Part shown: positions 1-64,000 of the stretch, in pieces
How the letters are laid out: the number at the start of each line of letters is the position of its first letter
Position numbering within the stretch: the first letter of the stretch is position 1
Origin: Candidatus Dormiibacterota bacterium
GTDB lineage: Bacteria; Vulcanimicrobiota; Vulcanimicrobiia; Vulcanimicrobiales; Vulcanimicrobiaceae
Assembly (NCBI GenBank): GCA_035532835.1
Contig: DATKQG010000053.1
Location: 1 to 64,000, forward strand
Length of the DNA stretch: 64,000 nt
Direction of reading: 5' to 3'
Program-made: the position numbers and the translations under genes
Notes under the pieces: generated by a model
What the model was told of the DNA's origin: nothing
The model's database searches: none
Seen by the model: only the letters and a program-made list of their open reading frames with translations

Positions 1-19
1 CCGTGCGAAGCCTGGGCCG

Positions 20-466
20 ATGAGCGTTCGGGTTGAGTTGTTTGACATTCGGGACGCGAACCGCATGCGCGAAGCGATGACGATTCGTTTTGCCGTCTTC
101 GTGGACGAACAAGGCGTGCCGGAGAACGAAGAAATCGACGCACACGATCGTACCGATGCCGCCGCGTTGCACGCGTTGGCGTACGACGGCACGCTGCCGG
201 TGGCCACCGGACGCTTCTTTCTGCGTCAGGACCGGGCCGCGCAGATCGGGCGCATGGCGGTGATGCCCGACGCTCGCGGGAGCGGCGTGGGGCGGATGGT
301 ACTGGACGCCCTCATGGCCGAGGCGCGTGGGCGCGGCATCGCGCGCGCCGTACTCTTCGCCCAAACCCACGCTCTCGCGTTCTACGAGCGCGCGGGATTC
401 ACGGCCTACGGCGAGCCGTTTCTCGATGCGGGCATCGCGCACGTCGCGATGGAGCGGGCGCTCTAA
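20..466 (+). CDS. GNAT family N-acetyltransferase
   Basis: A 148-residue single-domain GNAT protein that would transfer an acetyl group from acetyl-CoA to an amine; the substrate cannot be told. The acetyl-CoA pyrophosphate-binding loop is clear at about residues 77-90 (GRMAVMPDARGSGVG, the R/Q-x-x-G-x-G/A signature), followed by the usual C-terminal segment with ALAFYERAGF. The N-terminal part (RFAVFVDEQGVPENEEID) is like the ElaA/YjcF branch of the family. The ATG lies 19 bases into the window, so its promoter and any upstream partner are not visible. It converges on the drug exporter, with 2 bases between the stop codons. Confidence 0.85.
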   Translation: MSVRVELFDIRDANRMREAMTIRFAVFVDEQGVPENEEIDAHDRTDAAALHALAYDGTLPVATGRFFLRQDRAAQIGRMAVMPDARGSGVGRMVLDALMAEARGRGIARAVLFAQTHALAFYERAGFTAYGEPFLDAGIAHVAMERAL

Positions 467-468
467 CG

Positions 469-2007
469 CTATTCGGCCATCATTGCGGCTGCCGCGGCTG
501 CGGCCGCCGCCTCGCGCTTGGGCGAACGCATGAAGAGCACGAGCGGAATCGCGATCAGGAAGACGACTGCGCAGAACTGGAACAGGTAGTTGTAGGCAAT
601 CATGGTGGCTTGTTGCGCCACGAGTTGCGTGAGCGTAGCGATCGAAACGCCGTGCGTCTGCGTCACGCCGGAGGCGAGTTCGTTCCATGCGATCGCCGTA
701 TGCCGTTCGAGAAGCGTCGTGAGAATCGCGATGCCGAAACTTCCGCCGAGTTGACGGACGAGCGAATAGATGCCGGTCGCGTTCGCCATCTCCGCCATCG
801 GAATGACGCCGAGCGAAACCGTGGAGAGCGGTACGAACAGGAACCCGAGCCCAAGCCCTTGGACCACGCGCGGCCAGAAGATGTTCCAGTAATCGGCTTG
901 CGTCGTTAGGCCGCCGAGCCACCACGTCGAGAGCGCGAACATCAGGAAACCGAACGCGATCAGCGCTCGCGGGTCCATGCGGTTGACGAGCCTCCCGGCA
1001 ACCAGCATGCTGATCGCCGTCGCTCCAGCGCCCGGCATCAGCGCCAGCCCCGTATCGAACGCGGTGAACCCAAGCGTCTCCTGCATGAAGAGCGGCAGAA
1101 TCAGCGCGGTTCCGTAGAGCCCAAATCCGCTGATGACGCCCAGAATGTTTCCGATCGTGTACGAAAGATATCGAAAGACCCGCAGGTCGACCAGCGGTTC
1201 CTTATCGCGCAGAACCTTCAACACGAAGATGGTGAGCGTGATGACCGACGTGATCGTGAGGATCGTGATGGTTGAAGAATTGAACCAGTCGTCGTGCTGG
1301 CCTCGTTCCAGCACGTATTGCAGCGATGCCAGGCCCGCAGTCATGAGCCCGAGCCCGGTCCAATCGATGCCGCTCTTGGGCTTTTCGATGTACGACGGAT
1401 TCGGAATGAAAGCGAGCGTCATCACGACCGCGAGAATCCCGATCGGTACGTTGATGAAGAAGATCAGCGGCCAGCTCGCGTTGTCGACGAGGTAGCCGCC
1501 GAGCGTCGGACCGACCGCCGGCCCGACCATCGCGCCTAAGCCGAAGATCGCCATGGCGGCGCCGCGCTTCGCCGCCGGATACGTCTCGAAAAGAATCGCC
1601 TGCGCCGTCGGTTGGAGCGCACCGCCGCCGAAGCCTTGCAGCACGCGATAGAAGACGAGTTGCCAAATACTCGTGGCGGTCCCGCACAGCAACGAAGCGA
1701 TCGTGAAAATCGCCAGGGATGCAGCATAGAAGCGCTTGCGCCCAAGGTACGCCGTGAGCCACCCGTTGAGCGGCATGACGATGACGTTCGCGAGGATGTA
1801 GCCGGTTGCAACCCAGGAGACTTCGTCGGTCGATGCGCCAAGATTGCCCGCGATCGTGCCGAGCGCAACGTTCACGATGGTCGTATCGATAATCGCCATG
1901 ATGACGCCGAGCATCACCGTGATGGTAATGAGCATCTCGCGCGTGGAGCCGGGCGCCGCCGCATTCGTCGAACGGCGTGCCGAGGAGTCGTTTAAGGCTG
2001 CCTGCAT
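469..2007 (-). CDS. DHA2-type MFS multidrug exporter (EmrB/QacA family)
   Basis: A 512-residue, 14-helix major facilitator protein that would export drugs or other hydrophobic compounds using the proton gradient. Family signs are the first-helix motif AIIDTTIVNVALGTIA, motif A-like GWLTAYLGRKR, and motif C-like GLGAMVGPAVGPTLGGYL in helix 5. The C-terminus ends in an odd run of about nine alanines. No EmrA-type periplasmic adaptor or outer-membrane channel is next to it, so it may act alone at the inner membrane. It is divergent from the enoyl reductase gene; no regulator gene adjoins, although the shared upstream region holds a short palindrome. Confidence 0.93.
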   Translation of the reverse strand: MQAALNDSSARRSTNAAAPGSTREMLITITVMLGVIMAIIDTTIVNVALGTIAGNLGASTDEVSWVATGYILANVIVMPLNGWLTAYLGRKRFYAASLAIFTIASLLCGTATSIWQLVFYRVLQGFGGGALQPTAQAILFETYPAAKRGAAMAIFGLGAMVGPAVGPTLGGYLVDNASWPLIFFINVPIGILAVVMTLAFIPNPSYIEKPKSGIDWTGLGLMTAGLASLQYVLERGQHDDWFNSSTITILTITSVITLTIFVLKVLRDKEPLVDLRVFRYLSYTIGNILGVISGFGLYGTALILPLFMQETLGFTAFDTGLALMPGAGATAISMLVAGRLVNRMDPRALIAFGFLMFALSTWWLGGLTTQADYWNIFWPRVVQGLGLGFLFVPLSTVSLGVIPMAEMANATGIYSLVRQLGGSFGIAILTTLLERHTAIAWNELASGVTQTHGVSIATLTQLVAQQATMIAYNYLFQFCAVVFLIAIPLVLFMRSPKREAAAAAAAAAMMAE

Positions 2008-2131
2008 TTTCGATTATTTAACCGGCTAACTATCTACGCGGTTGCACCCAAAATGCCTGTCGCTCCGCCGATGCGCAGAAGTTGTCCGCAGTGCAGGCTG
2101 GTGCACTCCAGGCGTGCAATCGCCGCACGAG
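2008..2131. promoter_or_regulatory. Divergent intergenic region with imperfect palindrome
   Basis: This region separates the divergent exporter and enoyl reductase genes and must carry both promoters. A 12-base imperfect palindrome TTAACCGGCTAA (2018-2029) lies 11 bases upstream of the exporter start codon, where a repressor would act. No convincing -35/-10 pair was found for either gene. Confidence 0.3.
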
Positions 2132-3103
2132 ATGCAAGCATTACGATACGACCGCATCGGCGAGCCGGCCGAGGTTCTCTCCGCAGTCGAGGTACCGAAA
2201 CCCGAGCCCGGCGCGGGCGAAGTGCGCCTGCGCGTGGTGCGCTCGCCGATCCACAACCACGACCTCTCGACGATTCGTGGAACCTACGGCGTGAAACCGC
2301 CGCTCCCGGCGACCGGCGGGACCGAGGCTTTGGGTCGCGTCGACGCGGTGGGCGCCGGCGTGACGTTGCCGATCGGCGCGCGCGTCTCCGCCATGGTCCA
2401 AGGAGCGTGGGCGGAGTACCTGATCGCGCCGGCGTCGCAATGCGTGCCGATGCCCGAAGCGCTCGACGACGACGTCGCATCGCAGTTGATGGCCATGCCG
2501 CTCTCCGCGTTGATACTGCTCGACGATTTGCGCGTCGAACCGGGGGCGTGGATCGTGCAGAACGCGGCGAACGGAGCCGTCGGGCGCATCCTCATGCGGT
2601 TGGCGCAGGCGCGCGGTATCAACGTTATCAATCTCGTGCGCCGGGAGAGCTCGGCCGATGCGTTACGGGCCTTCGGTGCCAAGCACGTCGTGGTAACCGA
2701 GGGGAATGACTGGGCCGCCGAGGTTCGGGCCATCGCCGGCGACCAGCCGGTCGCGCGCGTGATCGATTCGGTGACGGGGCCGCAGTCGATCGAGCTTCAG
2801 CGGATTCTTGGGCGGCGCGGCGAGTATGTCATATTCGGTGGCCTTGCCGCTGCCGCGATGCGATTGGATCCGGGCTTGATGATCTTCAACGAAACCGTGG
2901 TGCGCGGATTCTGGATGACGGCCTGGATGTCGCGCGCCTCGCAGCAAGAGCGCGCCGCGGCCGTACAGCAGATCTTTAGCCTCGCCCTTACGAACAATTT
3001 ACCGTTGCCGGTGAGCGCGGTCTTTTCGCTCTCGGACGGCAAGGCCGCAGTGCTTGCAGCCGAGCAGCCGGGGCGTCCCGGGAAGGTTTTATTCGCGCCA
3101 TAA
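2132..3103 (+). CDS. MECR-like medium-chain dehydrogenase/reductase (2-enoyl thioester reductase type)
   Basis: A 323-residue member of the zinc-independent medium-chain dehydrogenase/reductase superfamily. The N-terminal GroES-like domain carries SPIHNHDLSTIRGTYG and LPATGGTEALGRVDAVG, the pattern of MECR/Etr1-type trans-2-enoyl-CoA/ACP reductases that use NADPH. A Rossmann segment follows (IVQNAANGAVGRILMRLAQ). Typical zinc-binding cysteines are absent. An ATG at 2042 gives 30 extra residues unlike the family, so the start is placed at 2132, where MQALRYDRIGEP matches a normal family N-terminus. It may instead be a quinone-reductase-like enzyme; the substrate is unknown. It stands alone, upstream of a hairpin. 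Confidence 0.8.
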   Translation: MQALRYDRIGEPAEVLSAVEVPKPEPGAGEVRLRVVRSPIHNHDLSTIRGTYGVKPPLPATGGTEALGRVDAVGAGVTLPIGARVSAMVQGAWAEYLIAPASQCVPMPEALDDDVASQLMAMPLSALILLDDLRVEPGAWIVQNAANGAVGRILMRLAQARGINVINLVRRESSADALRAFGAKHVVVTEGNDWAAEVRAIAGDQPVARVIDSVTGPQSIELQRILGRRGEYVIFGGLAAAAMRLDPGLMIFNETVVRGFWMTAWMSRASQQERAAAVQQIFSLALTNNLPLPVSAVFSLSDGKAAVLAAEQPGRPGKVLFAP

Positions 3104-3118
3104 GGCGGCGACGCCGCC
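3104..3118 (+). terminator. GC hairpin directly after enoyl reductase stop
   Basis: A perfect 6-bp stem GGCGGC-GAC-GCCGCC begins on the base after the TAA stop. There is no following U-run, so it may be a weak or factor-dependent terminator, or only a 3-prime stabilising hairpin. Confidence 0.4.
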
Positions 3119-3127
3119 GGCTACCTA

Positions 3128-3136
3128 TGGTATGAT
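3128..3136 (+). promoter_or_regulatory. Extended -10 promoter for the small membrane protein
   Basis: TGGTATGAT is an extended -10 element (TG-n-TATGAT) placed 36 bases before the ATG at 3173. The start site would be near 3143, giving a leader of about 30 bases that contains a TGAGGA ribosome-binding site. No good -35 is needed or seen with an extended -10. Confidence 0.55.
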
Positions 3137-3172
3137 CCGGGCACATTTTTCAACGATACCCCTGAGGACACC

Positions 3173-3376
3173 ATGGGCGGCCTAGGCAATCATCCATCCC
3201 ACCCTTACGCGATTCAGACCTTCGCATTCTTTGCGTCCCTGTTGATCCCGGGGAGCGCCTTTGCGTTGCTGTTCGGCGCTTGGTGGGAAGCGCGCCGGCG
3301 CAAGCGGCCGCGCAAGGCCGGTACGGCCGTCCCCGCGAGCGCCATCGGGTCTCGCTTCCTCACCCAGGGCGACTAA
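3173..3376 (+). CDS. Small single-pass membrane protein, function unknown
   Basis: A 67-residue protein with one hydrophobic helix at about residues 15-34 (FAFFASLLIPGSAFALLFGA), followed by a strongly basic stretch (EARRRKRPRKAG) that would sit in the cytoplasm, giving an N-out orientation. The ATG is preceded by TGAGGA at a good distance and by an extended -10 promoter, which supports real expression. It is not recognised as a known family. The secreted repeat-protein gene follows 110 bases downstream. Confidence 0.6.
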   Translation: MGGLGNHPSHPYAIQTFAFFASLLIPGSAFALLFGAWWEARRRKRPRKAGTAVPASAIGSRFLTQGD

Positions 3377-3424
3377 CACCCGCGGCGCAACGCGCGCGGC
3401 TTTCCCATCGGCGCGAGGTATTTC

Positions 3425-3444
3425 CGATATCTCCGCCGATATCG
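3425..3444. repeat. 20-bp inverted repeat upstream of the Asp-box protein
   Basis: A perfect inverted repeat CGATATC-N6-GATATCG lies 42 bases upstream of the preferred GTG start of the secreted repeat protein. Its size and AT-rich half-sites fit a dimeric repressor or activator site. No matching regulator gene is adjacent. Confidence 0.45.
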
Positions 3445-3486
3445 ATGCAACAGTTCGCTTGCTATTGTTATGTGGAAAGAGACGAT

Positions 3487-6468
3487 GTGAACGGTTGCCG
3501 TCGAGTTTTTGCGGTCGCACTGCTGCTTTTGGCCTTTGGCGTTACGAAAGCGGGTGGTTCCGCGCAGACGCTTTCGGATGCGACGTTCTCGTCTCTGCAT
3601 TTTCGCAACATCGGTCCGCTCTCCGGACGCATCGATACCGTTAGCGGCGTCGTCGGCGATCCTACGGTGTACTATGCCGGCGGTTTAGGGGGCCTCTTTA
3701 AATCCGCCGACGGAGGCGTCACGTGGAACTCCGTCTTCAACGGCAAACCGGTCAGTTCGATCGGCGCGGTCGCCGTCGCCCCATCGGACGCGAACGTCGT
3801 GTACGTCGGCACCGGCGAATCGAATCTTCGCAACGATGTGGCGTTTGGTGACGGCGTCTGGCGCAGCGGCGACGCGGGCAAGACGTGGTCGCATGCCGGG
3901 CTAGCGAATACCGGTCACATCGGCGCGATTGCGGTGGACCCGCATAATCCCAACCGCGCGTTCGTCGCCGCGCTCGGTAACGTGTACAAGCCGAGCGAAG
4001 ATCGCGGTGTCTATCGCACGCTCGACGGCGGTAAGACCTGGACGAAGGTGCTCTACACCGACGATCGCACCGGCGCGTCGAGTATCGCGATCGATCCCAC
4101 CGATCCGAACGTCATCTTCGCGGGTATGTGGGAAGGCTGGCGCAATCCGTATCATCTGAATAGCGGCGGCCCGAGCGACGGCATCTACGAATCGACCGAC
4201 GGCGGCGATCATTGGACGCGCCTGCAAGGGCACGGACTGCCGGCTTCGGTGATGGGGCGAATCGCAATTGCCTTTGCACCCAGCGATCCGCAACGCGTCT
4301 ACGCATTGATCGAATCGTCGCAAGGAACGCTCTGGCGCAGCGACGACCGCGGCCTGACGTGGAAGATGGTCAACGCTTCGCACGGGATCGATCAGCGCCC
4401 GTTCTACTTCACGTCGCTCGCCGTCGACCCGAAGAATAAAGAACGCGTCTATTTTATGTCGGTGCAGATGTGGCGCAGCACCGACGGCGGCATCAAGGCG
4501 AGCAAGCTCAAGCGCACCCGCGGCGGTGATTACCACCAACTGTGGATCGATCCCACGAATGCCTCTCGCATGATTGCGGCCAATGACGGGGGCGCCGAAG
4601 TGAGCTACGACGCGGGTACGACGTGGCTCAACGCTTCGATGGCGGTAGCGCAGTCGTACCACGTCGACACCGACGATCGCATCCCGTACACGATCTGTTC
4701 CGAAGATCAGGATTCGGGCAGCGCATGCGGCCCGAGTAATAGTCTCACAAGCGGCGGAATATCGCCCGATGCGTTTTTCGGTGCGGGTGGCGGCGAGAGC
4801 GGATGGATCGTCATCGATCGAGCCGACCCAAATCTGATTTACGGCGATGGATACCAGGGGTCGGTAACCCAATACGACCGTCGTACCACGCAATCGCGCG
4901 CGATCGACGTGTGGCCCGAAGATGCCATGGGCTGGCCTGCTGCGCCGCTCAAATATCGCTTCCAGTGGACCTCGCCGCTGGCGATGTCGCCACAGCATCC
5001 GCATCGGCTCTATATGGGCGCCGACCGGATCTTCCAAACCGACGACGGCGGCGCTACGTGGCACGCCATCAGCCCGGATCTGACGCGCAACGACCGCGCG
5101 CGCCAGGGCATCTCCGGCACGCCGATCACGCCGGATAACACCAGCGTCGAATACTACGATGTCGTGTTCTCGATCGCGCCGTCGCCGCTGCGCGACGGAA
5201 CGATTTGGGCGGGAACCGACGACGGCCGGGTCTGGCTCACGCGCGACGGCGGCGGGAACTGGAAAAACGTTACCCCGGCCGCCCTCAACGACGCTCCGGG
5301 TGCGCGGTGGTTGCGAGTCGACTATGTCGCGCCTTCGCCGTTCGCAGCGGGCACCGCTTATCTCGTGGCGGACGGTCACAAGTGGGGGGATCGCGCGCCG
5401 CACCTGTTCGTGACGCGCGACGACGGCCGCACGTGGAGCAGCATCGTGTCCAATCTTCCGACCGATGCATACGCGCGCATGATCCGTCCCGATCCGATTC
5501 GTCGCGGCCTCCTCTACGTCGGTACCGAAACGGGCCTCTACTACTCGCTCGACGACGGCGCGCATTGGAGCGCGTTCGCCAATCATCTCCCGGTCGTGCC
5601 CGTTTACGACTTCACGGTTCAGAAGCGGTTCGACGACTTGGTCGTCGGCACGCACGGGCGCGGGATCTGGATTCTCGACGATCTTCACCCGTTGCAGGAG
5701 CTCGACGCAAAGGTACTCGCGCAGCCGTTGCACCTCTTCACGCTGCGAACCGCCTACCGATATCACCTCCACGGCGCTTACTCCGTCTCGCAATTTACCG
5801 GAAGCAATCCGCCGTACGGTGCCGATATCAACTTTTCGTTGAAGACGATGCCGGCTAAAGGTACTTCGGTGCGAGTCCAGGTTCTCGACGGCGCGCGCGT
5901 CATTCGCACGATCGCGGTCAAGAAGCCGCGCGCCGGCGTCAATCGCGTGTGGTGGAATCTGCGTTACGACGCCATCAAGCCGGTGAAAGGCTTCGTGCCG
6001 TGGGCGAAGGGCGGCTTCGACGGCCCCCGCGTCCTCCCCGGTACCTACACGGTGCGCGTTACCAGCGGGGCGGCCTCGGCGAGTGGCCCGCTTCGCGTTG
6101 CGATGGACCCGCGCGTCCACGTAAGCATGCAAGCGCTACGCGAACAGCAGGCATTCTTGCTGCGCGTACGCGCCGACTTGAGCCGGATGACGGTTTCCAT
6201 CGACCGCTTGGGTGCCGTTAAGGCCAAAGGCGGGCCGAAGGCAGCCAAAGCAGACGCCTTGTTGCATCGCCTGTACAACCCGGAAGTCACCCAGGCGGAG
6301 GACGCCCTTCGATACCCCGAGCAGGTCTACGGGCAGCTCAGCTTCCTGGCTTCCTCGGTAGCGTCCGCGGATGCCGCGCCAACCCAAGCGGAGACCCAGG
6401 TTCTCCACGTCCTGGAAGGACAGGCCAACGCCCTCATGGTGGAAGCCGATGCGCTGATGCATCCTTGA
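3487..6468 (+). CDS. Secreted Asp-box (BNR/sialidase-like, VPS10-like) beta-propeller protein
   Basis: A 993-residue exported protein. The GTG start at 3487 is chosen because a GGAAAGAG ribosome-binding site lies just upstream and it gives a clean signal peptide (residues 5-20, FAVALLLLAFG). Upstream in-frame ATGs (3445, 3280) would place extra, non-signal residues in front. The body holds many Asp-box motifs of the S/T-x-D-x-G-x-T-W type (SADGGVTW, SGDAGKTW, TLDGGKTW, STDGGDHW, TDDGGATW, TRDDGRTW), which build one or two beta-propellers as in sortilin/VPS10 and BNR glycosidases. A C-terminal FlgD/Ig-like region follows (residues about 790-880). No sialidase active site was identified, so it may bind rather than cut glycans or proteins. 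Confidence 0.85.
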   Translation: MNGCRRVFAVALLLLAFGVTKAGGSAQTLSDATFSSLHFRNIGPLSGRIDTVSGVVGDPTVYYAGGLGGLFKSADGGVTWNSVFNGKPVSSIGAVAVAPSDANVVYVGTGESNLRNDVAFGDGVWRSGDAGKTWSHAGLANTGHIGAIAVDPHNPNRAFVAALGNVYKPSEDRGVYRTLDGGKTWTKVLYTDDRTGASSIAIDPTDPNVIFAGMWEGWRNPYHLNSGGPSDGIYESTDGGDHWTRLQGHGLPASVMGRIAIAFAPSDPQRVYALIESSQGTLWRSDDRGLTWKMVNASHGIDQRPFYFTSLAVDPKNKERVYFMSVQMWRSTDGGIKASKLKRTRGGDYHQLWIDPTNASRMIAANDGGAEVSYDAGTTWLNASMAVAQSYHVDTDDRIPYTICSEDQDSGSACGPSNSLTSGGISPDAFFGAGGGESGWIVIDRADPNLIYGDGYQGSVTQYDRRTTQSRAIDVWPEDAMGWPAAPLKYRFQWTSPLAMSPQHPHRLYMGADRIFQTDDGGATWHAISPDLTRNDRARQGISGTPITPDNTSVEYYDVVFSIAPSPLRDGTIWAGTDDGRVWLTRDGGGNWKNVTPAALNDAPGARWLRVDYVAPSPFAAGTAYLVADGHKWGDRAPHLFVTRDDGRTWSSIVSNLPTDAYARMIRPDPIRRGLLYVGTETGLYYSLDDGAHWSAFANHLPVVPVYDFTVQKRFDDLVVGTHGRGIWILDDLHPLQELDAKVLAQPLHLFTLRTAYRYHLHGAYSVSQFTGSNPPYGADINFSLKTMPAKGTSVRVQVLDGARVIRTIAVKKPRAGVNRVWWNLRYDAIKPVKGFVPWAKGGFDGPRVLPGTYTVRVTSGAASASGPLRVAMDPRVHVSMQALREQQAFLLRVRADLSRMTVSIDRLGAVKAKGGPKAAKADALLHRLYNPEVTQAEDALRYPEQVYGQLSFLASSVASADAAPTQAETQVLHVLEGQANALMVEADALMHP

Positions 6469-6645
6469 CGCTCGGCGGCGGGTGGTGTTAGACTACTCTC
6501 CTATGCCCTGCGGCGAATAGCCACACTATAAGAAGAAGGGCGAGTCGTGACCGGCCAGCCGGGTCGCGCTCGTTCTCTTTTCGTGCGTTTACGGCTCATG
6601 GGCAAAGCGCGCTTCCCCTCCACCAAGGTTTGAGAGATATAAAGA

Positions 6646-10515
<3,870 letters not shown>

Positions 10516-10540
10516 TCTTCCCAGAGCGGATGCAAATGCA

Positions 10541-10570
10541 AAAAGGTCCGGCGATTTCGCCGGACCTTTT
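10541..10570 (+). terminator. Strong intrinsic terminator after rpoB
   Basis: A perfect 13-bp stem (AAAAGGTCCGGCG / CGCCGGACCTTTT, loop ATTT) starts 26 bases after the rpoB stop and ends in a T-run. The A-tract on the 5-prime side makes it work in both directions. It argues that rpoB transcription stops here and does not continue to rpoC. Confidence 0.9.
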
Positions 10571-10594
10571 GCGTTGCTGCAAGAAGTCGCGCGC

Positions 10595-11044
10595 ATGGAG
10601 ATTCGTCTTGCGCATGCCCAAGATCGATCGGCGATCCTGGCCCTCACCGGTCGCTTTGCCGAGTTCGAGTTGCCTTCGTGGCGAACGCCAGACGAGGTCA
10701 ATGCGGGGACGCGACGCCAAGTCGAGCGGGCACTCGCTCAAGTCTCGGATAGGTCGCAAGTTTTGGTCGCTACCGAAGCCGGGCGAGTCGTCGGCTTTGC
10801 ATGGATGCTCGTGATTCAGGATTTCTATCGCGGTACCGATATGGCGAAGCTCTCGGAGATCGCGGTCGCCGAAGATGGACGCGGGATCGGCTCGGCGCTC
10901 ATCGCTGCGGCGGAGGAGTGGGCGCGCGAGCGTGGCCTGGGCATGCTCGTGCTCAACGTGATGAATGGGAATCTCCGCGCTCGCCGTCTATACGAACGCT
11001 CCGGTTTTGCGGCGGAGTATAGCATGATGGCAAAGCCGCTATAG
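10595..11044 (+). CDS. GNAT family N-acetyltransferase
   Basis: A 149-residue GNAT acetyltransferase. The acetyl-CoA loop is at about residues 85-97 (AEDGRGIGSALIAAAEEWA) and the C-terminal MNGNLRARRLYERSGF motif is typical of RimI/AAC(6')-like members acting on small molecules or protein N-termini. A TTG at 10574 is in frame but touches the terminator and lacks a ribosome-binding site, so the ATG at 10595 is used. It lies directly downstream of the rpoB terminator and must have its own promoter, which was not identified. Confidence 0.85.
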   Translation: MEIRLAHAQDRSAILALTGRFAEFELPSWRTPDEVNAGTRRQVERALAQVSDRSQVLVATEAGRVVGFAWMLVIQDFYRGTDMAKLSEIAVAEDGRGIGSALIAAAEEWARERGLGMLVLNVMNGNLRARRLYERSGFAAEYSMMAKPL

Positions 11045-11112
11045 GCCAAAGAGCGTCATAAAGGCTCATACGCCTCGGCAGGCGCGCAGCCTACGGTAGT
11101 GAAGAAGAAAGG

Positions 11113-13293
11113 GTGCTCGGATTGCGGGAACCCGGTGCGATTCATCCGCGAAAGACGGCCATCTATGTGGCGGTTTTTCTGTTATTGTGGCCGCTGGCCA
11201 ACTACCTGGCCTGGCATACGGCCCTCGTTCCGGGCATCGGATCCTGGTCGATCGACGCCGCGCTCGACGTATTGCTTTTTCTCATGCTTGGCTGGCGATG
11301 GTCGCCGCTGATTGCGGTTGCGATAGCTCTGCGAATCGCGATAGGGAACGCGCCGGGTATCTCGCTAGCCGGTCAGATCGTAGAGCCGGCGATCGCCGGA
11401 GCCGGTTACGGTATAGCCACGTGTTGGTTGCTCCAGCGCATGCGCGTTCGGTTTCCGCTCGCAAGCCTGCGCGAAGTGGCCCTGTTCAGCGGGTTGCTCG
11501 TCCTAGCGGCACCCATCGTGATCAATCTCGTCGAAATGCTCGTCGCGGTCGCTTTTCACGACCTCACGTGGGAACGTGCGTTGATTCATTACGTGCGGTT
11601 CTTCTCAGGCGACGCCGTCGCGATCATCGTCATCGTGCCCGCCGTTACCGCCTTCGCGGACTGGAATGCCATGCGGACGTCGCTGTTGACGCGGCGCCCC
11701 CACGCGGGGCGCGAGCTCGTGCTCGCATCGATTACGACGGCGATCGTGGTGTGCGCCGCCTTTGTGATTCGTCCCGTTGTGGGAACCCCCGCACTAGAAC
11801 TCGCCTTCGTGCCGCTGGCGGTCTTAGCGATCCGGTTCGGCATGGGCGGAGCGATCGTGGGCATCGTCGTCACCGATATATCCTCGACGGTGCTGCACTT
11901 TGCGTTTAATACGACGAACCTGGATAACACCGAATATCAGATGTTCTTGCTCGCGTCCGCGCTGATGTCGCTCTTATTGGGGGCGGTATCTGCGGAGCGC
12001 GACGCGTTGACGGTACGTTTAGAGCGGCGCGCGTTCGTGGACGAACTCACGGGCCTCCCGAATCGCGAGCCGCTGATCGAATGGATCGAGCGGCATTCGG
12101 ACGCTTCGCTCATCCTGGTCATTCTCGATATCGACGATATGCGGCTGCTGAACGAGGGAGTGGGCCGCGTCAACGCCGACCGCGTGCTTGCAGACCTTGC
12201 CGTCCGGTTGCGCACGGGACTGCCGACGTCGTACTACGTAGCGCGATTGAGCGCCGACGAGTTCGCGGTCGCACTGGTGGACGATCGTAGCCCCCACGCG
12301 CTGCTGGCCGAGCTACGCGGATTCTTCGAGGCGCCGTTCGATGTCGAGGGATCGCGCATCTTCGTCTCGGCCTCGATCGGAGCGGTTCGCATGGTGCGAT
12401 TTAGCTCTGCCGACGACGTGCTACGCAAGGCCGATCTGGCACTGCACCATGCGAAACGCACGCCTACTCGCGGCGTCGTTTACTCTCCGGAATTACAGGC
12501 CGGCGCCGCACCTTCACTCGTCGGCGAACTGCATCGCGCGGTCGAGCGCGACGAGTTCGTGCTGTTTTTCCAACCGATTTTTGCCTACGACAAAGAAGCG
12601 CAGTTTTGGCGCGTGGCCGGAGCCGAGGCGCTCCTGCGGTGGGCTCATCCCGAACGTGGCATCGTCACGCCGGACAGTTTCATCGACATGCTCGAGCGGT
12701 TGGCGATTAGCGAACGTGTGGGCTGGAACGTCGTGGATCGGAGCCTCGCTCAGGCGGCGATATGGCGCGCGACTGTCCCGGACTTCAAAGTGTGGGTCAA
12801 TCTTTTTGGAAGACAAGCCGTCGACCGGGATTGTTCCCGGCGCATCGGCGAGGCCATTTTGCGCGCCGGCCTTCCGAGCGACGTGCTCGTCGTCGAAATC
12901 TCGGAGCGACTCGTTGCCAGTGACGAACGCGAGGTTGCGGCGCTCGTGCAATCCTTGCGGCGCATCGGGGTGATGACCGCGATCGACGACTTCGGTACCG
13001 GCGGATCGACGTTTGGGCGCGTCAGCGACGTCCCGGCCGAAATTCTGAAAATCGATCGGACCTTCGTCAACCGCAGCGAGGTCGACGCCAAGGCAAAAGC
13101 GGTGGCTACCACGATCGTTCGATTGGCCTCGGAACTCGGTATGACCGTCCTTGCCGAAGGCGTCGAGAACGCCATGCAAGTCGAGGCGATGCTCGACATC
13201 GGCTGCTACTTGGCCCAGGGCTATGCCCTGGGCCATCCGCTTCCGGCCGATCTGTTTACTCGGACGGTACTCGACGTGAGCATCGCGATCTAG
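11113..13293 (+). CDS. MASE1-like membrane sensor with degenerate GGDEF and EAL domains
   Basis: A 726-residue inner-membrane cyclic-di-GMP protein. About eight hydrophobic segments (residues 15-290) form a MASE1-type sensor. The GGDEF domain follows (about 295-455), but its signature is SADEF at about residue 380, so it probably cannot make c-di-GMP and may act as a GTP-sensing module. The EAL domain (about 475-720) keeps the residues needed for hydrolysis: EALLRW, EISE, DDFGTGGS, KIDRTFV, EGVEN and QGYALGHP. It is therefore most likely a phosphodiesterase that lowers c-di-GMP. The GTG start directly follows a GAAGAAGAAAGG tract. It overlaps the stop of the converging lipoprotein gene by 4 bases. 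Confidence 0.9.
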   Translation: MLGLREPGAIHPRKTAIYVAVFLLLWPLANYLAWHTALVPGIGSWSIDAALDVLLFLMLGWRWSPLIAVAIALRIAIGNAPGISLAGQIVEPAIAGAGYGIATCWLLQRMRVRFPLASLREVALFSGLLVLAAPIVINLVEMLVAVAFHDLTWERALIHYVRFFSGDAVAIIVIVPAVTAFADWNAMRTSLLTRRPHAGRELVLASITTAIVVCAAFVIRPVVGTPALELAFVPLAVLAIRFGMGGAIVGIVVTDISSTVLHFAFNTTNLDNTEYQMFLLASALMSLLLGAVSAERDALTVRLERRAFVDELTGLPNREPLIEWIERHSDASLILVILDIDDMRLLNEGVGRVNADRVLADLAVRLRTGLPTSYYVARLSADEFAVALVDDRSPHALLAELRGFFEAPFDVEGSRIFVSASIGAVRMVRFSSADDVLRKADLALHHAKRTPTRGVVYSPELQAGAAPSLVGELHRAVERDEFVLFFQPIFAYDKEAQFWRVAGAEALLRWAHPERGIVTPDSFIDMLERLAISERVGWNVVDRSLAQAAIWRATVPDFKVWVNLFGRQAVDRDCSRRIGEAILRAGLPSDVLVVEISERLVASDEREVAALVQSLRRIGVMTAIDDFGTGGSTFGRVSDVPAEILKIDRTFVNRSEVDAKAKAVATTIVRLASELGMTVLAEGVENAMQVEAMLDIGCYLAQGYALGHPLPADLFTRTVLDVSIAI

Positions 13294-13661
13294 CTGCCCG
13301 CGAAGACGCGGTACGCTCCAAGCTTTCCATCACTATCGACCCGGACCACGACGTTTAGGCTACCCTTATCGAAGTTCGCGCGGTAGGTGTATTCGTTCTT
13401 CGCCGGATCGCCGGCGACGTACGTGAGCCCTTTGTAGGCGCCGAGCGCGTGCATTTTATCCGAGAGCATCCCGACTTCGCCGCGCGAGACCTGGGATTGG
13501 AGCGGCCCATCGAGTTGGGCGGCCACGCTCTGCGCGTCGTTATTGTAGACGTCCTTCGTCACGCTATCCGCCGCGCGTGCGGCGGTGCCGGAAGCCGCCA
13601 TCGCGCCGCACGCCGGGAGCGCCGCCAATAAGGCGACCGAGAGCCAGCGGCGCAGCGACAT
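13290..13661 (-). CDS. Small lipoprotein with DUF3887-like fold, function unknown
   Basis: A 123-residue exported protein. The signal segment ends in LPAC, a plausible lipobox, so it is probably lipid-anchored. The rest (NNDAQSVAAQLDGPLQSQV, VRVDSDGKLGAYRVF) looks like a small alpha/beta DUF3887-type domain, a low-confidence assignment. The ATG at 13661 has GGGGAA nine bases upstream and shares one base with the stop of the preceding gene (TAATG), which points to translational coupling. An ATG five codons earlier lies inside that ribosome-binding site and is not used. Both genes probably serve the cell envelope. Confidence 0.65.
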   Translation of the reverse strand: MSLRRWLSVALLAALPACGAMAASGTAARAADSVTKDVYNNDAQSVAAQLDGPLQSQVSRGEVGMLSDKMHALGAYKGLTYVAGDPAKNEYTYRANFDKGSLNVVVRVDSDGKLGAYRVFAGS

Positions 13662-14128
13662 TAGATCGTTCCCCATCCGTACGACGTCATGGCGACTTGC
13701 CGGACGCCGCGACCCTTGGGATTGGGTACCTGCGAGACGCGCGTGTCCGCGAAGGAGCGATGGACGTTGAGTGCGGCGAGTTGATGGCGTTGTTGGCCGA
13801 TCACCTCGTGCTGGTAGGCGATCTCTTTCTTGAGTTCGCCGTTAACCGCGACTTCTTGGTCGTATGCGTGCTGCTCCTGACTGTATGCCGCATAGGCGTT
13901 GTTACGCTGTTGCGAAAGAGCCGCTTGCTGACGGTCGTACTGCGCGTACTTTTCGTGGACTTTCCGATTATGTTGAATGATGAGGTAGGTTGCGGCCGCG
14001 CCCCCTAGCAAAAGGATGTTTCTCGTACTGGCCGCTCCGTTAGCGCTTGCCGGCTGGACCGGAGCCACGACCGCGAGAACGGCGAACAGTAGCGCTCCGG
14101 CCATCGAGCGTCGAACGATCTTGAGCAT
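13661..14128 (-). CDS. Exported coiled-coil protein, function unknown
   Basis: A 155-residue protein with an N-terminal signal peptide (LLFAVLAVVAPVQPASA), a second hydrophobic stretch (NILLLGGAAATYLIIQH) and a Gln/Glu-rich region (residues about 55-125: YDRQQAALSQQRNNAYAAY, YQHEVIGQQRHQLAAL) that should form a coiled coil. The start at 14128 is supported by an excellent AGGAGGAAG ribosome-binding site; in-frame sequence upstream is the antisense of the TonB receptor region. It is the first gene of a coupled pair with the small lipoprotein and lies 85 bases downstream of the TonB receptor. It is probably structural in the envelope. Confidence 0.75.
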   Translation of the reverse strand: MLKIVRRSMAGALLFAVLAVVAPVQPASANGAASTRNILLLGGAAATYLIIQHNRKVHEKYAQYDRQQAALSQQRNNAYAAYSQEQHAYDQEVAVNGELKKEIAYQHEVIGQQRHQLAALNVHRSFADTRVSQVPNPKGRGVRQVAMTSYGWGTI

Positions 14129-14213
14129 AGAAAACTTCCTCCTAGGTTGAATCATCTCTCGGGGCTTTCCCGATCCAGGCTGCAACGAAACGTGCGCTTG
14201 CGAAATGCGTGCG

Positions 14214-16382
14214 TTAGCGGCAACGATCGGAACGACGTGCCGGTTGCTTGGCCGAGAGCGGAATTTCAAGGCCGATCGATGCGATCGCCGGCATCGCGTA
14301 ACGGTCGATGCTCGAGAGGTAGTGGGCGCCGGTGATGTTTTGAATGCCGGCGACCAAGCGCATGCCCCGGGCCAGCGGAACGATGGCGTGCGCGCCGGCG
14401 ACGATAGCCGTGCCCAATGGTTGCGCGTTGAGGTCGTCGGCAAATGTCTGGCCGATGTACGCGATGGAAAGGCCCGCGCGGACGGCTCCGATCGTGTCTT
14501 CGGCGCCGAGCGTGGCGTCGATCGCGGGGACGTATTGTAGACGCTTCCCCACGATCGCCGCATCGCCGCCGGTCACCCGCGCGAATTGATCGGTCACCGA
14601 ACCGGTCAAACGGGCGCACGCTCCGGCGTTCTGCTCGTATGCGAGGGTCAAGCCGTCGGTTTGGGTGCGAGCGACGTTGCTGCGAAGCTGATGGGTCGGG
14701 TCGATCGTTCGAAACATGATCGCATCGCCGACTAGCGTCTGGGTGTAATCCAGGGAGACGTGTCGCGCCGTCTCGAGGTAATCCAGGCCGATCGAGCGCG
14801 ATGCGCTACGTTCGGGAACCAACGACGGATTCGGTTCGTAGGCGACGCTACCGATCTGATATCCGCGCACGAGTTCGTTGAGGAACGGCGCGCGAAAACC
14901 GGTACCGATCGATGCCCGTAGGGCAAGATGCGATCCGAGGTCGTAGCGCGCCGCCAAACGGGGTGATATCGCGCGATCGATGCGCGGTGGAGCTGCGATA
15001 CTGCCGCCGCCTCCGGCCGTGCTTCCGTTGGAGAAACCAACCTCGTCGGCGCGCGCGCCGGCGACGAACTCGGTGCGCGAGAATCGCAGCGTTTGTTGCA
15101 GCGCGATTCCGGCGAGTTGTTGATTTCCGCTGCCGCCGCTCTGGAACGCGCCGTTGGCTCCAAATTGGAGGCTGTCGCCGTACACGCTCCGCAGATCGGC
15201 GCGCGCCTCGAATGTCGATGCGGCACGATCGACCGTCCAGGCAATCGACGCCCCGCGCTCGGATGTCGGCACGTCTTGCGTGTATCGCAGCGTGCCGGGC
15301 TTTTGTGGAAAGACGTCCGCGCGATTCGTAATGCCGGTGTTGCGGACGTAACCGTTGACGTCGACGAGTGAATGGGGCCGTGGTATCCGCAGGCGCAGAT
15401 GCTCTTGCGAGAGATGCCGCTCAAAATCGTAATTCGGGCGCCCTTCTTGCTGATAATCGTATGCGCCGCGGTAATCGGCATCGACGATCTCTCCACCGCT
15501 GGGACGGTAGCGAAGCCGTACCGATTCCATAGCGGCGCGCGCTTGGGCCGGGCTATCGATGGGGCTCGCGTACGCCGGTGGAAGGTCGGCATAGGAGAGT
15601 CGATCGCTCTCCAGCGCGACCGATGCGGCCAGGCGAGAGCCGACGTGCGTGCCCGCGCGGACGTAGGCGTGCGCGAAGGCATGCGATCCGCCCGCAAGGC
15701 CGATCAGCGCCTCGTTCGGCGATTGCGGGTTTGGGGGAGCGTAGGTTTCGATCTGCATCACGCCGCCGATCGCTCCCGCGCCGTAGAGCGCCGACCCTGC
15801 GCCGCGAAGCAACTCGACGCGCGTGATGTCGCTCACCGGATAGGCGGCCCAGTCGATTTGTCCGCCGAAACCGTCTTGAGCCGGAATGCCGTCGGCTAGT
15901 ACGAGCCCACGATCCGAGCCTGCGCCGCCGAACGAAACGCGGAGTTGGCCGTAATTGGTAAATGCGCTGTTGCTGCGATCGCGGTCGAAGCCCGGCAACG
16001 CGCGCAGCAACTCATCGGAGAAGAGGGCCGGCGAATTGACGATCGCCGTGCGATCGAGCACCGAAGCGGCGACCGGCAGCCGGTGGAGCGATTCGCTCGA
16101 GCCGGTCGCAACGGAGACTTTTCCGATTACCGGGGGCGTACACGAGAGCGTGACATGCACTGCGGCCCCGATCGCTCGATCGAGGCTCAACGGGCGGCAA
16201 TCAGGGGCCGAAACGACCACACGCGCGATCGCGCCGGGAACGACGACGATGCCGTTGCGATCGCTCCGGCGTTCCAGCGTTGTACCGGAAACGGTGGTCG
16301 CCACAACCCGCGCATCGTCGATCGGCGATCCGTCGATGCTGCTGGTGACGTACAGCGTGGATGAGAGCACGAGCGGGAGCAT
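14214..16382 (-). CDS. TonB-dependent outer-membrane receptor
   Basis: A 722-residue outer-membrane receptor for an unknown ligand (siderophore, vitamin or organic nutrient), energised by TonB. A short hydrophobic N-terminus is followed by a carboxypeptidase-like Ig domain (about 13-75), a plug domain with LPGFDRDRSNSAF and DGIPAQDGFGGQIDW plus the ELLRGAGSALYGAGAIGGV segment (about 190-215), and then the barrel. The last strand SIGLEIPL lies about 15 residues before the end and is followed by a basic tail (KQPARRSDRCR), not the usual terminal aromatic. The signal peptide is weak and the ATG lacks a good ribosome-binding site, yet an in-frame stop nine codons upstream rules out a longer start. 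No cobalamin riboswitch sequence was seen upstream. Confidence 0.9.
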   Translation of the reverse strand: MLPLVLSSTLYVTSSIDGSPIDDARVVATTVSGTTLERRSDRNGIVVVPGAIARVVVSAPDCRPLSLDRAIGAAVHVTLSCTPPVIGKVSVATGSSESLHRLPVAASVLDRTAIVNSPALFSDELLRALPGFDRDRSNSAFTNYGQLRVSFGGAGSDRGLVLADGIPAQDGFGGQIDWAAYPVSDITRVELLRGAGSALYGAGAIGGVMQIETYAPPNPQSPNEALIGLAGGSHAFAHAYVRAGTHVGSRLAASVALESDRLSYADLPPAYASPIDSPAQARAAMESVRLRYRPSGGEIVDADYRGAYDYQQEGRPNYDFERHLSQEHLRLRIPRPHSLVDVNGYVRNTGITNRADVFPQKPGTLRYTQDVPTSERGASIAWTVDRAASTFEARADLRSVYGDSLQFGANGAFQSGGSGNQQLAGIALQQTLRFSRTEFVAGARADEVGFSNGSTAGGGGSIAAPPRIDRAISPRLAARYDLGSHLALRASIGTGFRAPFLNELVRGYQIGSVAYEPNPSLVPERSASRSIGLDYLETARHVSLDYTQTLVGDAIMFRTIDPTHQLRSNVARTQTDGLTLAYEQNAGACARLTGSVTDQFARVTGGDAAIVGKRLQYVPAIDATLGAEDTIGAVRAGLSIAYIGQTFADDLNAQPLGTAIVAGAHAIVPLARGMRLVAGIQNITGAHYLSSIDRYAMPAIASIGLEIPLSAKQPARRSDRCR

Positions 16383-16527
16383 GAAGGCTACTGTACGGCA
16401 GAGCGTGCCTCAATGCATCGTCGAATCCCGTTCGGGACGGGTTATGGACGGGGACGCCCGAAAACGCTCCGTCGCTCGACGCGGCGCGCGGCCGCGTCAA
16501 TGTAAACGCCAGCCAGGAGACGCAGAT

Positions 16528-17454
16528 ATGACCACGTTGCCCCGAATCGGTATCGTTGGGACCGGACGCATGGGCGCCGGCATCGCCAAACGGCTCCACG
16601 ATGTCGGCTACCCGATCGCAGCCCTCTACGACATCCACGCGGACACCGCTTGCGAAACGGCGCGGGAGACCGGCGGCGAAGTGACCGCCTCGCTCGCCCG
16701 CGTCACGGAACTCAGCGATGTCGTCATCACGGTCGTGACCGACGATGCGGCTATGCGCGCTATTTTCGCGACCGCGGGAGATTCGCTGTTGCAAGGCGCG
16801 GCCGGGCGGATCTTCATCAACACCGCTACCGTGACGCCGGCCGTCCATGTCGAAGTCGAACGATTGGCCGAAGAGCGGGGCGGCCGTTCGCTCGAAGCCT
16901 GTATGGCGAGTTCGATTCCCCAAGCGCGCGAGGGCTCGCTGTATTTGATGGTTGGAGGCCACAAGGACGTGTTCGAGTCGGCTCGGCCGGTGCTGGAGAA
17001 GATGAGTGCCTCGCTGCGCTATGTTGGCGAGGCCGGGAAAGCCGCGCAACTCAAAGCGCTGGTGAATATGGTGATGAACGTCAATACGGCGGGACTCGCC
17101 GAGGGGCTAGGCCTAGCCGACGCTCTCGGTCTAGACTTAGATGTCGTGCGCGAAGTGTTCTCGCAGACCGGCGCAAACTCACGCGTGCTGGAGACCGATG
17201 GCCTGGATATGCAGAACCGGGATCACGAAGTGTTTTTCTCGGCCGACCACGCGGCGAAAGATTCCGGCATCGCGCTCGCGTTGGCACGCGACGTCGATCT
17301 GCGATTGCCGGTCGCCGCCGCCGCGCTGGGACAGTTCGAACTCATGAAGCAGTTGGGACTTGGCGGCCTCGATAAATCCGGCGTGTCGGAACTGACGTTT
17401 GCCAAGCGTCACGGGCAGGATGCCCGCGACGCGGCGAAAGGTTCGAGAACGTGA
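16528..17454 (+). CDS. 3-hydroxyisobutyrate dehydrogenase family enzyme
   Basis: A 308-residue beta-hydroxyacid dehydrogenase that would oxidise or reduce a small hydroxyacid with NAD(P). The N-terminal Rossmann motif is GIVGTGRMGAGIAKRL (about 7-22). The family's helical C-terminal domain carries the catalytic lysine segment GKAAQLKALVNMVMNVN (about 171-187). The ATG at 16528 has AGGAG eleven bases upstream; the reading frame is open further upstream only because it runs antisense to the TonB receptor. It overlaps the next gene by 4 bases (GTGA), so the two form an operon. The exact substrate (3-hydroxyisobutyrate, tartronate semialdehyde or succinic semialdehyde) cannot be decided. Confidence 0.88.
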   Translation: MTTLPRIGIVGTGRMGAGIAKRLHDVGYPIAALYDIHADTACETARETGGEVTASLARVTELSDVVITVVTDDAAMRAIFATAGDSLLQGAAGRIFINTATVTPAVHVEVERLAEERGGRSLEACMASSIPQAREGSLYLMVGGHKDVFESARPVLEKMSASLRYVGEAGKAAQLKALVNMVMNVNTAGLAEGLGLADALGLDLDVVREVFSQTGANSRVLETDGLDMQNRDHEVFFSADHAAKDSGIALALARDVDLRLPVAAAALGQFELMKQLGLGGLDKSGVSELTFAKRHGQDARDAAKGSRT

Positions 17455-18242
17455 GCGAACTACCCGTACGCTTCGAAGACGGAGCGGAGACCATCCTCGA
17501 ACGTTGGGGCACGTCCGGCCCGGTGATGCTGCTCGTGCACGGCATGACCAGTTCGCGCAAGGGCTGGGAGCGCTTGGCGCAGGCGTTCTCGGATCGTTAC
17601 CGCGTCTTCGCATACGATCAACGCGGCCATGGGGACGCCGCATCGGTCCACCGCCCCATGGCGCTCTCGCGCGGCGTGCGCGACCTGGCGGAGATCGCAG
17701 GCGGTCTCGCCGAGCCGATCGACGTCGTGGTAGGGCACTCGTGGGGAGGTGCGGTCGCAATTCTCGGTGCTCCGCCGATCGGCGCACGGTGTGTCGTGGC
17801 GATCGACCCGATGCTCAATCAAGCGCCGGACGTGTGGTACGCCGAATACCTCGCCGAGCTCGACGATGTTTTTGCGTTGCAGGGCGACGAGCGGGAGCAG
17901 CGCGTACGCTCGGAGTATCCGGGCCATCCGCTCGACGTCGAAGGCAAGGTCCATGCGATGCGCTCGATGAGCGCGGCGCCCATCGCGGGGTTGCAGCGTG
18001 AGAATCCGATCGGCGATTGGCCCTTACCGGCGGCGCTTGCCGCTTACGACCGCCCGCTACTGTTAGCGATGGCCGATCCCGGCAAATCGATCGTCGACGC
18101 CGCTACGCTGGCGCGCGTGCGGGCGATGGTTCCGCCGGCGGTTGAGATCGTCACCTTCACCGGAGCCGGACACAGCCTCCACCGTACCGATTTCGAAGCC
18201 TTCGAGCGTGAGATGCGCCGGTTTCTGCGAGCCGGCGCATAG
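17451..18242 (+). CDS. Alpha/beta hydrolase
   Basis: A 263-residue alpha/beta-hydrolase-fold enzyme. The oxyanion region LLVHGMTSSRKGW is followed by the nucleophile elbow GHSWGG (Ser at about 96) and a C-terminal catalytic histidine in GAGHSLHR. The acid is probably in MADPGKS or a nearby loop. It starts with GTG inside the stop of the preceding dehydrogenase gene (GTGA overlap), so the two proteins are made together and probably act on the same carboxylic or ester substrate. The family includes esterases, C-C hydrolases and dehalogenases; the sequence alone does not pick one. Confidence 0.85.
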   Translation: MSELPVRFEDGAETILERWGTSGPVMLLVHGMTSSRKGWERLAQAFSDRYRVFAYDQRGHGDAASVHRPMALSRGVRDLAEIAGGLAEPIDVVVGHSWGGAVAILGAPPIGARCVVAIDPMLNQAPDVWYAEYLAELDDVFALQGDEREQRVRSEYPGHPLDVEGKVHAMRSMSAAPIAGLQRENPIGDWPLPAALAAYDRPLLLAMADPGKSIVDAATLARVRAMVPPAVEIVTFTGAGHSLHRTDFEAFEREMRRFLRAGA

Positions 18243-18245
18243 GGG

Positions 18246-18764
18246 CTACGACGCGAGGGCCCGAGCGCGCCGCTCGTTGGTTCCCGCGCTGGCGAGCGGG
18301 CCGCCGTTGCGCGCTTCGATTCCGCATTCGCGCAGCAGCTTCGTAACGCGGGCCCGCGCATCCGGGTCGTCGGCGCAGAGGTTCACGACACCGTTCCATG
18401 GGAGCGGCTCGACAAAGGCCTCGACCACATGCGGGCTATCGAGTTTGTGGGCGAGCGTCCGCGCGCCGTTCTGCGTTATCGTGGCTTCCGGGAGCATCGC
18501 GTCGATGACGATTCGATTCGGAAGCGGGCCCAGCTGCGTGAGGGCAGCATCGAGGTCCAGCCAATCCATGGCAAAAATCAGGATATCGCTCGTCATCGCC
18601 TGCCGATAGGGGGTGACGGCCACGGCCCCGGCTCCCAACTCGGCCGCCAAGCGTTCGGCGCGATCCGCATGGCCTGGATCGCTGACGGTCACCGATCCAG
18701 CCCGGGTGAAGATTTTTGCGAGTGTGCTTGCCTTGCTCGTGGTTCCAAGAATGCCGATCATCAT
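18246..18764 (-). CDS. NADP-binding protein of the F420-dependent NADP oxidoreductase type
   Basis: A 172-residue, compact Rossmann protein (MIGILGTTSKASTLAKIF at the N-terminus) like the NADP-binding domain of F420H2:NADP oxidoreductase-related proteins. The pattern AGAVAVTPYRQAMTSDILIFAM and a late VEAFVEPLPWNG match that family. The ATG at 18764 follows GGGGGAGGGG; an in-frame TTG six codons earlier lies upstream of this ribosome-binding site and is not used. It is shorter than most relatives and lacks the usual GTG-G-G loop (here GTTSKAS), so nucleotide binding may be altered. It converges with the hydrolase gene, separated by 3 bases. Confidence 0.7.
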   Translation of the reverse strand: MMIGILGTTSKASTLAKIFTRAGSVTVSDPGHADRAERLAAELGAGAVAVTPYRQAMTSDILIFAMDWLDLDAALTQLGPLPNRIVIDAMLPEATITQNGARTLAHKLDSPHVVEAFVEPLPWNGVVNLCADDPDARARVTKLLRECGIEARNGGPLASAGTNERRARALAS

Positions 18765-18837
18765 ACGTATCCCCTCCCCCAAAGGATAGGCCTTTACACA
18801 CGGATACGAACTATGTCGAAGGTAGCAATCTCGGGGT

Positions 18838-18866
18838 TTGAAGCATGTCCGGCATTGTGATATAAT
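18838..18866 (+). promoter_or_regulatory. Near-consensus sigma-70 promoter for rpoC
   Basis: TTGAAG (18838-18843), a 17-base spacer, and a perfect TATAAT (18861-18866) that is also an extended -10 (TGATATAAT). Transcription would start near 18873 and give a leader of about 158 bases before the rpoC GTG. This is the best-matching promoter seen in the window and shows that rpoC is transcribed on its own. Confidence 0.85.
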
Positions 18867-19030
18867 GACCGTCTGTGCCCCGGCCCCCGGGACCCGCGAT
18901 GACGATCGCGATACGCCTGGAGGCTCGTGGATCCGGTAGGAAGCAACGGTGGGAACCCTTACGTGACAACGTGAGTCGCGCTCCCTGCGTCAGCGGCCAT
19001 CGGCGGGCGCCGGTATGACGGAGTGCCTTC

Positions 19031-22000
19031 GTGAACCTGATTGACGTCAATAACTTCGATGCGATGCGCATCGGCTTGGCTTCGCCCGAGCAGATTCGCG
19101 CCTGGTCGTTCGGTGAAGTAAAGAAGCCCGAAACGATCAACTACCGCACCCTCAAACCCGAGCGTGACGGTCTCTTCTGCGAGAAGATTTTCGGCCCGAC
19201 CAAAGACTGGGAATGCCACTGCGGTAAGTACAAGCGGATCCGCTTCAAGGGCATGATCTGCGATCGCTGCGGCGTCGAGATCACGCGCGCCAAAGTGCGA
19301 CGCGAGCGCATGGGGCACATCGAGCTTGCGACACCCGTAAGCCACATTTGGTATCTCAAGGGCGTCCCGAGCCGTATCGGTATCTTGCTCGATATGTCGC
19401 CGCGCCAGCTGGAGAAGGTGATCTACTTCGCGGCGTACGTCGTGATCGATCCCGGCGATACGAACTTGGTCAAACGCGAAGTGCTTTCGGAGCAGAAATA
19501 CCGCGAAGCCCGCGACAAGTTCGGCAACCGCTTCAAGGCCGGCATGGGCGCCGAAGCGATCCGCGAATTGCTCCGCGACCTCAACCTCAAGAAATCGCAA
19601 GAAGAGCTCCGCAAAGAGTTTAAGGAAACGACGGGTCAGAAGCGCCTCAAGGCGATCAAGCGCCTCGAAGTCGTCGAAGCGTTTCTCGCCAGCGGCAACA
19701 AGCCGGAGTGGATGGTACTCTCGGCAGTTCCGGTCATCGCGCCCGAACTGCGCCCGATGGTGCAGCTCGACGGCGGCCGTTTCGCAACCTCGGATCTAAA
19801 CGATCTCTACCGTCGCGTGATCAATCGCAACAACCGTCTCAAGCGGTTGCTCGAACTCAACGCTCCCGAGATCATCATCAAAAACGAGAAGCGCATGCTG
19901 CAAGAAGCGGTCGATGCGTTGATCGATAACGGGCGGCGCGGCCGGCCGGTTACCGGCCCCAACAATCGCCCGCTTAAATCGCTTTCAGACATTCTCAAGG
20001 GCAAGCAAGGGCGTTTCCGTCAGAACTTGCTCGGAAAGCGCGTCGACTACTCCGGCCGTTCGGTCATCGTGGTCGGCCCGTCGCTCAAGCTGCACCAATG
20101 CGGTTTGCCCAAAGAGATGGCGCTCGAGCTCTTCAAACCGTTCGTGATGAAAAAGCTCGTCGATCGCGCGCTCGCGCACAACATCAAGAGTGCGAAGCGC
20201 ATGGTCGAACGCGTCCGTCCGGAAGTCTGGGACGTGCTCGAAGAAGTCATCAAGGAGCATCCGGTGCTGCTCAACCGCGCACCCACGCTCCATCGTCTGG
20301 GCATCCAGGCGTTCGAACCGGTGCTGGTTGAAGGCAAAGCCATCCACTTGCATCCGCTCGTCTGCACGCCGTACAACGCGGACTTCGACGGCGATCAGAT
20401 GGCCGTCCATCTCCCGCTCAGCGCCGGCGCGCAGGCTGAAGCGCGCATCCTGATGCTCAGCTCCAACAACATCTTGCTTCCGGCGTACGGCAACCCCGTA
20501 TCGATTCCGACCCAAGATATGGTGCTCGGCCTCTACTACCTCACGTTCCAGCGCAACGAGTACGTTGGGCCGGCTAAGGGGGCAATCTCCGCCGAGGACT
20601 TGGAGCCCCCGGCCCGCGCGAAGAAGAAGCACGCTCCTTCCGACGACGCACCGGGTGCGCTGCCGACGTTCTACGACGCGAAAGAAGCCGTCATCGCGTT
20701 CGATACCAACACCGTAGGCCTGCAAGAGTGGATCTACGTTCGTTGGAAAGGCGAACTGATCCGGACCACCATCGGTCGCGTCATCTTCAACATGGCGTTC
20801 CCGGATCGTTGGAACCACGCGTTCGTCAACCGCATCGTCGATAAGGGTGCGCTCAAGAAGACGATCACCGACTGTTACCGCACGTACGGCAACGCGGAGA
20901 CCGCGCGCTTCTTGGATGCCATCAAGGAACTCGGCTTCCACTTCGCAACGCTTTCGGGGACGACCGTCTCCATCAGCGATATCGTCGTGCCGCAAGCCAA
21001 GCACGATATTCTCGATAAGGCCCAAAGCGCCGTTGACGAACTCCATCGGCTCTTCGACCAAGGCTTTATCTCCGACGACGAACGTTACACGAAGACGATC
21101 GAGATTTGGTCGAAGTCCGGCGACGCGGTCACGGCTGCCATGCAGGCGGCCCAGAACCCGCTCAACCCGGTCTTCATGATGGCCACCTCGGGTGCTCGTG
21201 GATCGATCGCTCAGGTCAAGCAGCTCGGCGGTATGCGCGGACTCATGTCCGATCCGTCGGGGCGCATCCTCGAGATCCCGGTCAAGGCTTCGCTCAAAGA
21301 AGGCTTGACGGTTCTGGAGTACTTCATCTCGACGCACGGCGCGCGTAAAGGCTTGGCCGATACCGCGCTGCGAACCGCCGACTCGGGTTACCTGACGCGC
21401 CGTCTCGTCGACGTGGCCCAGGACGTGATCATCCGCGAGGAAGATTGCGGCACCAACCACGGCATCACGGTCGGCGATATTCGCGTCGGCAAGGAAATCA
21501 TCGAGCCGCTCAGCGACCGCATCGTCGGCCGCCGCGCTGCCGAAGAGGTCCGCGTCGATCCGAAGCGCCCGACCACCACGATCGTCGCGCGCGATCAAGA
21601 GATCGACGAAGAGAAGGCGAAGGCCTTGGTCGATGCGGGTATCTCGCAGGTCAAGATTCGTTCGGTACTCACGTGCCAATCGAAGTACGGCGTCTGCTCG
21701 CTCTGTTACGGCCGCGATCTCGCGACCGGTAAGAAGGCGGATATCGGCACGGCCGTCGGCATCATCGCGGCGCAATCGATCGGCGAGCCGGGTACGCAAC
21801 TCACCCTGCGCACCTTCCACACCGGCGGCGTCGCAACCGAAGACATCATCACCGGCCTTCCGCGCGTCGAAGAAATCTTCGAGGCGCGCAAACCCAAAGG
21901 CCAAGCGGTCATCACCGAAGTCGCCGGCACGATTAAGTTCGGCGACGAAAAGAACAAACGCATCATCTTCGTCATCGACGAAGCGGGCGAGAACCACGAA

Positions 22001-22831
22001 TACGACGTACCGCTCGGCACGCATCTCGCGGTGCAGGACGGCGGCACGGTCAAACCCGGCGACCAACTCAACGAAGGCTCGCTCAACCCCCACGACATCT
22101 TGCGCCTCAAAGGCGAGACCGCTTTGCAGAACTACATGGTTCGCGAAGTGCAGAAGGTCTATCGTTCGCAAGGCGTGGACATCAACGATAAGCACGTCGA
22201 AGTGATCGTGCGTTCGATGATGCGCAAGGTCAAGATCGTCGAAGGCGGCGATACGCAAATGCTGCCCGGCCAACTGGTCGAAGCGGCGACGTTCCACGAG
22301 AACAACGAGAAAGTCAAGGCCGAGAAACTGGCCATCGCCACCGCGAACCCGGTGTTGCTTGGTGTGACCAAGGCCTCGCTCGCGACCGAATCGTTCCTCT
22401 CTGCGGCGAGCTTCCAGGAAACGACCCGCGTTCTCACCGACGCGGCGATCAAGGGCAAATACGATCCGCTCTTGGGGCTCAAAGAGAACGTCATCATCGG
22501 CAAGCTGATCCCGGCCGGTACCGGTATGTCGCGTTATCGCAACATCGATATCGTTCCCGAGGGCCAGGATGTCGACGACGACGGGCGTCCGCGCCAGCCG
22601 CTCGAAGCCGCAACGGCCTACAGCATGACGGCCGACGACGCGGCGTTAATCGAAGCGACGATGGGCGCGAACGGCGACAACGTGAGCAGATTGGTAAGCG
22701 CATACGAAAAGAATCGCGAACCGCTCACGGTGCAATACGAAGGTGAGTACGAGGATCACGTTGCGGTGCACGCTGCGCCCAAAAAGACGCAGTACGATCG
22801 CATCAAGGGCATCAATCCCGAAGACCTCTAA
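19031..22831 (+). CDS. rpoC: DNA-directed RNA polymerase subunit beta-prime
   Basis: The 1266-residue beta-prime subunit. The N-terminal zinc site is C-x-C-x14-C-x-x-C starting at about residue 61 (ECHCGKYK...CDRCG). The catalytic NADFDGDQM loop holding the active-site magnesium is at about 450. The trigger loop ([11 protein letters not shown]) is near 926, and a second zinc site is formed by CGTNHG and [11 protein letters not shown] (about 805-895). A short Lys/Pro-rich insert at about 525-545 separates conserved blocks. Translation starts at GTG after GGAG. It has its own strong promoter and a terminator, and is 8.5 kb away from rpoB on the same strand. Confidence 0.98.
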
Positions 22832-22856
22832 CGCTCGCTAGCGTTGGTAACAAGTG

Positions 22857-22894
22857 AAACGCCCCGGTTGTAGATATTGCAGCCGGGACGTTTT
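22857..22894 (+). terminator. Intrinsic terminator after rpoC
   Basis: A hairpin pairs AACGCCCCGGTTG with CAGCCGGGACGTT (one mismatch, one G-T pair) and ends in TTTT. A smaller hairpin AACGCT-CGCT-AGCGTT (22830-22845) overlaps the stop codon just before it. Together they should end the rpoC transcript. Confidence 0.8.
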
Positions 22895-22925
22895 ACATTC
22901 CGAGTTCGAATCGAGGGGGTATCTA

Positions 22926-22958
22926 TGCCATACACTTGGCATGAGACCCCGCTACGCT
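22926..22958 (+). promoter_or_regulatory. Shared operator/promoter element, copy 1
   Basis: TGCCA-N6-TGGCA (22926-22941) is an inverted repeat whose right half lies in TTGGCA. Eleven bases later comes TACGCT (22953-22958), which fits a TAnnnT -10 box. The same layout with identical spacing recurs at 31825-31857; about 24 of 35 positions agree. The -10 box ends 9 bases before the ATG at 22968, so the mRNA would have almost no leader. Confidence 0.55.
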
Positions 22959-22967
22959 GAATGGGCT

Positions 22968-23489
22968 ATGGATTCGCTACTCGCCGCCGACCGATTCCCC
23001 GTATTCGCCGAACGGGCGGCTCGCCGCGCGATTGCCGGGGCCCTGGCAGCCGGGCGAGTGACGCCGCGTTCGCTCGTTAATGAAGCCTTGCTAAGGTTCG
23101 AGCGGGCGGTTTCAAGCGCGGCGCCCAACGGCGTGCGTCCGACGTTACTCTTCGCCGAGCGCGATCGGATCGTCACCGAACTCGGCCTTTTTCTGCGCTC
23201 GCGCTTGGCAGCGAGGATCTTCGCCATCCGACGGCGCGACCTCGTAGCCGTCGGGCGGAGCGCCGCCCCGTTCGATGCGGTCGTACGCGGCCATCGCGGA
23301 GAGCTCTACGCCGTCGCCATGCGCCGCTTGCCGCTCGACGCCCGGCGCTTGGATGTCTTTCGCCGCATACGCGAAGCGGCGCGTTTGTGGCAAACGCACC
23401 GCTTACGGGGAGTGTTGGTGTACGATCTGGGCTCGGGGCGCCTGACGCGCTTGGCGATCGTTCGCGGCGGTCGCGACCTTGCCGCGTAG
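22968..23489 (+). CDS. Conserved-looking protein of unknown function under the shared element
   Basis: A 173-residue soluble, Arg/Leu/Ala-rich protein that I do not recognise. It has no signal peptide or membrane segment. The C-terminal half (FDAVVRGHRGELYAVAMRRL, then VLVYDLGSGRLTRL) has alternating strand-like segments with acidic residues, faintly like a PD-(D/E)XK core, but this is a guess. The start at 22968 is preferred over the in-frame ATG at 22941 because the latter lies inside the operator/promoter element and the former is 9 bases after the -10 box. It sits alone between the rpoC terminator and the converging LuxR gene. Confidence 0.6.
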   Translation: MDSLLAADRFPVFAERAARRAIAGALAAGRVTPRSLVNEALLRFERAVSSAAPNGVRPTLLFAERDRIVTELGLFLRSRLAARIFAIRRRDLVAVGRSAAPFDAVVRGHRGELYAVAMRRLPLDARRLDVFRRIREAARLWQTHRLRGVLVYDLGSGRLTRLAIVRGGRDLAA

Positions 23490-23493
23490 CCTC

Positions 23494-23910
23494 CTAGGCA
23501 AAGCCCCCGCGAATGGCCAGCACGGCAACCTGCGTCCGTGCGGTGAGATTGAGCTTCGCAAGGATGTGCGATATGTGATTTTTAACGGTTTTATCCGAGA
23601 GGCCCAGGCGGTGACTGATGTCCTTATTCGAGAGCCCTTCGGAGACGAGGCGAACCACTTCAAGCTCGCGCTCGGATAGCAGATGGCCGATATCTTGGAG
23701 AGCAACGGCAGCGCTCGGAACGGGCGTGAGCAACCGGTCCGGCGCAGAGCGCGTGCCGGCGCTACGGGGCCGCGCAGCGAACTCGGCGAGCGTGATGCTC
23801 GCGAGTTCCGGTTCGCTTGCAATCAGTTGGGCAATCGCATCCGCGAGAATGGGAGAGCGATCGCCGTGTAAGCGCGGGACCTGGACGATTGGGGTGGGGA
23901 CAGCGGTCAT
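23494..23910 (-). CDS. LuxR-type DNA-binding protein without receiver domain
   Basis: A 138-residue transcription factor. The C-terminal 65 residues form a LuxR/GerE helix-turn-helix (LLSERELEVVRLVSEGLSNK, then LGLSDKTVKNHISHILAKL). The first 70 residues are short, Pro/Ala-rich and match no sensor or receiver domain, so it is either an orphan regulator or is controlled by protein contacts. The ATG at 23910 has AGGA upstream; a longer reading frame adds basic residues without a ribosome-binding site. It is divergent from the large BTAD-type regulator and may control it. Confidence 0.85.
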   Translation of the reverse strand: MTAVPTPIVQVPRLHGDRSPILADAIAQLIASEPELASITLAEFAARPRSAGTRSAPDRLLTPVPSAAVALQDIGHLLSERELEVVRLVSEGLSNKDISHRLGLSDKTVKNHISHILAKLNLTARTQVAVLAIRGGFA

Positions 23911-24042
23911 TCGATGTCCTGTGCCTTTCCGTGGCTCGGCTGGCCGTCTTAGCCTAACAGCCCCCCCTTTCATGGGTCTTACGGCCCGGGTTAGCGCTAT
24001 TACAGAATGCTTACGGCTGCTTGGGGTGTAACCTAAGAGGCG

Positions 24043-26895
24043 ATGCGGCAGGCACGGTCCGGCCCCGAGCTTGAGATTCGGCGTCAGGCGCTCTTAGAGC
24101 GTCTCGAACGCGCACGCCCCAAGATCGTCGCCGTGCTCGCCCCGGCAGGCTTCGGGAAAACGACGTTGGTGCGACAGTATCTAGAGAGCGCGGGCGCATG
24201 GGCCATCTGCGACTGCAGCGGCGTGCGCGACGATGTCGATCTGGCGCGCCGGCTGATCCCCTCGCTTGCGATCGAAAACCCCGAGCGCGAGCACGGCCTG
24301 ACGCAAACCGAATTGAAGTTGGGCGACGGCGGAACGACCATCGTCGAACGCTTGAATATTACGCTCGATGCATGGCGCCAACCCTCGGACGGGACCATCG
24401 TTTTTGAGAACTGCGAGCACCTCGCGCGCTCGGGTTCGGCCCGCGATTTTTTCGCTCGGCTTCTTGCCACGCGTCCCGAGGGACGGGCGATCGTCATTTG
24501 CTCGCGAGAAGATCTGCGCATGCATTTGACGCGATTTGCCGCGCCGCACGAGATCGTCGTCCTTCACGCGCACGATTTGGCGTTTAACGACGAACAAGTG
24601 CGCGAGATATTTGCGACGATGGTCGAGGACGCGGATTCGGTCGAACGGATCGTCACCGTCTCCCAAGGATGGCCGATCGCGGTGCTGCTGCTGCGGCGCT
24701 TCGCGGCCGAGGGAAGGATCGCGACGCTCCTCGATCGCCTCGACGACCTTGCATTCGACGAATTGCACGATTATCTCGCCGACGAAGTGTTGGCTTCGCT
24801 CGAACCGCAACTCGTGCAGGCCATCGTTGCGTGCGCTTGCATTCCTCGCGCCACCGATCTCGATTTGCGCGGCATATCGAACGATGCGACTTTCGTGCGT
24901 CAACTCTGGGAGTTCGCAAAGGAGTCGCCGTTCGTCGCGCGTGGATCCAAGGGTATATATGCGGTGCATCCGTTACTCGCAACGCTGCTGCTCGAACACC
25001 ACCAAGAGCGTCGGGACGCATTGCTTCAATCGGTGGCCTCCTATCACGAATCCAACGGCCGCTTTCCAAGGGCGGCGGAACTCCATTTGGCACGCGGGGA
25101 TAAAGAGGCTGCGGCGCGCGCTCTCGGACAACACGAGGTCGTGCGCGACCCGGCGCCGTCGATGTCCTATGCGCTCGTGCTCTCGCAACTCGATCAGAGT
25201 CTGATCCAACGGTATCCGCGTTTGTGGGGCGTCACCGCGCTGTTGCGAATGTTTTGCGTCGACGCCGAGCCGTTACTCGACGAGGCGACGGCGATCTGGC
25301 GCCTGCTCTCTCCCGACGTATCCCTCATCGAGCGCTACTATATCGTCCTCTTTCGGGTCGTCTTCATGATCCATCTCGGGCTGATGGAAGAAGCGTTCGC
25401 GCTGGTCGAAGCCTTTGCGGAGCAGGCTCGCAACGTCGAAGCTCCGCGTGCCTTCCTCGATGGGTTTATTCCGTATCTGCGGGCGCTGCCGAGCGCGCGA
25501 ATGGGACGTCTGAATGAGGCCGAACGCGATCTCACGCGCGCGCTTCCCTTCGTCTCGCATTTGGACGTGATGGCTGCCGGTACGTTCGCCACGCTTGGTG
25601 CGGACATCGCTCGCGTGCGGGGCGAACGCGCCGTCGAACGGCGCTTTTTGGAACAAGCGATCGAACGCGCACGGTCGTCCGGCCTCTCGAATATCGTGGC
25701 GTTCGATATCGCCGAGGCGTTGGTGGGCGCTTGGCTTGCGGGCGAGGACGCGTTGGCCGTTCGCTACGCAGAGGAACTCGACTCGAAGGTCGCGCGTTTC
25801 GGCATTCGCGGTTTCGCGTATCTAGCGGCGGCTGCGTGCGGCCGCGAGGCTGAGCCGAGCGACGCCGACAGCCCCAAGTTCGTGATGTATGCGCGCTTGA
25901 TCGCCGCCACGCGATCGCCGGACGCACGAGAAGCCAGGCGGCTTGCCGCTTCGGCGTTGGCGCTTGCCGAACGCGCCCATTCGCCGTTTCTGCAGGCGCT
26001 CGCGGCAATCGCGGTCGCGTTGAGCGACGAATTGAAGCGTGCCGAATACTTGGACGTAGCGCGTGAGGCCGCCGCGCGCTGCGAATCCGCGCAACTCGTG
26101 GAATCGATTGCGGTGCTGGCTGCGGGCGGCTCTCCCACCGGCATGCTCGCCGAATACATCCGTCGCTTCGAGCGCGAGCGTTCGCCCGCAGTCGCACCGA
26201 TCGAAATCGAGGTGGTCCGCGGGGCCGTTTGCGTGAATGGCGCCGCCGTGACGCTCTCGAATCGCGAGCTGGAACTCTTGGTCGCGCTAGGCATACGCCG
26301 CGAGACGCTCCATCGCGCGCGGCTGGCGTCGATCCTCTGGCCGGAGCAGGACGAGTATGCGGCTCGCAACGCGCTGAGCGTGGCGCTACATCGGTTGCGC
26401 GGCCACCTGGGAAGGGACGATATCGTCGTGCGAGACGGCGAGGGATATCGCTTGCATGGGGACGCGCGCGTCGATCTTTGGGAGATAGAGCGCAGTGCCA
26501 ACATCTTGCTGAGCCGCAGCACGCATACGAAAGACGACCGCAACGCATTGGAGCGGCTCGCCGGACAGCTGGGGACGAAGCGTCCCGAACGCATGCTGCG
26601 ATGGGATTGGTTCGGACCAACCGAACGCCGCTTACGCGAACTTCACGTTCGGGCGACGCATCGTCTGGCAAGCGATGCGCTCGCAAGCAACGATGCGAGC
26701 AGCGCGTTGCGCTTTTGCGAGGAGACGCTGGCGCACGACCCGTGCGACGAGCCCGCTTGCGAAATCGCGATCCGTGCGCACTTGGAACTCGGCGATCGCG
26801 CCGCGGCGGTTCGCCAGTATCGCCGATATCGTCGCGCGCTGCTGGACGAACTCGGATGCGAACCCTCGGCGTCGCTCACGGCGTTGGTTTCGTAG
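24043..26895 (+). CDS. Large ATPase transcriptional regulator with winged helix and BTAD domain
   Basis: A 950-residue STAND-type regulator. A P-loop ATPase comes first (Walker A APAGFGKTT at about 32-40), followed by a winged-helix-like region and a long helical repeat region (about 290-720) that would bind a signal or partner. The C-terminus holds an OmpR-like DNA-binding winged helix (about 725-815, LSNRELELLVALG...ARNALSVALHRLRGHLG) and a bacterial transcriptional activation domain (about 840-950). The order is the reverse of typical SARP/AfsR proteins, where DNA-binding and BTAD come first. The ATG lies only two bases after AAGAGG. The amidase-like gene follows after 6 bases. Confidence 0.88.
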   Translation: MRQARSGPELEIRRQALLERLERARPKIVAVLAPAGFGKTTLVRQYLESAGAWAICDCSGVRDDVDLARRLIPSLAIENPEREHGLTQTELKLGDGGTTIVERLNITLDAWRQPSDGTIVFENCEHLARSGSARDFFARLLATRPEGRAIVICSREDLRMHLTRFAAPHEIVVLHAHDLAFNDEQVREIFATMVEDADSVERIVTVSQGWPIAVLLLRRFAAEGRIATLLDRLDDLAFDELHDYLADEVLASLEPQLVQAIVACACIPRATDLDLRGISNDATFVRQLWEFAKESPFVARGSKGIYAVHPLLATLLLEHHQERRDALLQSVASYHESNGRFPRAAELHLARGDKEAAARALGQHEVVRDPAPSMSYALVLSQLDQSLIQRYPRLWGVTALLRMFCVDAEPLLDEATAIWRLLSPDVSLIERYYIVLFRVVFMIHLGLMEEAFALVEAFAEQARNVEAPRAFLDGFIPYLRALPSARMGRLNEAERDLTRALPFVSHLDVMAAGTFATLGADIARVRGERAVERRFLEQAIERARSSGLSNIVAFDIAEALVGAWLAGEDALAVRYAEELDSKVARFGIRGFAYLAAAACGREAEPSDADSPKFVMYARLIAATRSPDAREARRLAASALALAERAHSPFLQALAAIAVALSDELKRAEYLDVAREAAARCESAQLVESIAVLAAGGSPTGMLAEYIRRFERERSPAVAPIEIEVVRGAVCVNGAAVTLSNRELELLVALGIRRETLHRARLASILWPEQDEYAARNALSVALHRLRGHLGRDDIVVRDGEGYRLHGDARVDLWEIERSANILLSRSTHTKDDRNALERLAGQLGTKRPERMLRWDWFGPTERRLRELHVRATHRLASDALASNDASSALRFCEETLAHDPCDEPACEIAIRAHLELGDRAAAVRQYRRYRRALLDELGCEPSASLTALVS

Positions 26896-26901
26896 CGTGC
26901 G

Positions 26902-27510
26902 ATGATCGCCGTTGTCGGTACGATGGCGTTGGCCATGCAACTCTACCGCGCGGACGTTTTGGTGAGCGCCGGCCATGAGGGGCGCCCGGCGAGCTGTCGT
27001 CAGTTCCCGCAGCATCCATGCAATCTGGGCGCGGCCGGAGAGCGCGCCTGGACGCCGATCGTCGCCGACGAAGTGGCGCGCGATCTTCGAGCCCGAGGCA
27101 TCGGCGTCATCCGCCGGCCCGCGGATTTCACCGGGCGTTACCTCGTCCACGCTGCAGTGTTCATCCACTTCGACGGTGCGGCGAAGGCCTGCACGAGTGC
27201 GGCATCTGTCGGCTACCCACGGGCGAGCGACGCCTTGGGTGCCGCCCGCTGGCGCGCCCTCTACGAGCGTTATTGGCCGTTTGGGTTCATGCCCGATAAT
27301 TTTACGCGGGGGCTGCGGCATTACTACGCCTATCCCCAGGTCTCGGCAAGCAATGGGAGCTTCGTGATCGAGCTCGGCGAATTGACGTGCCCGGCTCAGC
27401 ACGCATGGCTGGCGGCGCATTTACGGCTCGAAGGCGATCTGCTGGCCGCATTCCTCGCGGAGCTCATCGGCAAGGGCCATCTGCGCCTCTCCGCCAACTC
27501 GCCGTTATGA
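26902..27510 (+). CDS. N-acetylmuramoyl-L-alanine amidase-like protein (Amidase_3 fold)
   Basis: A 202-residue protein with a possible N-terminal signal segment (MIAVVGTMALAMQLYRA). The pattern fits zinc amidases of the AmiC/CwlV type: VLVSAGHEG (first zinc His), GERAWT (zinc Glu), AAVFIHFDGAA (second zinc His in the H-x-D/N-G setting) and VIELGELTCPAQ (catalytic Glu). It would cleave the amide between muramic acid and the stem peptide. Overall similarity is weak and several loops differ from standard family members. It starts 6 bases after the giant regulator, so they are probably co-transcribed. Confidence in the fold is moderate. Confidence 0.65.
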   Translation: MIAVVGTMALAMQLYRADVLVSAGHEGRPASCRQFPQHPCNLGAAGERAWTPIVADEVARDLRARGIGVIRRPADFTGRYLVHAAVFIHFDGAAKACTSAASVGYPRASDALGAARWRALYERYWPFGFMPDNFTRGLRHYYAYPQVSASNGSFVIELGELTCPAQHAWLAAHLRLEGDLLAAFLAELIGKGHLRLSANSPL

Positions 27511-27549
27511 TCCCGAGCCGCGTTCTGAGGCTTGCGATCCTGAACGCTC

Positions 27550-27882
27550 ATGATTGAAGTCTTGTACCGATACCACGTCCATCCGGCTCAACAAACCGCT
27601 TTTCAACAAGCCTATGGGCCAAAAGGCCCATGGGCTCGCCTCTTCGGCGAAGCGCCGGGCTTCGTTCGTACGCGCCTATTCGCCCACAAGGTCGAACCGA
27701 ACGTCTTCGTGACGATCGACGTGTGGCAGAGTAAGGAGGCGTACGATCGTTTCCGGAGCGAGCGCGCGCAGGAATACGGCCGCCTCGATCGCGAGTTGCA
27801 CCTCCTCTACCTAGAGGAACTACTTCTGGGGTACTATGAGGGTGCCGACGAGTATCGAGCACCCCTCGATACCATGGCGTAG
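27550..27882 (+). CDS. Antibiotic biosynthesis monooxygenase (ABM)-like dimeric barrel protein
   Basis: A 110-residue protein with the pattern of the ABM/dimeric alpha-beta barrel superfamily: an N-terminal strand MIEVLYRYHVHPAQQTAFQQAY, a central APGFVRTRLFAHK strand and VTIDVWQSKEAYDRFR. Such proteins bind hydrophobic or quinone-like substrates, sometimes acting as cofactor-free oxygenases, sometimes only as carriers. The ATG has no clear ribosome-binding site. It lies 10 bases before the MalT-type regulator and is probably its operon partner; it could supply or sense the ligand. Confidence 0.75.
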   Translation: MIEVLYRYHVHPAQQTAFQQAYGPKGPWARLFGEAPGFVRTRLFAHKVEPNVFVTIDVWQSKEAYDRFRSERAQEYGRLDRELHLLYLEELLLGYYEGADEYRAPLDTMA

Positions 27883-27892
27883 CAGGACCTGC

Positions 27893-30523
27893 ATGATAAG
27901 ACCGGTGCGGCAGGACGGAACGATCGAAACCGGTGGTGCCTTCGTCCCGATCCTCCGACCACGCGTACTCGAACGAATGGGCTCCGCTGCTATGCAGCGG
28001 GTGGTCTTGCTTGTCGCGCCCGCGGGCTACGGCAAGAGCGTCGCGCTTCGGCAGTATCTCGAATCGACCAGTGAGCCGCACGTTCGATACGACGTCCGGG
28101 CCGAAAACGCGGGGCTGCTCGGGTTTTTACGCGGATTCGCGGACGCGCTGAGCGAGCTCGCTCCGCAGGCACGCACGACGCTCGCCGGGGCCTACGAGCG
28201 CAATGCGGCGACGGCATCTCCGGGCGCCGATCTGGCGCTCTGGATGGACTCGCATCTCCAATCCTTTCGCGGCGTCATTGCGATCGACGATCTCCATTTC
28301 GCGCAGGAAGAACGCGAGGTGACGCGCTGCCTTGCCGCGCTCATCGAGCGGACCAAAGGCCGCGTGCAGTGGATCGTAGCGTCGCGCTCGACCCTGGGTT
28401 TGCCGATCGGTACGTGGCTGGCCTACGGTGAGAGCGATCTCGCCGTCGACGAGCACGACCTGCGTTTTTCCGTCGAAGAAGCTCGGGAAGCAGCTCGTTC
28501 GTTTCGGCTGAGCGTTCGCGACGAGGAGCTTCACGAATTGCTTTCGTTGACCGGCGGATGGGCCACGGCGATGAGTTTTGCGTTGCGGAGTTCTACGCGT
28601 TCGGTCGATCTGCGCAGCGTCGCGGCGTCGACGCGAGAGATGACCTATCGGTATCTCGCCGAGCAGGTCTACCGCGGGTTAGGAGAGCTGACGCGCGCGC
28701 TGCTCGAGAGCGCGGCGCTGCTCGATCACATCGATCTCGACGTTTTGGTTGCGGCGGGCTTCGATACGGCTCTCTCGCTGATCGAGAGCCTCTTGCAACG
28801 CGTCGCGTTTATCTACGACGAAGGTAACGGCCGTTACACCTGTCACGATCTCTTTAGAGAGTTCGTCACGCACCAGTTCGCATTACGCGGCGCCGACGCC
28901 GTTTCTGCAGAGCGGCGGCGACTGGGCGTCGTCCTTCAAACGATGTCGCGATTGCCTTCGGCATTGAGGCTGTTCGCCGATGCCGGGGCGAAGGACGAAA
29001 TCGAAGCCCTCTTGCAAGAGCACGGATTCGATCTGCTCGCGAAGGGACACGCGGATGTCGTCGGCGCCGCGCTGGACGTCGTCGAACGGACGGCGATCTC
29101 TCCGCTCGCGCTTGCGCTACGCGGCTTGGTCGACGTCAACGCCGGCCGTTACGAAGACGGCGAACGCCGCGTTATTCGCGCGATCGAGTCGATCGGCGAT
29201 CCGAACATCGAAGCCCTGCTACGCCTGCGGTTGTCGATTCTCTATATCAATCGCCAGCAAGATATCGGATCGCTGCTGGACGCCATCATCGCCGATCCGC
29301 AAGCCCCGCGCTCCGCGCAATTGGAAGCGCACGCGCTGTTGGCCGTCGACTGCGTGCGAAAGGGGGCGCTGCACCAGGCGCAGCGGCACATGGACGAGGT
29401 GGAGACGTCCCTGGCGCGGATCGAAAGCGGAGAGCTGTTGGCGAAGCTGCTCCAGCGCATCGGCCTTGCGCGGTTCGAATTGAACCAGCCGGATGCCGCC
29501 AAAGCGCTGTTCACGCGTTCGGCCGAAGTCGCAAGCGAGAACGCGCTTTGGAGCCTCCTCGCGCGTTCGAACAGCGCGCTCTCCAACCTCGCACTGATGT
29601 CGGAGAACGACATTCCCGCCTCGGAGCTGTTCGCACAGCGCGCCGCCTTTGCCGCATCGAAAGCGGGCGATCATTTCGATTTGCAGACGTCGCTACTTCA
29701 ACTGCTCACCATCGAAACCAAACGGGGGAATGCAGATCGAGTCAGCGCGATCGAACGGGAACTCGGGCAGTTGCCCTCGGGCGATCGTACGCAAGGAGTA
29801 TTTTTGGCCGCGAGCCAAGGCCACCGCGCGGCGTGGGCGGGGCGTCTGAGCGAGGCGCGACGATTGTTCGGCAGCGTCGTTCAGCGCCAACCACATCCAT
29901 TCGATCGCGCGGTGACGCAATCGATTTATGCGCTGTGCTTGGCGCTGGACGACTTGCGAGTCGACGCGCGAACCGCCGCGGCGCAAGTGCTCGCGATGGT
30001 CGATGAGGGCGACGTGCGTCCCGACGGCGTCGGAGCGCTCTACTTCGAGGCGGCGGTACTCTTCTGCGCGCTGGTCGAAGTGGTGAGCGAGCGCCACACC
30101 GCCGCCGTCAAAATTCTCAAACGCCCCGCAGTTTCGTCGCATGCCGCGATGGCTCAAATGCGCTCGTGCGTGGAAGAAGTGCTGCGCATCTCGCGCAGCC
30201 CGCAATACAGCGCGCCCGGATTCGAAGGCCAGCTCGAAGCGATTCGAGACTTTGGCTTGGGCGGCTACGCGCGCTTTATCGTCATGGCTGCGGCAGCCGT
30301 CGAGGCTCGCCATTCTAGCGGTACCGCAGACGTGCGCCTCACCCCGTCCGAGGCGCGGATTCTGCGCGATCTCGCGCAGGGGCTCACGCCCAAGGACATC
30401 GCTTCGGAGATGGGACGGAGCGTATTCACCGTCCAGACCCACATCCAGAACGTCATCGACAAACTCGGCTGCCACGGGCGGGTCGAGGCGATCGCCGTCG
30501 CGCGCCGGATGGGCTTTCTGTAA
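27893..30523 (+). CDS. MalT-type ATP-dependent LuxR family regulator
   Basis: An 876-residue STAND ATPase regulator. Walker A is APAGYGKS at about 42-49. It is followed by a Walker B-like GVIAIDDLHFAQ (about 120), a winged-helix region and a long stretch of helical TPR-like repeats (about 340-790). The C-terminal 60 residues are a LuxR helix-turn-helix (LTPSEARILRDLAQGL, MGRSVFTVQTHIQNVIDKL). MalT-type proteins bind ATP and an inducer and then oligomerise on DNA. The ATG at 27893 is chosen because of the AGGA before it; an earlier ATG lies inside the ABM-like gene. With the BTAD-type protein upstream, two giant regulators stand within 7 kb. Confidence 0.9.
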   Translation: MIRPVRQDGTIETGGAFVPILRPRVLERMGSAAMQRVVLLVAPAGYGKSVALRQYLESTSEPHVRYDVRAENAGLLGFLRGFADALSELAPQARTTLAGAYERNAATASPGADLALWMDSHLQSFRGVIAIDDLHFAQEEREVTRCLAALIERTKGRVQWIVASRSTLGLPIGTWLAYGESDLAVDEHDLRFSVEEAREAARSFRLSVRDEELHELLSLTGGWATAMSFALRSSTRSVDLRSVAASTREMTYRYLAEQVYRGLGELTRALLESAALLDHIDLDVLVAAGFDTALSLIESLLQRVAFIYDEGNGRYTCHDLFREFVTHQFALRGADAVSAERRRLGVVLQTMSRLPSALRLFADAGAKDEIEALLQEHGFDLLAKGHADVVGAALDVVERTAISPLALALRGLVDVNAGRYEDGERRVIRAIESIGDPNIEALLRLRLSILYINRQQDIGSLLDAIIADPQAPRSAQLEAHALLAVDCVRKGALHQAQRHMDEVETSLARIESGELLAKLLQRIGLARFELNQPDAAKALFTRSAEVASENALWSLLARSNSALSNLALMSENDIPASELFAQRAAFAASKAGDHFDLQTSLLQLLTIETKRGNADRVSAIERELGQLPSGDRTQGVFLAASQGHRAAWAGRLSEARRLFGSVVQRQPHPFDRAVTQSIYALCLALDDLRVDARTAAAQVLAMVDEGDVRPDGVGALYFEAAVLFCALVEVVSERHTAAVKILKRPAVSSHAAMAQMRSCVEEVLRISRSPQYSAPGFEGQLEAIRDFGLGGYARFIVMAAAAVEARHSSGTADVRLTPSEARILRDLAQGLTPKDIASEMGRSVFTVQTHIQNVIDKLGCHGRVEAIAVARRMGFL

Positions 30524-30749
30524 ACCCGGCTCCAAAACGATTCTACTGAAAGTTCATTAGAGACAGCCCATCCTCGAGACGCTATCGTGAACGAAGGTTC
30601 CAACGCGCTTGCTAAGGATGACTGTGATGCTTTCTATACTCCACGCCTGCCTGGCTGATTTCAGCCTCGTGGTGTCGATCACTCACCACCTCATCCATAT
30701 CATCCCCTTGGATTCTCCCATCACTCCGGTCGGTTAGGCGGATTTTCTC
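30524..30749 (+). promoter_or_regulatory. Intergenic region before HD-GYP gene, with hairpins and a -10-like box
   Basis: The 226 bases hold TATACT (30635-30640) as a possible -10 without a good -35 at normal distance, then two hairpins: GGCTGATTTCAGCC and GTGGTG-N9-CACCAC, between about 30650 and 30692. If transcription starts near 30647, the leader of about 100 bases would be structured. It does not match the c-di-GMP riboswitch sequences I know. Confidence 0.3.
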
Positions 30750-31739
30750 GTGCCTGTAATTCGTACGTTGGCCGCCTTAGGCGCTGCCTTGGGACGCGAG
30801 GTCCCCGCCCTGGCGGAGCGCGCTACGGCGCATCTCACGCCCAAAGCCGTCTACTCGGAGCCCTCGATCGAGGTCTCGGTGGAGACGCTGCTCGACCGCC
30901 TCTGCCTTTCGCTGACGCTGGCCAAGCCTGTCGGGCTTCTTGGGTGGGCCGAGCGTGAGACGGAGCGGCTCGGACGCGGAACGGTCATGGAGATGCTTTC
31001 GGCGGCCACCTTCGTGCTCGTCGAGGCGGGTTCGCAAACCGACGTCGATCGCCGGCGCTTCTTGGCGTTCCTCGATGTCCTGGCTCAGGAAGTCGAACGC
31101 GCGACCCTAGGATCCGGCGAGGACGAAGAGGCCGCATCGCCAGCCGAAGCGCAGGCCATGGCGGCGCTGCTCGCGATGTTGGCCGAACGCGACTACGTGA
31201 CGTGTTGCCACTCCAAGGCGACCGCCGAGTGGGCGAAACGGCTCTCGACGGCGATGGGCCTTGCGAAGGAGTCGGTGGATTTCATCGCGCTCTGCGGGCT
31301 CTTGCACGACATCGGAAAGGTTGCGACGCCCGACGAAATCCTCTGTAAAACCGGGCCGCTCACGAGCGAAGAGTGGGAGATCATGCGCGAGCATTCCGCT
31401 GCGGGCCAGCGGATCCTGAGCCAAATCCCCTCGCTGCAACGCTGCTCCGTGGTGGTTCGCGCGCATCACGAGCGATACGACGGGGCTGGATACCCCGACG
31501 GTCTCTCGGGTATGAGCATTCCGCTCGAATCCCGGGTGGTCGCGGTTGCCGATGCATTTCACGCGATGATCAGCGAGCGCCCGTATCGCCAGCCGATCTC
31601 GCCTCGGCAAGCACTACAGGTGCTCTCCGAAGGACGCGGCTCGCAATGGGACCCCGAAGTTGTCGATGCGATGCTTGCAATGTTCAATCGCCGTGCGGCC
31701 GTCGTGCCGCATACGGACTCGCAGATTTCCTCCGCATAG
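30750..31739 (+). CDS. HD-GYP domain protein (cyclic-di-GMP phosphodiesterase type)
   Basis: A 329-residue soluble protein. The N-terminal 130 residues are helical and unassigned. The HD-GYP domain (about 145-315) has LLHDIGK as the HD pair, HSAAGQRILSQI, HHERYDGAGYPDGL as the GYP signature, and VVAVADAFHAM. With all metal and GYP residues present it should hydrolyse c-di-GMP to GMP. It has no receiver domain, so control would come through the N-terminal domain. It starts with GTG with only a weak AGGCGG upstream. The terminator behind it shows a single-gene transcript. Confidence 0.9.
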   Translation: MPVIRTLAALGAALGREVPALAERATAHLTPKAVYSEPSIEVSVETLLDRLCLSLTLAKPVGLLGWAERETERLGRGTVMEMLSAATFVLVEAGSQTDVDRRRFLAFLDVLAQEVERATLGSGEDEEAASPAEAQAMAALLAMLAERDYVTCCHSKATAEWAKRLSTAMGLAKESVDFIALCGLLHDIGKVATPDEILCKTGPLTSEEWEIMREHSAAGQRILSQIPSLQRCSVVVRAHHERYDGAGYPDGLSGMSIPLESRVVAVADAFHAMISERPYRQPISPRQALQVLSEGRGSQWDPEVVDAMLAMFNRRAAVVPHTDSQISSA

Positions 31740-31786
31740 CAAACGTCCTTATGCGGAGGGAAGGCCCTCGTATCGGGTGGTGGGCA

Positions 31787-31820
31787 AGGGGCGCCGAAAT
31801 TGCGGCGCCCCTCTAATTTT
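31787..31820 (+). terminator. Intrinsic terminator after HD-GYP gene
   Basis: A 10-bp perfect stem AGGGGCGCCG / CGGCGCCCCT with loop AAATTG (31787-31812) is followed by CTAATTTT. A second hairpin, TCCGCATA/TATGCGGA (31731-31757), overlaps the stop codon upstream. The shared operator element begins 5 bases later. Confidence 0.85.
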
Positions 31821-31824
31821 ATCG

Positions 31825-31857
31825 TGCCACACAGTTGGCATCCGGCCGTCCTACGCT
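31825..31857 (+). promoter_or_regulatory. Shared operator/promoter element, copy 2
   Basis: TGCCA-N6-TGGCA (31825-31840), then 11 bases, then TACGCT (31852-31857), exactly as at 22926-22958. The -10-like box ends 6 bases before the ATG at 31864, so transcription would begin at or next to the A of ATG and the mRNA would be leaderless. No ribosome-binding site is present. Confidence 0.55.
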
Positions 31858-31863
31858 GGTTTC

Positions 31864-32319
31864 ATGAATGGATATGTCATCGGGGCGGGAGCGCTGCTCC
31901 GCACCGAACCCAGGTCCGGCATCGCGGCGGCCGCGCTCCACGCGCAAACCGATCCGGGCATTGCCGCGGGCGTCAAGGCCGCCATCGTCGATTTCGAAGC
32001 GTCTTCGAGTGAGGAGCTCTCGCAGGTGCTCATCGTGGCCGCGGGATGGAGCGCCCGCCGGTTCGAATCCGAGGTGACGCTCCCGCTGCTGAACTATGGC
32101 GAGTGCTCGCTCCTCGACGTCCTGGCCCTCCTGGCCAAAGCCACGGGATCCAGCGACGTCCACATCTTCGCCCGATGGCTGCCCGACGAGGAGCTGGTGG
32201 CCGCGCTCGCTCGCTGCGGAGTCGAAGTCGTGGCGCATCCGCTGGAGGCGATTGCCCAGGCGGCGCTGATTTCCGGCGCCTCTTACACCCGGTGGCCGCA
32301 AGTAGTTCGGGCCGCTTAG
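31864..32319 (+). CDS. Unknown protein under the shared element
   Basis: A 151-residue soluble, acidic, Ala/Leu-rich protein that I do not recognise. It has no signal peptide or membrane helix. Regions such as QVLIVAAGWSARRFESEVTLP, SDVHIFARWLPDEELVAAL and VEVVAHPLEAIAQAAL look like alternating strands and helices, suggesting a small Rossmann-like or receiver-like fold, but no motif confirms it. The start at 31864 lies 6 bases after a -10-like box and has no ribosome-binding site, which fits leaderless translation. It precedes the response regulator gene by 48 bases and could be linked to that system. Confidence 0.6.
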   Translation: MNGYVIGAGALLRTEPRSGIAAAALHAQTDPGIAAGVKAAIVDFEASSSEELSQVLIVAAGWSARRFESEVTLPLLNYGECSLLDVLALLAKATGSSDVHIFARWLPDEELVAALARCGVEVVAHPLEAIAQAALISGASYTRWPQVVRAA

Positions 32320-32367
32320 GCCGGAATTCAGGCATCTCCAAGGGGCAAAGGGCACGATCAGCCGTAC

Positions 32368-33060
32368 ATGATCACTATGACGAACGCCCGAATCGCGGTT
32401 ATCGATGACGACCGCATGGTCCGCGAAATGCTCGAGCTAGGCCTCTCACGCGAAGGTTACGAAGTGCGAACCGCCGCCGACGGACAGGCGGCGCTTGAGC
32501 TGGTCCGACGATTTGACCCGGAATTGATCGTTCTGGACATCATGATGCCCAAGATCGACGGCCTCACGCTTATTCCGATGCTGCGCGAACTGACGCAAGC
32601 GCCGATTCTCATGCTCACGGCAAAGGGCGGAACCGAGGACAAGGTCGTTAGTTTGAGTTCGGGCGCCGACGATTACCTCGTCAAGCCGTTCGTCTTCGAA
32701 GAACTGATCGCACGATTGCAAGCGAAGCTGCGCCGGCCGCAATTGATTGAGGAGAGCATTCTTCGCTGGCGAGACATCTCGATTAACTGCGACACGCGCG
32801 AAGCGTGGCGCGGCCGCGACGCATTGGATTTTACGCAGCGCGAATTCGATCTGTTAACGGTGTTCATGCGCGAACCGCGACGCGTCTTTAGCAAGGATCA
32901 TTTGCTGGAATTAGTTTGGGGACACGATTTCGAGGGCGGTCCGAACATCGTCGAAACGTACATCTCGTATCTTCGCGCCAAGATCGATCGGCCTGGAGAA
33001 CCCGGCTCGTTTATTCGGACGGTCCGCGGGGTCGGATACGGCTTGTCGCAATCCGCATGA
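32368..33060 (+). CDS. OmpR family response regulator
   Basis: A 230-residue two-component response regulator. The receiver domain has the acidic pair IDDDR, the phospho-acceptor Asp in VLDIMMPKIDG (about residue 56), Thr in MLTAKG and Lys in VKPF. The DNA-binding winged helix follows (about 130-228; LDFTQREFDLLTVFMREPRRVF, YISYLRAKID, VRGVGYGL). It would be phosphorylated by the kinase encoded next, whose ATG overlaps this stop (ATGA). The ATG at 32368 or the one three codons later could be the start. Confidence 0.95.
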   Translation: MITMTNARIAVIDDDRMVREMLELGLSREGYEVRTAADGQAALELVRRFDPELIVLDIMMPKIDGLTLIPMLRELTQAPILMLTAKGGTEDKVVSLSSGADDYLVKPFVFEELIARLQAKLRRPQLIEESILRWRDISINCDTREAWRGRDALDFTQREFDLLTVFMREPRRVFSKDHLLELVWGHDFEGGPNIVETYISYLRAKIDRPGEPGSFIRTVRGVGYGLSQSA

Positions 33061-34460
33061 AGTCGTCGCTGGCGGCGCGCCTCTCGGCGCTCTATGCGAC
33101 GTTGCTTGGGATCACGGTGGTGATCGTGATCGTCGCATCCTCGATTGCGTTGGTCGTCGAGCTCACCGGATTCACGGGCGACGTCGTCATCGCTAAACAC
33201 GAGGAAGCGCGACTGATCACCGAGCAGTATCACGAGCAAGGGATGACGCTGGCGCAAGCCGCTCCCGAAATCGTGCACGCGCTCAGCGGGATCGGCTTGC
33301 GCGTGACGGTGTACGACGACCAGGGGCACTACCTCGCCGGCGATCAGACGCTGCGCCCGAAGATTCTCGATCGCGTGATATCCGGGCAATTACAGTTCGG
33401 CATTCCGCCTCCGGATCCGGAGAATGTCGGGCAGCCGTTGGAACTCGCGCGTCCGGGCATGCCGTCGCGTCCCGAGCCGTTCGCACTTACCGCGGTCGAC
33501 GGTGGTTACGTTGCGTTTTCGCCTTCGCTGCTCTTACTGCTCGTCTCGCTCGTGCCATATTGGCGCGTGGTTCTCACGATCGCGATCGTGGCTATCCTCC
33601 TCTCCTGGTTCGTGGGGCGCGTCTTCGCGGCTCAGGCATTGCGGCCGATCAACGACGTCACCGATTCGCTGCAGGCCCTAGCCGATGGAGACTTTACGCA
33701 GCGGCGTTTCGTGAGCGTCGGTGGCGATGAAATCGGAACGTTGACCGCCGCATACAACGATGCTGCCGCCAGCGTTGCGAGCGCAATGGACGACCGCCGG
33801 CAGACCGAGGCGCGCATGCGACAGTTCGTCGCCGACGCCGGCCACGAGTTACGAACGCCCCTCACCGTGATCGGTGGCTACATCGACGTCTTGCGCCGCG
33901 GTGCGATCGAAGAACCCACCATCGCGCGCCAAATTCTCGGCACGATGGGCCTCGAAAAAGAACACATGCGCGGCTTGATCGACCGGTTGATGCGCCTGGC
34001 CCGCCTCGATTCGGAGACACCGCCGGGTAAGGAAACGATCGATATCGCGGAGCTGCTGCGCAGCCAATGCGAAGCCGCTCGACGTCTGGACGAAGCGCGA
34101 CAGGTCGACTACAGCGTGGAAGGCGTTAGCACGCTGGAGGGCGACCGCGGAGAAATCGGGGAGGCGCTCTGGAACGTCGTTGAAAACGCGCTCAAATACG
34201 CTCCGGAAGCGCCGGTGCACCTGCGCGCCGTCGGCGCAGACGGTCACGTCGAGTTAACGATTCGGGATGAAGGCCCGGGCATGGCGGAGTCCGAGCGACT
34301 ACACGCCTTCGAACGCTTTTATCGCGGCGATCAACGCGGCGAAATCGCCGGTAGCGGGCTGGGCTTGGCCATCGCGAAGCGGGCCGTAGAGCGGGCCGGC
34401 GGAAGCATCAGCCTCGACAGCGCGCCGGGACAGGGCACGACGGTGAAGATCCTTCTGTGA
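33057..34460 (+). CDS. Sensor histidine kinase of the OmpR-partner type
   Basis: A 467-residue inner-membrane sensor kinase. One helix at about 9-36 and another at about 155-200 bracket a periplasmic sensor domain of about 120 residues. A HAMP linker follows (AAQALRPINDVTDSLQALADGD), then the dimerisation box with the phospho-acceptor His in DAGHELRTPLTVI (about 264), and the ATPase domain with NVVENALKYA, DEGPGM, FERFYRGD and GSGLGLAIAKRAV. It starts by a 4-base overlap with the regulator gene. The signal is not evident; a TonB receptor gene lies 65 bases downstream and may be a target. Confidence 0.95.
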   Translation: MKSSLAARLSALYATLLGITVVIVIVASSIALVVELTGFTGDVVIAKHEEARLITEQYHEQGMTLAQAAPEIVHALSGIGLRVTVYDDQGHYLAGDQTLRPKILDRVISGQLQFGIPPPDPENVGQPLELARPGMPSRPEPFALTAVDGGYVAFSPSLLLLLVSLVPYWRVVLTIAIVAILLSWFVGRVFAAQALRPINDVTDSLQALADGDFTQRRFVSVGGDEIGTLTAAYNDAAASVASAMDDRRQTEARMRQFVADAGHELRTPLTVIGGYIDVLRRGAIEEPTIARQILGTMGLEKEHMRGLIDRLMRLARLDSETPPGKETIDIAELLRSQCEAARRLDEARQVDYSVEGVSTLEGDRGEIGEALWNVVENALKYAPEAPVHLRAVGADGHVELTIRDEGPGMAESERLHAFERFYRGDQRGEIAGSGLGLAIAKRAVERAGGSISLDSAPGQGTTVKILL

Positions 34461-34525
34461 GGACGCGAGCCGCTCGGTAATTCCTCATGCTGGGCTCAGG
34501 CCGGCACGGCACAATCGGTGCGACG

Positions 34526-37500
34526 ATGATCGACCGCATGACTGCCGCCGTTCTTGCACTCATACTGCTCGCGTGCTCCCTCTGCGCTCCGGCCTCTGCC
34601 CAGAGCGACTCGGGCCAGATTCGCATCGTCGTGGACGACGGCGCAACGAAGCAGCCCCTCGAGCTGGCTCGCGTGTTGCTCGACGGCCCGGTCATTACCA
34701 GCGAAGTCACCGGCAAGAACGGCCAAGTCCGGTTCACGGAGGTGCCGGACGGCATCTACCGCGCGCGCATCTTCAAAAGCGGATATCAACCGGTCACCTC
34801 CGAGAACTTCGAGGTGGTCAACGGCCGCTCGGTGATGGTCACGGTACTGCTGGCCGGGCAGACGCAGCTACACGTGATCGGGACGGTGACCGCTCGCTCG
34901 AGCGCTTCGGTCTCAACCGATGCAATCACCGGCGATTCCGCGCAGCGCAAGCTCTCGAGCGATCTCGCCGACGCGCTCAATAAACTCTCCGGCGTGAGCG
35001 TGAGTACGTCGAGCGACGACAGCGATGCGACGCAGACGATATCGCTGGAGGGGCAAGACCCCAGCCAAACGCAACTCACGCTCGACGGCATCCCGCTCAA
35101 CGCCCCCGGAAGCGCGGGCAATCTGGGCGCCTTCGCAACCGACCTCTTCGGCGCGGCGTCGGTGCGGAGCGGCCCGCAACTCGGCGGCCTTGCGGGCGGC
35201 GTGAATTTTTCGACGTTGCAGCCGACGCTGAGCTGGCTCTCGCAAGGCTCGCTTTCGACCGGCAGTAATGGACGGTACAACTATTCCGTTGCGGAGAGCG
35301 GCTCGCTCGGAAATTTGGGGATCGCGCTGCAGAGCGTGAGCCGGCTGAATACCGGTCTGGTGGACGGCCAGCTCTATCAGGATGCCAGCGGTTTGGACTA
35401 CGTTCATAACGGCGATAGCACCATCGCGGGCAACCTGGTCCGGCTACGCTATCAGGCGGGTGAGGCGCAAACCATTACGGGGACGTTCTTGAATTCGACC
35501 CGTGCGACCGATCTAGTCTGCTTGCGCGTCTCCGGGTCGCTGCCGTGCGGATACGGGCCCGGTAATACCGCCGGCGCGAGCACCCAGCTCTACTCGGTGA
35601 ACGACGATGCGCTGATCGGCGCGACGAGCGTCTCGGCCTCGCTCTTTTCGAACGACTTCAAGACCGATCGCGATCTGCTTGCGCGATACGTCAACGGCGT
35701 TGCGTCGCCGACGGGATTCTCCATCGACGCGAGATCGACGGGGTACGCGCTCAACGCTACGCTTCCGGCAAAGGCGCGTCACACGATCTCGATCCAAGCT
35801 TACGGCACGTCGAGCACGAATCAAACCACGCCGCTCGTTCCACAGGCCGCGGCGTACTACAACGGCTCGCAACGCAGCAATTTCTCCGCCGTGCAAATGA
35901 GCGATAGCATACACTCAAGCGATAAGCTCTCGCTTTCGGATTCGGTCGGCTTCAATTCCGCCGGCGGGTCGTCGGGAGTGCTCTCGAGCCTCGGGGCCGT
36001 TTGGCGCCCGAGCGGCAAGGACACGCTAGCGGCGTCCTATGCGGTCGGAGGCGTGGCGGCCTCGGGCGGGCGCGCCACCATTCTGAGCGACCCAGCCTCG
36101 TTGCGCTTCGATTGCAATGGAAACGTGGCATACGGAAACGCTCCCGGCGATCAGCCCGGCGCAAGCTCGTCGGTATCGACGCGCCTTTCGTATACGCGGG
36201 CTTTGCATGCGGGCTCGCTGTCGTTCTCGCTCTATCGTCAGATACAGCGCAATGTGGTGCTGCCGACCCAAGTGAACGGCTCCGCGCTGGAGGCGTTGGG
36301 GGTGATCTCTCCCGCGTATCTCGCCGCAGCGCAGCAACTCTACGACTCGCCGGCCGGCTGTAACGCAACCGTGCCGCTGGCGGCATCGCAGCTCTACTTC
36401 AGCACGCCGATCGGCGGCGTGGAACGCGTCTATGAAGGAGCGGCCATCAACGGTTACGTCACGTTGGGACATTTGGTCGCGCAACCGTTCTACAACGTAA
36501 CGGTGGCCAAGGCGATATCGAACGACCCACGCATCGACAATCCGTACTCGATTACGATTTCCGGAGCGCAACTGCCGAACGTTCCAATGCAACGCGCCGG
36601 CCTCGTGCTCGACTACAAAGCGCCGGGATCGATCTTGGAGTGGCTCGCCGACGCGCAATACACGGGCAAAAATAACCCCAACAATCTGCCGGCCTACACC
36701 ACGTTCGACGCGGGCGTCAGCGCGCAATTGCGGTACGGAACGCTAACGGTCGTGGCCAACAATATCGGCAACGTCTACAGCGGCATTTTTGCAAGCCCGC
36801 AGAATGCGGTTCCCTACGTGACGCTCGGCGGCGAAGCCATCGCGACGACCGCGCGGCCGCTGACGCCGCGTTCCTACACGTTCACCTATGCGGTCAAGTT
36901 TGGACCGGGCGCCCGCGGCTCGACGCAGACCGGAGCGGCCTTCCAACCGCGCGAGCGTGGAGGCTTCGGCGGGCCCGGTGGCTCGGGGCCCGGCGGCCCG
37001 GGACCCCGCGGCGGGTTCCGGCGGCTCTTTACGCCGCTTCCGAGCTCTCCGCCGAGCGATCCGTTTGCGGTGAGCACGGTGGCCTCTCCACTCTGTACCG
37101 CGGATGGCGCTAAAGCCGCGCAACATGCTTCGCAAGAATTGCGCGCCGTGGTTGCGAGTATCGAGGCCGCGAAGACGGCGCGGGGGTATCCGGCAACCTT
37201 TGCGGTTCCGGCGTTCGCCGACTTGACGCTGACGTATCACGGGCTCGGGACGACCTACGCGTTGACGATCACGCCGAAGATTGCGCCGGGGTCCGCCGGG
37301 CGTGGCCCCGGTGGAATGCGAGCCTTTGCGGGCTGTATGGCGCTCCATCTCGCGCGCGCGCAGGACGTGCAGTCGCATGGTTTGTACGCGCCCGCAAATG
37401 CGATCCCGTTCTTCGTACCGCAGCTACAGTTTATGCCGGCGGTCGGCATGTACATCGCGGTGCATCCGCCGCAGCCCGGCCAAGAGACCTTCCGCGTCTA

Positions 37501-37891
37501 TCAGCTTCCGAACAAGCCGCCAACCGATCCGTTCGCGCTCCTGACGGCCTCCGCTACGTGTAACGGGGACGCGCGCAACACGGCGACGCAAGCGCTCTTG
37601 GAACTGCAGCGGTATTTCGCCCACGGGACGGCCGCGCCGAGTTGGACGATTGCGGCCCATTCGGACCGCGGCGGAACCTGGTACGATCTCGCCCCCGGCG
37701 ATCCGAGCATCGTTGGGTCGTTGTTAGTGTGCGGCCGTGTTGCAACGGGCACCGCCGATCAGTTGCGAGGGCGCGGTTTTGGTGGAGAGACCCTGCCGGA
37801 ACTCAACTACGCGGCTTCTTTGGGACTCTATCTCGTGCGGCCCGCGCGGCCCCCGCGGCCGGCGGGAGCACCGAGCCCAGCCCCTCCCTAG
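34526..37891 (+). CDS. TonB-dependent receptor with long duplicated C-terminal extension
   Basis: A 1121-residue exported protein. A signal peptide (AAVLALILLACSLCAPASA) is followed by a carboxypeptidase-like Ig domain (about 28-105), a plug (about 125-225, with LDGIPLNAPGSAGNLGAF) and a barrel that appears to end at SYTFTYAVKFG near residue 793. A Gly/Pro linker and about 300 more residues follow. These hold two related units, each beginning PP(S/T)DPFA, carrying two cysteines and ending in a P-x-L-x-F/Y...G-x-Y-(I/L) segment. Normal receptors end at the last barrel strand. The start at 34526 gives the signal peptide; 34487 and 34538 are alternatives. The last 89 bases overlap the converging glycosylase gene. 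Confidence 0.88.
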   Translation: MIDRMTAAVLALILLACSLCAPASAQSDSGQIRIVVDDGATKQPLELARVLLDGPVITSEVTGKNGQVRFTEVPDGIYRARIFKSGYQPVTSENFEVVNGRSVMVTVLLAGQTQLHVIGTVTARSSASVSTDAITGDSAQRKLSSDLADALNKLSGVSVSTSSDDSDATQTISLEGQDPSQTQLTLDGIPLNAPGSAGNLGAFATDLFGAASVRSGPQLGGLAGGVNFSTLQPTLSWLSQGSLSTGSNGRYNYSVAESGSLGNLGIALQSVSRLNTGLVDGQLYQDASGLDYVHNGDSTIAGNLVRLRYQAGEAQTITGTFLNSTRATDLVCLRVSGSLPCGYGPGNTAGASTQLYSVNDDALIGATSVSASLFSNDFKTDRDLLARYVNGVASPTGFSIDARSTGYALNATLPAKARHTISIQAYGTSSTNQTTPLVPQAAAYYNGSQRSNFSAVQMSDSIHSSDKLSLSDSVGFNSAGGSSGVLSSLGAVWRPSGKDTLAASYAVGGVAASGGRATILSDPASLRFDCNGNVAYGNAPGDQPGASSSVSTRLSYTRALHAGSLSFSLYRQIQRNVVLPTQVNGSALEALGVISPAYLAAAQQLYDSPAGCNATVPLAASQLYFSTPIGGVERVYEGAAINGYVTLGHLVAQPFYNVTVAKAISNDPRIDNPYSITISGAQLPNVPMQRAGLVLDYKAPGSILEWLADAQYTGKNNPNNLPAYTTFDAGVSAQLRYGTLTVVANNIGNVYSGIFASPQNAVPYVTLGGEAIATTARPLTPRSYTFTYAVKFGPGARGSTQTGAAFQPRERGGFGGPGGSGPGGPGPRGGFRRLFTPLPSSPPSDPFAVSTVASPLCTADGAKAAQHASQELRAVVASIEAAKTARGYPATFAVPAFADLTLTYHGLGTTYALTITPKIAPGSAGRGPGGMRAFAGCMALHLARAQDVQSHGLYAPANAIPFFVPQLQFMPAVGMYIAVHPPQPGQETFRVYQLPNKPPTDPFALLTASATCNGDARNTATQALLELQRYFAHGTAAPSWTIAAHSDRGGTWYDLAPGDPSIVGSLLVCGRVATGTADQLRGRGFGGETLPELNYAASLGLYLVRPARPPRPAGAPSPAPP

Positions 37892-38414
37892 CCCGTTCGA
37901 CCATCTCGCGCATGCGCGGGTGTTCGCCGGGAATCGTCTGCACCCAAGACTCGAACGGCGGTACGGCGTTACCGGTGCGAAAGAGGACGTACCACACGCT
38001 CATGTCGCCGACGAATGAAAAGCGCCGCTTCATGTCGGCCGCAAGCTCGATATAGCCGGCGAAGCTTGCGACATAGCGGTCGAACGATCCGTACTCGCGT
38101 TCGACGCTCAGCAGCGCGCGAGCGTTCGCAATCGTCGCGACCACCTTCCGGCGCATGCGCAGCACGCCCGGTGTCGCGAGAACGCGCTCGATCGCGTCGT
38201 CGTCGTATGCTGCAACCGTGACGACGTCGAAATCGGCGAACGCGGAACGATAGGCGTTCCAGTGCTTCGCGATCTGCGCCCAACTCACGCCGGCCTGAAA
38301 GACCGCTCGAGCGATCACGCCGAGATAATCGGCCATGCTCGGCGCCCGGATCACCGAGGGGATCGTGGGCGTATCGAACGATGGGTCGTCGCTAGGGGGC
38401 GTTACGCGCGGCAT
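37803..38414 (-). CDS. DNA-3-methyladenine glycosylase I-like protein
   Basis: A 203-residue helix-hairpin-helix-type protein like Tag, which removes 3-methyladenine from DNA. Matching segments are FQAGVSWAQIAKHWNAYRSAFADFD (written in parts: GVSWAQIAKHW and AFADFD), VLATPGVLRMRRKVVATIANARA and a Gly-Ser-Phe region (YGSFDRYVASFAGY). The normal N-terminal zinc-binding Cys/His pair of Tag is not seen, and the C-terminus is a Pro/Ala/Arg-rich tail, so activity is uncertain. Its 3-prime end overlaps the TonB receptor gene by 89 bases, tail to tail, and its 5-prime end overlaps the amidohydrolase gene by 23 bases. The later ATG at 38336 (MADYLGVIAR) is another possible start. Confidence 0.7.
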   Translation of the reverse strand: MPRVTPPSDDPSFDTPTIPSVIRAPSMADYLGVIARAVFQAGVSWAQIAKHWNAYRSAFADFDVVTVAAYDDDAIERVLATPGVLRMRRKVVATIANARALLSVEREYGSFDRYVASFAGYIELAADMKRRFSFVGDMSVWYVLFRTGNAVPPFESWVQTIPGEHPRMREMVERAREGLGSVLPPAAGAARAARDRVPKKPRS

Positions 38415-39570
38415 CGAGCGCCAGTGACGTCATCATCGCGACGCCGGTCTCCAACGCAGCTTCGTCGATGTCGAACAGGCTTGAGTGGTGCGGATGGCTG
38501 CTCGTTGCGCCGCCGGAGCATCCCAAGGTGTAGAACGTCGCCGGAACGCGCTGCGCGTAGAATGAAAAATCCTCGGCACCCATCAGCGCGCTTGCCTCGA
38601 TCGTGCGATCCGCGCCGAACGTCCGTTCCGCTAACGCGCGCGCGTATTGCGTTTGCGCGGCATCGTTCGCGGTGACCGGGTAGCGCCAGAGATAGTCGAA
38701 ATCGTAGGTTGCACCCGATGCATCGCAGCACGAGCGCAACACGCGCTCGATCCGTTGCGGCATCGCATTGCGAACGTCGTCGGAGAAGGCCCGAACCGTA
38801 CCGAGCATGCGGCACGTACGTGGGATGACGTTGTGGATGGTGCCGCCGTGAATGGCGCCGATGCTCACGACCGCGGGCTCCAGCGGATCGATCTGCCTGG
38901 AAACCACTTGCTGCAACGACGTGATAAACGCCGCCGCCGTGTAAATCGGATCGACCGCGTCGTGCGGTGCCGACCCGTGGCCGCCCACGCCGATCACGTC
39001 GATCTCGATCGAATCGCTCGACGCATACATCGGCCCCTCGCGAAAGCCCAGGATGCCGGTCGGGTATTTGGAGGAGAGGTGCAGCCCGTAGGCGCGTTCG
39101 ATGCCGAAACGCTCGAAGAGTTCGTCGGCGATCATCTCTCTGGCGCCGCCCAGGCCTTCCTCGGCCGGCTGGAAGACCAAGCAGAGTGTTCCCGCCAATT
39201 CATCCTTGCGATCGGCGATGAGTGCCGCCGCGCCCAATAGGATCGCGACGTGGCCGTCGTGCCCGCATGCATGCATGCAGCCCTCGAGACGCGAGCGAAA
39301 ATTGTGCTCGGTCTCCTCGAGAATCGGCAACGCATCCATATCGGCCCTAAGCATGACCGTCTTGCCGGGTTTGCCCGAGCGCAGAACTCCCACCACTCCG
39401 GTCCGGCCGATGCCTTCGTGCACCTCGTACCCGAGGAGGCGCAGGCGATCGGCAACGATCCCCGCCGTGCGGTGTTCTTCGAAGCCGAGTTCGGGATGCA
39501 TGTGAAGGTCGCGCCGGATCAAGATAACATCGTCGACGACGCGTTCTGGGACCACGATCGTGCTAGGCAT
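38392..39570 (-). CDS. M20 family amidohydrolase (hippurate hydrolase/N-acyl-amino acid type)
   Basis: A 392-residue zinc-dependent aminoacylase-like enzyme that would release an amino acid or aromatic acid from an N-acyl conjugate. Typical motifs are RRDLHMHPELGFEE, LRADMDALPI, ACGHDGH (metal ligands, about 103-107), VFQPAEEG (catalytic and metal Glu) and the dimerisation part GVGGHGSAPHDAVDPI. The late SALMGAEDFSFYAQRVP segment supplies another ligand. The start at 39570 (MPSTIVVPERVV) is taken; two in-frame ATGs upstream (39588, 39645) are possible. Hippurate hydrolase would give benzoate, which may be relevant to the aromatic-acid genes 4 kb away, but that link is only speculation. Confidence 0.92.
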   Translation of the reverse strand: MPSTIVVPERVVDDVILIRRDLHMHPELGFEEHRTAGIVADRLRLLGYEVHEGIGRTGVVGVLRSGKPGKTVMLRADMDALPILEETEHNFRSRLEGCMHACGHDGHVAILLGAAALIADRKDELAGTLCLVFQPAEEGLGGAREMIADELFERFGIERAYGLHLSSKYPTGILGFREGPMYASSDSIEIDVIGVGGHGSAPHDAVDPIYTAAAFITSLQQVVSRQIDPLEPAVVSIGAIHGGTIHNVIPRTCRMLGTVRAFSDDVRNAMPQRIERVLRSCCDASGATYDFDYLWRYPVTANDAAQTQYARALAERTFGADRTIEASALMGAEDFSFYAQRVPATFYTLGCSGGATSSHPHHSSLFDIDEAALETGVAMMTSLALDAARNAP

Positions 39571-39673
39571 ACAGGGGCGCTTCTGCATTCGAGTGCCGTC
39601 GCCCCCGCATGGCAGGTACCCAACTCGAGGGGAGCGCAGAACCACGTACCGATCGGCTCGCTTGGGGGTGCCC

Positions 39674-40108
39674 GTGACTAAAAACGAATTGTTTACCGAG
39701 TATGGCTCCTATCACGCGGACCGGCGCAATCGCATCTGCCATGCCTTCGGAATCCCGCTGATCGTGCTTGGCCTCATGGGGCTGGGCGCGCTGGTTCGTT
39801 TTGGACCGGTCGATCTTGCGATCGTCGCCGGAATCGCCGTGGTCGCCTATTATGCCACCCTGGACGTGCCAGGATCGCTCCTCGCGCTTGGAATCTTCGC
39901 CTTACTGTACTTCGTCGGGCTCCATCTTACATGGCCGGCGAGCCTAGCTGCGTTTGTCATCGGGTGGGTCTTTCAACTCGTCGGGCATCGCTTCGAGGGC
40001 ACCAAGCCCAAGTTTCTGGAGAACCTCGTGTACTTGCTCGTCGGCCCGCTCTATATTTTTGAAGAAGGAGCGCATGCGATGATGCGCCGCAAACCCGTTG
40101 CCCGATAA
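39674..40108 (+). CDS. Mpo1-like (DUF962) membrane protein, 2-hydroxy fatty acid dioxygenase type
   Basis: A 144-residue integral membrane protein with four hydrophobic helices. Characteristic histidine motifs are present: HADRRNRICHAFGIP near the N-terminus and GHRFEGTKP near residue 110, followed by LVYLLVGPLYIFEE. In yeast Mpo1 these residues bind iron for alpha-oxidation of 2-hydroxy fatty acids. The GTG at 39674 follows GGGGG and gives the standard family N-terminus (VTKNELFTEYGSYHADRRN); the frame is open upstream only as antisense of the amidohydrolase gene. The next gene starts inside its last codons. Confidence 0.85.
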   Translation: MTKNELFTEYGSYHADRRNRICHAFGIPLIVLGLMGLGALVRFGPVDLAIVAGIAVVAYYATLDVPGSLLALGIFALLYFVGLHLTWPASLAAFVIGWVFQLVGHRFEGTKPKFLENLVYLLVGPLYIFEEGAHAMMRRKPVAR

Positions 40109-40403
40109 AACGCTCGAGTGCGTGGACTGCCGTCAGAGCTTCGCGTTCACTGCCGGAGAACAGCGCTTCTACGAGGCAAAGGGCTTTGCCAACGTGCCAA
40201 CGCGTTGCGTGGCGTGTCGGAACCTGCACAAAGCAGCGCGCGCGAAGCACGTGCAGAGCGGCGCCCGAGGAGCGCCGAGCGCGCCACCGATGGTTGCGGC
40301 CGAATGCGCGAATTGCGGCGCTCCAACGCAGGTGCCGGCATCCGCTAAAGATCGACCCGCGTTCTGCAGCGATTGTTTCGTCGCGCGACCGACGTATCGG
40401 TAG
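40098..40403 (+). CDS. Zinc-ribbon protein
   Basis: A 101-residue small protein with two zinc-binding units. The first is the zf-trcl-type ribbon (LECVDCRQSF...RCVACRNLHK), the second a C-terminal CANCG...CSDCF pair. Such proteins occur widely in environmental bacteria; the function is unknown, possibly nucleic-acid or protein binding. Translation would begin at TTG (40098), inside the last codons of the DUF962 gene (11-base overlap), because no other start precedes the first cysteine motif and family members begin with a similar DKTLEC. The palindromic element begins 15 bases after the stop. Confidence 0.8.
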   Translation: MPDKTLECVDCRQSFAFTAGEQRFYEAKGFANVPTRCVACRNLHKAARAKHVQSGARGAPSAPPMVAAECANCGAPTQVPASAKDRPAFCSDCFVARPTYR

Positions 40404-40418
40404 GGCCGCCTCTCCCGC

Positions 40419-40598
40419 AACGTAACGCGAGCCTGGAAGGCCTATGGTGCTTTGGGGAACCGTTCGTCGAAGCGCATCCTGCGCTTCTCCTACTTCTACG
40501 TTTTTGTGCAACGGAAAAAGGAAGTCGGCATCCTGCCTTTTGCACAAAAATCGCAGATTCCCCAAAGCACCATAGGCCTTCCAAGCTCGCGTTACGTT
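40419..40598. repeat. 180-bp palindromic element with 41-bp terminal inverted repeats
   Basis: Arms at 40419-40459 and 40558-40598 are complementary at 40 of 41 positions and begin AACGTAACGCGAG. Inside are a second inverted pair TTTTTGTGCAA (40501-40511) / TTGCACAAAAA (40540-40550) and a local hairpin GAAGCGC-N5-GCGCTTC (40469-40487). The octamer CATCCTGC occurs twice. The interior is poorer in GC than its surroundings. There is no reading frame of merit and no clear target-site duplication. It lies between convergent genes, and the right arm supplies the stop codon of the SSS transporter. It could be a MITE-like mobile element, a REP/BIME-like structure or an extended bidirectional terminator. 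Confidence 0.75.
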
Positions 40599-42028
40599 GA
40601 TGCCTCGACCGGTGGGCGCGTCACGAGCGAGACGCCGACTAGCAGTACGACGTTGAGCGCGAGCGCGAGAAAGCCCGGGTTCGCTCCGCCGATTTGCAAG
40701 TTGTTGAACGCGAGGTAGGCTGCGAGCGCGAGCCCCCCGGCGATGCCCGCCGTGACGCCCCACACGCTCGTGCGTTTCCACAAGAAGCCGAAGACGAAGG
40801 CCGGCATGAACTGGGTGACGCCGTTGTAGTAGACCAGCAGCAAGCTGACCAAGGATTTGTCCTCGGTGAGCCAGAGGCCGAGCGAGAGCAGTCCGACGAG
40901 GACGACGAGGATGCGCGTGGTCAGCAGGCGACTGCGATCGCTGGTGGCTATTCCGAGCGCGTCGCCGAGAACGTTTTTCGAGATCAAGCTTGCGGCACTC
41001 AGGAGTAACGCGCTAGCGGGGACGAGCGCGCAGAGCGCTCCCGCGCCGACGACGAAGCCGAGCACCCACGGCGGGTAGAAGTGTTGAACGACGAGCATAA
41101 ACGATTGATCGGCGGCGGGCCCCTTGAGGCCCGGGACGATTAACAGCGCCGCGAATCCCGCAAAGAAGACGAGCAGCAGCACGAGTTGATAGAGCGGTAG
41201 AAAAACGGCGTTGCGTCGCAGCGTGTCGTCGTCGCGCGCGCTGTAGGTTGCCGCGATGGAGTGCGGGCCCATGAAGAACCCGATGCCGGTGAGCAGCACC
41301 GTCGAGACGTACCAGATCTCGCCGTGATCGGCCGCGCCGGCTGCCAAGAGTAGATGGTGCGGATGCGCGCGTAGGAGCTGGTCGAACATCGCCGCGGGCG
41401 AGCCGAAGAATTGGATCGGGATCGCGATGCCCACGAAGATGAGCGCTCCGATGACCAGCGCGTCTTTGACGATGCTGGCCCAGGCCGTGCCGCGCAGCCC
41501 GGTTGCGAACACGAAGAGCGTGATCACGATGAAGCTGATGACCGCGGCGGTGCGGCCATCGATCGTGCCGTAGCCGGCGATCTTCAAGAGTATCTGGAGC
41601 CCGGAGAGTTGCAGGGTGACGTAGGGCACGACCAAGACGAATTGCACGATCGCTACCGCGGTTCCGAGCGCTCGGCTACCGTAGCGAGCAACGAAGAAAT
41701 CCGGGGAGGTCAATAAGTTGCGCTCTTTACCGATGCGCCAGATCGCCGGCAGGAGGAAGTACCCGATGATGTAGCCGCACGTGCCGTAGGCCAAGATGTA
41801 GTACGCGGGGGCTCCCAGCCCGTATGCCCAGCCGGCTGCGCCTAGAAAGGTGAAGCTGGTGTAGATCTCTCCCGCCAGAAGCACCCACAGGAAGAGCGCG
41901 CCGAAGCTGCGATTTCCGACGATGTACTCGTGGGGTGACATCTTGACGCGACGAATGCTGAAAAAGGCGAACGAGACCGTGGCGATCACGATCGCGGCGA
42001 TGATGCCGAGCGAGAGCGATGCGTTCAC
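40592..42028 (-). CDS. Sodium:solute symporter (SSS family)
   Basis: A 478-residue, 13-helix sodium-coupled transporter of the SSSF/LeuT-fold superfamily, moving an organic acid or amino acid into the cell. The segment VGNRSFGALFLWVLLAGEIYTSFTFLGAAGWAY and the repeat of GPHSIAATYSARDDDTLRRN are typical of pantothenate/acetate/proline-like members (each quoted in part: GNRSFGALFLWVLLAGEIY). The GTG start overlaps the stop of the DUF3311 gene by 4 bases (GTGA), the normal arrangement for this subfamily. Its last codon and TAA stop lie inside the 180-bp palindromic element, so the native C-terminus may have been altered by insertion. The gene sits next to the aromatic-acid cluster. Confidence 0.92.
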   Translation of the reverse strand: MNASLSLGIIAAIVIATVSFAFFSIRRVKMSPHEYIVGNRSFGALFLWVLLAGEIYTSFTFLGAAGWAYGLGAPAYYILAYGTCGYIIGYFLLPAIWRIGKERNLLTSPDFFVARYGSRALGTAVAIVQFVLVVPYVTLQLSGLQILLKIAGYGTIDGRTAAVISFIVITLFVFATGLRGTAWASIVKDALVIGALIFVGIAIPIQFFGSPAAMFDQLLRAHPHHLLLAAGAADHGEIWYVSTVLLTGIGFFMGPHSIAATYSARDDDTLRRNAVFLPLYQLVLLLVFFAGFAALLIVPGLKGPAADQSFMLVVQHFYPPWVLGFVVGAGALCALVPASALLLSAASLISKNVLGDALGIATSDRSRLLTTRILVVLVGLLSLGLWLTEDKSLVSLLLVYYNGVTQFMPAFVFGFLWKRTSVWGVTAGIAGGLALAAYLAFNNLQIGGANPGFLALALNVVLLVGVSLVTRPPVEAST

Positions 42029-42219
42029 CAGCGGCCCTCGGTACGTCCAACGCCCCAGAGGAATCCCGGCGTCGCGAAGACCCAGAAGAGAATCCAGAGC
42101 AGAATGAAAGGCATCCCGAAGAGGCGTGGTTCGATCCGATTGACCAGCGGGACGCAAATCGTCAGCGCTACGATCGGGAGCACCACCAAAAGGATGCGTA
42201 AGATCCGGACCCTACTCAT
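42025..42219 (-). CDS. DUF3311 small membrane protein, SSS symporter partner
   Basis: A 64-residue protein with two membrane helices (ILLVVLPIVALTICVPLV and PFILLWILFWVFATPGFLW), separated by NRIEPRLFGMP. DUF3311 proteins are regularly encoded just before SSS symporters, as here with a 4-base overlap, and are presumed small subunits. The ATG follows GAGAGGCGG. It is divergent from the methyltransferase gene; the 112 bases between them must carry two promoters. Confidence 0.88.
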   Translation of the reverse strand: MSRVRILRILLVVLPIVALTICVPLVNRIEPRLFGMPFILLWILFWVFATPGFLWGVGRTEGRW

Positions 42220-42331
42220 CGGCCGCCTCTCTATTTTGTCGCGAAGCGCAAGAAACGTTGAACGGCAGTTCGTACTCCTCGCCTATGAACACCTTTGAGG
42301 CCTCGGGAATGGACCGAGCGATGGGGCTCGC

Positions 42332-42991
42332 ATGACGGCCAAGAGTGCCGTGCTGCCCGCCGCGATCCAAGCCTACATGCTCGAGTCGACGCTGCGCGAG
42401 GGGAGCGAGCTCGCGGAGCTGCGCGAGCGCACGGCGGTCTTGCCGGGCGCGATCATGCAAATAGGTCCGGAGCAGGGGCAGTTTATGGCGCTGCTCGCGC
42501 GACTGATCGGTGCTCGGCGCTACTTGGAGATCGGCGTTTACACCGGATACAGTGCGCTTGCGGTTGCGCTCGCGTTGCCGTCCGACGGCGTCGTCGTCGC
42601 CTGCGACATCGACGCAGTGCACCCGGCGATCGGGCGACCCTACTGGGAACGCGCCGGGGTTGCCGGCCGTATCGACCTTCGCGTAGGCCCGGCAATGGAG
42701 ACGCTCGATCGATTGATAGCGAGCGGCGCGGAACCGTTCGATATGGCCTTTATCGACGCCGATAAAGCGAATGTCGATGGATATTACGAGCGCGCGCTCC
42801 GATTGGTGCGGCCGAACGGCGTGGTCCTCGTGGATAACGTTCTGTGGGATGGCGCGGTGATCGATCCGAACATCCAAGACGCCGATACCGTGGCGTTGCG
42901 CGCGTTGAATGCCAAAGTGGGCCGCGACGAGCGCGTCGACGTAACGATGCTGGCACTCTGCGATGGATTGCTGGTAGCGCGCAAACGATGA
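42332..42991 (+). CDS. Class I SAM-dependent O-methyltransferase (caffeoyl-CoA OMT family)
   Basis: A 219-residue methyltransferase. The SAM motif is [19 protein letters not shown] (about 67-85), the metal/catechol motif is [17 protein letters not shown] (about 136-152), and the C-terminal [10 protein letters not shown] is diagnostic of cation-dependent catechol or caffeoyl-CoA O-methyltransferases. It would methylate a catechol hydroxyl. It is the first gene on the + strand before the aromatic ring-hydroxylating enzyme, 28 bases upstream, so the two are probably co-transcribed. Whether it serves the same pathway or detoxifies phenolic by-products is not clear. Confidence 0.88.
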
Positions 42992-43019
42992 ACGAACGAA
43001 CCTCCGAGCGGATCTCCTG

Positions 43020-45287
43020 ATGCGCGTGACGTGCGTCGGCGGCGGCCCGGCCGGGCTCTACTTTGCGATGCTTGCCAAGAAGCGCTTCCCGCAATCGAGC
43101 GTCGACGTCTTCGAACGCAATCGCGCCGACGATACCTTCGGCTGGGGCGTGGTGTTTTCGGATGCGACGCTGGAAGGGCTGCGCGCGGCGGACGAGCCGA
43201 CGCATGCGGCCATTACGCAAGCGTTCGCGCATTGGGACGATATCGAGATTCGTTTCAAAGGCGAGCGCATCGTCTCGGGCGGCCACGGGTTCTGCGGCAT
43301 CGCTCGCAAGGAGCTGCTGCGGATCCTTCAGGAGCGCGCGCGCGAGGTGGGTGTCGGCCTGCATTTCGAACGCGACATCGAAGATATCGAGCCGTTTATG
43401 GCCAGCGACGTGCTGGTGGCGTGCGACGGCGTCAACAGCCGCATACGTTCGCGTTTCGCGGATGCGTTCGTTCCGAATCTCGAGCAGCGGGAGTGCCGTT
43501 TCGTATGGCTCGGCACGACCCTGCCCTTGGATGCTTTTACGTTTCTGTTCGAGCGCACCGAACACGGGTGGTTCGCCGTGCACGCCTACCGTTTCGACGA
43601 GCGTACGAGTACGTTCATCGTCGAATGCCGCGAAGAGACGTGGCAAGCTCACGGTCTCGACCGCGCGGGGACGGACGAAACCGTGGCGTTTTGCGAGCGC
43701 CTCTTTGCGCCATACCTCCTGGGACACAAACTCATGGCGAACACGCGTCATCTCCAGGGGCGCGATTGGGTGAAGTTCGTGCGCGTGAGCAACGAGCGCT
43801 GGTATCACCGAAACGTGGTGCTGATGGGCGACGCGGCGCACACGGCACATTTTTCGGTCGGGTCGGGCACGAAGCTGGCGCTGGAGGACGCCATCGGGCT
43901 CGCGGATGCGCTGGTTCAAAACGACACGATTCCGGGCGCGTTCGCCGCGTACGAGGCGGTGCGCCGCGTGGAGGTTCTAAAGCTCCAGAATGCGGCCCGC
44001 AACTCGACCGAATGGTTCGAGCACGTCGAACGCTATGCAACCCTCCCGGCGGAGCAGTTCGCCTACTCCCTGCTCACCCGCAGCCAGCGCATCGGTCACG
44101 AAAATCTGCGGCTGCGCGATAGACCCTATGTCGAACGCGTGGAGAGCCGGTTCGCGGGAAGCAACGGCATTCCGCCGATCTTCAGCCCCATGCGTCTGCG
44201 CGATCTATCGTTGCGCAACCGCGTTGTCGTATCGCCCATGGATATGTACAGCGCGGTCGACGGCGTACCGAACGACTTCCACCTCGTGCACTTGGGGGCT
44301 CGAGCGCTCGGCGGCGCCGGGCTCGTCGTTACCGAAATGACCTGCGTGAGCGCCGCCGGCCGCATCACGCCGGGCTGCACCGGCATGTATGCGCCCGAGC
44401 ACGTTACGGCTTGGAAACGCATCGTCGCATTCGTACACGAGCACACGGGTGCCAAGATCTGCTTGCAACTCGGGCATTCCGGCCCCAAAGGTTCCACCCA
44501 GCTCATGTGGGAGGGGATGGACGAGCCGCTCGCCTCGGGCAACTGGCCGGTGGTCGGTCCCTCCGAGATCCCCTACGGGCCGCGCAACGCGGTGCCGCGC
44601 GCGCTCGGGCGCGAGGAGATGGACGAAATCCGCGACGCCTTCGTGCGGGCGACGCGCATGGCGATCGATTCCGGGTTCGACATGCTCGAACTCCACTGCG
44701 CGCACGGTTATCTGCTCTCGAGTTTCATCACGCCGCTGCTGAATCGGCGCACCGACGACTACGGCGGGTCGCCGGCGAATCGTTTGCGCTACCCGCTCGA
44801 AGTGTTCGCGGCGATGCGAGCGGTTTGGCCGGCGGAACGCCCGATGTCGGTGCGGATCTCGGCGACCGATTGGGTGGAGGGCGGCATCGCCGCGGAGGAC
44901 GCCATTGAGATCGCGCGCGCGTTTAAAGCCGCGGGTGCGGATCTAATCGACGTTTCCACCGGCCAGACGTCGACGCTGGCGCGGCCCGTTTACGGCCGGA
45001 TGTTCCAGACGCCGTACGCCGATGCGGTCCGCAACGAGGCCGGCATAGCGACGATCGCTGTCGGAAATATCACCACCGCCGACCAAGCCAATGCGATTCT
45101 CGCCGCCGGACGCGCCGATTTGGTGGCGCTAGGCCGTCCGCACCTGGCCGACCCGGCATGGACGCTCCACGCCGCTGCGGAGTTAGGGTTTACGCAAGCG
45201 CCGTGGCCGGTTCAATATCTTCCCGGAAAACAACAACTCGAGCGCGCGATCGCTCGCGAACAGGAGCAGTCATCGCATGGTATCTGA
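43020..45287 (+). CDS. Two-domain flavin monooxygenase / old-yellow-enzyme reductase (2-aminobenzoyl-CoA or salicylyl-CoA type)
   Basis: A 755-residue fusion. Residues 1-385 are an FAD-dependent hydroxylase of the PHBH fold: [25 protein letters not shown], the GD motif [20 protein letters not shown]. Residues 390-755 are an old-yellow-enzyme domain with FMN binding: [51 protein letters not shown]. This exact pair is known from 2-aminobenzoyl-CoA monooxygenase/reductase and from salicylyl-CoA 5-hydroxylase: one domain hydroxylates the ring of the CoA thioester and the other reduces it. The CoA ligase 6 kb downstream looks like 2-aminobenzoate-CoA ligase, which favours the first. It overlaps the SDR gene by 11 bases. 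Confidence 0.88.
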
Positions 45288-46017
45288 TCTTTCGATCCAG
45301 GGAAAACATGCCGTCGTTACCGGCGGAGCGCGCGGCATCGGTGCCGGAATAGCCGCGGCGCTGGCGGCGCGCGGAGCCAACGTGAGCATCGTGAGCCGCT
45401 CTCCGGGAACCGGTCCGTTCTTCAGCGCCGTCGCCGATGTGACGGACGAAACGCAGATCGCTCAGGCATTCGATGCGGCACGCGCGAAGCACGGACCGAT
45501 CGCGATTTTGGTCAACAACTCCGGCATCTCCGAATCGGCGCCGTTGTCGCGAACGAGCACGCAGCTTTGGGATCGCATCATCGCGACGAATCTTACCGGA
45601 ACGTTTCTCTGCACGCGCGCCGCGATCGACGACATGACCGCGTCGCGCTGGGGACGCGTGCTCAACGTCTCGTCGATTGCCGGATTGGGCGGCGCCGCGT
45701 ATATTTCGGCCTATTGCGCGAGCAAACACGGTGTCATCGGTTTGACGAGGGCGATCGCGGCGGAGTTCGCCGGTACCGACATCACCGCCAACGCGATCTG
45801 TCCGGGCTACACCGACACGGCGATGATGCAGCAGGCGATGGAAACCATCGCGAAATTCACCGGCGCGACCGAAGACGCCGCGCGTTCGACGCTTGCTTCG
45901 ATGAACCCGGGCGGGCGCATCGCGACGGTTGACGAGGTCGCGGAAGCCGCGCTCGGACTCATACTCTCGCGGCGCACCGGCGTGAGCGCGATCGTTCCGG
46001 GCGGCGCGGAGGCGTAG
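45277..46017 (+). CDS. Short-chain dehydrogenase/reductase
   Basis: A 246-residue classical SDR. The NAD(P)-binding motif is [15 protein letters not shown] (about 15-29), NNSG is in LVNNSGIS, and the catalytic Ser-Tyr-Lys is S in NVSSIAG with Y-x-x-x-K in YCASKHG. It would oxidise a hydroxyacyl-CoA or reduce the ring ketone made by the flavin enzyme. The ATG lies 11 bases before the end of the preceding gene, so translation is coupled. The 3-prime end is 2 bases from the converging glycosyltransferase gene. Confidence 0.92.
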
Positions 46018-46019
46018 CA

Positions 46020-47528
46020 TCAGGCGCCGTACCAGCGCAGATGCGGCCAGATTGCCGGAAGCGGCGCGATCGGATCGGTGCAGAGATAGATTGGGTCCGG
46101 CCCTTCGACGACCCATTTCAGCGGTTCGTCGGAGGTTGCGACCAGACGGACGGAGCGATAATAGCGCCGCAAACGGTCGATGCGCGTCGCGCCGACCGCG
46201 ATCAGGGAGCGTCCGTCGTAACCGCGCGTCCCCCAGAGGTAGTAACTGTTTTGGCTGCCGATCGCGCGCGGAAGCCCATAGCTCGCCCCGAACATATCGA
46301 TGGCGCCGGCATCGGCATAGGTATCGGCATAGACCGCCGTACGGACGCGTTGGGCGGGCGGCAAGCCGTTGTATATGCGCGCCACGTCGCGCGCGAGACG
46401 GCGCCAACCGAACTCTTCCGCGTATACCGGCTGCACGAGTTTTGGCGGCGATCCGGTGAGGCCGAGTAGCTGCGAATACCGAAGAAACGCCGGCAGCGAG
46501 AGCACCGGAATCGAGAGCGGCATCGACGCAATCCCCACGGCGGCGATGCCGGCCAAGAGGGCCACGCGAATCCATACCGCCGCCGCGTCGAGCGCGACCG
46601 CGCCGACGGCGATCAACGGCCCATACATGCCGATGATGTAGTAGCCTTTAGCTCCGAGCGCGGCCGCCGCCAGATAGAGCGCGATAGAGGCGACGCTCAC
46701 GAATCGCAGGTCTCGCAAACGTGTCGTGACGAACGGCGCGATGAGGCCGGCGATCCAAAGCGCGGCGATGAGCGGATTCGTATAGACGAACTGTTCGATG
46801 GTGAAGGCGACGGCGTTGCGCCACAGATTGCCGTATTCGAGTGCGACGCCGGAATTGAGGGCGTGACGATGGGCTGCGTCGCCGAAGAGGACCTCGATCA
46901 TCGGGAAACCGTGCGAGGCTTGCCACCACAGATTGGGCGCGATCAGCAGTAGCGCGACGACGACGGCGATGCCGAGCCACGCGGTTCTCAATACGCGGCG
47001 CTCGCGCGTCGTCACGAGTCCGACGAAGAGCGCTGCCACGAGCAGCGCCATCGAATACTTTCCGTAGAGTCCGAAGGCCACGCTGGCCGCTAGGGCGAGC
47101 CACCACAGAGCCGTGCCGCCGCGTACGATGCGTATCGTGCACCATACGACCAGCATCCAAGAGAGCGCCTCGAACGACGTCGTCGTAAGGGTATTTCCCA
47201 ACAACAGATACGCCGGTAGCAACGCGACGGCGATACCGGCGCACCAGCGCCCGTAACGCCCGGCGCCAAGTTCCCCGGCGATCCGTACCGCGAGCCCCGC
47301 GGCGGTGGCCGCAGCAAGCATCGGCAGCGCGCGCAGCGCGAGAAGATCGTGATGGAACGGCGTCGCCAACCATGCAGCGAGCGCGACGAGCGGAGGCTGA
47401 TCGACGTAGCCCCACGCGAGGTGACGACCGCACGCGATAAAATAGAGCTCGTCGCGAAAGTATCCGTACCGGTGCGCCGTCGCCGCGTGGAGCGCGAGCG
47501 TTATCAGCCAAACGATCGGCGCGATCAT
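46020..47528 (-). CDS. ArnT/PMT-like polyprenyl-phosphate-dependent glycosyltransferase (GT-C)
   Basis: A 502-residue inner-membrane protein with about ten to twelve helices. The N-terminal YGYFRDELYFIACGRHLAWGYVDQPPL block is the GT-C signature with the D-E acidic pair (RDELYF) in the first periplasmic loop, seen in dolichyl-/undecaprenyl-phosphate-mannose or 4-amino-arabinose transferases. It would move a sugar from a lipid carrier to a periplasmic acceptor. The ATG at 47528 overlaps the stop of the membrane protein gene (ATGA), so both belong to one operon. This pair lies on the opposite strand and interrupts the aromatic-acid genes. Confidence 0.88.
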   Translation of the reverse strand: MIAPIVWLITLALHAATAHRYGYFRDELYFIACGRHLAWGYVDQPPLVALAAWLATPFHHDLLALRALPMLAAATAAGLAVRIAGELGAGRYGRWCAGIAVALLPAYLLLGNTLTTTSFEALSWMLVVWCTIRIVRGGTALWWLALAASVAFGLYGKYSMALLVAALFVGLVTTRERRVLRTAWLGIAVVVALLLIAPNLWWQASHGFPMIEVLFGDAAHRHALNSGVALEYGNLWRNAVAFTIEQFVYTNPLIAALWIAGLIAPFVTTRLRDLRFVSVASIALYLAAAALGAKGYYIIGMYGPLIAVGAVALDAAAVWIRVALLAGIAAVGIASMPLSIPVLSLPAFLRYSQLLGLTGSPPKLVQPVYAEEFGWRRLARDVARIYNGLPPAQRVRTAVYADTYADAGAIDMFGASYGLPRAIGSQNSYYLWGTRGYDGRSLIAVGATRIDRLRRYYRSVRLVATSDEPLKWVVEGPDPIYLCTDPIAPLPAIWPHLRWYGA

Positions 47529-48565
47529 GATGCGGAGCGGCGCGCGGTACCCACCAGGCTCAACGCGAATCCGACGACCCCGGTCCAAATCCAGGCCCCC
47601 AGGCTGACGTTCCAATCCCACCACAAGCGGTCGGTAGCGAGGGTCGCCAGCAGATAGGCGCCGCTGTACGCGAGCGGTACGAGAACCGCAAACCAGCGGT
47701 AGTACCGTGCGCGCTCGGGTTGCGGATCGAACCGCGCCACCAGAATGTCGGCGACGATGCCGGCCACCAGCGATTGCACGATCGTTACCAGGAGCAAGGG
47801 CGTGTCATTCGTGAAAGCGGCAGCCGCCGGGGCGTTCCCCAAAACGTATAGCAGCGTGAAGAATCCCGGCCGCACGCGAAGGCGCGAGACGCACCACAGC
47901 GCAAATCCGGCCACGATCGCCGATTGAAAGATCAGCGTGAGCACGCTCAGCGAGCTCTTGTAGTACCCGATCGCAACCGCCGTGAGGTAATCCGGCGTGA
48001 AGACGGCAATCGAGGGCGGCGCGTTCGTTCGCCCTGCGCCCGGGTCGAAAGCATAGGCGGTCCCGAAGTGGACGAGCAGCAACCACGCGATCAGTCCCAG
48101 CAGCAACGGCGCCTGCGAGACGAAGCCGGCGGCGCGGCTGCGGTCTGCCAAAACCGAACGGATCGGCCCCATGGAAACGAAGAAGATGCCGAGCCCGAGT
48201 GCTTGGTGCGTCGGGCTGAGCAACGCGTCGACGCCCTCCTCGATGCCCAGGAGCAAGTGCCAACAAAGATCGCCGACGCCGGCCACCAAAAAAATCGGGA
48301 TGCCGAGGATCGCGAGATGGTAGCCCGGCGGCAGGCATGCTCGCCAGCCCATGCCTCGGGCACGCCGGCGAAGCACGAACGTTGCGATCACGGCCCCCAT
48401 GGCGAGCATCCCGGTGTAGAAGACCGCGTGGTACGGGGTGAAAAAGCTCTCGATGGGAACGTGGCCGTGCGCCCATGCATCCAGAAAGAATCCCGACGCG
48501 ATCCACACCGAGCAGATGCCGACGGCGTAATCGAACGCAAGATTGCGCGGCGTGCTTTGGTTCAC
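47525..48565 (-). CDS. Polytopic membrane protein of unknown function
   Basis: A 346-residue inner-membrane protein with about nine helices (for example FDYAVGICSVWIASGFFLDAW in part, LAILGIPIFLVAGVGDLCWH, LLGLIAWLLLVHFGTAY). Acidic and histidine residues in loops (DAWAHGHVP, LLGIEEGVDALLSPTHQAL) are conserved-looking but I know no family that fits with confidence. The frame is open far upstream as antisense of the lipoprotein gene; GTG at 48565 with AGGTG before it is preferred. It is followed in an operon by the GT-C enzyme and may work with it in the envelope. It is divergent from the lipoprotein gene, 37 bases apart. Confidence 0.65.
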   Translation of the reverse strand: MNQSTPRNLAFDYAVGICSVWIASGFFLDAWAHGHVPIESFFTPYHAVFYTGMLAMGAVIATFVLRRRARGMGWRACLPPGYHLAILGIPIFLVAGVGDLCWHLLLGIEEGVDALLSPTHQALGLGIFFVSMGPIRSVLADRSRAAGFVSQAPLLLGLIAWLLLVHFGTAYAFDPGAGRTNAPPSIAVFTPDYLTAVAIGYYKSSLSVLTLIFQSAIVAGFALWCVSRLRVRPGFFTLLYVLGNAPAAAAFTNDTPLLLVTIVQSLVAGIVADILVARFDPQPERARYYRWFAVLVPLAYSGAYLLATLATDRLWWDWNVSLGAWIWTGVVGFALSLVGTARRSAS

Positions 48566-48602
48566 GCGTACACCTACGAGTTGCAGGAATCGGGGGCCTT
48601 TA

Positions 48603-49046
48603 ATGCCGACCCTAGCGACAATGACCCTTCGCCGGCTCGTCGCATCGCTCGCGTGCTCTATCGTCGTTTCCGGATGCGCCACGCATCCGGTGCGTATTCC
48701 GGCCAACGTGAGCGTCGGAACCTCGTCGCGCGAATCGCCGGCGGCGCCGATCGGTCGCGCAAACGATCCGCCGCGCATCGTCGCGATGCGGTTCTCGTCG
48801 CTCGACGTTGCGCGGGGCGGCGTCTGGAGCGGGCACTTTGTGACCGGCACCAACGTCGCGAGCCTCGAGGTGCGTTCGAACCTGTTCTCCATCGACGTGC
48901 CGCGAACGTCGTTTGGACACTTCGCCTTTCGGCTCAACGTCTTCGATACGCCGCCCATCTTCATTCGTTCGTATCGCTTGCGAGTAATCGCTCGTAACGC
49001 TTCCGGTACGCAAAACGAGGAAGATCTCCCATTTCGCATTCGCTAG
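48603..49046 (+). CDS. Lipoprotein, function unknown
   Basis: A 147-residue exported protein. The signal peptide ends in VVSGC, a good lipobox, so it should be a lipoprotein with Cys at about residue 23. The mature part has beta-rich segments ([39 protein letters not shown]) like an Ig-like domain. ATGs at 48603 and 48621 are both possible. The enoyl-CoA hydratase gene begins 16 bases later on the same strand, so they may share a transcript although the functions look unrelated. Confidence 0.7.
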
Positions 49047-49062
49047 AAATGATGAGCCACGC

Positions 49063-49851
49063 ATGACCACCGCTCGCTACGATGTCGCCGACGGCGTCGC
49101 AACGCTCACGCTCGATCGGCCCGAGCGTAAGAATCCGCTCACCTTCGCACTGTACGCAGAGTTGCGCGATTGGTTCGTATCGCTGCGGAACGAGCCGTCG
49201 GTGCGAGCCGTCGTCCTGCATGGTGCGGGCGGCAATTTCTGCTCCGGAGGCGACGTTCACGAGATTATCGGTCCGTTAACCGAACGCTCGCCGAACGAGT
49301 TGCTCGCGTTCACCGAAATGACGGGCGACCTCGTGAAAGCGATGCGCGCGTGCCCGCAACCGATCGTCGCCGCGATCGACGGGGTGTGCGCCGGCGCCGG
49401 AGCGATTCTCGCCATGGCCAGCGATCTACGCTTGGGCACGGAGCGTTCGAAGGTTGCCTTTCTTTTCGTGCGGGTCGGATTGGCCGGCTGCGATATGGGC
49501 GCGTGCGCCATGCTTCCGCGGATCGTCGGCCACGGACGCGCGAGCGAACTGCTCTACACGGGGCGTTCTTTGAGCGGCCCGGAAGCGCTTGCGTGGGGCT
49601 TCTATAACGCTCTGCACGAACCCGACGACGTTCTCGAACGAGCGCGAGATCTCGCGCGCGGCATCGCCGGCGGCCCTACTCTCGCACATGCGATGACCAA
49701 ACGCATGCTTCACGAGGAGTGGGCGTTACCGCTCGATGCGGCGATCGACGCCGAGGCGCGCGCGCAGGCGATCTGCATGGAGAGCAACGATTTCACCCGC
49801 GCCTACCGAGCCTTCGTTGAAAAACGCTCGCCGATTTTTGAGGGAAATTGA
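49063..49851 (+). CDS. Enoyl-CoA hydratase/isomerase family protein
   Basis: A 262-residue crotonase-fold enzyme. The oxyanion-hole segments are [13 protein letters not shown] (about 60-72) and [20 protein letters not shown] (about 106-125, quoted in 20). The catalytic Glu regions show Gly/Asp instead ([18 protein letters not shown]), a variant also found in ring-cleavage members, so the reaction may be hydrolysis or isomerisation rather than plain hydration. It belongs to the aromatic CoA pathway: its stop overlaps the acyl-CoA dehydrogenase start (TGATG). Confidence 0.9.
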
Positions 49852-50981
49852 TGCTCGCTAACGACCTTGCGTGGCCGTTCTTCGCAGAGCATCACCGTCG
49901 GTACGCGCGCGACCTCTCATCGTGGCTCGGCCTGCGCGCCGTGCGCGACGATGAAACCGATGTCGACGCGTCCTGTCGTGCTTGGGTGCGCGCGCTCGGC
50001 GAGGCCGGCTGGCTGCAGGCGTGTATCGCGCCGTTAGACGTTCTGACGTTATGTCTCTCTCGCGACGTGCTCGCGGAATACGGGGCGTTGGCCGATTTCG
50101 CATTTGCGATGCAGGGGCTGGGAAGCGGCGCGATCTCGCTGTTCGGCACGCGGGATCAGCGCGACGCCTATCTCCCCGCGGTCGCGCGCGGCGAGTGCAT
50201 CGCGGGCTTCGCGCTCTCTGAAGATACCGCCGGGTCCGACGTCGCCGCTCTCGCAACGACGGCTCGCCGCGAAGGCGACGACTATGTGATCGACGGTGAG
50301 AAGACCTGGATCTCCAATGCGGGCATCGCCGACGTCTATACGATGTTTGCGAGGACGGGTGCGGCCGGTGCAAAGGGTCTGAGTGCGTTTATCGTCGACG
50401 CGAACGCACCGGGCTTGCAGGTGGTGGAACGCATCGAAACGATCTCGCCCCATCCCTTAGGGACGTTGCGCTTCGAGCGCGTTCGCATTCCCGCATCGCA
50501 GCGCATCGGCGAAGAAGGCAAGGGCTTCGCGATCGCGATGGCTACGCTGGACGTGTTTCGCAGCACCGTCGGCGCGGCCGCCGTCGGCTTTGCGCGCCGG
50601 GCATTGGCTGCATGTATCGATCGTGCCGCAACGCGCGAACTCTTTGGCGCTCCGCTCGGAGCGTTACAGTTGACGCAGTCCGCGATCGCCGAGATGGCTA
50701 CCGACGTTGACGCAAGCGCGCTGCTGGTCTATCGCGCCGCCTGGACGAAGGACCAGGGCGCCGCCCGCGTAACGCGGGAAGCGGCAATGGCGAAGTGGTT
50801 TGCGACCGAGGCGGCGGGACGCGTGTGCGACCGTGCGGTCCAAATGTTCGGCGGCCGCGGCGTGAAGCGCGGGGAGATCGTCGAACGGCTCTACCGCGAC
50901 GTGCGGGCTCTGCGCATCTACGAAGGGGCCAGCGAAGTTCAGCGTATCGTTATCGCTCGCGCCACGATGGAGGGACGCTAG
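49851..50981 (+). CDS. Acyl-CoA dehydrogenase
   Basis: A 376-residue FAD-dependent acyl-CoA dehydrogenase. Typical blocks are [19 protein letters not shown] (substrate/FAD signature), [27 protein letters not shown] and the C-terminal [20 protein letters not shown] with the catalytic Glu in [10 protein letters not shown]. It would introduce a double bond next to the CoA thioester, or dehydrogenate the cyclohexene ring, in the aromatic pathway. The ATG at 49851 overlaps the previous stop; a TTG codon directly before it is not needed. Confidence 0.92.
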
Positions 50982-52625
50982 GTGTCGCAGAGCCCTCATA
51001 CCGATACGTTTGCGAACGACCGGCTCCCGCACCCCGACCGAATGCCCGACCTGCTGTTGGAGCGCGAAGAGCTGCGTTATCCCGCCCACGTCAACGCCGT
51101 TTCGGTGTTGCTCGATGCGCACGTCGAGCGCGGCGACGGGGAGCGGCGCTGCATCGTGGCGCCGGGAGCGATCGATCTCACCTATCGAGACCTGCAGAAC
51201 GCGGCGAATCGCATTGCAAACGTCTTGGTCCGCGATCTCGGGGTGGTGCCGGGCAACCGTGTTTTGTTGCGTGCCTACAACTCGCCGATGTTCGCGGCGT
51301 GTTGGCTTGCCGTGTTGAAAGCCGGAGCGATCGCCGTGAGCACGATGCCGCTCTATCGCGCCACGGAGTTACGGAACATCGTCGAAAAGGCGCGCGTGAA
51401 CGTGGCCCTCTGCGATAGCAGGCTGGCGCCCGAGTTGCAAGCGGCCACCGAAGCCTCGCCGATTCCGACGATCTACTTTGGAGGCGACGAGCCGGGCGGG
51501 TTGGAGGCGCGGATGGACGCGCAATCGGATCGTTTTCGGAACGTCGAGACGAGCGCCGCGGACGTCGCGATGATCGCCTTTACCTCCGGTACGACCGGCG
51601 CGCCGAAAGCCGCGATGCACTTCCATCGCGATCTGCTCGCGAGTTGCGATACCTACGCACGCTACGTCTTACAGCCGCGGCGCGACGACCTTTTTGCGGG
51701 AAGCCCTCCGCTCGCGTTTACCTTCGGGCTGGGCGGGTTGCTGCTGTTTCCCTTGTATGCCGGGGCGGCAACGCTCTTGCTTGAGAAGGCGGGGCCGGCG
51801 GAGTTGCTGCAGGCGATCGAGAGCTTCGGTGTTACGACGCTCTTCACCGCGCCGATCGCTTATCGCACGATGACGACGATGCTGGAGGGTTACGACATAA
51901 GCACGCTGCGCACGTGCGTTTCCGCGGGCGAGACCTTGCCGAAGCCGGTCTGGGACGCATGGTACGCCAAGACCGGAATCGCCATTCTCGACGGCATCGG
52001 CAGCACGGAGATGCTGCACATCTTCATCGGCAGCCCCGTTGACGAGGTGCGCTCGGGGTCGACGGGACGCGTCGTTCCCGGATACGTGGCTGAGATTCAC
52101 GATGAGGAAGGGGCGCGGCTTCCGGCAGGTGCCGTCGGGCGGCTTGCGGTGCGGGGCCCGACCGGCTGCAAATATCTGGACGATCCGCGCCAGGCGAGTT
52201 ACGTGCAGAACGGCTGGAACTATCCCGGCGATGCGTACCGCATGGATGAGGATGGGTACTGCTGGTACGTCGCGAGAACCGACGACATGATCGTCTCGGC
52301 CGGTTTCAACGTCTCGGGGCCCGAGGTCGAACAGGCACTGCTGGAGCATCCCGAAATTCACGAGTGCGCCGTGGTTGCGAAACCGGACCCCGCGCACGAC
52401 ACGCACATCGTGAAAGCGTTCGTCGTGCTGCGTACGCCCTCCGAAGATCCGCAGCGCACGTCGGCCGAACTCATCGCGTTCTGCAAAACGCAGATCGCGG
52501 CGTTCAAGGCTCCTCGAGAGATCGAATTCGTCACCGAGTTACCGCGTACGCAAACCGGGAAGGTCCAGCGTTTCAAGCTGCGCGATCGTGCCTCGGGCGA
52601 GGGCGACGCGGAGCCGCTAAGGTAG
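50982..52625 (+). CDS. Aromatic acid CoA ligase, 2-aminobenzoate-CoA ligase type
   Basis: A 547-residue ANL-superfamily AMP-forming ligase that activates an aromatic acid with ATP and CoA. The AMP signature is AFTSGTTGAPKAAMHFHRD (about 189-207). Others are DGIGSTEMLHIF, the YPGDAYRMDEDGYCWYVARTDDM hinge (in part: DGYCWYVARTDDM) and the catalytic lysine at TQTGKVQRFKL. The N-terminal block HVNAVSVLLDAHVERGDGE and GVVPGNRVLLRAYNSPMFAA closely match 2-aminobenzoate- and benzoate-CoA ligases as I know them. The GTG start directly follows the preceding stop, with AGGGA upstream. Its end overlaps the converging RidA gene by 9 bases. Confidence 0.9.
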   Translation: MSQSPHTDTFANDRLPHPDRMPDLLLEREELRYPAHVNAVSVLLDAHVERGDGERRCIVAPGAIDLTYRDLQNAANRIANVLVRDLGVVPGNRVLLRAYNSPMFAACWLAVLKAGAIAVSTMPLYRATELRNIVEKARVNVALCDSRLAPELQAATEASPIPTIYFGGDEPGGLEARMDAQSDRFRNVETSAADVAMIAFTSGTTGAPKAAMHFHRDLLASCDTYARYVLQPRRDDLFAGSPPLAFTFGLGGLLLFPLYAGAATLLLEKAGPAELLQAIESFGVTTLFTAPIAYRTMTTMLEGYDISTLRTCVSAGETLPKPVWDAWYAKTGIAILDGIGSTEMLHIFIGSPVDEVRSGSTGRVVPGYVAEIHDEEGARLPAGAVGRLAVRGPTGCKYLDDPRQASYVQNGWNYPGDAYRMDEDGYCWYVARTDDMIVSAGFNVSGPEVEQALLEHPEIHECAVVAKPDPAHDTHIVKAFVVLRTPSEDPQRTSAELIAFCKTQIAAFKAPREIEFVTELPRTQTGKVQRFKLRDRASGEGDAEPLR

Positions 52626-53009
52626 AACGGCGGTAGCCTCGATCTCTACGAGCGCGCGGTCTTCGAGAAGGCCGCGCACTTCCACCAGCGTCATCGCCGG
52701 AAAGTGGACGCCGAAAACCGCTCGATATGCCTTGCCGAGCGCGCGCTCGCTCGCGCGATAACGCTCCTTGTCGGTAACGTACCAGGTCAGCCGTACGACG
52801 TGCTGCGGAGTACCGCCGGCGGCGGCAACCACCGCGACGACGTTGCGGAGTGCCCGCTCCGCCTGCTCCACAAAATCGTCCGAAACGAGCTCGCCACGCT
52901 CGTTCCAGCCGACCTGCCCCGCAACGGCCAGGAAGCGTCCCTGCGCGATCGTGCCGTTGCTGTATCCGCGCGGCTGCGGCCAGCCTGCCGGCTGAATGGA
53001 TTCGGTCAT
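52617..53009 (-). CDS. RidA (YjgF/UK114) family protein
   Basis: A 130-residue trimeric RidA-fold protein. These hydrolyse reactive enamine/imine intermediates to ketones plus ammonia. Family segments are GYSNGTIAQGRFLAVAGQVGW, RALRNVVAVVAAAGG and PAMTLVEVRGLLEDRALVEIEA (in parts). The usual catalytic arginine (V-E-V-A-R in E. coli RidA) appears moved one position (V-E-V-R-G), so this may be a Rid4-7-type or have changed specificity. The ATG overlaps the symporter stop (ATGA), so it is the last gene of a DUF3311-SSS-RidA operon. In a 2-aminobenzoyl-CoA route it could help remove the amino group. Confidence 0.88.
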   Translation of the reverse strand: MTESIQPAGWPQPRGYSNGTIAQGRFLAVAGQVGWNERGELVSDDFVEQAERALRNVVAVVAAAGGTPQHVVRLTWYVTDKERYRASERALGKAYRAVFGVHFPAMTLVEVRGLLEDRALVEIEATAVLP

Positions 53010-54502
53010 GCGAGTTCTCCGATCGACGTGCCGCGGCTCATGCTTCCCACCGCGCGCAGCAGCAGCGTCACCACGACGGTGACGGCGAGGTTGATGGCTA
53101 GGGCGTAGAGGGCCAGAAAGCCGGTGAGGCTTTGCCCGAGGATGTGAAGCGTATAATTGGGTTTGAACCCGGTCGCGTACGCCATGGCGCCGGCGGCCGC
53201 CATACCGCAACACCACCCCAGCAGCAGCGCTTTGGGATGGAACCAGCGCGTGTACAATCCCAGCACGAACGCCGGAAAAATTTGGAGCATCCACGCGCCG
53301 CCCAGTAGTTGAAAGTAGATGGCATACTGCACCGGCACGGCAAAGACGAGGCCTAGGGCGAGCGCGCAGATCGCTACCGTGAGCCGCTTTGCAACGGTTG
53401 CATCGCGGTGCGCGCGATCCGCGTGAAAGTGCGCGAGCACGTTGTTCGCAAAGAGGTTGGCGGCTCCGATGGCCATGATCGCTGCCGGGACGAGCGCTCC
53501 GATCACGATCGCGGCTTGAGCGACGCCGACGAACCAGCTCGGAAAGTAACGAGCGATCAGTAACGGCACGACCGAGCTGGAGTTGCTGGTGACGATGCCG
53601 GCCGCAATACCGCAAAAACCGAGCAGCGCGAGAAACCCTAGCAAGATCGAGTAGATCGGGAGCAGCGCGGCGTTCCGGCGAATCACGTCGCGGCTCTTCG
53701 CCGCCAATACGCTGGTGATCGCGTGCGGATAGAAGAAGAGCGAGAGCGAAGACCCCAGCGCCATCGATGCGTAAGCGAAATACTGCGAGGGCGCGAGATA
53801 AAGGCCACCGGAACCGGGATGCGCCGCAAAGTGCGCTTGCGCGAGCGCGAAGATGCGGGCCCAACCGCCGAGCCGCGCGGGGATCACGACGATCGCTGCG
53901 ATGACGGTCACGTAGATGAGCGTATCTTTTACGAAAGCGATCATAGCGGGCGCGCGCAAGCCGCTCGTATACGTGTAAGCCGCGAGGAGCACGAACGCGA
54001 CCGCCAGCGCGACGAAGCTTCCGCCGCCGTTCGATGCGCCGCCGACTTGCACGAAGACGGCCTGCATGCCGTCGAGCTGTAGGGCGATGTAGGGCATAGC
54101 GGCCAGCACTCCGGTGAGCGCGACCGCTACCTCCAGCGAACGGTCGGCGAAGCGATCGCGAACGAAATCGGCCGACGTGACGTATCCGCGAGCGCGCGCG
54201 ACACTCCAAAAGCGCGACAGCACCACCAGGGCGATCGGGTATGCGATGGTTGCATACGGCACCGCGAAAAAGCCGAGCGCGCCGACGCCGTAGACCAGCG
54301 CGGGCACGGCGATGAACGTATACGCCGTGTAGAGGTCGCCGCCCAGCAGAAACCACGAAACCACGGTGCCGAACCGCCGGCCGCCGAGCGCCCACTCTTC
54401 GAGCGAGTTCAAATCGGCTCGCCGCCAGCGCGACGCGAGAAATCCCATCGCGGTCACGCCCAGCACCAAGAGGGCGAGAACGAGCGTGCCGCTAGAGATC
54501 AC
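53006..54502 (-). CDS. Sodium:solute symporter (SSS family), second copy
   Basis: A 498-residue sodium symporter with about 13 helices. Characteristic parts are ALGGRRFGTVVSWFLLGGDLY, YPHAITSVLAAKSRDVIRRNA and AIVIGALVPAAIMAIGAANL. It is a paralogue of the symporter ending at 40592. Translation begins at GTG inside the DUF3311 gene (11-base overlap). The downstream ATGA overlap with RidA and convergence on the CoA ligase suggest that it imports the aromatic acid degraded by the neighbouring enzymes; this is inference from position. Confidence 0.92.
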   Translation of the reverse strand: MISSGTLVLALLVLGVTAMGFLASRWRRADLNSLEEWALGGRRFGTVVSWFLLGGDLYTAYTFIAVPALVYGVGALGFFAVPYATIAYPIALVVLSRFWSVARARGYVTSADFVRDRFADRSLEVAVALTGVLAAMPYIALQLDGMQAVFVQVGGASNGGGSFVALAVAFVLLAAYTYTSGLRAPAMIAFVKDTLIYVTVIAAIVVIPARLGGWARIFALAQAHFAAHPGSGGLYLAPSQYFAYASMALGSSLSLFFYPHAITSVLAAKSRDVIRRNAALLPIYSILLGFLALLGFCGIAAGIVTSNSSSVVPLLIARYFPSWFVGVAQAAIVIGALVPAAIMAIGAANLFANNVLAHFHADRAHRDATVAKRLTVAICALALGLVFAVPVQYAIYFQLLGGAWMLQIFPAFVLGLYTRWFHPKALLLGWCCGMAAAGAMAYATGFKPNYTLHILGQSLTGFLALYALAINLAVTVVVTLLLRAVGSMSRGTSIGELA

Positions 54503-54686
54503 GACGCTCCCGCGTCATCACCACGACGATGCCGAGCAGCAGCGTCGTGATGACGATCCATAGCAGTTGGTACCAATAAAAAAACGGAATTCCGCCGAGT
54601 GACGGATCGGGGCGATCGTACAGCGCGGGGACCAGCGTTCCGGCGAACGGCAAGAGCAACAGCGCGTACCACCAGCGTCTCCTCAT
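54492..54686 (-). CDS. DUF3311 small membrane protein, second copy
   Basis: A 64-residue two-helix protein (WWYALLLLPFAGTLVPALY and FYWYQLLWIVITTLLLGIVVV), separated by DRPDPSLGGIP as in other DUF3311 proteins. It overlaps the SSS symporter start by 11 bases and should be its small partner. It is preceded by the EamA transporter gene on the same strand, 13 bases away, so all four minus-strand genes may form one transcript. Confidence 0.85.
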   Translation of the reverse strand: MRRRWWYALLLLPFAGTLVPALYDRPDPSLGGIPFFYWYQLLWIVITTLLLGIVVVMTRERRDL

Positions 54687-54699
54687 CCTGGCCGCGATT

Positions 54700-55620
54700 T
54701 CAACGTTCGAACGGAAGGGTCCGCTGCGCCCACCAATCCGTAAAGGAGACTCGGCCGAGGATATTTGCGAGCGCCATTCCGCCCAAACAGACGATCGCCC
54801 CGAGCACTTGATACGGCGTAAACTTCGTGTGGAGGATAGGAATGCTCAGCGCTCCCGCAAGGACGGGCGTGAGAAAGCTGAAGAGCGAGACGCGGCCCGC
54901 TCCAATCCGCGCGATCCCCCAACTCCAGACCGGATACGTGAGGAGGATGGGAAAGAGCGTTGCGAAGATGAAGCGACTCCACACGTACCATCCGAGCCGA
55001 TCGACGTGGGTATGGGAGAGTGCGACGATGCCGCCGGGTGCGATCATGACCGCGCCGATGGCCATCGTGATTGCGAGTAGAGTCAACGGCGAATACCGTT
55101 TGAGAAGCCGAGCGCTCACGACGTTATAGCCGGCAAAGACCAATGCTCCCATCAGCGTGAGCGTGTCGCCGAGCTGAAAGCGCGCCGCGCCCGCAAAGAC
55201 GCCTTCGTAGATCGCAATCCCGGCCAGGGCGATGACCGTCCCGAGCCAACGTCCGCTGCGGACGCGCTCGAGCCCGGCCAATGCCACGATGGAGAGCGTG
55301 AAAACCGGAGCAAACGCGCCGAGCAATGCCGAGGCAAACGCCGTCGTATGCGCGAGCCCGATGATCCAAAAATACTGATAAGCACCGTAGCCGCACGCGC
55401 CGCACAGGAGCAGCATCGGCCAATCACGACGCTCGACGTGCAGACGCTCGCCGCTGGCATAGACGAGCCCGAAAGCTAGCGGCGTCATAATGAGGAAGCG
55501 CATGAACGTGAAGGCGAGCGGATCGATCAGCTCGACGACCTGCTTGACGAGCACGGTATTGAGGGCCCAACAGAAGACGACGTAGAGTAGGGCGAGATAG
55601 ATAAGGAGGCGCGAGCGCAC
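54700..55620 (-). CDS. EamA/DMT family transporter
   Basis: A 306-residue, ten-helix drug/metabolite transporter with two EamA repeats (first LALLYVVFCWALNTVLVKQV, second LGDTLTLMGALVFAGYNVVSA). Members export amino acids, nucleosides or metabolites. The frame runs upstream past the divergent hydrolase gene, so the start must be internal: GTG 55620 gives a normal N-terminus; GTG 55641 is an alternative. Neither has a clear ribosome-binding site. It leads a minus-strand run towards DUF3311, SSS and RidA. Confidence 0.85.
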   Translation of the reverse strand: MRSRLLIYLALLYVVFCWALNTVLVKQVVELIDPLAFTFMRFLIMTPLAFGLVYASGERLHVERRDWPMLLLCGACGYGAYQYFWIIGLAHTTAFASALLGAFAPVFTLSIVALAGLERVRSGRWLGTVIALAGIAIYEGVFAGAARFQLGDTLTLMGALVFAGYNVVSARLLKRYSPLTLLAITMAIGAVMIAPGGIVALSHTHVDRLGWYVWSRFIFATLFPILLTYPVWSWGIARIGAGRVSLFSFLTPVLAGALSIPILHTKFTPYQVLGAIVCLGGMALANILGRVSFTDWWAQRTLPFER

Positions 55621-55644
55621 GATTCGCCGCAGTTTCGACACGAT

Positions 55645-56430
55645 ATGGCGGAATCCGCGTGTAGATTCATCGATAATGACGGCGTGCAGCTCTGCTGCGA
55701 GCGCCGTGGAAGCGGCGAGCGCCGATTGCTGTTCGTTCATGGCTGGATCAGTTCGCGTCGCATGTGGTACGACGTCGCCGATCGTTTGGCGCCGGATCGG
55801 TTTACGATGGACCTGATGGACGTGCGCGGTTGCGGACGCTCGGACCGGCCTTCGCGCGGGCACGATTTGGAGGGCTATGCCTCAGACGTGCGCAGCGTTC
55901 TCGCCGAGATCGGCGGCCCGGTAACGGTCGTCGCGCACTCGATGGGTGCAAAGATCGTCCAGTTTCTGGCCTGCGATGCATCGAATGCGATCGAACGGCT
56001 CATCCTCGTCGCCCCCGGGGTGGCCGCCGCCGTACGACCGTCGCCGCGGCATCGCGCCCAGGCGCTCGAAGCCTTTGGATCGCGGCGAGCGATCGAACGA
56101 TTCACGCGCGCTGCGATGTTTCGCGCGCCTTCGGAGCGGAGTTTCGAGCGGATCGTCGACGACGCGCTGCTCGCGCAATACGAACACTGGATCGGCTGGT
56201 ACGACCGCGGTCGAGCTGCCGACTTTGCCGATCGATTGGACGAGATCCGCGTCCCCACGCTCGCAATCGCCGGCGAGAAAGACCCGCTGGTGAGCGCCGC
56301 CCGCGTGAAGCGCGATCTTACCAACAAGATCGAGGGCGCGCTGCTGGTGACGTTGCGCGGCGCGGGGCACAACCTGCCGGTTGAGACGCCGGCCGAAATT
56401 GCGGCAGCGATCGAACGCTTCACCGCATAA
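55645..56430 (+). CDS. Alpha/beta hydrolase
   Basis: A 261-residue alpha/beta-hydrolase-fold protein. The oxyanion loop LLFVHGWISSRRMW is followed by the nucleophile elbow VVAHSMGAK (Ser about 99), an acid in AGEKDPLV and the His in LRGAGHNLPVE. It resembles haloperoxidase/MhpC-like C-C hydrolases or esterases. It has no Shine-Dalgarno sequence and starts within 4 to 25 bases of the divergent EamA start, so the mRNA may be leaderless. It converges with the pilin-like gene. Its substrate is unknown. Confidence 0.88.
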   Translation: MAESACRFIDNDGVQLCCERRGSGERRLLFVHGWISSRRMWYDVADRLAPDRFTMDLMDVRGCGRSDRPSRGHDLEGYASDVRSVLAEIGGPVTVVAHSMGAKIVQFLACDASNAIERLILVAPGVAAAVRPSPRHRAQALEAFGSRRAIERFTRAAMFRAPSERSFERIVDDALLAQYEHWIGWYDRGRAADFADRLDEIRVPTLAIAGEKDPLVSAARVKRDLTNKIEGALLVTLRGAGHNLPVETPAEIAAAIERFTA

Positions 56431-56436
56431 CGCGCG

Positions 56437-57135
56437 CTATGGATCCCACGGGAGGGCGGCCGGCGCGACGTCGTACGATTGCGCGCGCCAAACGTTCGCC
56501 GGTATGCGCGCGTTGGTTCGTGCATTCTGATAGACGACATCGATGAGCGTACCGCCGTTTGCGGTGCCGATGCTTCCCGCATCGTCGCCGGCGCCGTTGG
56601 CCGCGAGCCCGTCGCTGCGCAGATCGAGCGAACCGGCGAGGACCGCGTATGGCGGCACCGCGATCGTGCGAAAGCGGACTTCAGCGTTACGACGGGCCAG
56701 TATCGCCCCGGTGGGACCGGTGACGATCGTTGAGATCGTCGCGTCGCCGCGTCCCTCCGCTACGCGATCGTTCTCTTGCCAATACGACGCGCATCCCTGG
56801 TTCGGGCACGCCGATCCGGCGGGGCTTGGTGCCGCGCCCGGGGTTACGAACGTCACGACGCCGATCGCGCGAAACGCGCAAACGCTCGTGCCTAAAGGTG
56901 CGCACGTCGCGATCGGTATCGGCGAAAGGCTGGGAAAGGTGGACGCGCCCGGATTCGCCGCCACCGCCGCGGCGAGTGCCGTCTGCGCGCGCGTGGTTGC
57001 CGCAAGCGTCTCGCCGTTCGCGAGATCGGCGGCGCGGTGGGCGATCGTGGCGTGCGCGAGCGATGCGGTTGCGAGCATGATGGCTTGCACGAGCGCGGTG
57101 ACGAACGCGAGCAGCAGCAGGACGCGGAGCAGCAT
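56437..57135 (-). CDS. Exported protein with N-terminal hydrophobic helix, pilus-associated by context
   Basis: A 232-residue protein with one hydrophobic N-terminal helix (VLLLLAFVTALVQAIMLATA) and a long soluble Ala/Thr/Pro-rich domain with four cysteines (ATCAPLGTSVCAF, ACPNQGCA). It lacks a clear prepilin cleavage site. Position next to a pseudopilin gene, 3 bases downstream, and its PilX/PilW-like build suggest a minor pilus component. I do not recognise a family. The C-terminus is YDVAPAALPWDP. Confidence 0.6.
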   Translation of the reverse strand: MLLRVLLLLAFVTALVQAIMLATASLAHATIAHRAADLANGETLAATTRAQTALAAAVAANPGASTFPSLSPIPIATCAPLGTSVCAFRAIGVVTFVTPGAAPSPAGSACPNQGCASYWQENDRVAEGRGDATISTIVTGPTGAILARRNAEVRFRTIAVPPYAVLAGSLDLRSDGLAANGAGDDAGSIGTANGGTLIDVVYQNARTNARIPANVWRAQSYDVAPAALPWDP

Positions 57136-57138
57136 GGG

Positions 57139-57582
57139 CTATGGCGCCCCGGTCGGTGCGGCAACCGTCGCCGGCGCGAAAACGTTCGCTCCCGGCGGAG
57201 GTGCGCGATGCGCGAGCAGCAGGTTCGCGCTTGCCGAACGAACCGGAACGCTGCTCGTCGCGCGCACCGTAATGGCGGTGCTTCCATCGGATTGCGAGCG
57301 CACGTCAAGCACCATCTGTATCGGGAAGGGCGAGGCCGACGGGAGGGGAACGGTGGTCGCCAGCGATGCCGGTGCGAGGGTCGTGTCGCTGTATTTTAGG
57401 AGATCCGCGGCGACGCGAGCCTCCCGGGCCGCAGCGCGATCGATCGCTTCCTGATATGGATCCGGGCCGAAATGCCGTATCGCGATCATCGCGAGGTTCA
57501 GCAGGACGCCGAGGACGCATGCCAGGATGCCCATGGCAATCACCGCTTCAAGGAGCGATGCTCCCGATTCGCCCGATCTCAC
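57139..57582 (-). CDS. Type IV prepilin-like (PilV/GspI-like) protein
   Basis: A 147-residue protein with a class III prepilin signal: a short leader ending in ESG, then ASLLEAVIAMGILACVLG. The prepilin peptidase would cut after Gly, and Glu is at mature position 5 as required for assembly. The rest is a small Ala/Pro-rich globular domain, so it is a minor pilin or pseudopilin of a type IV pilus or type II secretion system; no other system genes are in the window. Its GTG start overlaps a 17-bp palindrome, which may control translation. Confidence 0.8.
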   Translation of the reverse strand: MRSGESGASLLEAVIAMGILACVLGVLLNLAMIAIRHFGPDPYQEAIDRAAAREARVAADLLKYSDTTLAPASLATTVPLPSASPFPIQMVLDVRSQSDGSTAITVRATSSVPVRSASANLLLAHRAPPPGANVFAPATVAAPTGAP

Positions 57583-57596
57583 ACTATCCGAGTGTG
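57580..57596. repeat. Palindrome over the pseudopilin start codon
   Basis: CACACT-N5-AGTGTG is a perfect 6-bp inverted repeat that includes the GTG start codon (57580-57582) of the pseudopilin gene. In RNA it would form a small hairpin hiding the start; in DNA it could be an operator. Confidence 0.4.
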
Positions 57597-57610
57597 CCCG
57601 AATGCATCGG

Positions 57611-58735
57611 CTAGGGGACGCGGCGACTCGCCCATCGCATCAACGGCCGCTCGAAGAGATAGGTGATGAGTGCGGCGAGCGCGATGCTGACCGCGAACGC
57701 TACGAGCGTGTACTGCCAACCCCAGCCGATGTTTCCGCGCGGGTCGCCGATGTATGGCGGCACGTGAAGGCGCAGCAGCTCGCGTGCGACGATCTGGTGA
57801 TAGAGATAGAGATTGTACGAGACGAATGCCAGAAAGCGCAGGGGCGCGTTTGCGAAGATGCGTGCAAACGCCGGCGGACTCCAGAGCAATCCTAACGCGA
57901 TCATGCCGAAGACGATCCCGAAGAGCGGCCGCCAATCGATCTGCCACACGAACGGCCACTGGTCGGCCGCACGATTGCCGTAGAGGTTCGCGAGCAGCGC
58001 CGCCAGAAGCGCGAAGCCGGCCAACGATACGACGGGCCAAAGCGCCGAACGCCGGCCGCTCCGCTGCGCTTTCGGATAGCGCACGAAGGCCCACGCCCCG
58101 AGCATCCCGCAGGCAAAGATATCGAGATAACCGGGGAGATTTTCTTCAAGCAACTCGAAGGACGTGTGCAAGCAGCAGCGTGCCGCCAGCGTGCGCCACG
58201 CAAGCGAGAGCGCGATCATCGCGCCGGCCGTCAGAAAGGGTCGTCGAGAGAAGCACCACCACACGATTGGGAAAATGCAGTAAAACTCGACTTCGACCGC
58301 AAGCGTCCACAACACGCCGTTGATCGACCCGTACGTCTGCTGCCACCAGGTATGGACGAACAGCAGATGCGCGATCACGTCGCGCCAGACGTGTCCGTCC
58401 CCTTGGGTCTGCGCGTAGCCGATGGCGTAGGCTATGGCGATCGACAGAGCATACGACGGAACGATTTTCGCGAATCGCCGATATGCAAAATGTCCCCAAG
58501 TTGGGCGCGGCGTACCGAGCAAGCGCGACCGCACGAACGGATATGCGATCACGAAGCCGCTCAAAAAAAAGAAGAGATGAACGCCGATAAAGCCCGTTTC
58601 GGGAACGAACTCGAGCCACGGAAAGGGCGCGGGCAGCCACGATATCTCCCAAACGTGGTACCACAGCACCAGCAGAACCGCGATCCCGCGCAGCCCATCC
58701 AGCACATCGAGACGCCGCTCCGCTTGCCCGGTCAC
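57611..58735 (-). CDS. Acyltransferase family 3 membrane protein
   Basis: A 374-residue, ten-helix membrane acyltransferase of the OafA/NodX type, which transfers acetyl or other acyl groups to sugars of surface polysaccharides. The N-terminal RLDVLDGLRGIAVLLVLWYHV carries the D-G-L-R-G and catalytic His, and the FFFLSGFVIAYPFVRSR segment holds the F-F-x-x-S-G-F motif (quoted in part). GTG start at 58735. It lies just upstream of the pilin-like genes and could share their transcript; a shared role in surface structures is plausible but unproven. Confidence 0.9.
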   Translation of the reverse strand: MTGQAERRLDVLDGLRGIAVLLVLWYHVWEISWLPAPFPWLEFVPETGFIGVHLFFFLSGFVIAYPFVRSRLLGTPRPTWGHFAYRRFAKIVPSYALSIAIAYAIGYAQTQGDGHVWRDVIAHLLFVHTWWQQTYGSINGVLWTLAVEVEFYCIFPIVWWCFSRRPFLTAGAMIALSLAWRTLAARCCLHTSFELLEENLPGYLDIFACGMLGAWAFVRYPKAQRSGRRSALWPVVSLAGFALLAALLANLYGNRAADQWPFVWQIDWRPLFGIVFGMIALGLLWSPPAFARIFANAPLRFLAFVSYNLYLYHQIVARELLRLHVPPYIGDPRGNIGWGWQYTLVAFAVSIALAALITYLFERPLMRWASRRVP

Positions 58736-58790
58736 CGCCGCTTCATGCGCAGCCCCCGGCCCGATACCCTGCCGAGATTGTATTACGTGC

Positions 58791-58817
58791 TTGACACAAA
58801 CCGCACGTTTGTATTAG
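58791..58817 (+). promoter_or_regulatory. Promoter with embedded palindromic operator for membrane protein/GntR operon
   Basis: A perfect -35 TTGACA (58791-58796) and -10-like TATTAG (58812-58817) are 15 bases apart. The spacer is filled by the palindrome ACAAAC-N5-GTTTGT (58796-58812). A protein bound there would block RNA polymerase. The GntR/YtrA-type regulator encoded as the second gene of the operon is the likely binder. Confidence 0.6.
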
Positions 58818-58857
58818 CCTATCGGTACAAAAGAGGGGCGACTGAAAGGATAGGATC

Positions 58858-59622
58858 GTGACGGCATTTGAGCGGGATTTTATGTCCGTATTTCTGTTGA
58901 TCTTCGGTGCGGGATTGCTATTCCTGAAGCCCGTCTTGGGCTCGCGCGCCAGCTGGATGGGGATCAGGGTTGCGGCGATCGATGCCGATCGGCTTCGGCG
59001 TGCGATAGACGCGCGTAAGATTGCTGAAGGGCCGGGCGTTCCGAACGGGAGATACGCGGGAATCTGGTTTCTGCTTCTCGCTCCGGCAACGTATTTCACG
59101 GCGCTTCCCCCGGCCGTTGCGTATGCGCTCGCGGTACTTGGTTTAGCAACGAGCATGGCTATCGAATTCGTAGGTTTGCGCCGTGCCTATCGAAAGCGCG
59201 TCGCAAGTCTGCGCGTCCGTTCGCCGTGGTCACTTCCTCCATTGTTGATGGCAGCCATGTATGTGGCGGCTGCCTCCCCCCTGGCATATGTCATTCGAGC
59301 GCAGGATGCGCTCGCCGCCGTGCTGGTTTCGGCTAGTGCCGCGGTCATGCTCGCGCTTGCATCCCGCGTTGCATCTCTGCCTCCGCTTTTGATCGGCGAC
59401 GATGTCGCAGTCGAGGAGGCGCTGGACGAGCATATTCGCACCGCACGCGCGGCGGGGTTGATCTTGCTTGCCGGAGCCACCCTCTACGTATTTGCAAGCT
59501 TTACGGGGATTGGTGCCGAGCCGCTTCATCTGAGCATCTTTGCGATCGAATTGATTGCCTGGGCCGGTTCTTCCGTCTGGCTGTTTAGAACGATGCGGCG
59601 GCCAATGAAGTTGCGAGCATAG
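58858..59622 (+). CDS. Multi-pass membrane protein, partner of YtrA-type regulator
   Basis: A 254-residue protein with about six hydrophobic helices (FLLIFGAGLLFLKPVLG, GIWFLLLAPATYFTALPPA, LPPLLMAAMYVAAASPLAYV). The layout recalls DUF1648/SdpI-type proteins that accompany YtrA-type regulators in other bacteria, but no motif proves it. GTG start with GAAAGGATAGGA upstream. The regulator gene begins 6 bases after the stop, so the two form an operon behind a promoter with a built-in operator. A role in envelope stress or self-resistance is possible by analogy only. Confidence 0.65.
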   Translation: MTAFERDFMSVFLLIFGAGLLFLKPVLGSRASWMGIRVAAIDADRLRRAIDARKIAEGPGVPNGRYAGIWFLLLAPATYFTALPPAVAYALAVLGLATSMAIEFVGLRRAYRKRVASLRVRSPWSLPPLLMAAMYVAAASPLAYVIRAQDALAAVLVSASAAVMLALASRVASLPPLLIGDDVAVEEALDEHIRTARAAGLILLAGATLYVFASFTGIGAEPLHLSIFAIELIAWAGSSVWLFRTMRRPMKLRA

Positions 59623-59628
59623 ACGGGG

Positions 59629-60003
59629 ATGCAGTTAGCGATCGCGCTCGACCTCCAACGTGATACGCCCCCGTTCGCGCAGATCGTCGAGCAAATCCAA
59701 TCGTACATTGAGGGTGGAGCGTTGGCGCCGAATGCGCCGTTACCGACGGTACGCCAATTGGCGCGCGATCTGGGGATCGCCCCGAACACGGTTGCGCGAG
59801 CGTATTTGGAACTGCAGGACGCCGGCTGGCTCGTCGGCGACGGGCGACGGGGAACGCGCGTAGCATCGCGCGTTCCCCTACAGGCCCGGCGTTCGCGCGC
59901 GCATGCGTTGGGCGAAGCCGTCAGTCGTTTTGTCGATGGAATGCGCCGCCGCGGCTATACGCTGCCGGAGATCGCCGCAGCCGTCGGAGATATCCGCGAG
60001 TGA
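59629..60003 (+). CDS. GntR family transcriptional regulator, YtrA subfamily
   Basis: A 124-residue regulator. The N-terminal winged helix (PPFAQIVEQIQSYIEGGAL, LPTVRQLARDLGIAPNTVARAYLEL) is the GntR fold, and the C-terminal 40 residues form only two short helices, as in the YtrA subfamily that lacks a ligand-binding domain. These usually repress their own operon of membrane or ABC proteins. The palindrome in the operon promoter 800 bases upstream is a probable binding site. The ATG is close behind ACGGGG. Confidence 0.9.
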   Translation: MQLAIALDLQRDTPPFAQIVEQIQSYIEGGALAPNAPLPTVRQLARDLGIAPNTVARAYLELQDAGWLVGDGRRGTRVASRVPLQARRSRAHALGEAVSRFVDGMRRRGYTLPEIAAAVGDIRE

Positions 60004-60077
60004 ACGGCTATAGCAAGCACGTCGTCCCACTTGGCCGACGGTCGGGCCGGCAGCCCCGCGCGGATCGCCGATCGCCC

Positions 60078-60108
60078 TTGACAACGCTGGCCCTCCTGTG
60101 GTTGCATA
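60078..60108 (+). promoter_or_regulatory. Promoter of the aromatic amino acid operon leader
   Basis: A perfect -35 TTGACA (60078-60083) and a -10-like TGCATA (60103-60108), 19 bases apart (or TTGCAT with 18). Transcription would begin near 60115, one to three bases before the leader-peptide ATG, which lacks any ribosome-binding site. The leader peptide is therefore probably translated from a leaderless mRNA. Confidence 0.55.
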
Positions 60109-60116
60109 GCCGAAAC

Positions 60117-60194
60117 ATGCAGCACGCACCCGTTTACGCCTACGCATATTATTTTAGCCGTCCCGTCGGGCCGGTTGGATTGGCGTTTGCATAG
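60117..60194 (+). CDS. Attenuator leader peptide, Tyr/Phe-rich
   Basis: A 25-residue open reading frame, ATG to TAG, whose codons 7-13 read Y-A-Y-A-Y-Y-F. Four Tyr and one Phe in seven residues, placed upstream of genes for phenylalanine/tyrosine synthesis and followed by alternative hairpins, is the hallmark of a transcription attenuator such as pheL or trpL. Ribosomes would stall here when charged tRNA-Tyr or tRNA-Phe is scarce. A further Phe codon lies near the end. It has no Shine-Dalgarno sequence. Confidence 0.8.
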   Translation: MQHAPVYAYAYYFSRPVGPVGLAFA

Positions 60195-60269
60195 CGAGTA
60201 GCGAGTGAGTCAGATAGCGATGCGAGCCCCTGCCGACCGGCGGGGGCTCGTTGCATTTCCGGGGCAACG
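60158..60269 (+). promoter_or_regulatory. Attenuator: competing antiterminator and terminator hairpins
   Basis: Segment 2, GCCGGTTGG (60170-60178), can pair over 9 bases (one G-U) with segment 3, CCGACCGGC (60233-60241). Segment 3 is also part of the terminator stem CGAGCCCC-T-GCC / GGC-G-GGGGCTCG (60223-60250, loop GACC). Segment 2 can alternatively fold with CC..CCC at 60158-60164, which a ribosome stalled on the Tyr/Phe codons would cover, allowing 2:3 pairing and read-through. The U-run after the stem is weak (TTGCATTT). A further hairpin CGTTGC/GCAACG (60249-60269) could compete. Confidence 0.75.
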
Positions 60270-60284
60270 GCGAGGAGAACACGA

Positions 60285-62057
60285 GTGATCAAAGCGGTAT
60301 TTCAAGGGGTCGATGGGGCATACTCGCAACTGGCGCTGGCGCACGCGCTGCGCGAACGAGGTATCGAGGCGCAGATCGAAGGCGTGGCCAGCTATCGCCA
60401 TCTAGCGACCGCCGTTGCAAGCGGGCGTGCAGACGCCGGCATCTTGCCGCTGGAAAATGCGATCGTCGGTACGGTGCGCGAGGGCTACGATTTACTCGCG
60501 GAGTACGCGCTTGCGCCGTTGGCCGAAGTCCTGTGGCGCACGGACCACCGTCTGCTCGGCGTGCCGGGCGCGACCCTAAGAGACGTGCGCGAAGTGCTGG
60601 CGCACCCGTTGGTTATCGCGGAATGCGGGACGTTTCTCGCGACGTTGCCGCACGCGCGTGCTATTCCGTGCGAAGATACGGGCGTCGCGGCTCGAGAGGT
60701 TGCGCGGGGCGGCAATCCGGCCATCACCTCGCTCGGCCCGTCAGCGGCGGCGGCGTTCTATCATCTCGATGAGTTGGCCGAACACTGCGCCGACGACCCC
60801 GGAACGTACTCGCGATTTGTCGTCTTCGGCACCGATGCGGCGGGTGCGTGGAATGATGGCCTCGCGCGGCCACGGAAGACGTCGCTGATTCTCTCGGTCG
60901 CGAATCGCGCCGGAACGCTGGCAAACACGTTGACGCAGCTCGCGCAGCGCGGCGTCAACGTGAGTAAGCTCGAATCGAAGCCACGCCTGGGTCACAGCGA
61001 CGAGCACACGTTCTACATCGACGTCGAAGGCGATCTCCACGACGAGGTGCTACGAGAAGCCGTAGCGCGCATGCAACGCGAGGCGAAGACGCTCGTGGCC
61101 CTGGGGAGTTACGACGCGCACGTGGGCGCGCCGGCTGGAGCGAATGCGGCGCCGGCACCGATATCGTCGCCTCGCGTCGAAACTCAGCCGCGATTGGAAC
61201 CGCAACCGCAGCCGCCGAGCGCTGCGAATTCCGCGTTCCCGCTGGTGGCACGGGCATCGCGGCCCGGCGGCTCGATCGTGCGCGTAGGCGCGGTGTCGAT
61301 CGGGGATGGGAGTTTCACCATCGTCGGTGGGCCGTGTTCAGTGGAATCGCGCGAGCAGATTCTCCTTACCGCGCGCGGCGTCGTGGAGCGCGGCGCCGTG
61401 ATGCTGCGCGGCGGCGCGTTCAAACCCCGTACGAGCCCGTACGCGTTCCAAGGCCTGGGCTGGGACGGCGTCGATCTGCTGGCCGAAGCCGGGCGCGCGA
61501 CCGGAATGCCGACGGTTAGTGAAGTGATGACGATCGACCAGGTCGAGCGCATGGCCCAACGCATCGACATGCTGCAAATCGGCGCCCGCAACATGCAAAA
61601 CTTCGATCTGCTCAAAGCGGTTGGCCGCGCGGGCCGGCCCGTGTTACTCAAACGCGGCCTCTCCGCAACGATCGACGAACTGCTGGCCGCGGCCGAATAC
61701 ATTCTCTCCGAAGGAAATCCGAACGTCGTGCTTTGCGAACGCGGCATTCGCACGTTCGAACCGTCGACCCGCAATACGCTCGATCTCTCGGCGGTGCCCG
61801 TCCTGCGCGAACGGACGCACTTGCCGATCTTCGTCGATCCCAGCCACGGCGTGGGCGTGCGGCGCTGGGTTCGCCCGCTCTCGCGCGCCGCGAAGGCCGT
61901 CGGAGCCGACGGATTGCTGATCGAAGTGCACTCCAATCCGCCCGAAGCCAAGAGCGATAAAGAGCAAGCCTTGACGTTCGATGACTTCGCGCAGATCGTG
62001 CACGATCTCGAACGCATACCGCTCGAACACCCGGCGTTGGCGGTAACGCCGCGATGA
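60285..62057 (+). CDS. Prephenate dehydratase-ACT-DAHP synthase fusion protein
   Basis: A 590-residue fusion. Residues 1-185 are a prephenate dehydratase-like domain (FQGVDGAYSQLA, LPLENAIVGTV, ITSLGPSAAAAFYHL), but the catalytic T-R-F motif reads S-R-F (TYSRF, about 174-178). Residues 195-275 form an ACT domain that binds Phe or Tyr (ANRAGTLANTLTQLAQRGVNV, ESKP). After a Pro/Ala linker, residues 326-590 are a type I-beta DAHP synthase (GGPCSVES, RGGAFKPRTSPYAFQGLG, KRGLSATIDE, DPSHGVG), the first enzyme of the shikimate pathway. The GTG start follows GAGGAG. The dehydratase-ACT part may serve as the feedback sensor for DAHP synthase. Overlaps aroH by 4 bases. Confidence 0.93.
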   Translation: MIKAVFQGVDGAYSQLALAHALRERGIEAQIEGVASYRHLATAVASGRADAGILPLENAIVGTVREGYDLLAEYALAPLAEVLWRTDHRLLGVPGATLRDVREVLAHPLVIAECGTFLATLPHARAIPCEDTGVAAREVARGGNPAITSLGPSAAAAFYHLDELAEHCADDPGTYSRFVVFGTDAAGAWNDGLARPRKTSLILSVANRAGTLANTLTQLAQRGVNVSKLESKPRLGHSDEHTFYIDVEGDLHDEVLREAVARMQREAKTLVALGSYDAHVGAPAGANAAPAPISSPRVETQPRLEPQPQPPSAANSAFPLVARASRPGGSIVRVGAVSIGDGSFTIVGGPCSVESREQILLTARGVVERGAVMLRGGAFKPRTSPYAFQGLGWDGVDLLAEAGRATGMPTVSEVMTIDQVERMAQRIDMLQIGARNMQNFDLLKAVGRAGRPVLLKRGLSATIDELLAAAEYILSEGNPNVVLCERGIRTFEPSTRNTLDLSAVPVLRERTHLPIFVDPSHGVGVRRWVRPLSRAAKAVGADGLLIEVHSNPPEAKSDKEQALTFDDFAQIVHDLERIPLEHPALAVTPR

Positions 62058-62425
62058 AGATGCGCGGCATTCGCGGTGCGATTACGGTCGAGTGCGACGA
62101 CGCGCAGGCGATCGTCGCCGCGACCAAACGGCTGTTGTGCGCGATGGTGGAGCGCAATCGCGTGGGGATCGACGACATCGCATCGGTGCTGTTCAGCCTC
62201 ACGCCCGATCTGCATGCGGCCTTTCCGGCGCTCGGGGCGCGCGAAATGGGGTGGGTGCACGTGCCGATGCTGCACTTTACGGAGATCGACGTGCCGGGTT
62301 CGCTCGGGCAATGCGTGCGCGTGCTCATGCACGTGAACACGGCGATCGGGCAAGAAGCCTTGGACCACGTCTATCTCGACGGCGCCGTCGCGCTCCGTCC
62401 GGATTTAGCGAAAGACGCGCGATGA
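62054..62425 (+). CDS. aroH: Monofunctional chorismate mutase, AroH class
   Basis: A 123-residue chorismate mutase that rearranges chorismate to prephenate. The class is that of Bacillus AroH: MRGIRGAITVECDDAQAI at the N-terminus, VGIDDIASVLFSLTPDLHAAFPA and REMGWVHVPMLHFTEIDVPGSL (in parts), with the key Arg, Glu and Cys/Arg region QCVRVLMHVNT. It supplies prephenate to the dehydrogenase and dehydratase encoded next. Both junctions are 4-base ATGA overlaps, so the proteins are made in step. Confidence 0.95.
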   Translation: MKMRGIRGAITVECDDAQAIVAATKRLLCAMVERNRVGIDDIASVLFSLTPDLHAAFPALGAREMGWVHVPMLHFTEIDVPGSLGQCVRVLMHVNTAIGQEALDHVYLDGAVALRPDLAKDAR

Positions 62426-63222
62426 TCGAGCCGGGGACGCTCGGCATCATCGGCGTCGGGTCGATCGGCGGTTCGATTGCATTAGCCGCGCAACGGCGCG
62501 GCTGGTCGACGATCGGGTACGATCGCGACCCGCTCGCGAGCGATTGCGCCGGGCCCCAAGACGTGTACGACCGAGCGGATGTTCTGGTGATCGCTACTCA
62601 CCTCGAATCCAGCCTGCAGTTGTTGCGGGAACTCGCCGTAACGCCACCCGCGCGCGCCCGCTTGATCCTCGACGTTGCCTCGGTAAAAGTCCCCATCCTC
62701 GATGCGGCAGCGGGGCTGTCGCATTTTGTCGCCTCCCATCCGATGGCCGGAACGGAGCGTAGCGGACGTGCCGCCGCGAGCGCCGAGCTCTTCGACGGAC
62801 GCATGTGGGCATACGTCCCGGGCCGCGACGGTGCGTTGAACGAACGCGCTCGCACCTTTATCGAGCAGTTGGGCGCGCGCCCGTTTGCCGTCGATCCGTA
62901 CGTGCACGACCGAGTGGTCGCCCTCACCTCGCACGTGCCGCAAGTGGTGGCGAGCGCGGTTGCCGCGCACGTACGCGAACTTGCGCAGAGCGCGGGCGAG
63001 GGAGTCGTCGACGCGCTCTGCGGCCCAGCGGCACGCGAATTGCTGCGGCTAAGCCGCTCCGGCGCGGACATGTGGCGCGATATTCTACATGCCAACGCCG
63101 CAGAGGTCGCGCCACAGCTGCGAGCCATCGCCGAGGAACTGCTCGCGATCGTTCGCGCGCTTGAAGACGGCGATGACGGCGCGATCGAACGCGTCTTTTC
63201 GCGCGGTAATCCCAGGCGATGA
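62422..63222 (+). CDS. tyrA: Prephenate dehydrogenase
   Basis: A 266-residue NAD(P)-dependent enzyme for the first committed step to tyrosine (prephenate to 4-hydroxyphenylpyruvate, or arogenate to tyrosine). GIIGVGSIGGSIALAAQRRG is the cofactor site, LDVASVKVPIL holds the usual S-V-K, SHPMAGTERSG is the family signature with the catalytic His, and VVALTSHVPQVVASAV has the second conserved His. It lacks any ACT domain, so feedback must act elsewhere. The ATG at 62422 is in ATGA overlap with aroH; the frame is open upstream only as a shadow of aroH. Confidence 0.93.
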   Translation: MIEPGTLGIIGVGSIGGSIALAAQRRGWSTIGYDRDPLASDCAGPQDVYDRADVLVIATHLESSLQLLRELAVTPPARARLILDVASVKVPILDAAAGLSHFVASHPMAGTERSGRAAASAELFDGRMWAYVPGRDGALNERARTFIEQLGARPFAVDPYVHDRVVALTSHVPQVVASAVAAHVRELAQSAGEGVVDALCGPAARELLRLSRSGADMWRDILHANAAEVAPQLRAIAEELLAIVRALEDGDDGAIERVFSRGNPRR

Positions 63223-64000
63223 AACTCACGGCCGGATTTCAAGGCGAAGCCGGGGCGTTTAGCGAGGAGGCGGCGCGGCAGCTGCTTGGGGATGTCGAGA
63301 CGCGCGGTTACGAGAGTTTCGACGAGTTGCTCGCGGCGGTCGATCGCAAGGAGGTCGAGCTGGGTCTCTTGCCTTGCGAGAACAGCATTCACGGCGCGAT
63401 CGCTCGCTCGTACGATCTCTTGCTGGCCTATCCGCGCGTGCGCATCGTGGATGAGACGACGCACCAAATCGTGCAGTCGCTGATTGGAACGCACGATGCG
63501 ACGCTCGAGGGAATCACATCGATTCGCTCCCATCCCGTGGCGATCGAACAGTGCCGGGGATTTCTTGCAAAGCATCCGCACGTGGAAATTCGAGCGGCCA
63601 CCGATACGGCCGGTTCCGTGAGGGAAATCGCGAGGTTGGGCGACCCGACGCAGGCGGCGATCGGCCCGGCGGCAAGCGCCGCGCGGTACGGAGGGCGGAT
63701 TCTCGTGGATTCGGTTGCGGACGAAGCTGAAAATTACACGCGATTCTTCGTTATCCAGCGAGACGGGCCGGCGCGGCGCAGCCTGGGACGGACCTGCGTC
63801 GCAACCGTGCTCGTACACCGGCCGGGCAGCCTGCACCGGGCGTTAGGAGAGATCGAGAGCCGGGGCTTCAACCTTCGTTCGCTCATCACGCGCCCGCGGC
63901 GCGGTAACCCGTTCGAATACGTGTTTTACCTGGAATTCGATTGCCCGTCCTACGAGGAGGCTCGCGAACTCGCCGCGCGGCTAGCCCCGAAATCGCAGAT
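63219..64000 (+). CDS. pheA: Prephenate dehydratase with ACT domain (3-prime end cut by window)
   Basis: At least 260 residues are visible and the frame runs off the end of the window without a stop. The dehydratase domain has FQGEAGAFSEEAA, LPCENSIHGAI, the DTAGSVREIA region and an intact catalytic NYTRF (about 176-180). The ACT domain begins near 196 (VLVHRPGSLHRALGEIESRGFNL) with I-T-R-P in place of E-S-R-P. It converts prephenate to phenylpyruvate for phenylalanine. The ATG overlaps the dehydrogenase stop (ATGA). It is the second dehydratase domain of the operon and, unlike the first, keeps the canonical catalytic Thr. Confidence 0.93.
   Translation, partial: MKLTAGFQGEAGAFSEEAARQLLGDVETRGYESFDELLAAVDRKEVELGLLPCENSIHGAIARSYDLLLAYPRVRIVDETTHQIVQSLIGTHDATLEGITSIRSHPVAIEQCRGFLAKHPHVEIRAATDTAGSVREIARLGDPTQAAIGPAASAARYGGRILVDSVADEAENYTRFFVIQRDGPARRSLGRTCVATVLVHRPGSLHRALGEIESRGFNLRSLITRPRRGNPFEYVFYLEFDCPSYEEARELAARLAPKSQ

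Follow-up and report, generated by a model that had tools for sequence, protein, structure and literature searches.

A predicted leaderless leader-peptide attenuator with Tyr and Phe control codons ahead of a phenylalanine/tyrosine operon in Candidatus Eremiobacterota

The window analysed here is a stretch of 64,000 nucleotides of contig C53, from a Candidatus Eremiobacterota genome (G000; 2.89 Mb in 120 contigs). Close to its end we observed an operon whose genes, as judged by Pfam, cover phenylalanine and tyrosine synthesis together with the entry into the pathway. A reading made from the DNA alone (the sequence-only reading) had listed genes for DAHP synthase, chorismate mutase, prephenate dehydrogenase and prephenate dehydratase here. 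The Pfam matches agree, the DAHP synthase being fused to a prephenate dehydratase. The fusion gene starts with a GTG at 60285, with GAGGAG 5' of it. On its 3' side the operon is followed on the contig by an open reading frame without a Pfam match and then by rpsL, rpsG and fusA, and a small gene for a GntR-type regulator (59629-60003) lies upstream of the attenuator. The features of the locus are as follows.

60078-60083, + strand: -35 hexamer TTGACA (TTGAC in 28/28 orthologous leaders)
60099-60107, + strand: extended -10, TGG-TTGCAT, spacer 18 (TGn plus a T..-AT-like hexamer in 28/28 leaders)
60113-60117, + strand: predicted transcription start, placed from the -10 position (5' UTR of 0-4 nt)
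60117-60194, + strand: leader frame MQHAPVYAYAYYFSRPVGPVGLAFA plus TAG, 25 codons (aromatic-rich counterparts in 14 genera)
60127-60166, + strand: segment 1, with Tyr-Ala-Tyr codons inside, pairing with segment 2 (duplex -27.3 kcal/mol; 1:2 co-evolves)
60135-60155, + strand: control codons Y7, Y9, Y11, Y12 and F13 (counterparts in relatives)
60170-60192, + strand: segment 2, from pairing analysis; 2a GCCGGTTGG at 60170-60178, 2b GG..GTTTGCAT at 60182-60192
60220-60241, + strand: segment 3; 3b ATGCGAGCCC at 60220-60229, 3a CCGACCGGC at 60233-60241 (2:3 co-evolves)
60223-60250, + strand: terminator stem 3:4, 12 bp, loop GACC (hairpin in 28/28 leaders; compensatory changes)
60251-60259, + strand: imperfect U-tract TTGCATTTC (a better U run in most other genera)
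60272-60277, + strand: Shine-Dalgarno GAGGAG of the first structural gene
60285-62057, + strand: fused prephenate dehydratase-ACT-DAHP synthase (Pfam PDT 6.5e-36, ACT 2.8e-06, DAHP_synth_1 4.2e-76)
62054-62425, + strand: chorismate mutase, AroH type (CM_1 4.9e-43; 4-nt overlap with the fusion gene)
62422-63222, + strand: prephenate dehydrogenase TyrA (PDH_N 1.5e-17, PDH_C 4.8e-13; 4-nt overlap)
63219-64000, running on to 64016 of the contig, + strand: second prephenate dehydratase (PDT 3.4e-51; 4-nt overlap)

The operon has two prephenate dehydratases, the one fused to DAHP synthase (60285-62057) with SRF and the other (63219-64000) with TRF. As the fused copy has SRF instead of TRF, its prephenate dehydratase part may be a regulatory domain.

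The TTGACA hexamer that had been proposed as a promoter was indeed found at 60078-60083. Across all 28 orthologous leaders, the end of this hexamer lies 31-34 nt from the leader start codon (L121 being taken with its corrected start). The end of the extended -10 lies 7-10 nt from it, again in 28/28. A clear Shine-Dalgarno before the leader start was present in none of the 28, and two GGAG/AGGA-like stretches overlap the flank of the -10. This is the arrangement expected of a leaderless mRNA. If transcription starts some 7 nt beyond the -10, the 5' UTR would measure 0-4 nt, and it is the fixed distances of TTGAC and the extended -10 to the start codon that led us to call these leaders leaderless. 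The same fixed spacing backs the leaderless leader peptide that had been suggested, its 5' end being placed from the promoter. When we compared L001 and L002 (two species of one genus), the promoter-leader unit was common to both and the DNA upstream of it was unrelated. The pattern TTGAC-N14-17-TGNTNNNAT-N7-10-ATG matched the 2.89-Mb genome only once, at the attenuator site, and the reversed-pattern control gave 0 matches. A generic consensus scan of the leader region returned no promoter and no terminator, which is explained by the extended but weak -10 (TGG-TTGCAT) and by the poor U-tract of the tail TTGCATTT. In one relative, TANNNT was seen 5-9 nt before the start of 7/75 genes, the figure elsewhere being about 0.1 per position, so leaderless genes seem to be normal in this family.

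The 25-codon frame with Y-A-Y-A-Y-Y-F was correctly placed, from the ATG at 60117-60119 to the TAG at 60192-60194. Over the 28 leaders (starts excluded) we counted 87 Tyr, 52 Phe and 24 Trp codons, i.e. 13.7%, 8.2% and 3.8%. Together these make up 25.7%, so these short frames are enriched in codons for the end products. Both Tyr codons (TAC 47, TAT 40) and both Phe codons (TTT 36, TTC 16) are used, and hence the amino acids, rather than just the bases, seem to be under conservation. The mix varies: L016 has Phe and Trp without Tyr, and L003 has Tyr and Trp without Phe. The mainly-Tyr signal proposed earlier therefore holds in that Tyr codons are the commonest, but it is better termed aromatic (Tyr>Phe>Trp), with one genus Tyr-free and another Phe-free.

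We further looked at relatives of the locus. The fusion gene is present in 39/99 genomes of the family, and upstream of its orthologs we collected 28 non-redundant leaders from 14 genera. All have a common order: TTGAC, extended -10, ATG/GTG, a frame of 17-27 codons rich in Tyr/Phe/Trp, a GC-rich terminator and then the gene. In a fifteenth genus (G003) a contig end cuts the leader region, and the terminator is present. A scan for TTGAC followed by an aromatic-rich small frame and a terminator gave 4 matches in 848 kb strand-bases, and 4/4 were the attenuator or its orthologs. Genus g18 (L009, L114, L115, L118, L122) alone keeps the fusion gene without a leader. In most of this genus the fusion gene has another conserved stretch, AAGAGGGCATRMCCT..CGTATWAA, ahead of it.

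The RNA of the leader can be drawn in three alternative pairings. The 1:2 hairpin joins 60127-60166 with 60167-60200 (-27.3 kcal/mol). The antiterminator 2:3 is a two-part helix of 19 pairs in total. One part is GCCGGTTGG (60170-60178) with CCGACCGGC (60233-60241), 9 bp including one G-U, and the other is GTTTGCAT (60185-60192) with ATGCGAGC (60220-60227), extended by GG (60182-60183) with CC (60228-60229). The 9-bp antiterminator of the sequence-only reading is thus present as a pairing but too short. Its 12-bp terminator-type stem was correct, with arms at 60223-60234 and 60239-60250. The hairpin of this intrinsic terminator stands before the structural genes in 28/28 leaders, with the U-tract imperfect in the window's genus. 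In the leader frame, the control codons take nt 19-39, segment 2 begins at nt 54 and the stop codon is at nt 76-78, a spacing that fits the classical attenuation geometry. The stop codon (60192-60194) abuts 2b, so that a ribosome finishing the peptide could mask segment 2; in several other leaders the stop falls inside or just after 2a. Folding of the window's leader as a single sequence was no better than that of shuffles (z -0.70).

The pairings were assessed across genera by an alignment-free genus-swap test, in which each genus's segments were paired with one another and the summed duplex energy was set against that of 20,000 permutations among the 14 genera. The 2:3 pairing gave an energy sum of -440 against -380 (sd 13.6), with 1/20,000 permutations as good. 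For 1:2 the sum was -410 against -343 (sd 14.0) and for 3:4 it was -380 against -301 (sd 11.0), with 0/20,000 as good in each case. The control pairings gave no signal, 2,851/20,000 permutations being as good for 1:3 and 13,518/20,000 for 2:4. The outcome was largely stable under other region limits and representatives, and 1:4 was likewise null; the 1:2 signal was weaker when the 11-genus subset was run with one tight setting of the limits (50 to 588 of 4,000 permutations as good). Column-wise covariation on a MAFFT alignment also picked out the terminator (11 cells with a double change; 0/500 shuffles reached the score). For the antiterminator the same alignment gave just 3 doubly changed pairs, which does not clearly exceed the shuffles. 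This is due to the indels and the sequence conservation, and the swap test was used in place of column-wise counts for this helix. The leaders therefore support mutually exclusive 1:2, 2:3 and 3:4 pairings. The sequence-only reading had staked itself on conservation of the Tyr/Phe codons and pairings in relatives. Aromatic leaders and the three co-evolving pairings were found in 14 genera, in line with the trp/phe attenuation logic that it had put forward.

Since 1:2, 2:3 and 3:4 co-evolve and 1:3, 2:4 and 1:4 do not, the locus is very probably a classical attenuator tuned to aromatic amino acids. We put the probability at about 0.9 that it is a ribosome-mediated transcription attenuator whose leader peptide is read from the leaderless 5' end of its mRNA. 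The transcript would begin within a few nt of the ATG of this peptide, where a ribosome would start translating at once. When charged tRNA-Tyr or tRNA-Phe is short, it would stall at codons 7-13 and cover segment 1; a stall at codons 11-13 in particular should hide segment 1 and leave segment 2 free for segment 3. The two-part 2:3 antiterminator could then form, and polymerase would continue into the operon for DAHP synthase, chorismate mutase, TyrA and PheA. When the peptide is completed, the ribosome at the stop codon would cover the 2b arm, 3:4 would form and transcription would end. Without translation, 1:2 would form and leave segment 3 for segment 4, so that the terminator should win. 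The stalling, the termination, the transcript start and Tyr/Phe charging as the signal are all steps that we infer from sequence. The gene content of the operon fits such a control. Points against it are the poor U-tract in this genus, the loss of the leader in g18, the weak column-wise signal of the antiterminator, the weaker 1:2 signal in the one variant, and the reported lack of effect of Tyr limitation on aroR of Corynebacterium glutamicum (PMC11802643).

We also considered that the same attenuator might sit on a longer transcript, with an upstream transcription start and an ordinary initiation site. The start has been placed by inference, and TTGCAT is a weak -10 that the generic scan missed, both of which leave room for this reading. 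However, TTGAC lies 31-34 nt from the start codon in every leader though the upstream DNA differs completely, even between L001 and L002; the extended -10 is conserved and a clear Shine-Dalgarno is lacking before the leader start. Comparable leaders in several Clostridia do carry a Shine-Dalgarno, with a -10 about 30 nt upstream. We consider a longer transcript improbable. It is very improbable, in our estimate, that the terminator is constitutive or controlled by a protein or RNA, with the small frame incidental or encoding a trans-acting small protein and no codon-specific stalling. Of the structures at the locus the terminator has the strongest support, and trans-acting leader peptides exist (peTrpL, PMC7298713). 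But the aromatic codons are retained while other residues and lengths vary, three mutually exclusive pairings co-evolve, and the region holds no T-box or other relevant Rfam element.

A refinement of the attenuator reading, rather than an alternative to it, is that a single amino acid, either Tyr or Phe, mainly controls and the other aromatic codons are passengers. Tyr codons dominate, and the Corynebacterium glutamicum aroR attenuator is reported to respond to Phe and not to Tyr limitation (PMC11802643). The mix of codons, however, shifts between genera, down to the Tyr-free L016 and the Phe-free L003, and control by a single amino acid seems to us possible but doubtful.

Several elements of this attenuator are already known: the attenuation principle, leaderless leader peptides and a Phe-Tyr-Phe attenuator of DAHP synthase. 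The last is C. glutamicum aroR (Neshat et al. 2014), which controls aroF (PMC11802643, PMC4046766); its attenuation is described as Phe-dependent, and Tyr limitation is reported to have no effect (PMC11802643). Going by these descriptions, the resemblance is a functional one, an aromatic-residue leader peptide before DAHP synthase. The Eremiobacterota leaders have 4-10 aromatic codons against three in aroR, and they occur in another phylum and gene context. With aroR as an example (PMC11802643), a single mainly-Tyr attenuator for the whole operon is not without precedent, and neither is a leaderless control peptide. The Sinorhizobium meliloti trpL transcript starts directly with the ATG of its leader peptide and is subject to attenuation (PMC7298713), as we propose here; it differs in its Trp codons, its trpE(G) target and its phylum. 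Streptomyces lividans has leaderless leader peptides (trpL, leuL, ilvL and others), some followed by terminators (PMC8079986). These serve other amino acids, and aroF or pheA is absent from those listed there. The enterobacterial pheA (pheL) and trp attenuators share the 1:2, 2:3, 3:4 logic, Phe or Trp codons and, for pheL, the pheA target. Their leaders follow a Shine-Dalgarno, and the 5' UTR is longer. They respond to one amino acid each, and Rfam families of that kind are unmatched by the Eremiobacterota leader.

What is new, on our reading of the sequences, is a putative leaderless and Tyr-codon-dominated attenuator heading a complete Phe/Tyr operon that includes the pathway entry, in another phylum than before. 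A very small gene at the start of the mRNA, with many Tyr/Phe codons, appears to act as a shortage sensor that decides on the reading of the Tyr/Phe synthesis genes. In this phylum, where gene regulation has hardly been studied, attenuation of this type is the likely control on the making of aromatic amino acids. As the first ribosome must load on a bare 5' end, the locus would offer a natural test of how leaderless initiation and transcription are coupled, and the 28 leaders form a comparative data set on how codon content tunes a multi-amino-acid attenuator. One carrier, G008, is a single contig of 3,508,363 bases (69.3% G+C in a 240-kb sample) with the leader MAVTSWFYRYFYAECAALRRGRPLP. It is probably the cultured strain Vulcanimicrobium alpinum WC8-2, which has a genome of 3.50 Mbp with 68.4% G+C (PMC9758169). 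If so, the prediction may be testable in pure culture.

Outside the phylum, we observed a Tyr/Phe-rich leader with a terminator within 800 nt upstream of 18/71 DAHP synthase loci; elsewhere, the same-strand background was 1 match in 522 kb. Leaders of this sort were noted in many phyla (L042, L062, L063, L064, L067-L070, L077, L083, L091, L093, L096, L099, L104, L106, L109). Several have a Shine-Dalgarno and an ordinary 5' UTR, and L042 (Anaerolineae), L109 (Gemmatimonadaceae) and L077 (Clostridiales) look leaderless. The Rfam Trp/Phe leader, T-box and riboswitch families gave nothing relevant in 58000-62000 at E<=5, and no family was matched at gathering score by L001 and 15 of the loci outside the phylum. 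We found no description of this leaderless form, or of such breadth of DAHP synthase leader attenuation, in the open-access literature, outside which the main comparative attenuation surveys lie. The evidence tips slightly towards Tyr/Phe(/Trp) attenuation of DAHP synthase being a widespread, so far unclassified control of aromatic entry in many phyla. Its leaderless form would occur in Eremiobacterota, with candidates in Chloroflexota and Gemmatimonadota, and its Tyr/Phe/Trp mix would be re-tuned by genus and gene neighbourhood.

Within the class, leaderless aromatic leaders were also seen ahead of DAHP synthase genes that stand alone, both in other genera and in a second family (L244, L247, L272), with runs of Trp codons in 2/3. 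The leader is MKISSARYSYWWYL.. in G025, with a trpE gene at a distance of about 2 kb, MTTFTFSWWW.. in G033, and MHQAAWASYYRYGW.. in G042, the member of the other family.

Leaders for other amino acids were also seen. In G030, contig C21 (L234) has a His leader, MSLAQAHVHHHHHHGFCRIACDDCLT (MSLAQAHVHHHHHHGFC..), with TTGACA 34 nt before the ATG, a terminator and a hisG-like gene downstream. The search through HisG gave this single leader since hisG is mostly internal to operons, and a His-run pattern search yielded mostly coding-sequence noise apart from it. The LeuA dimerisation domain was found in only 2/16 and HisG in 10/16 family genomes, for which auxotrophies or divergent enzymes are possible explanations. 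No leader was seen in the sequence covered next to the LeuA genes, which ended short of the operon start. In G000 itself, contig C35 (L162, L242) has a Trp attenuator before trpE, with the leader MIVRLAAWYRWHWLLGVQR and the terminator GGCCGCCCG..CGGGCGGCC. Relatives of this trpE leader are present in four genomes (G001, G035, G028 and G002).
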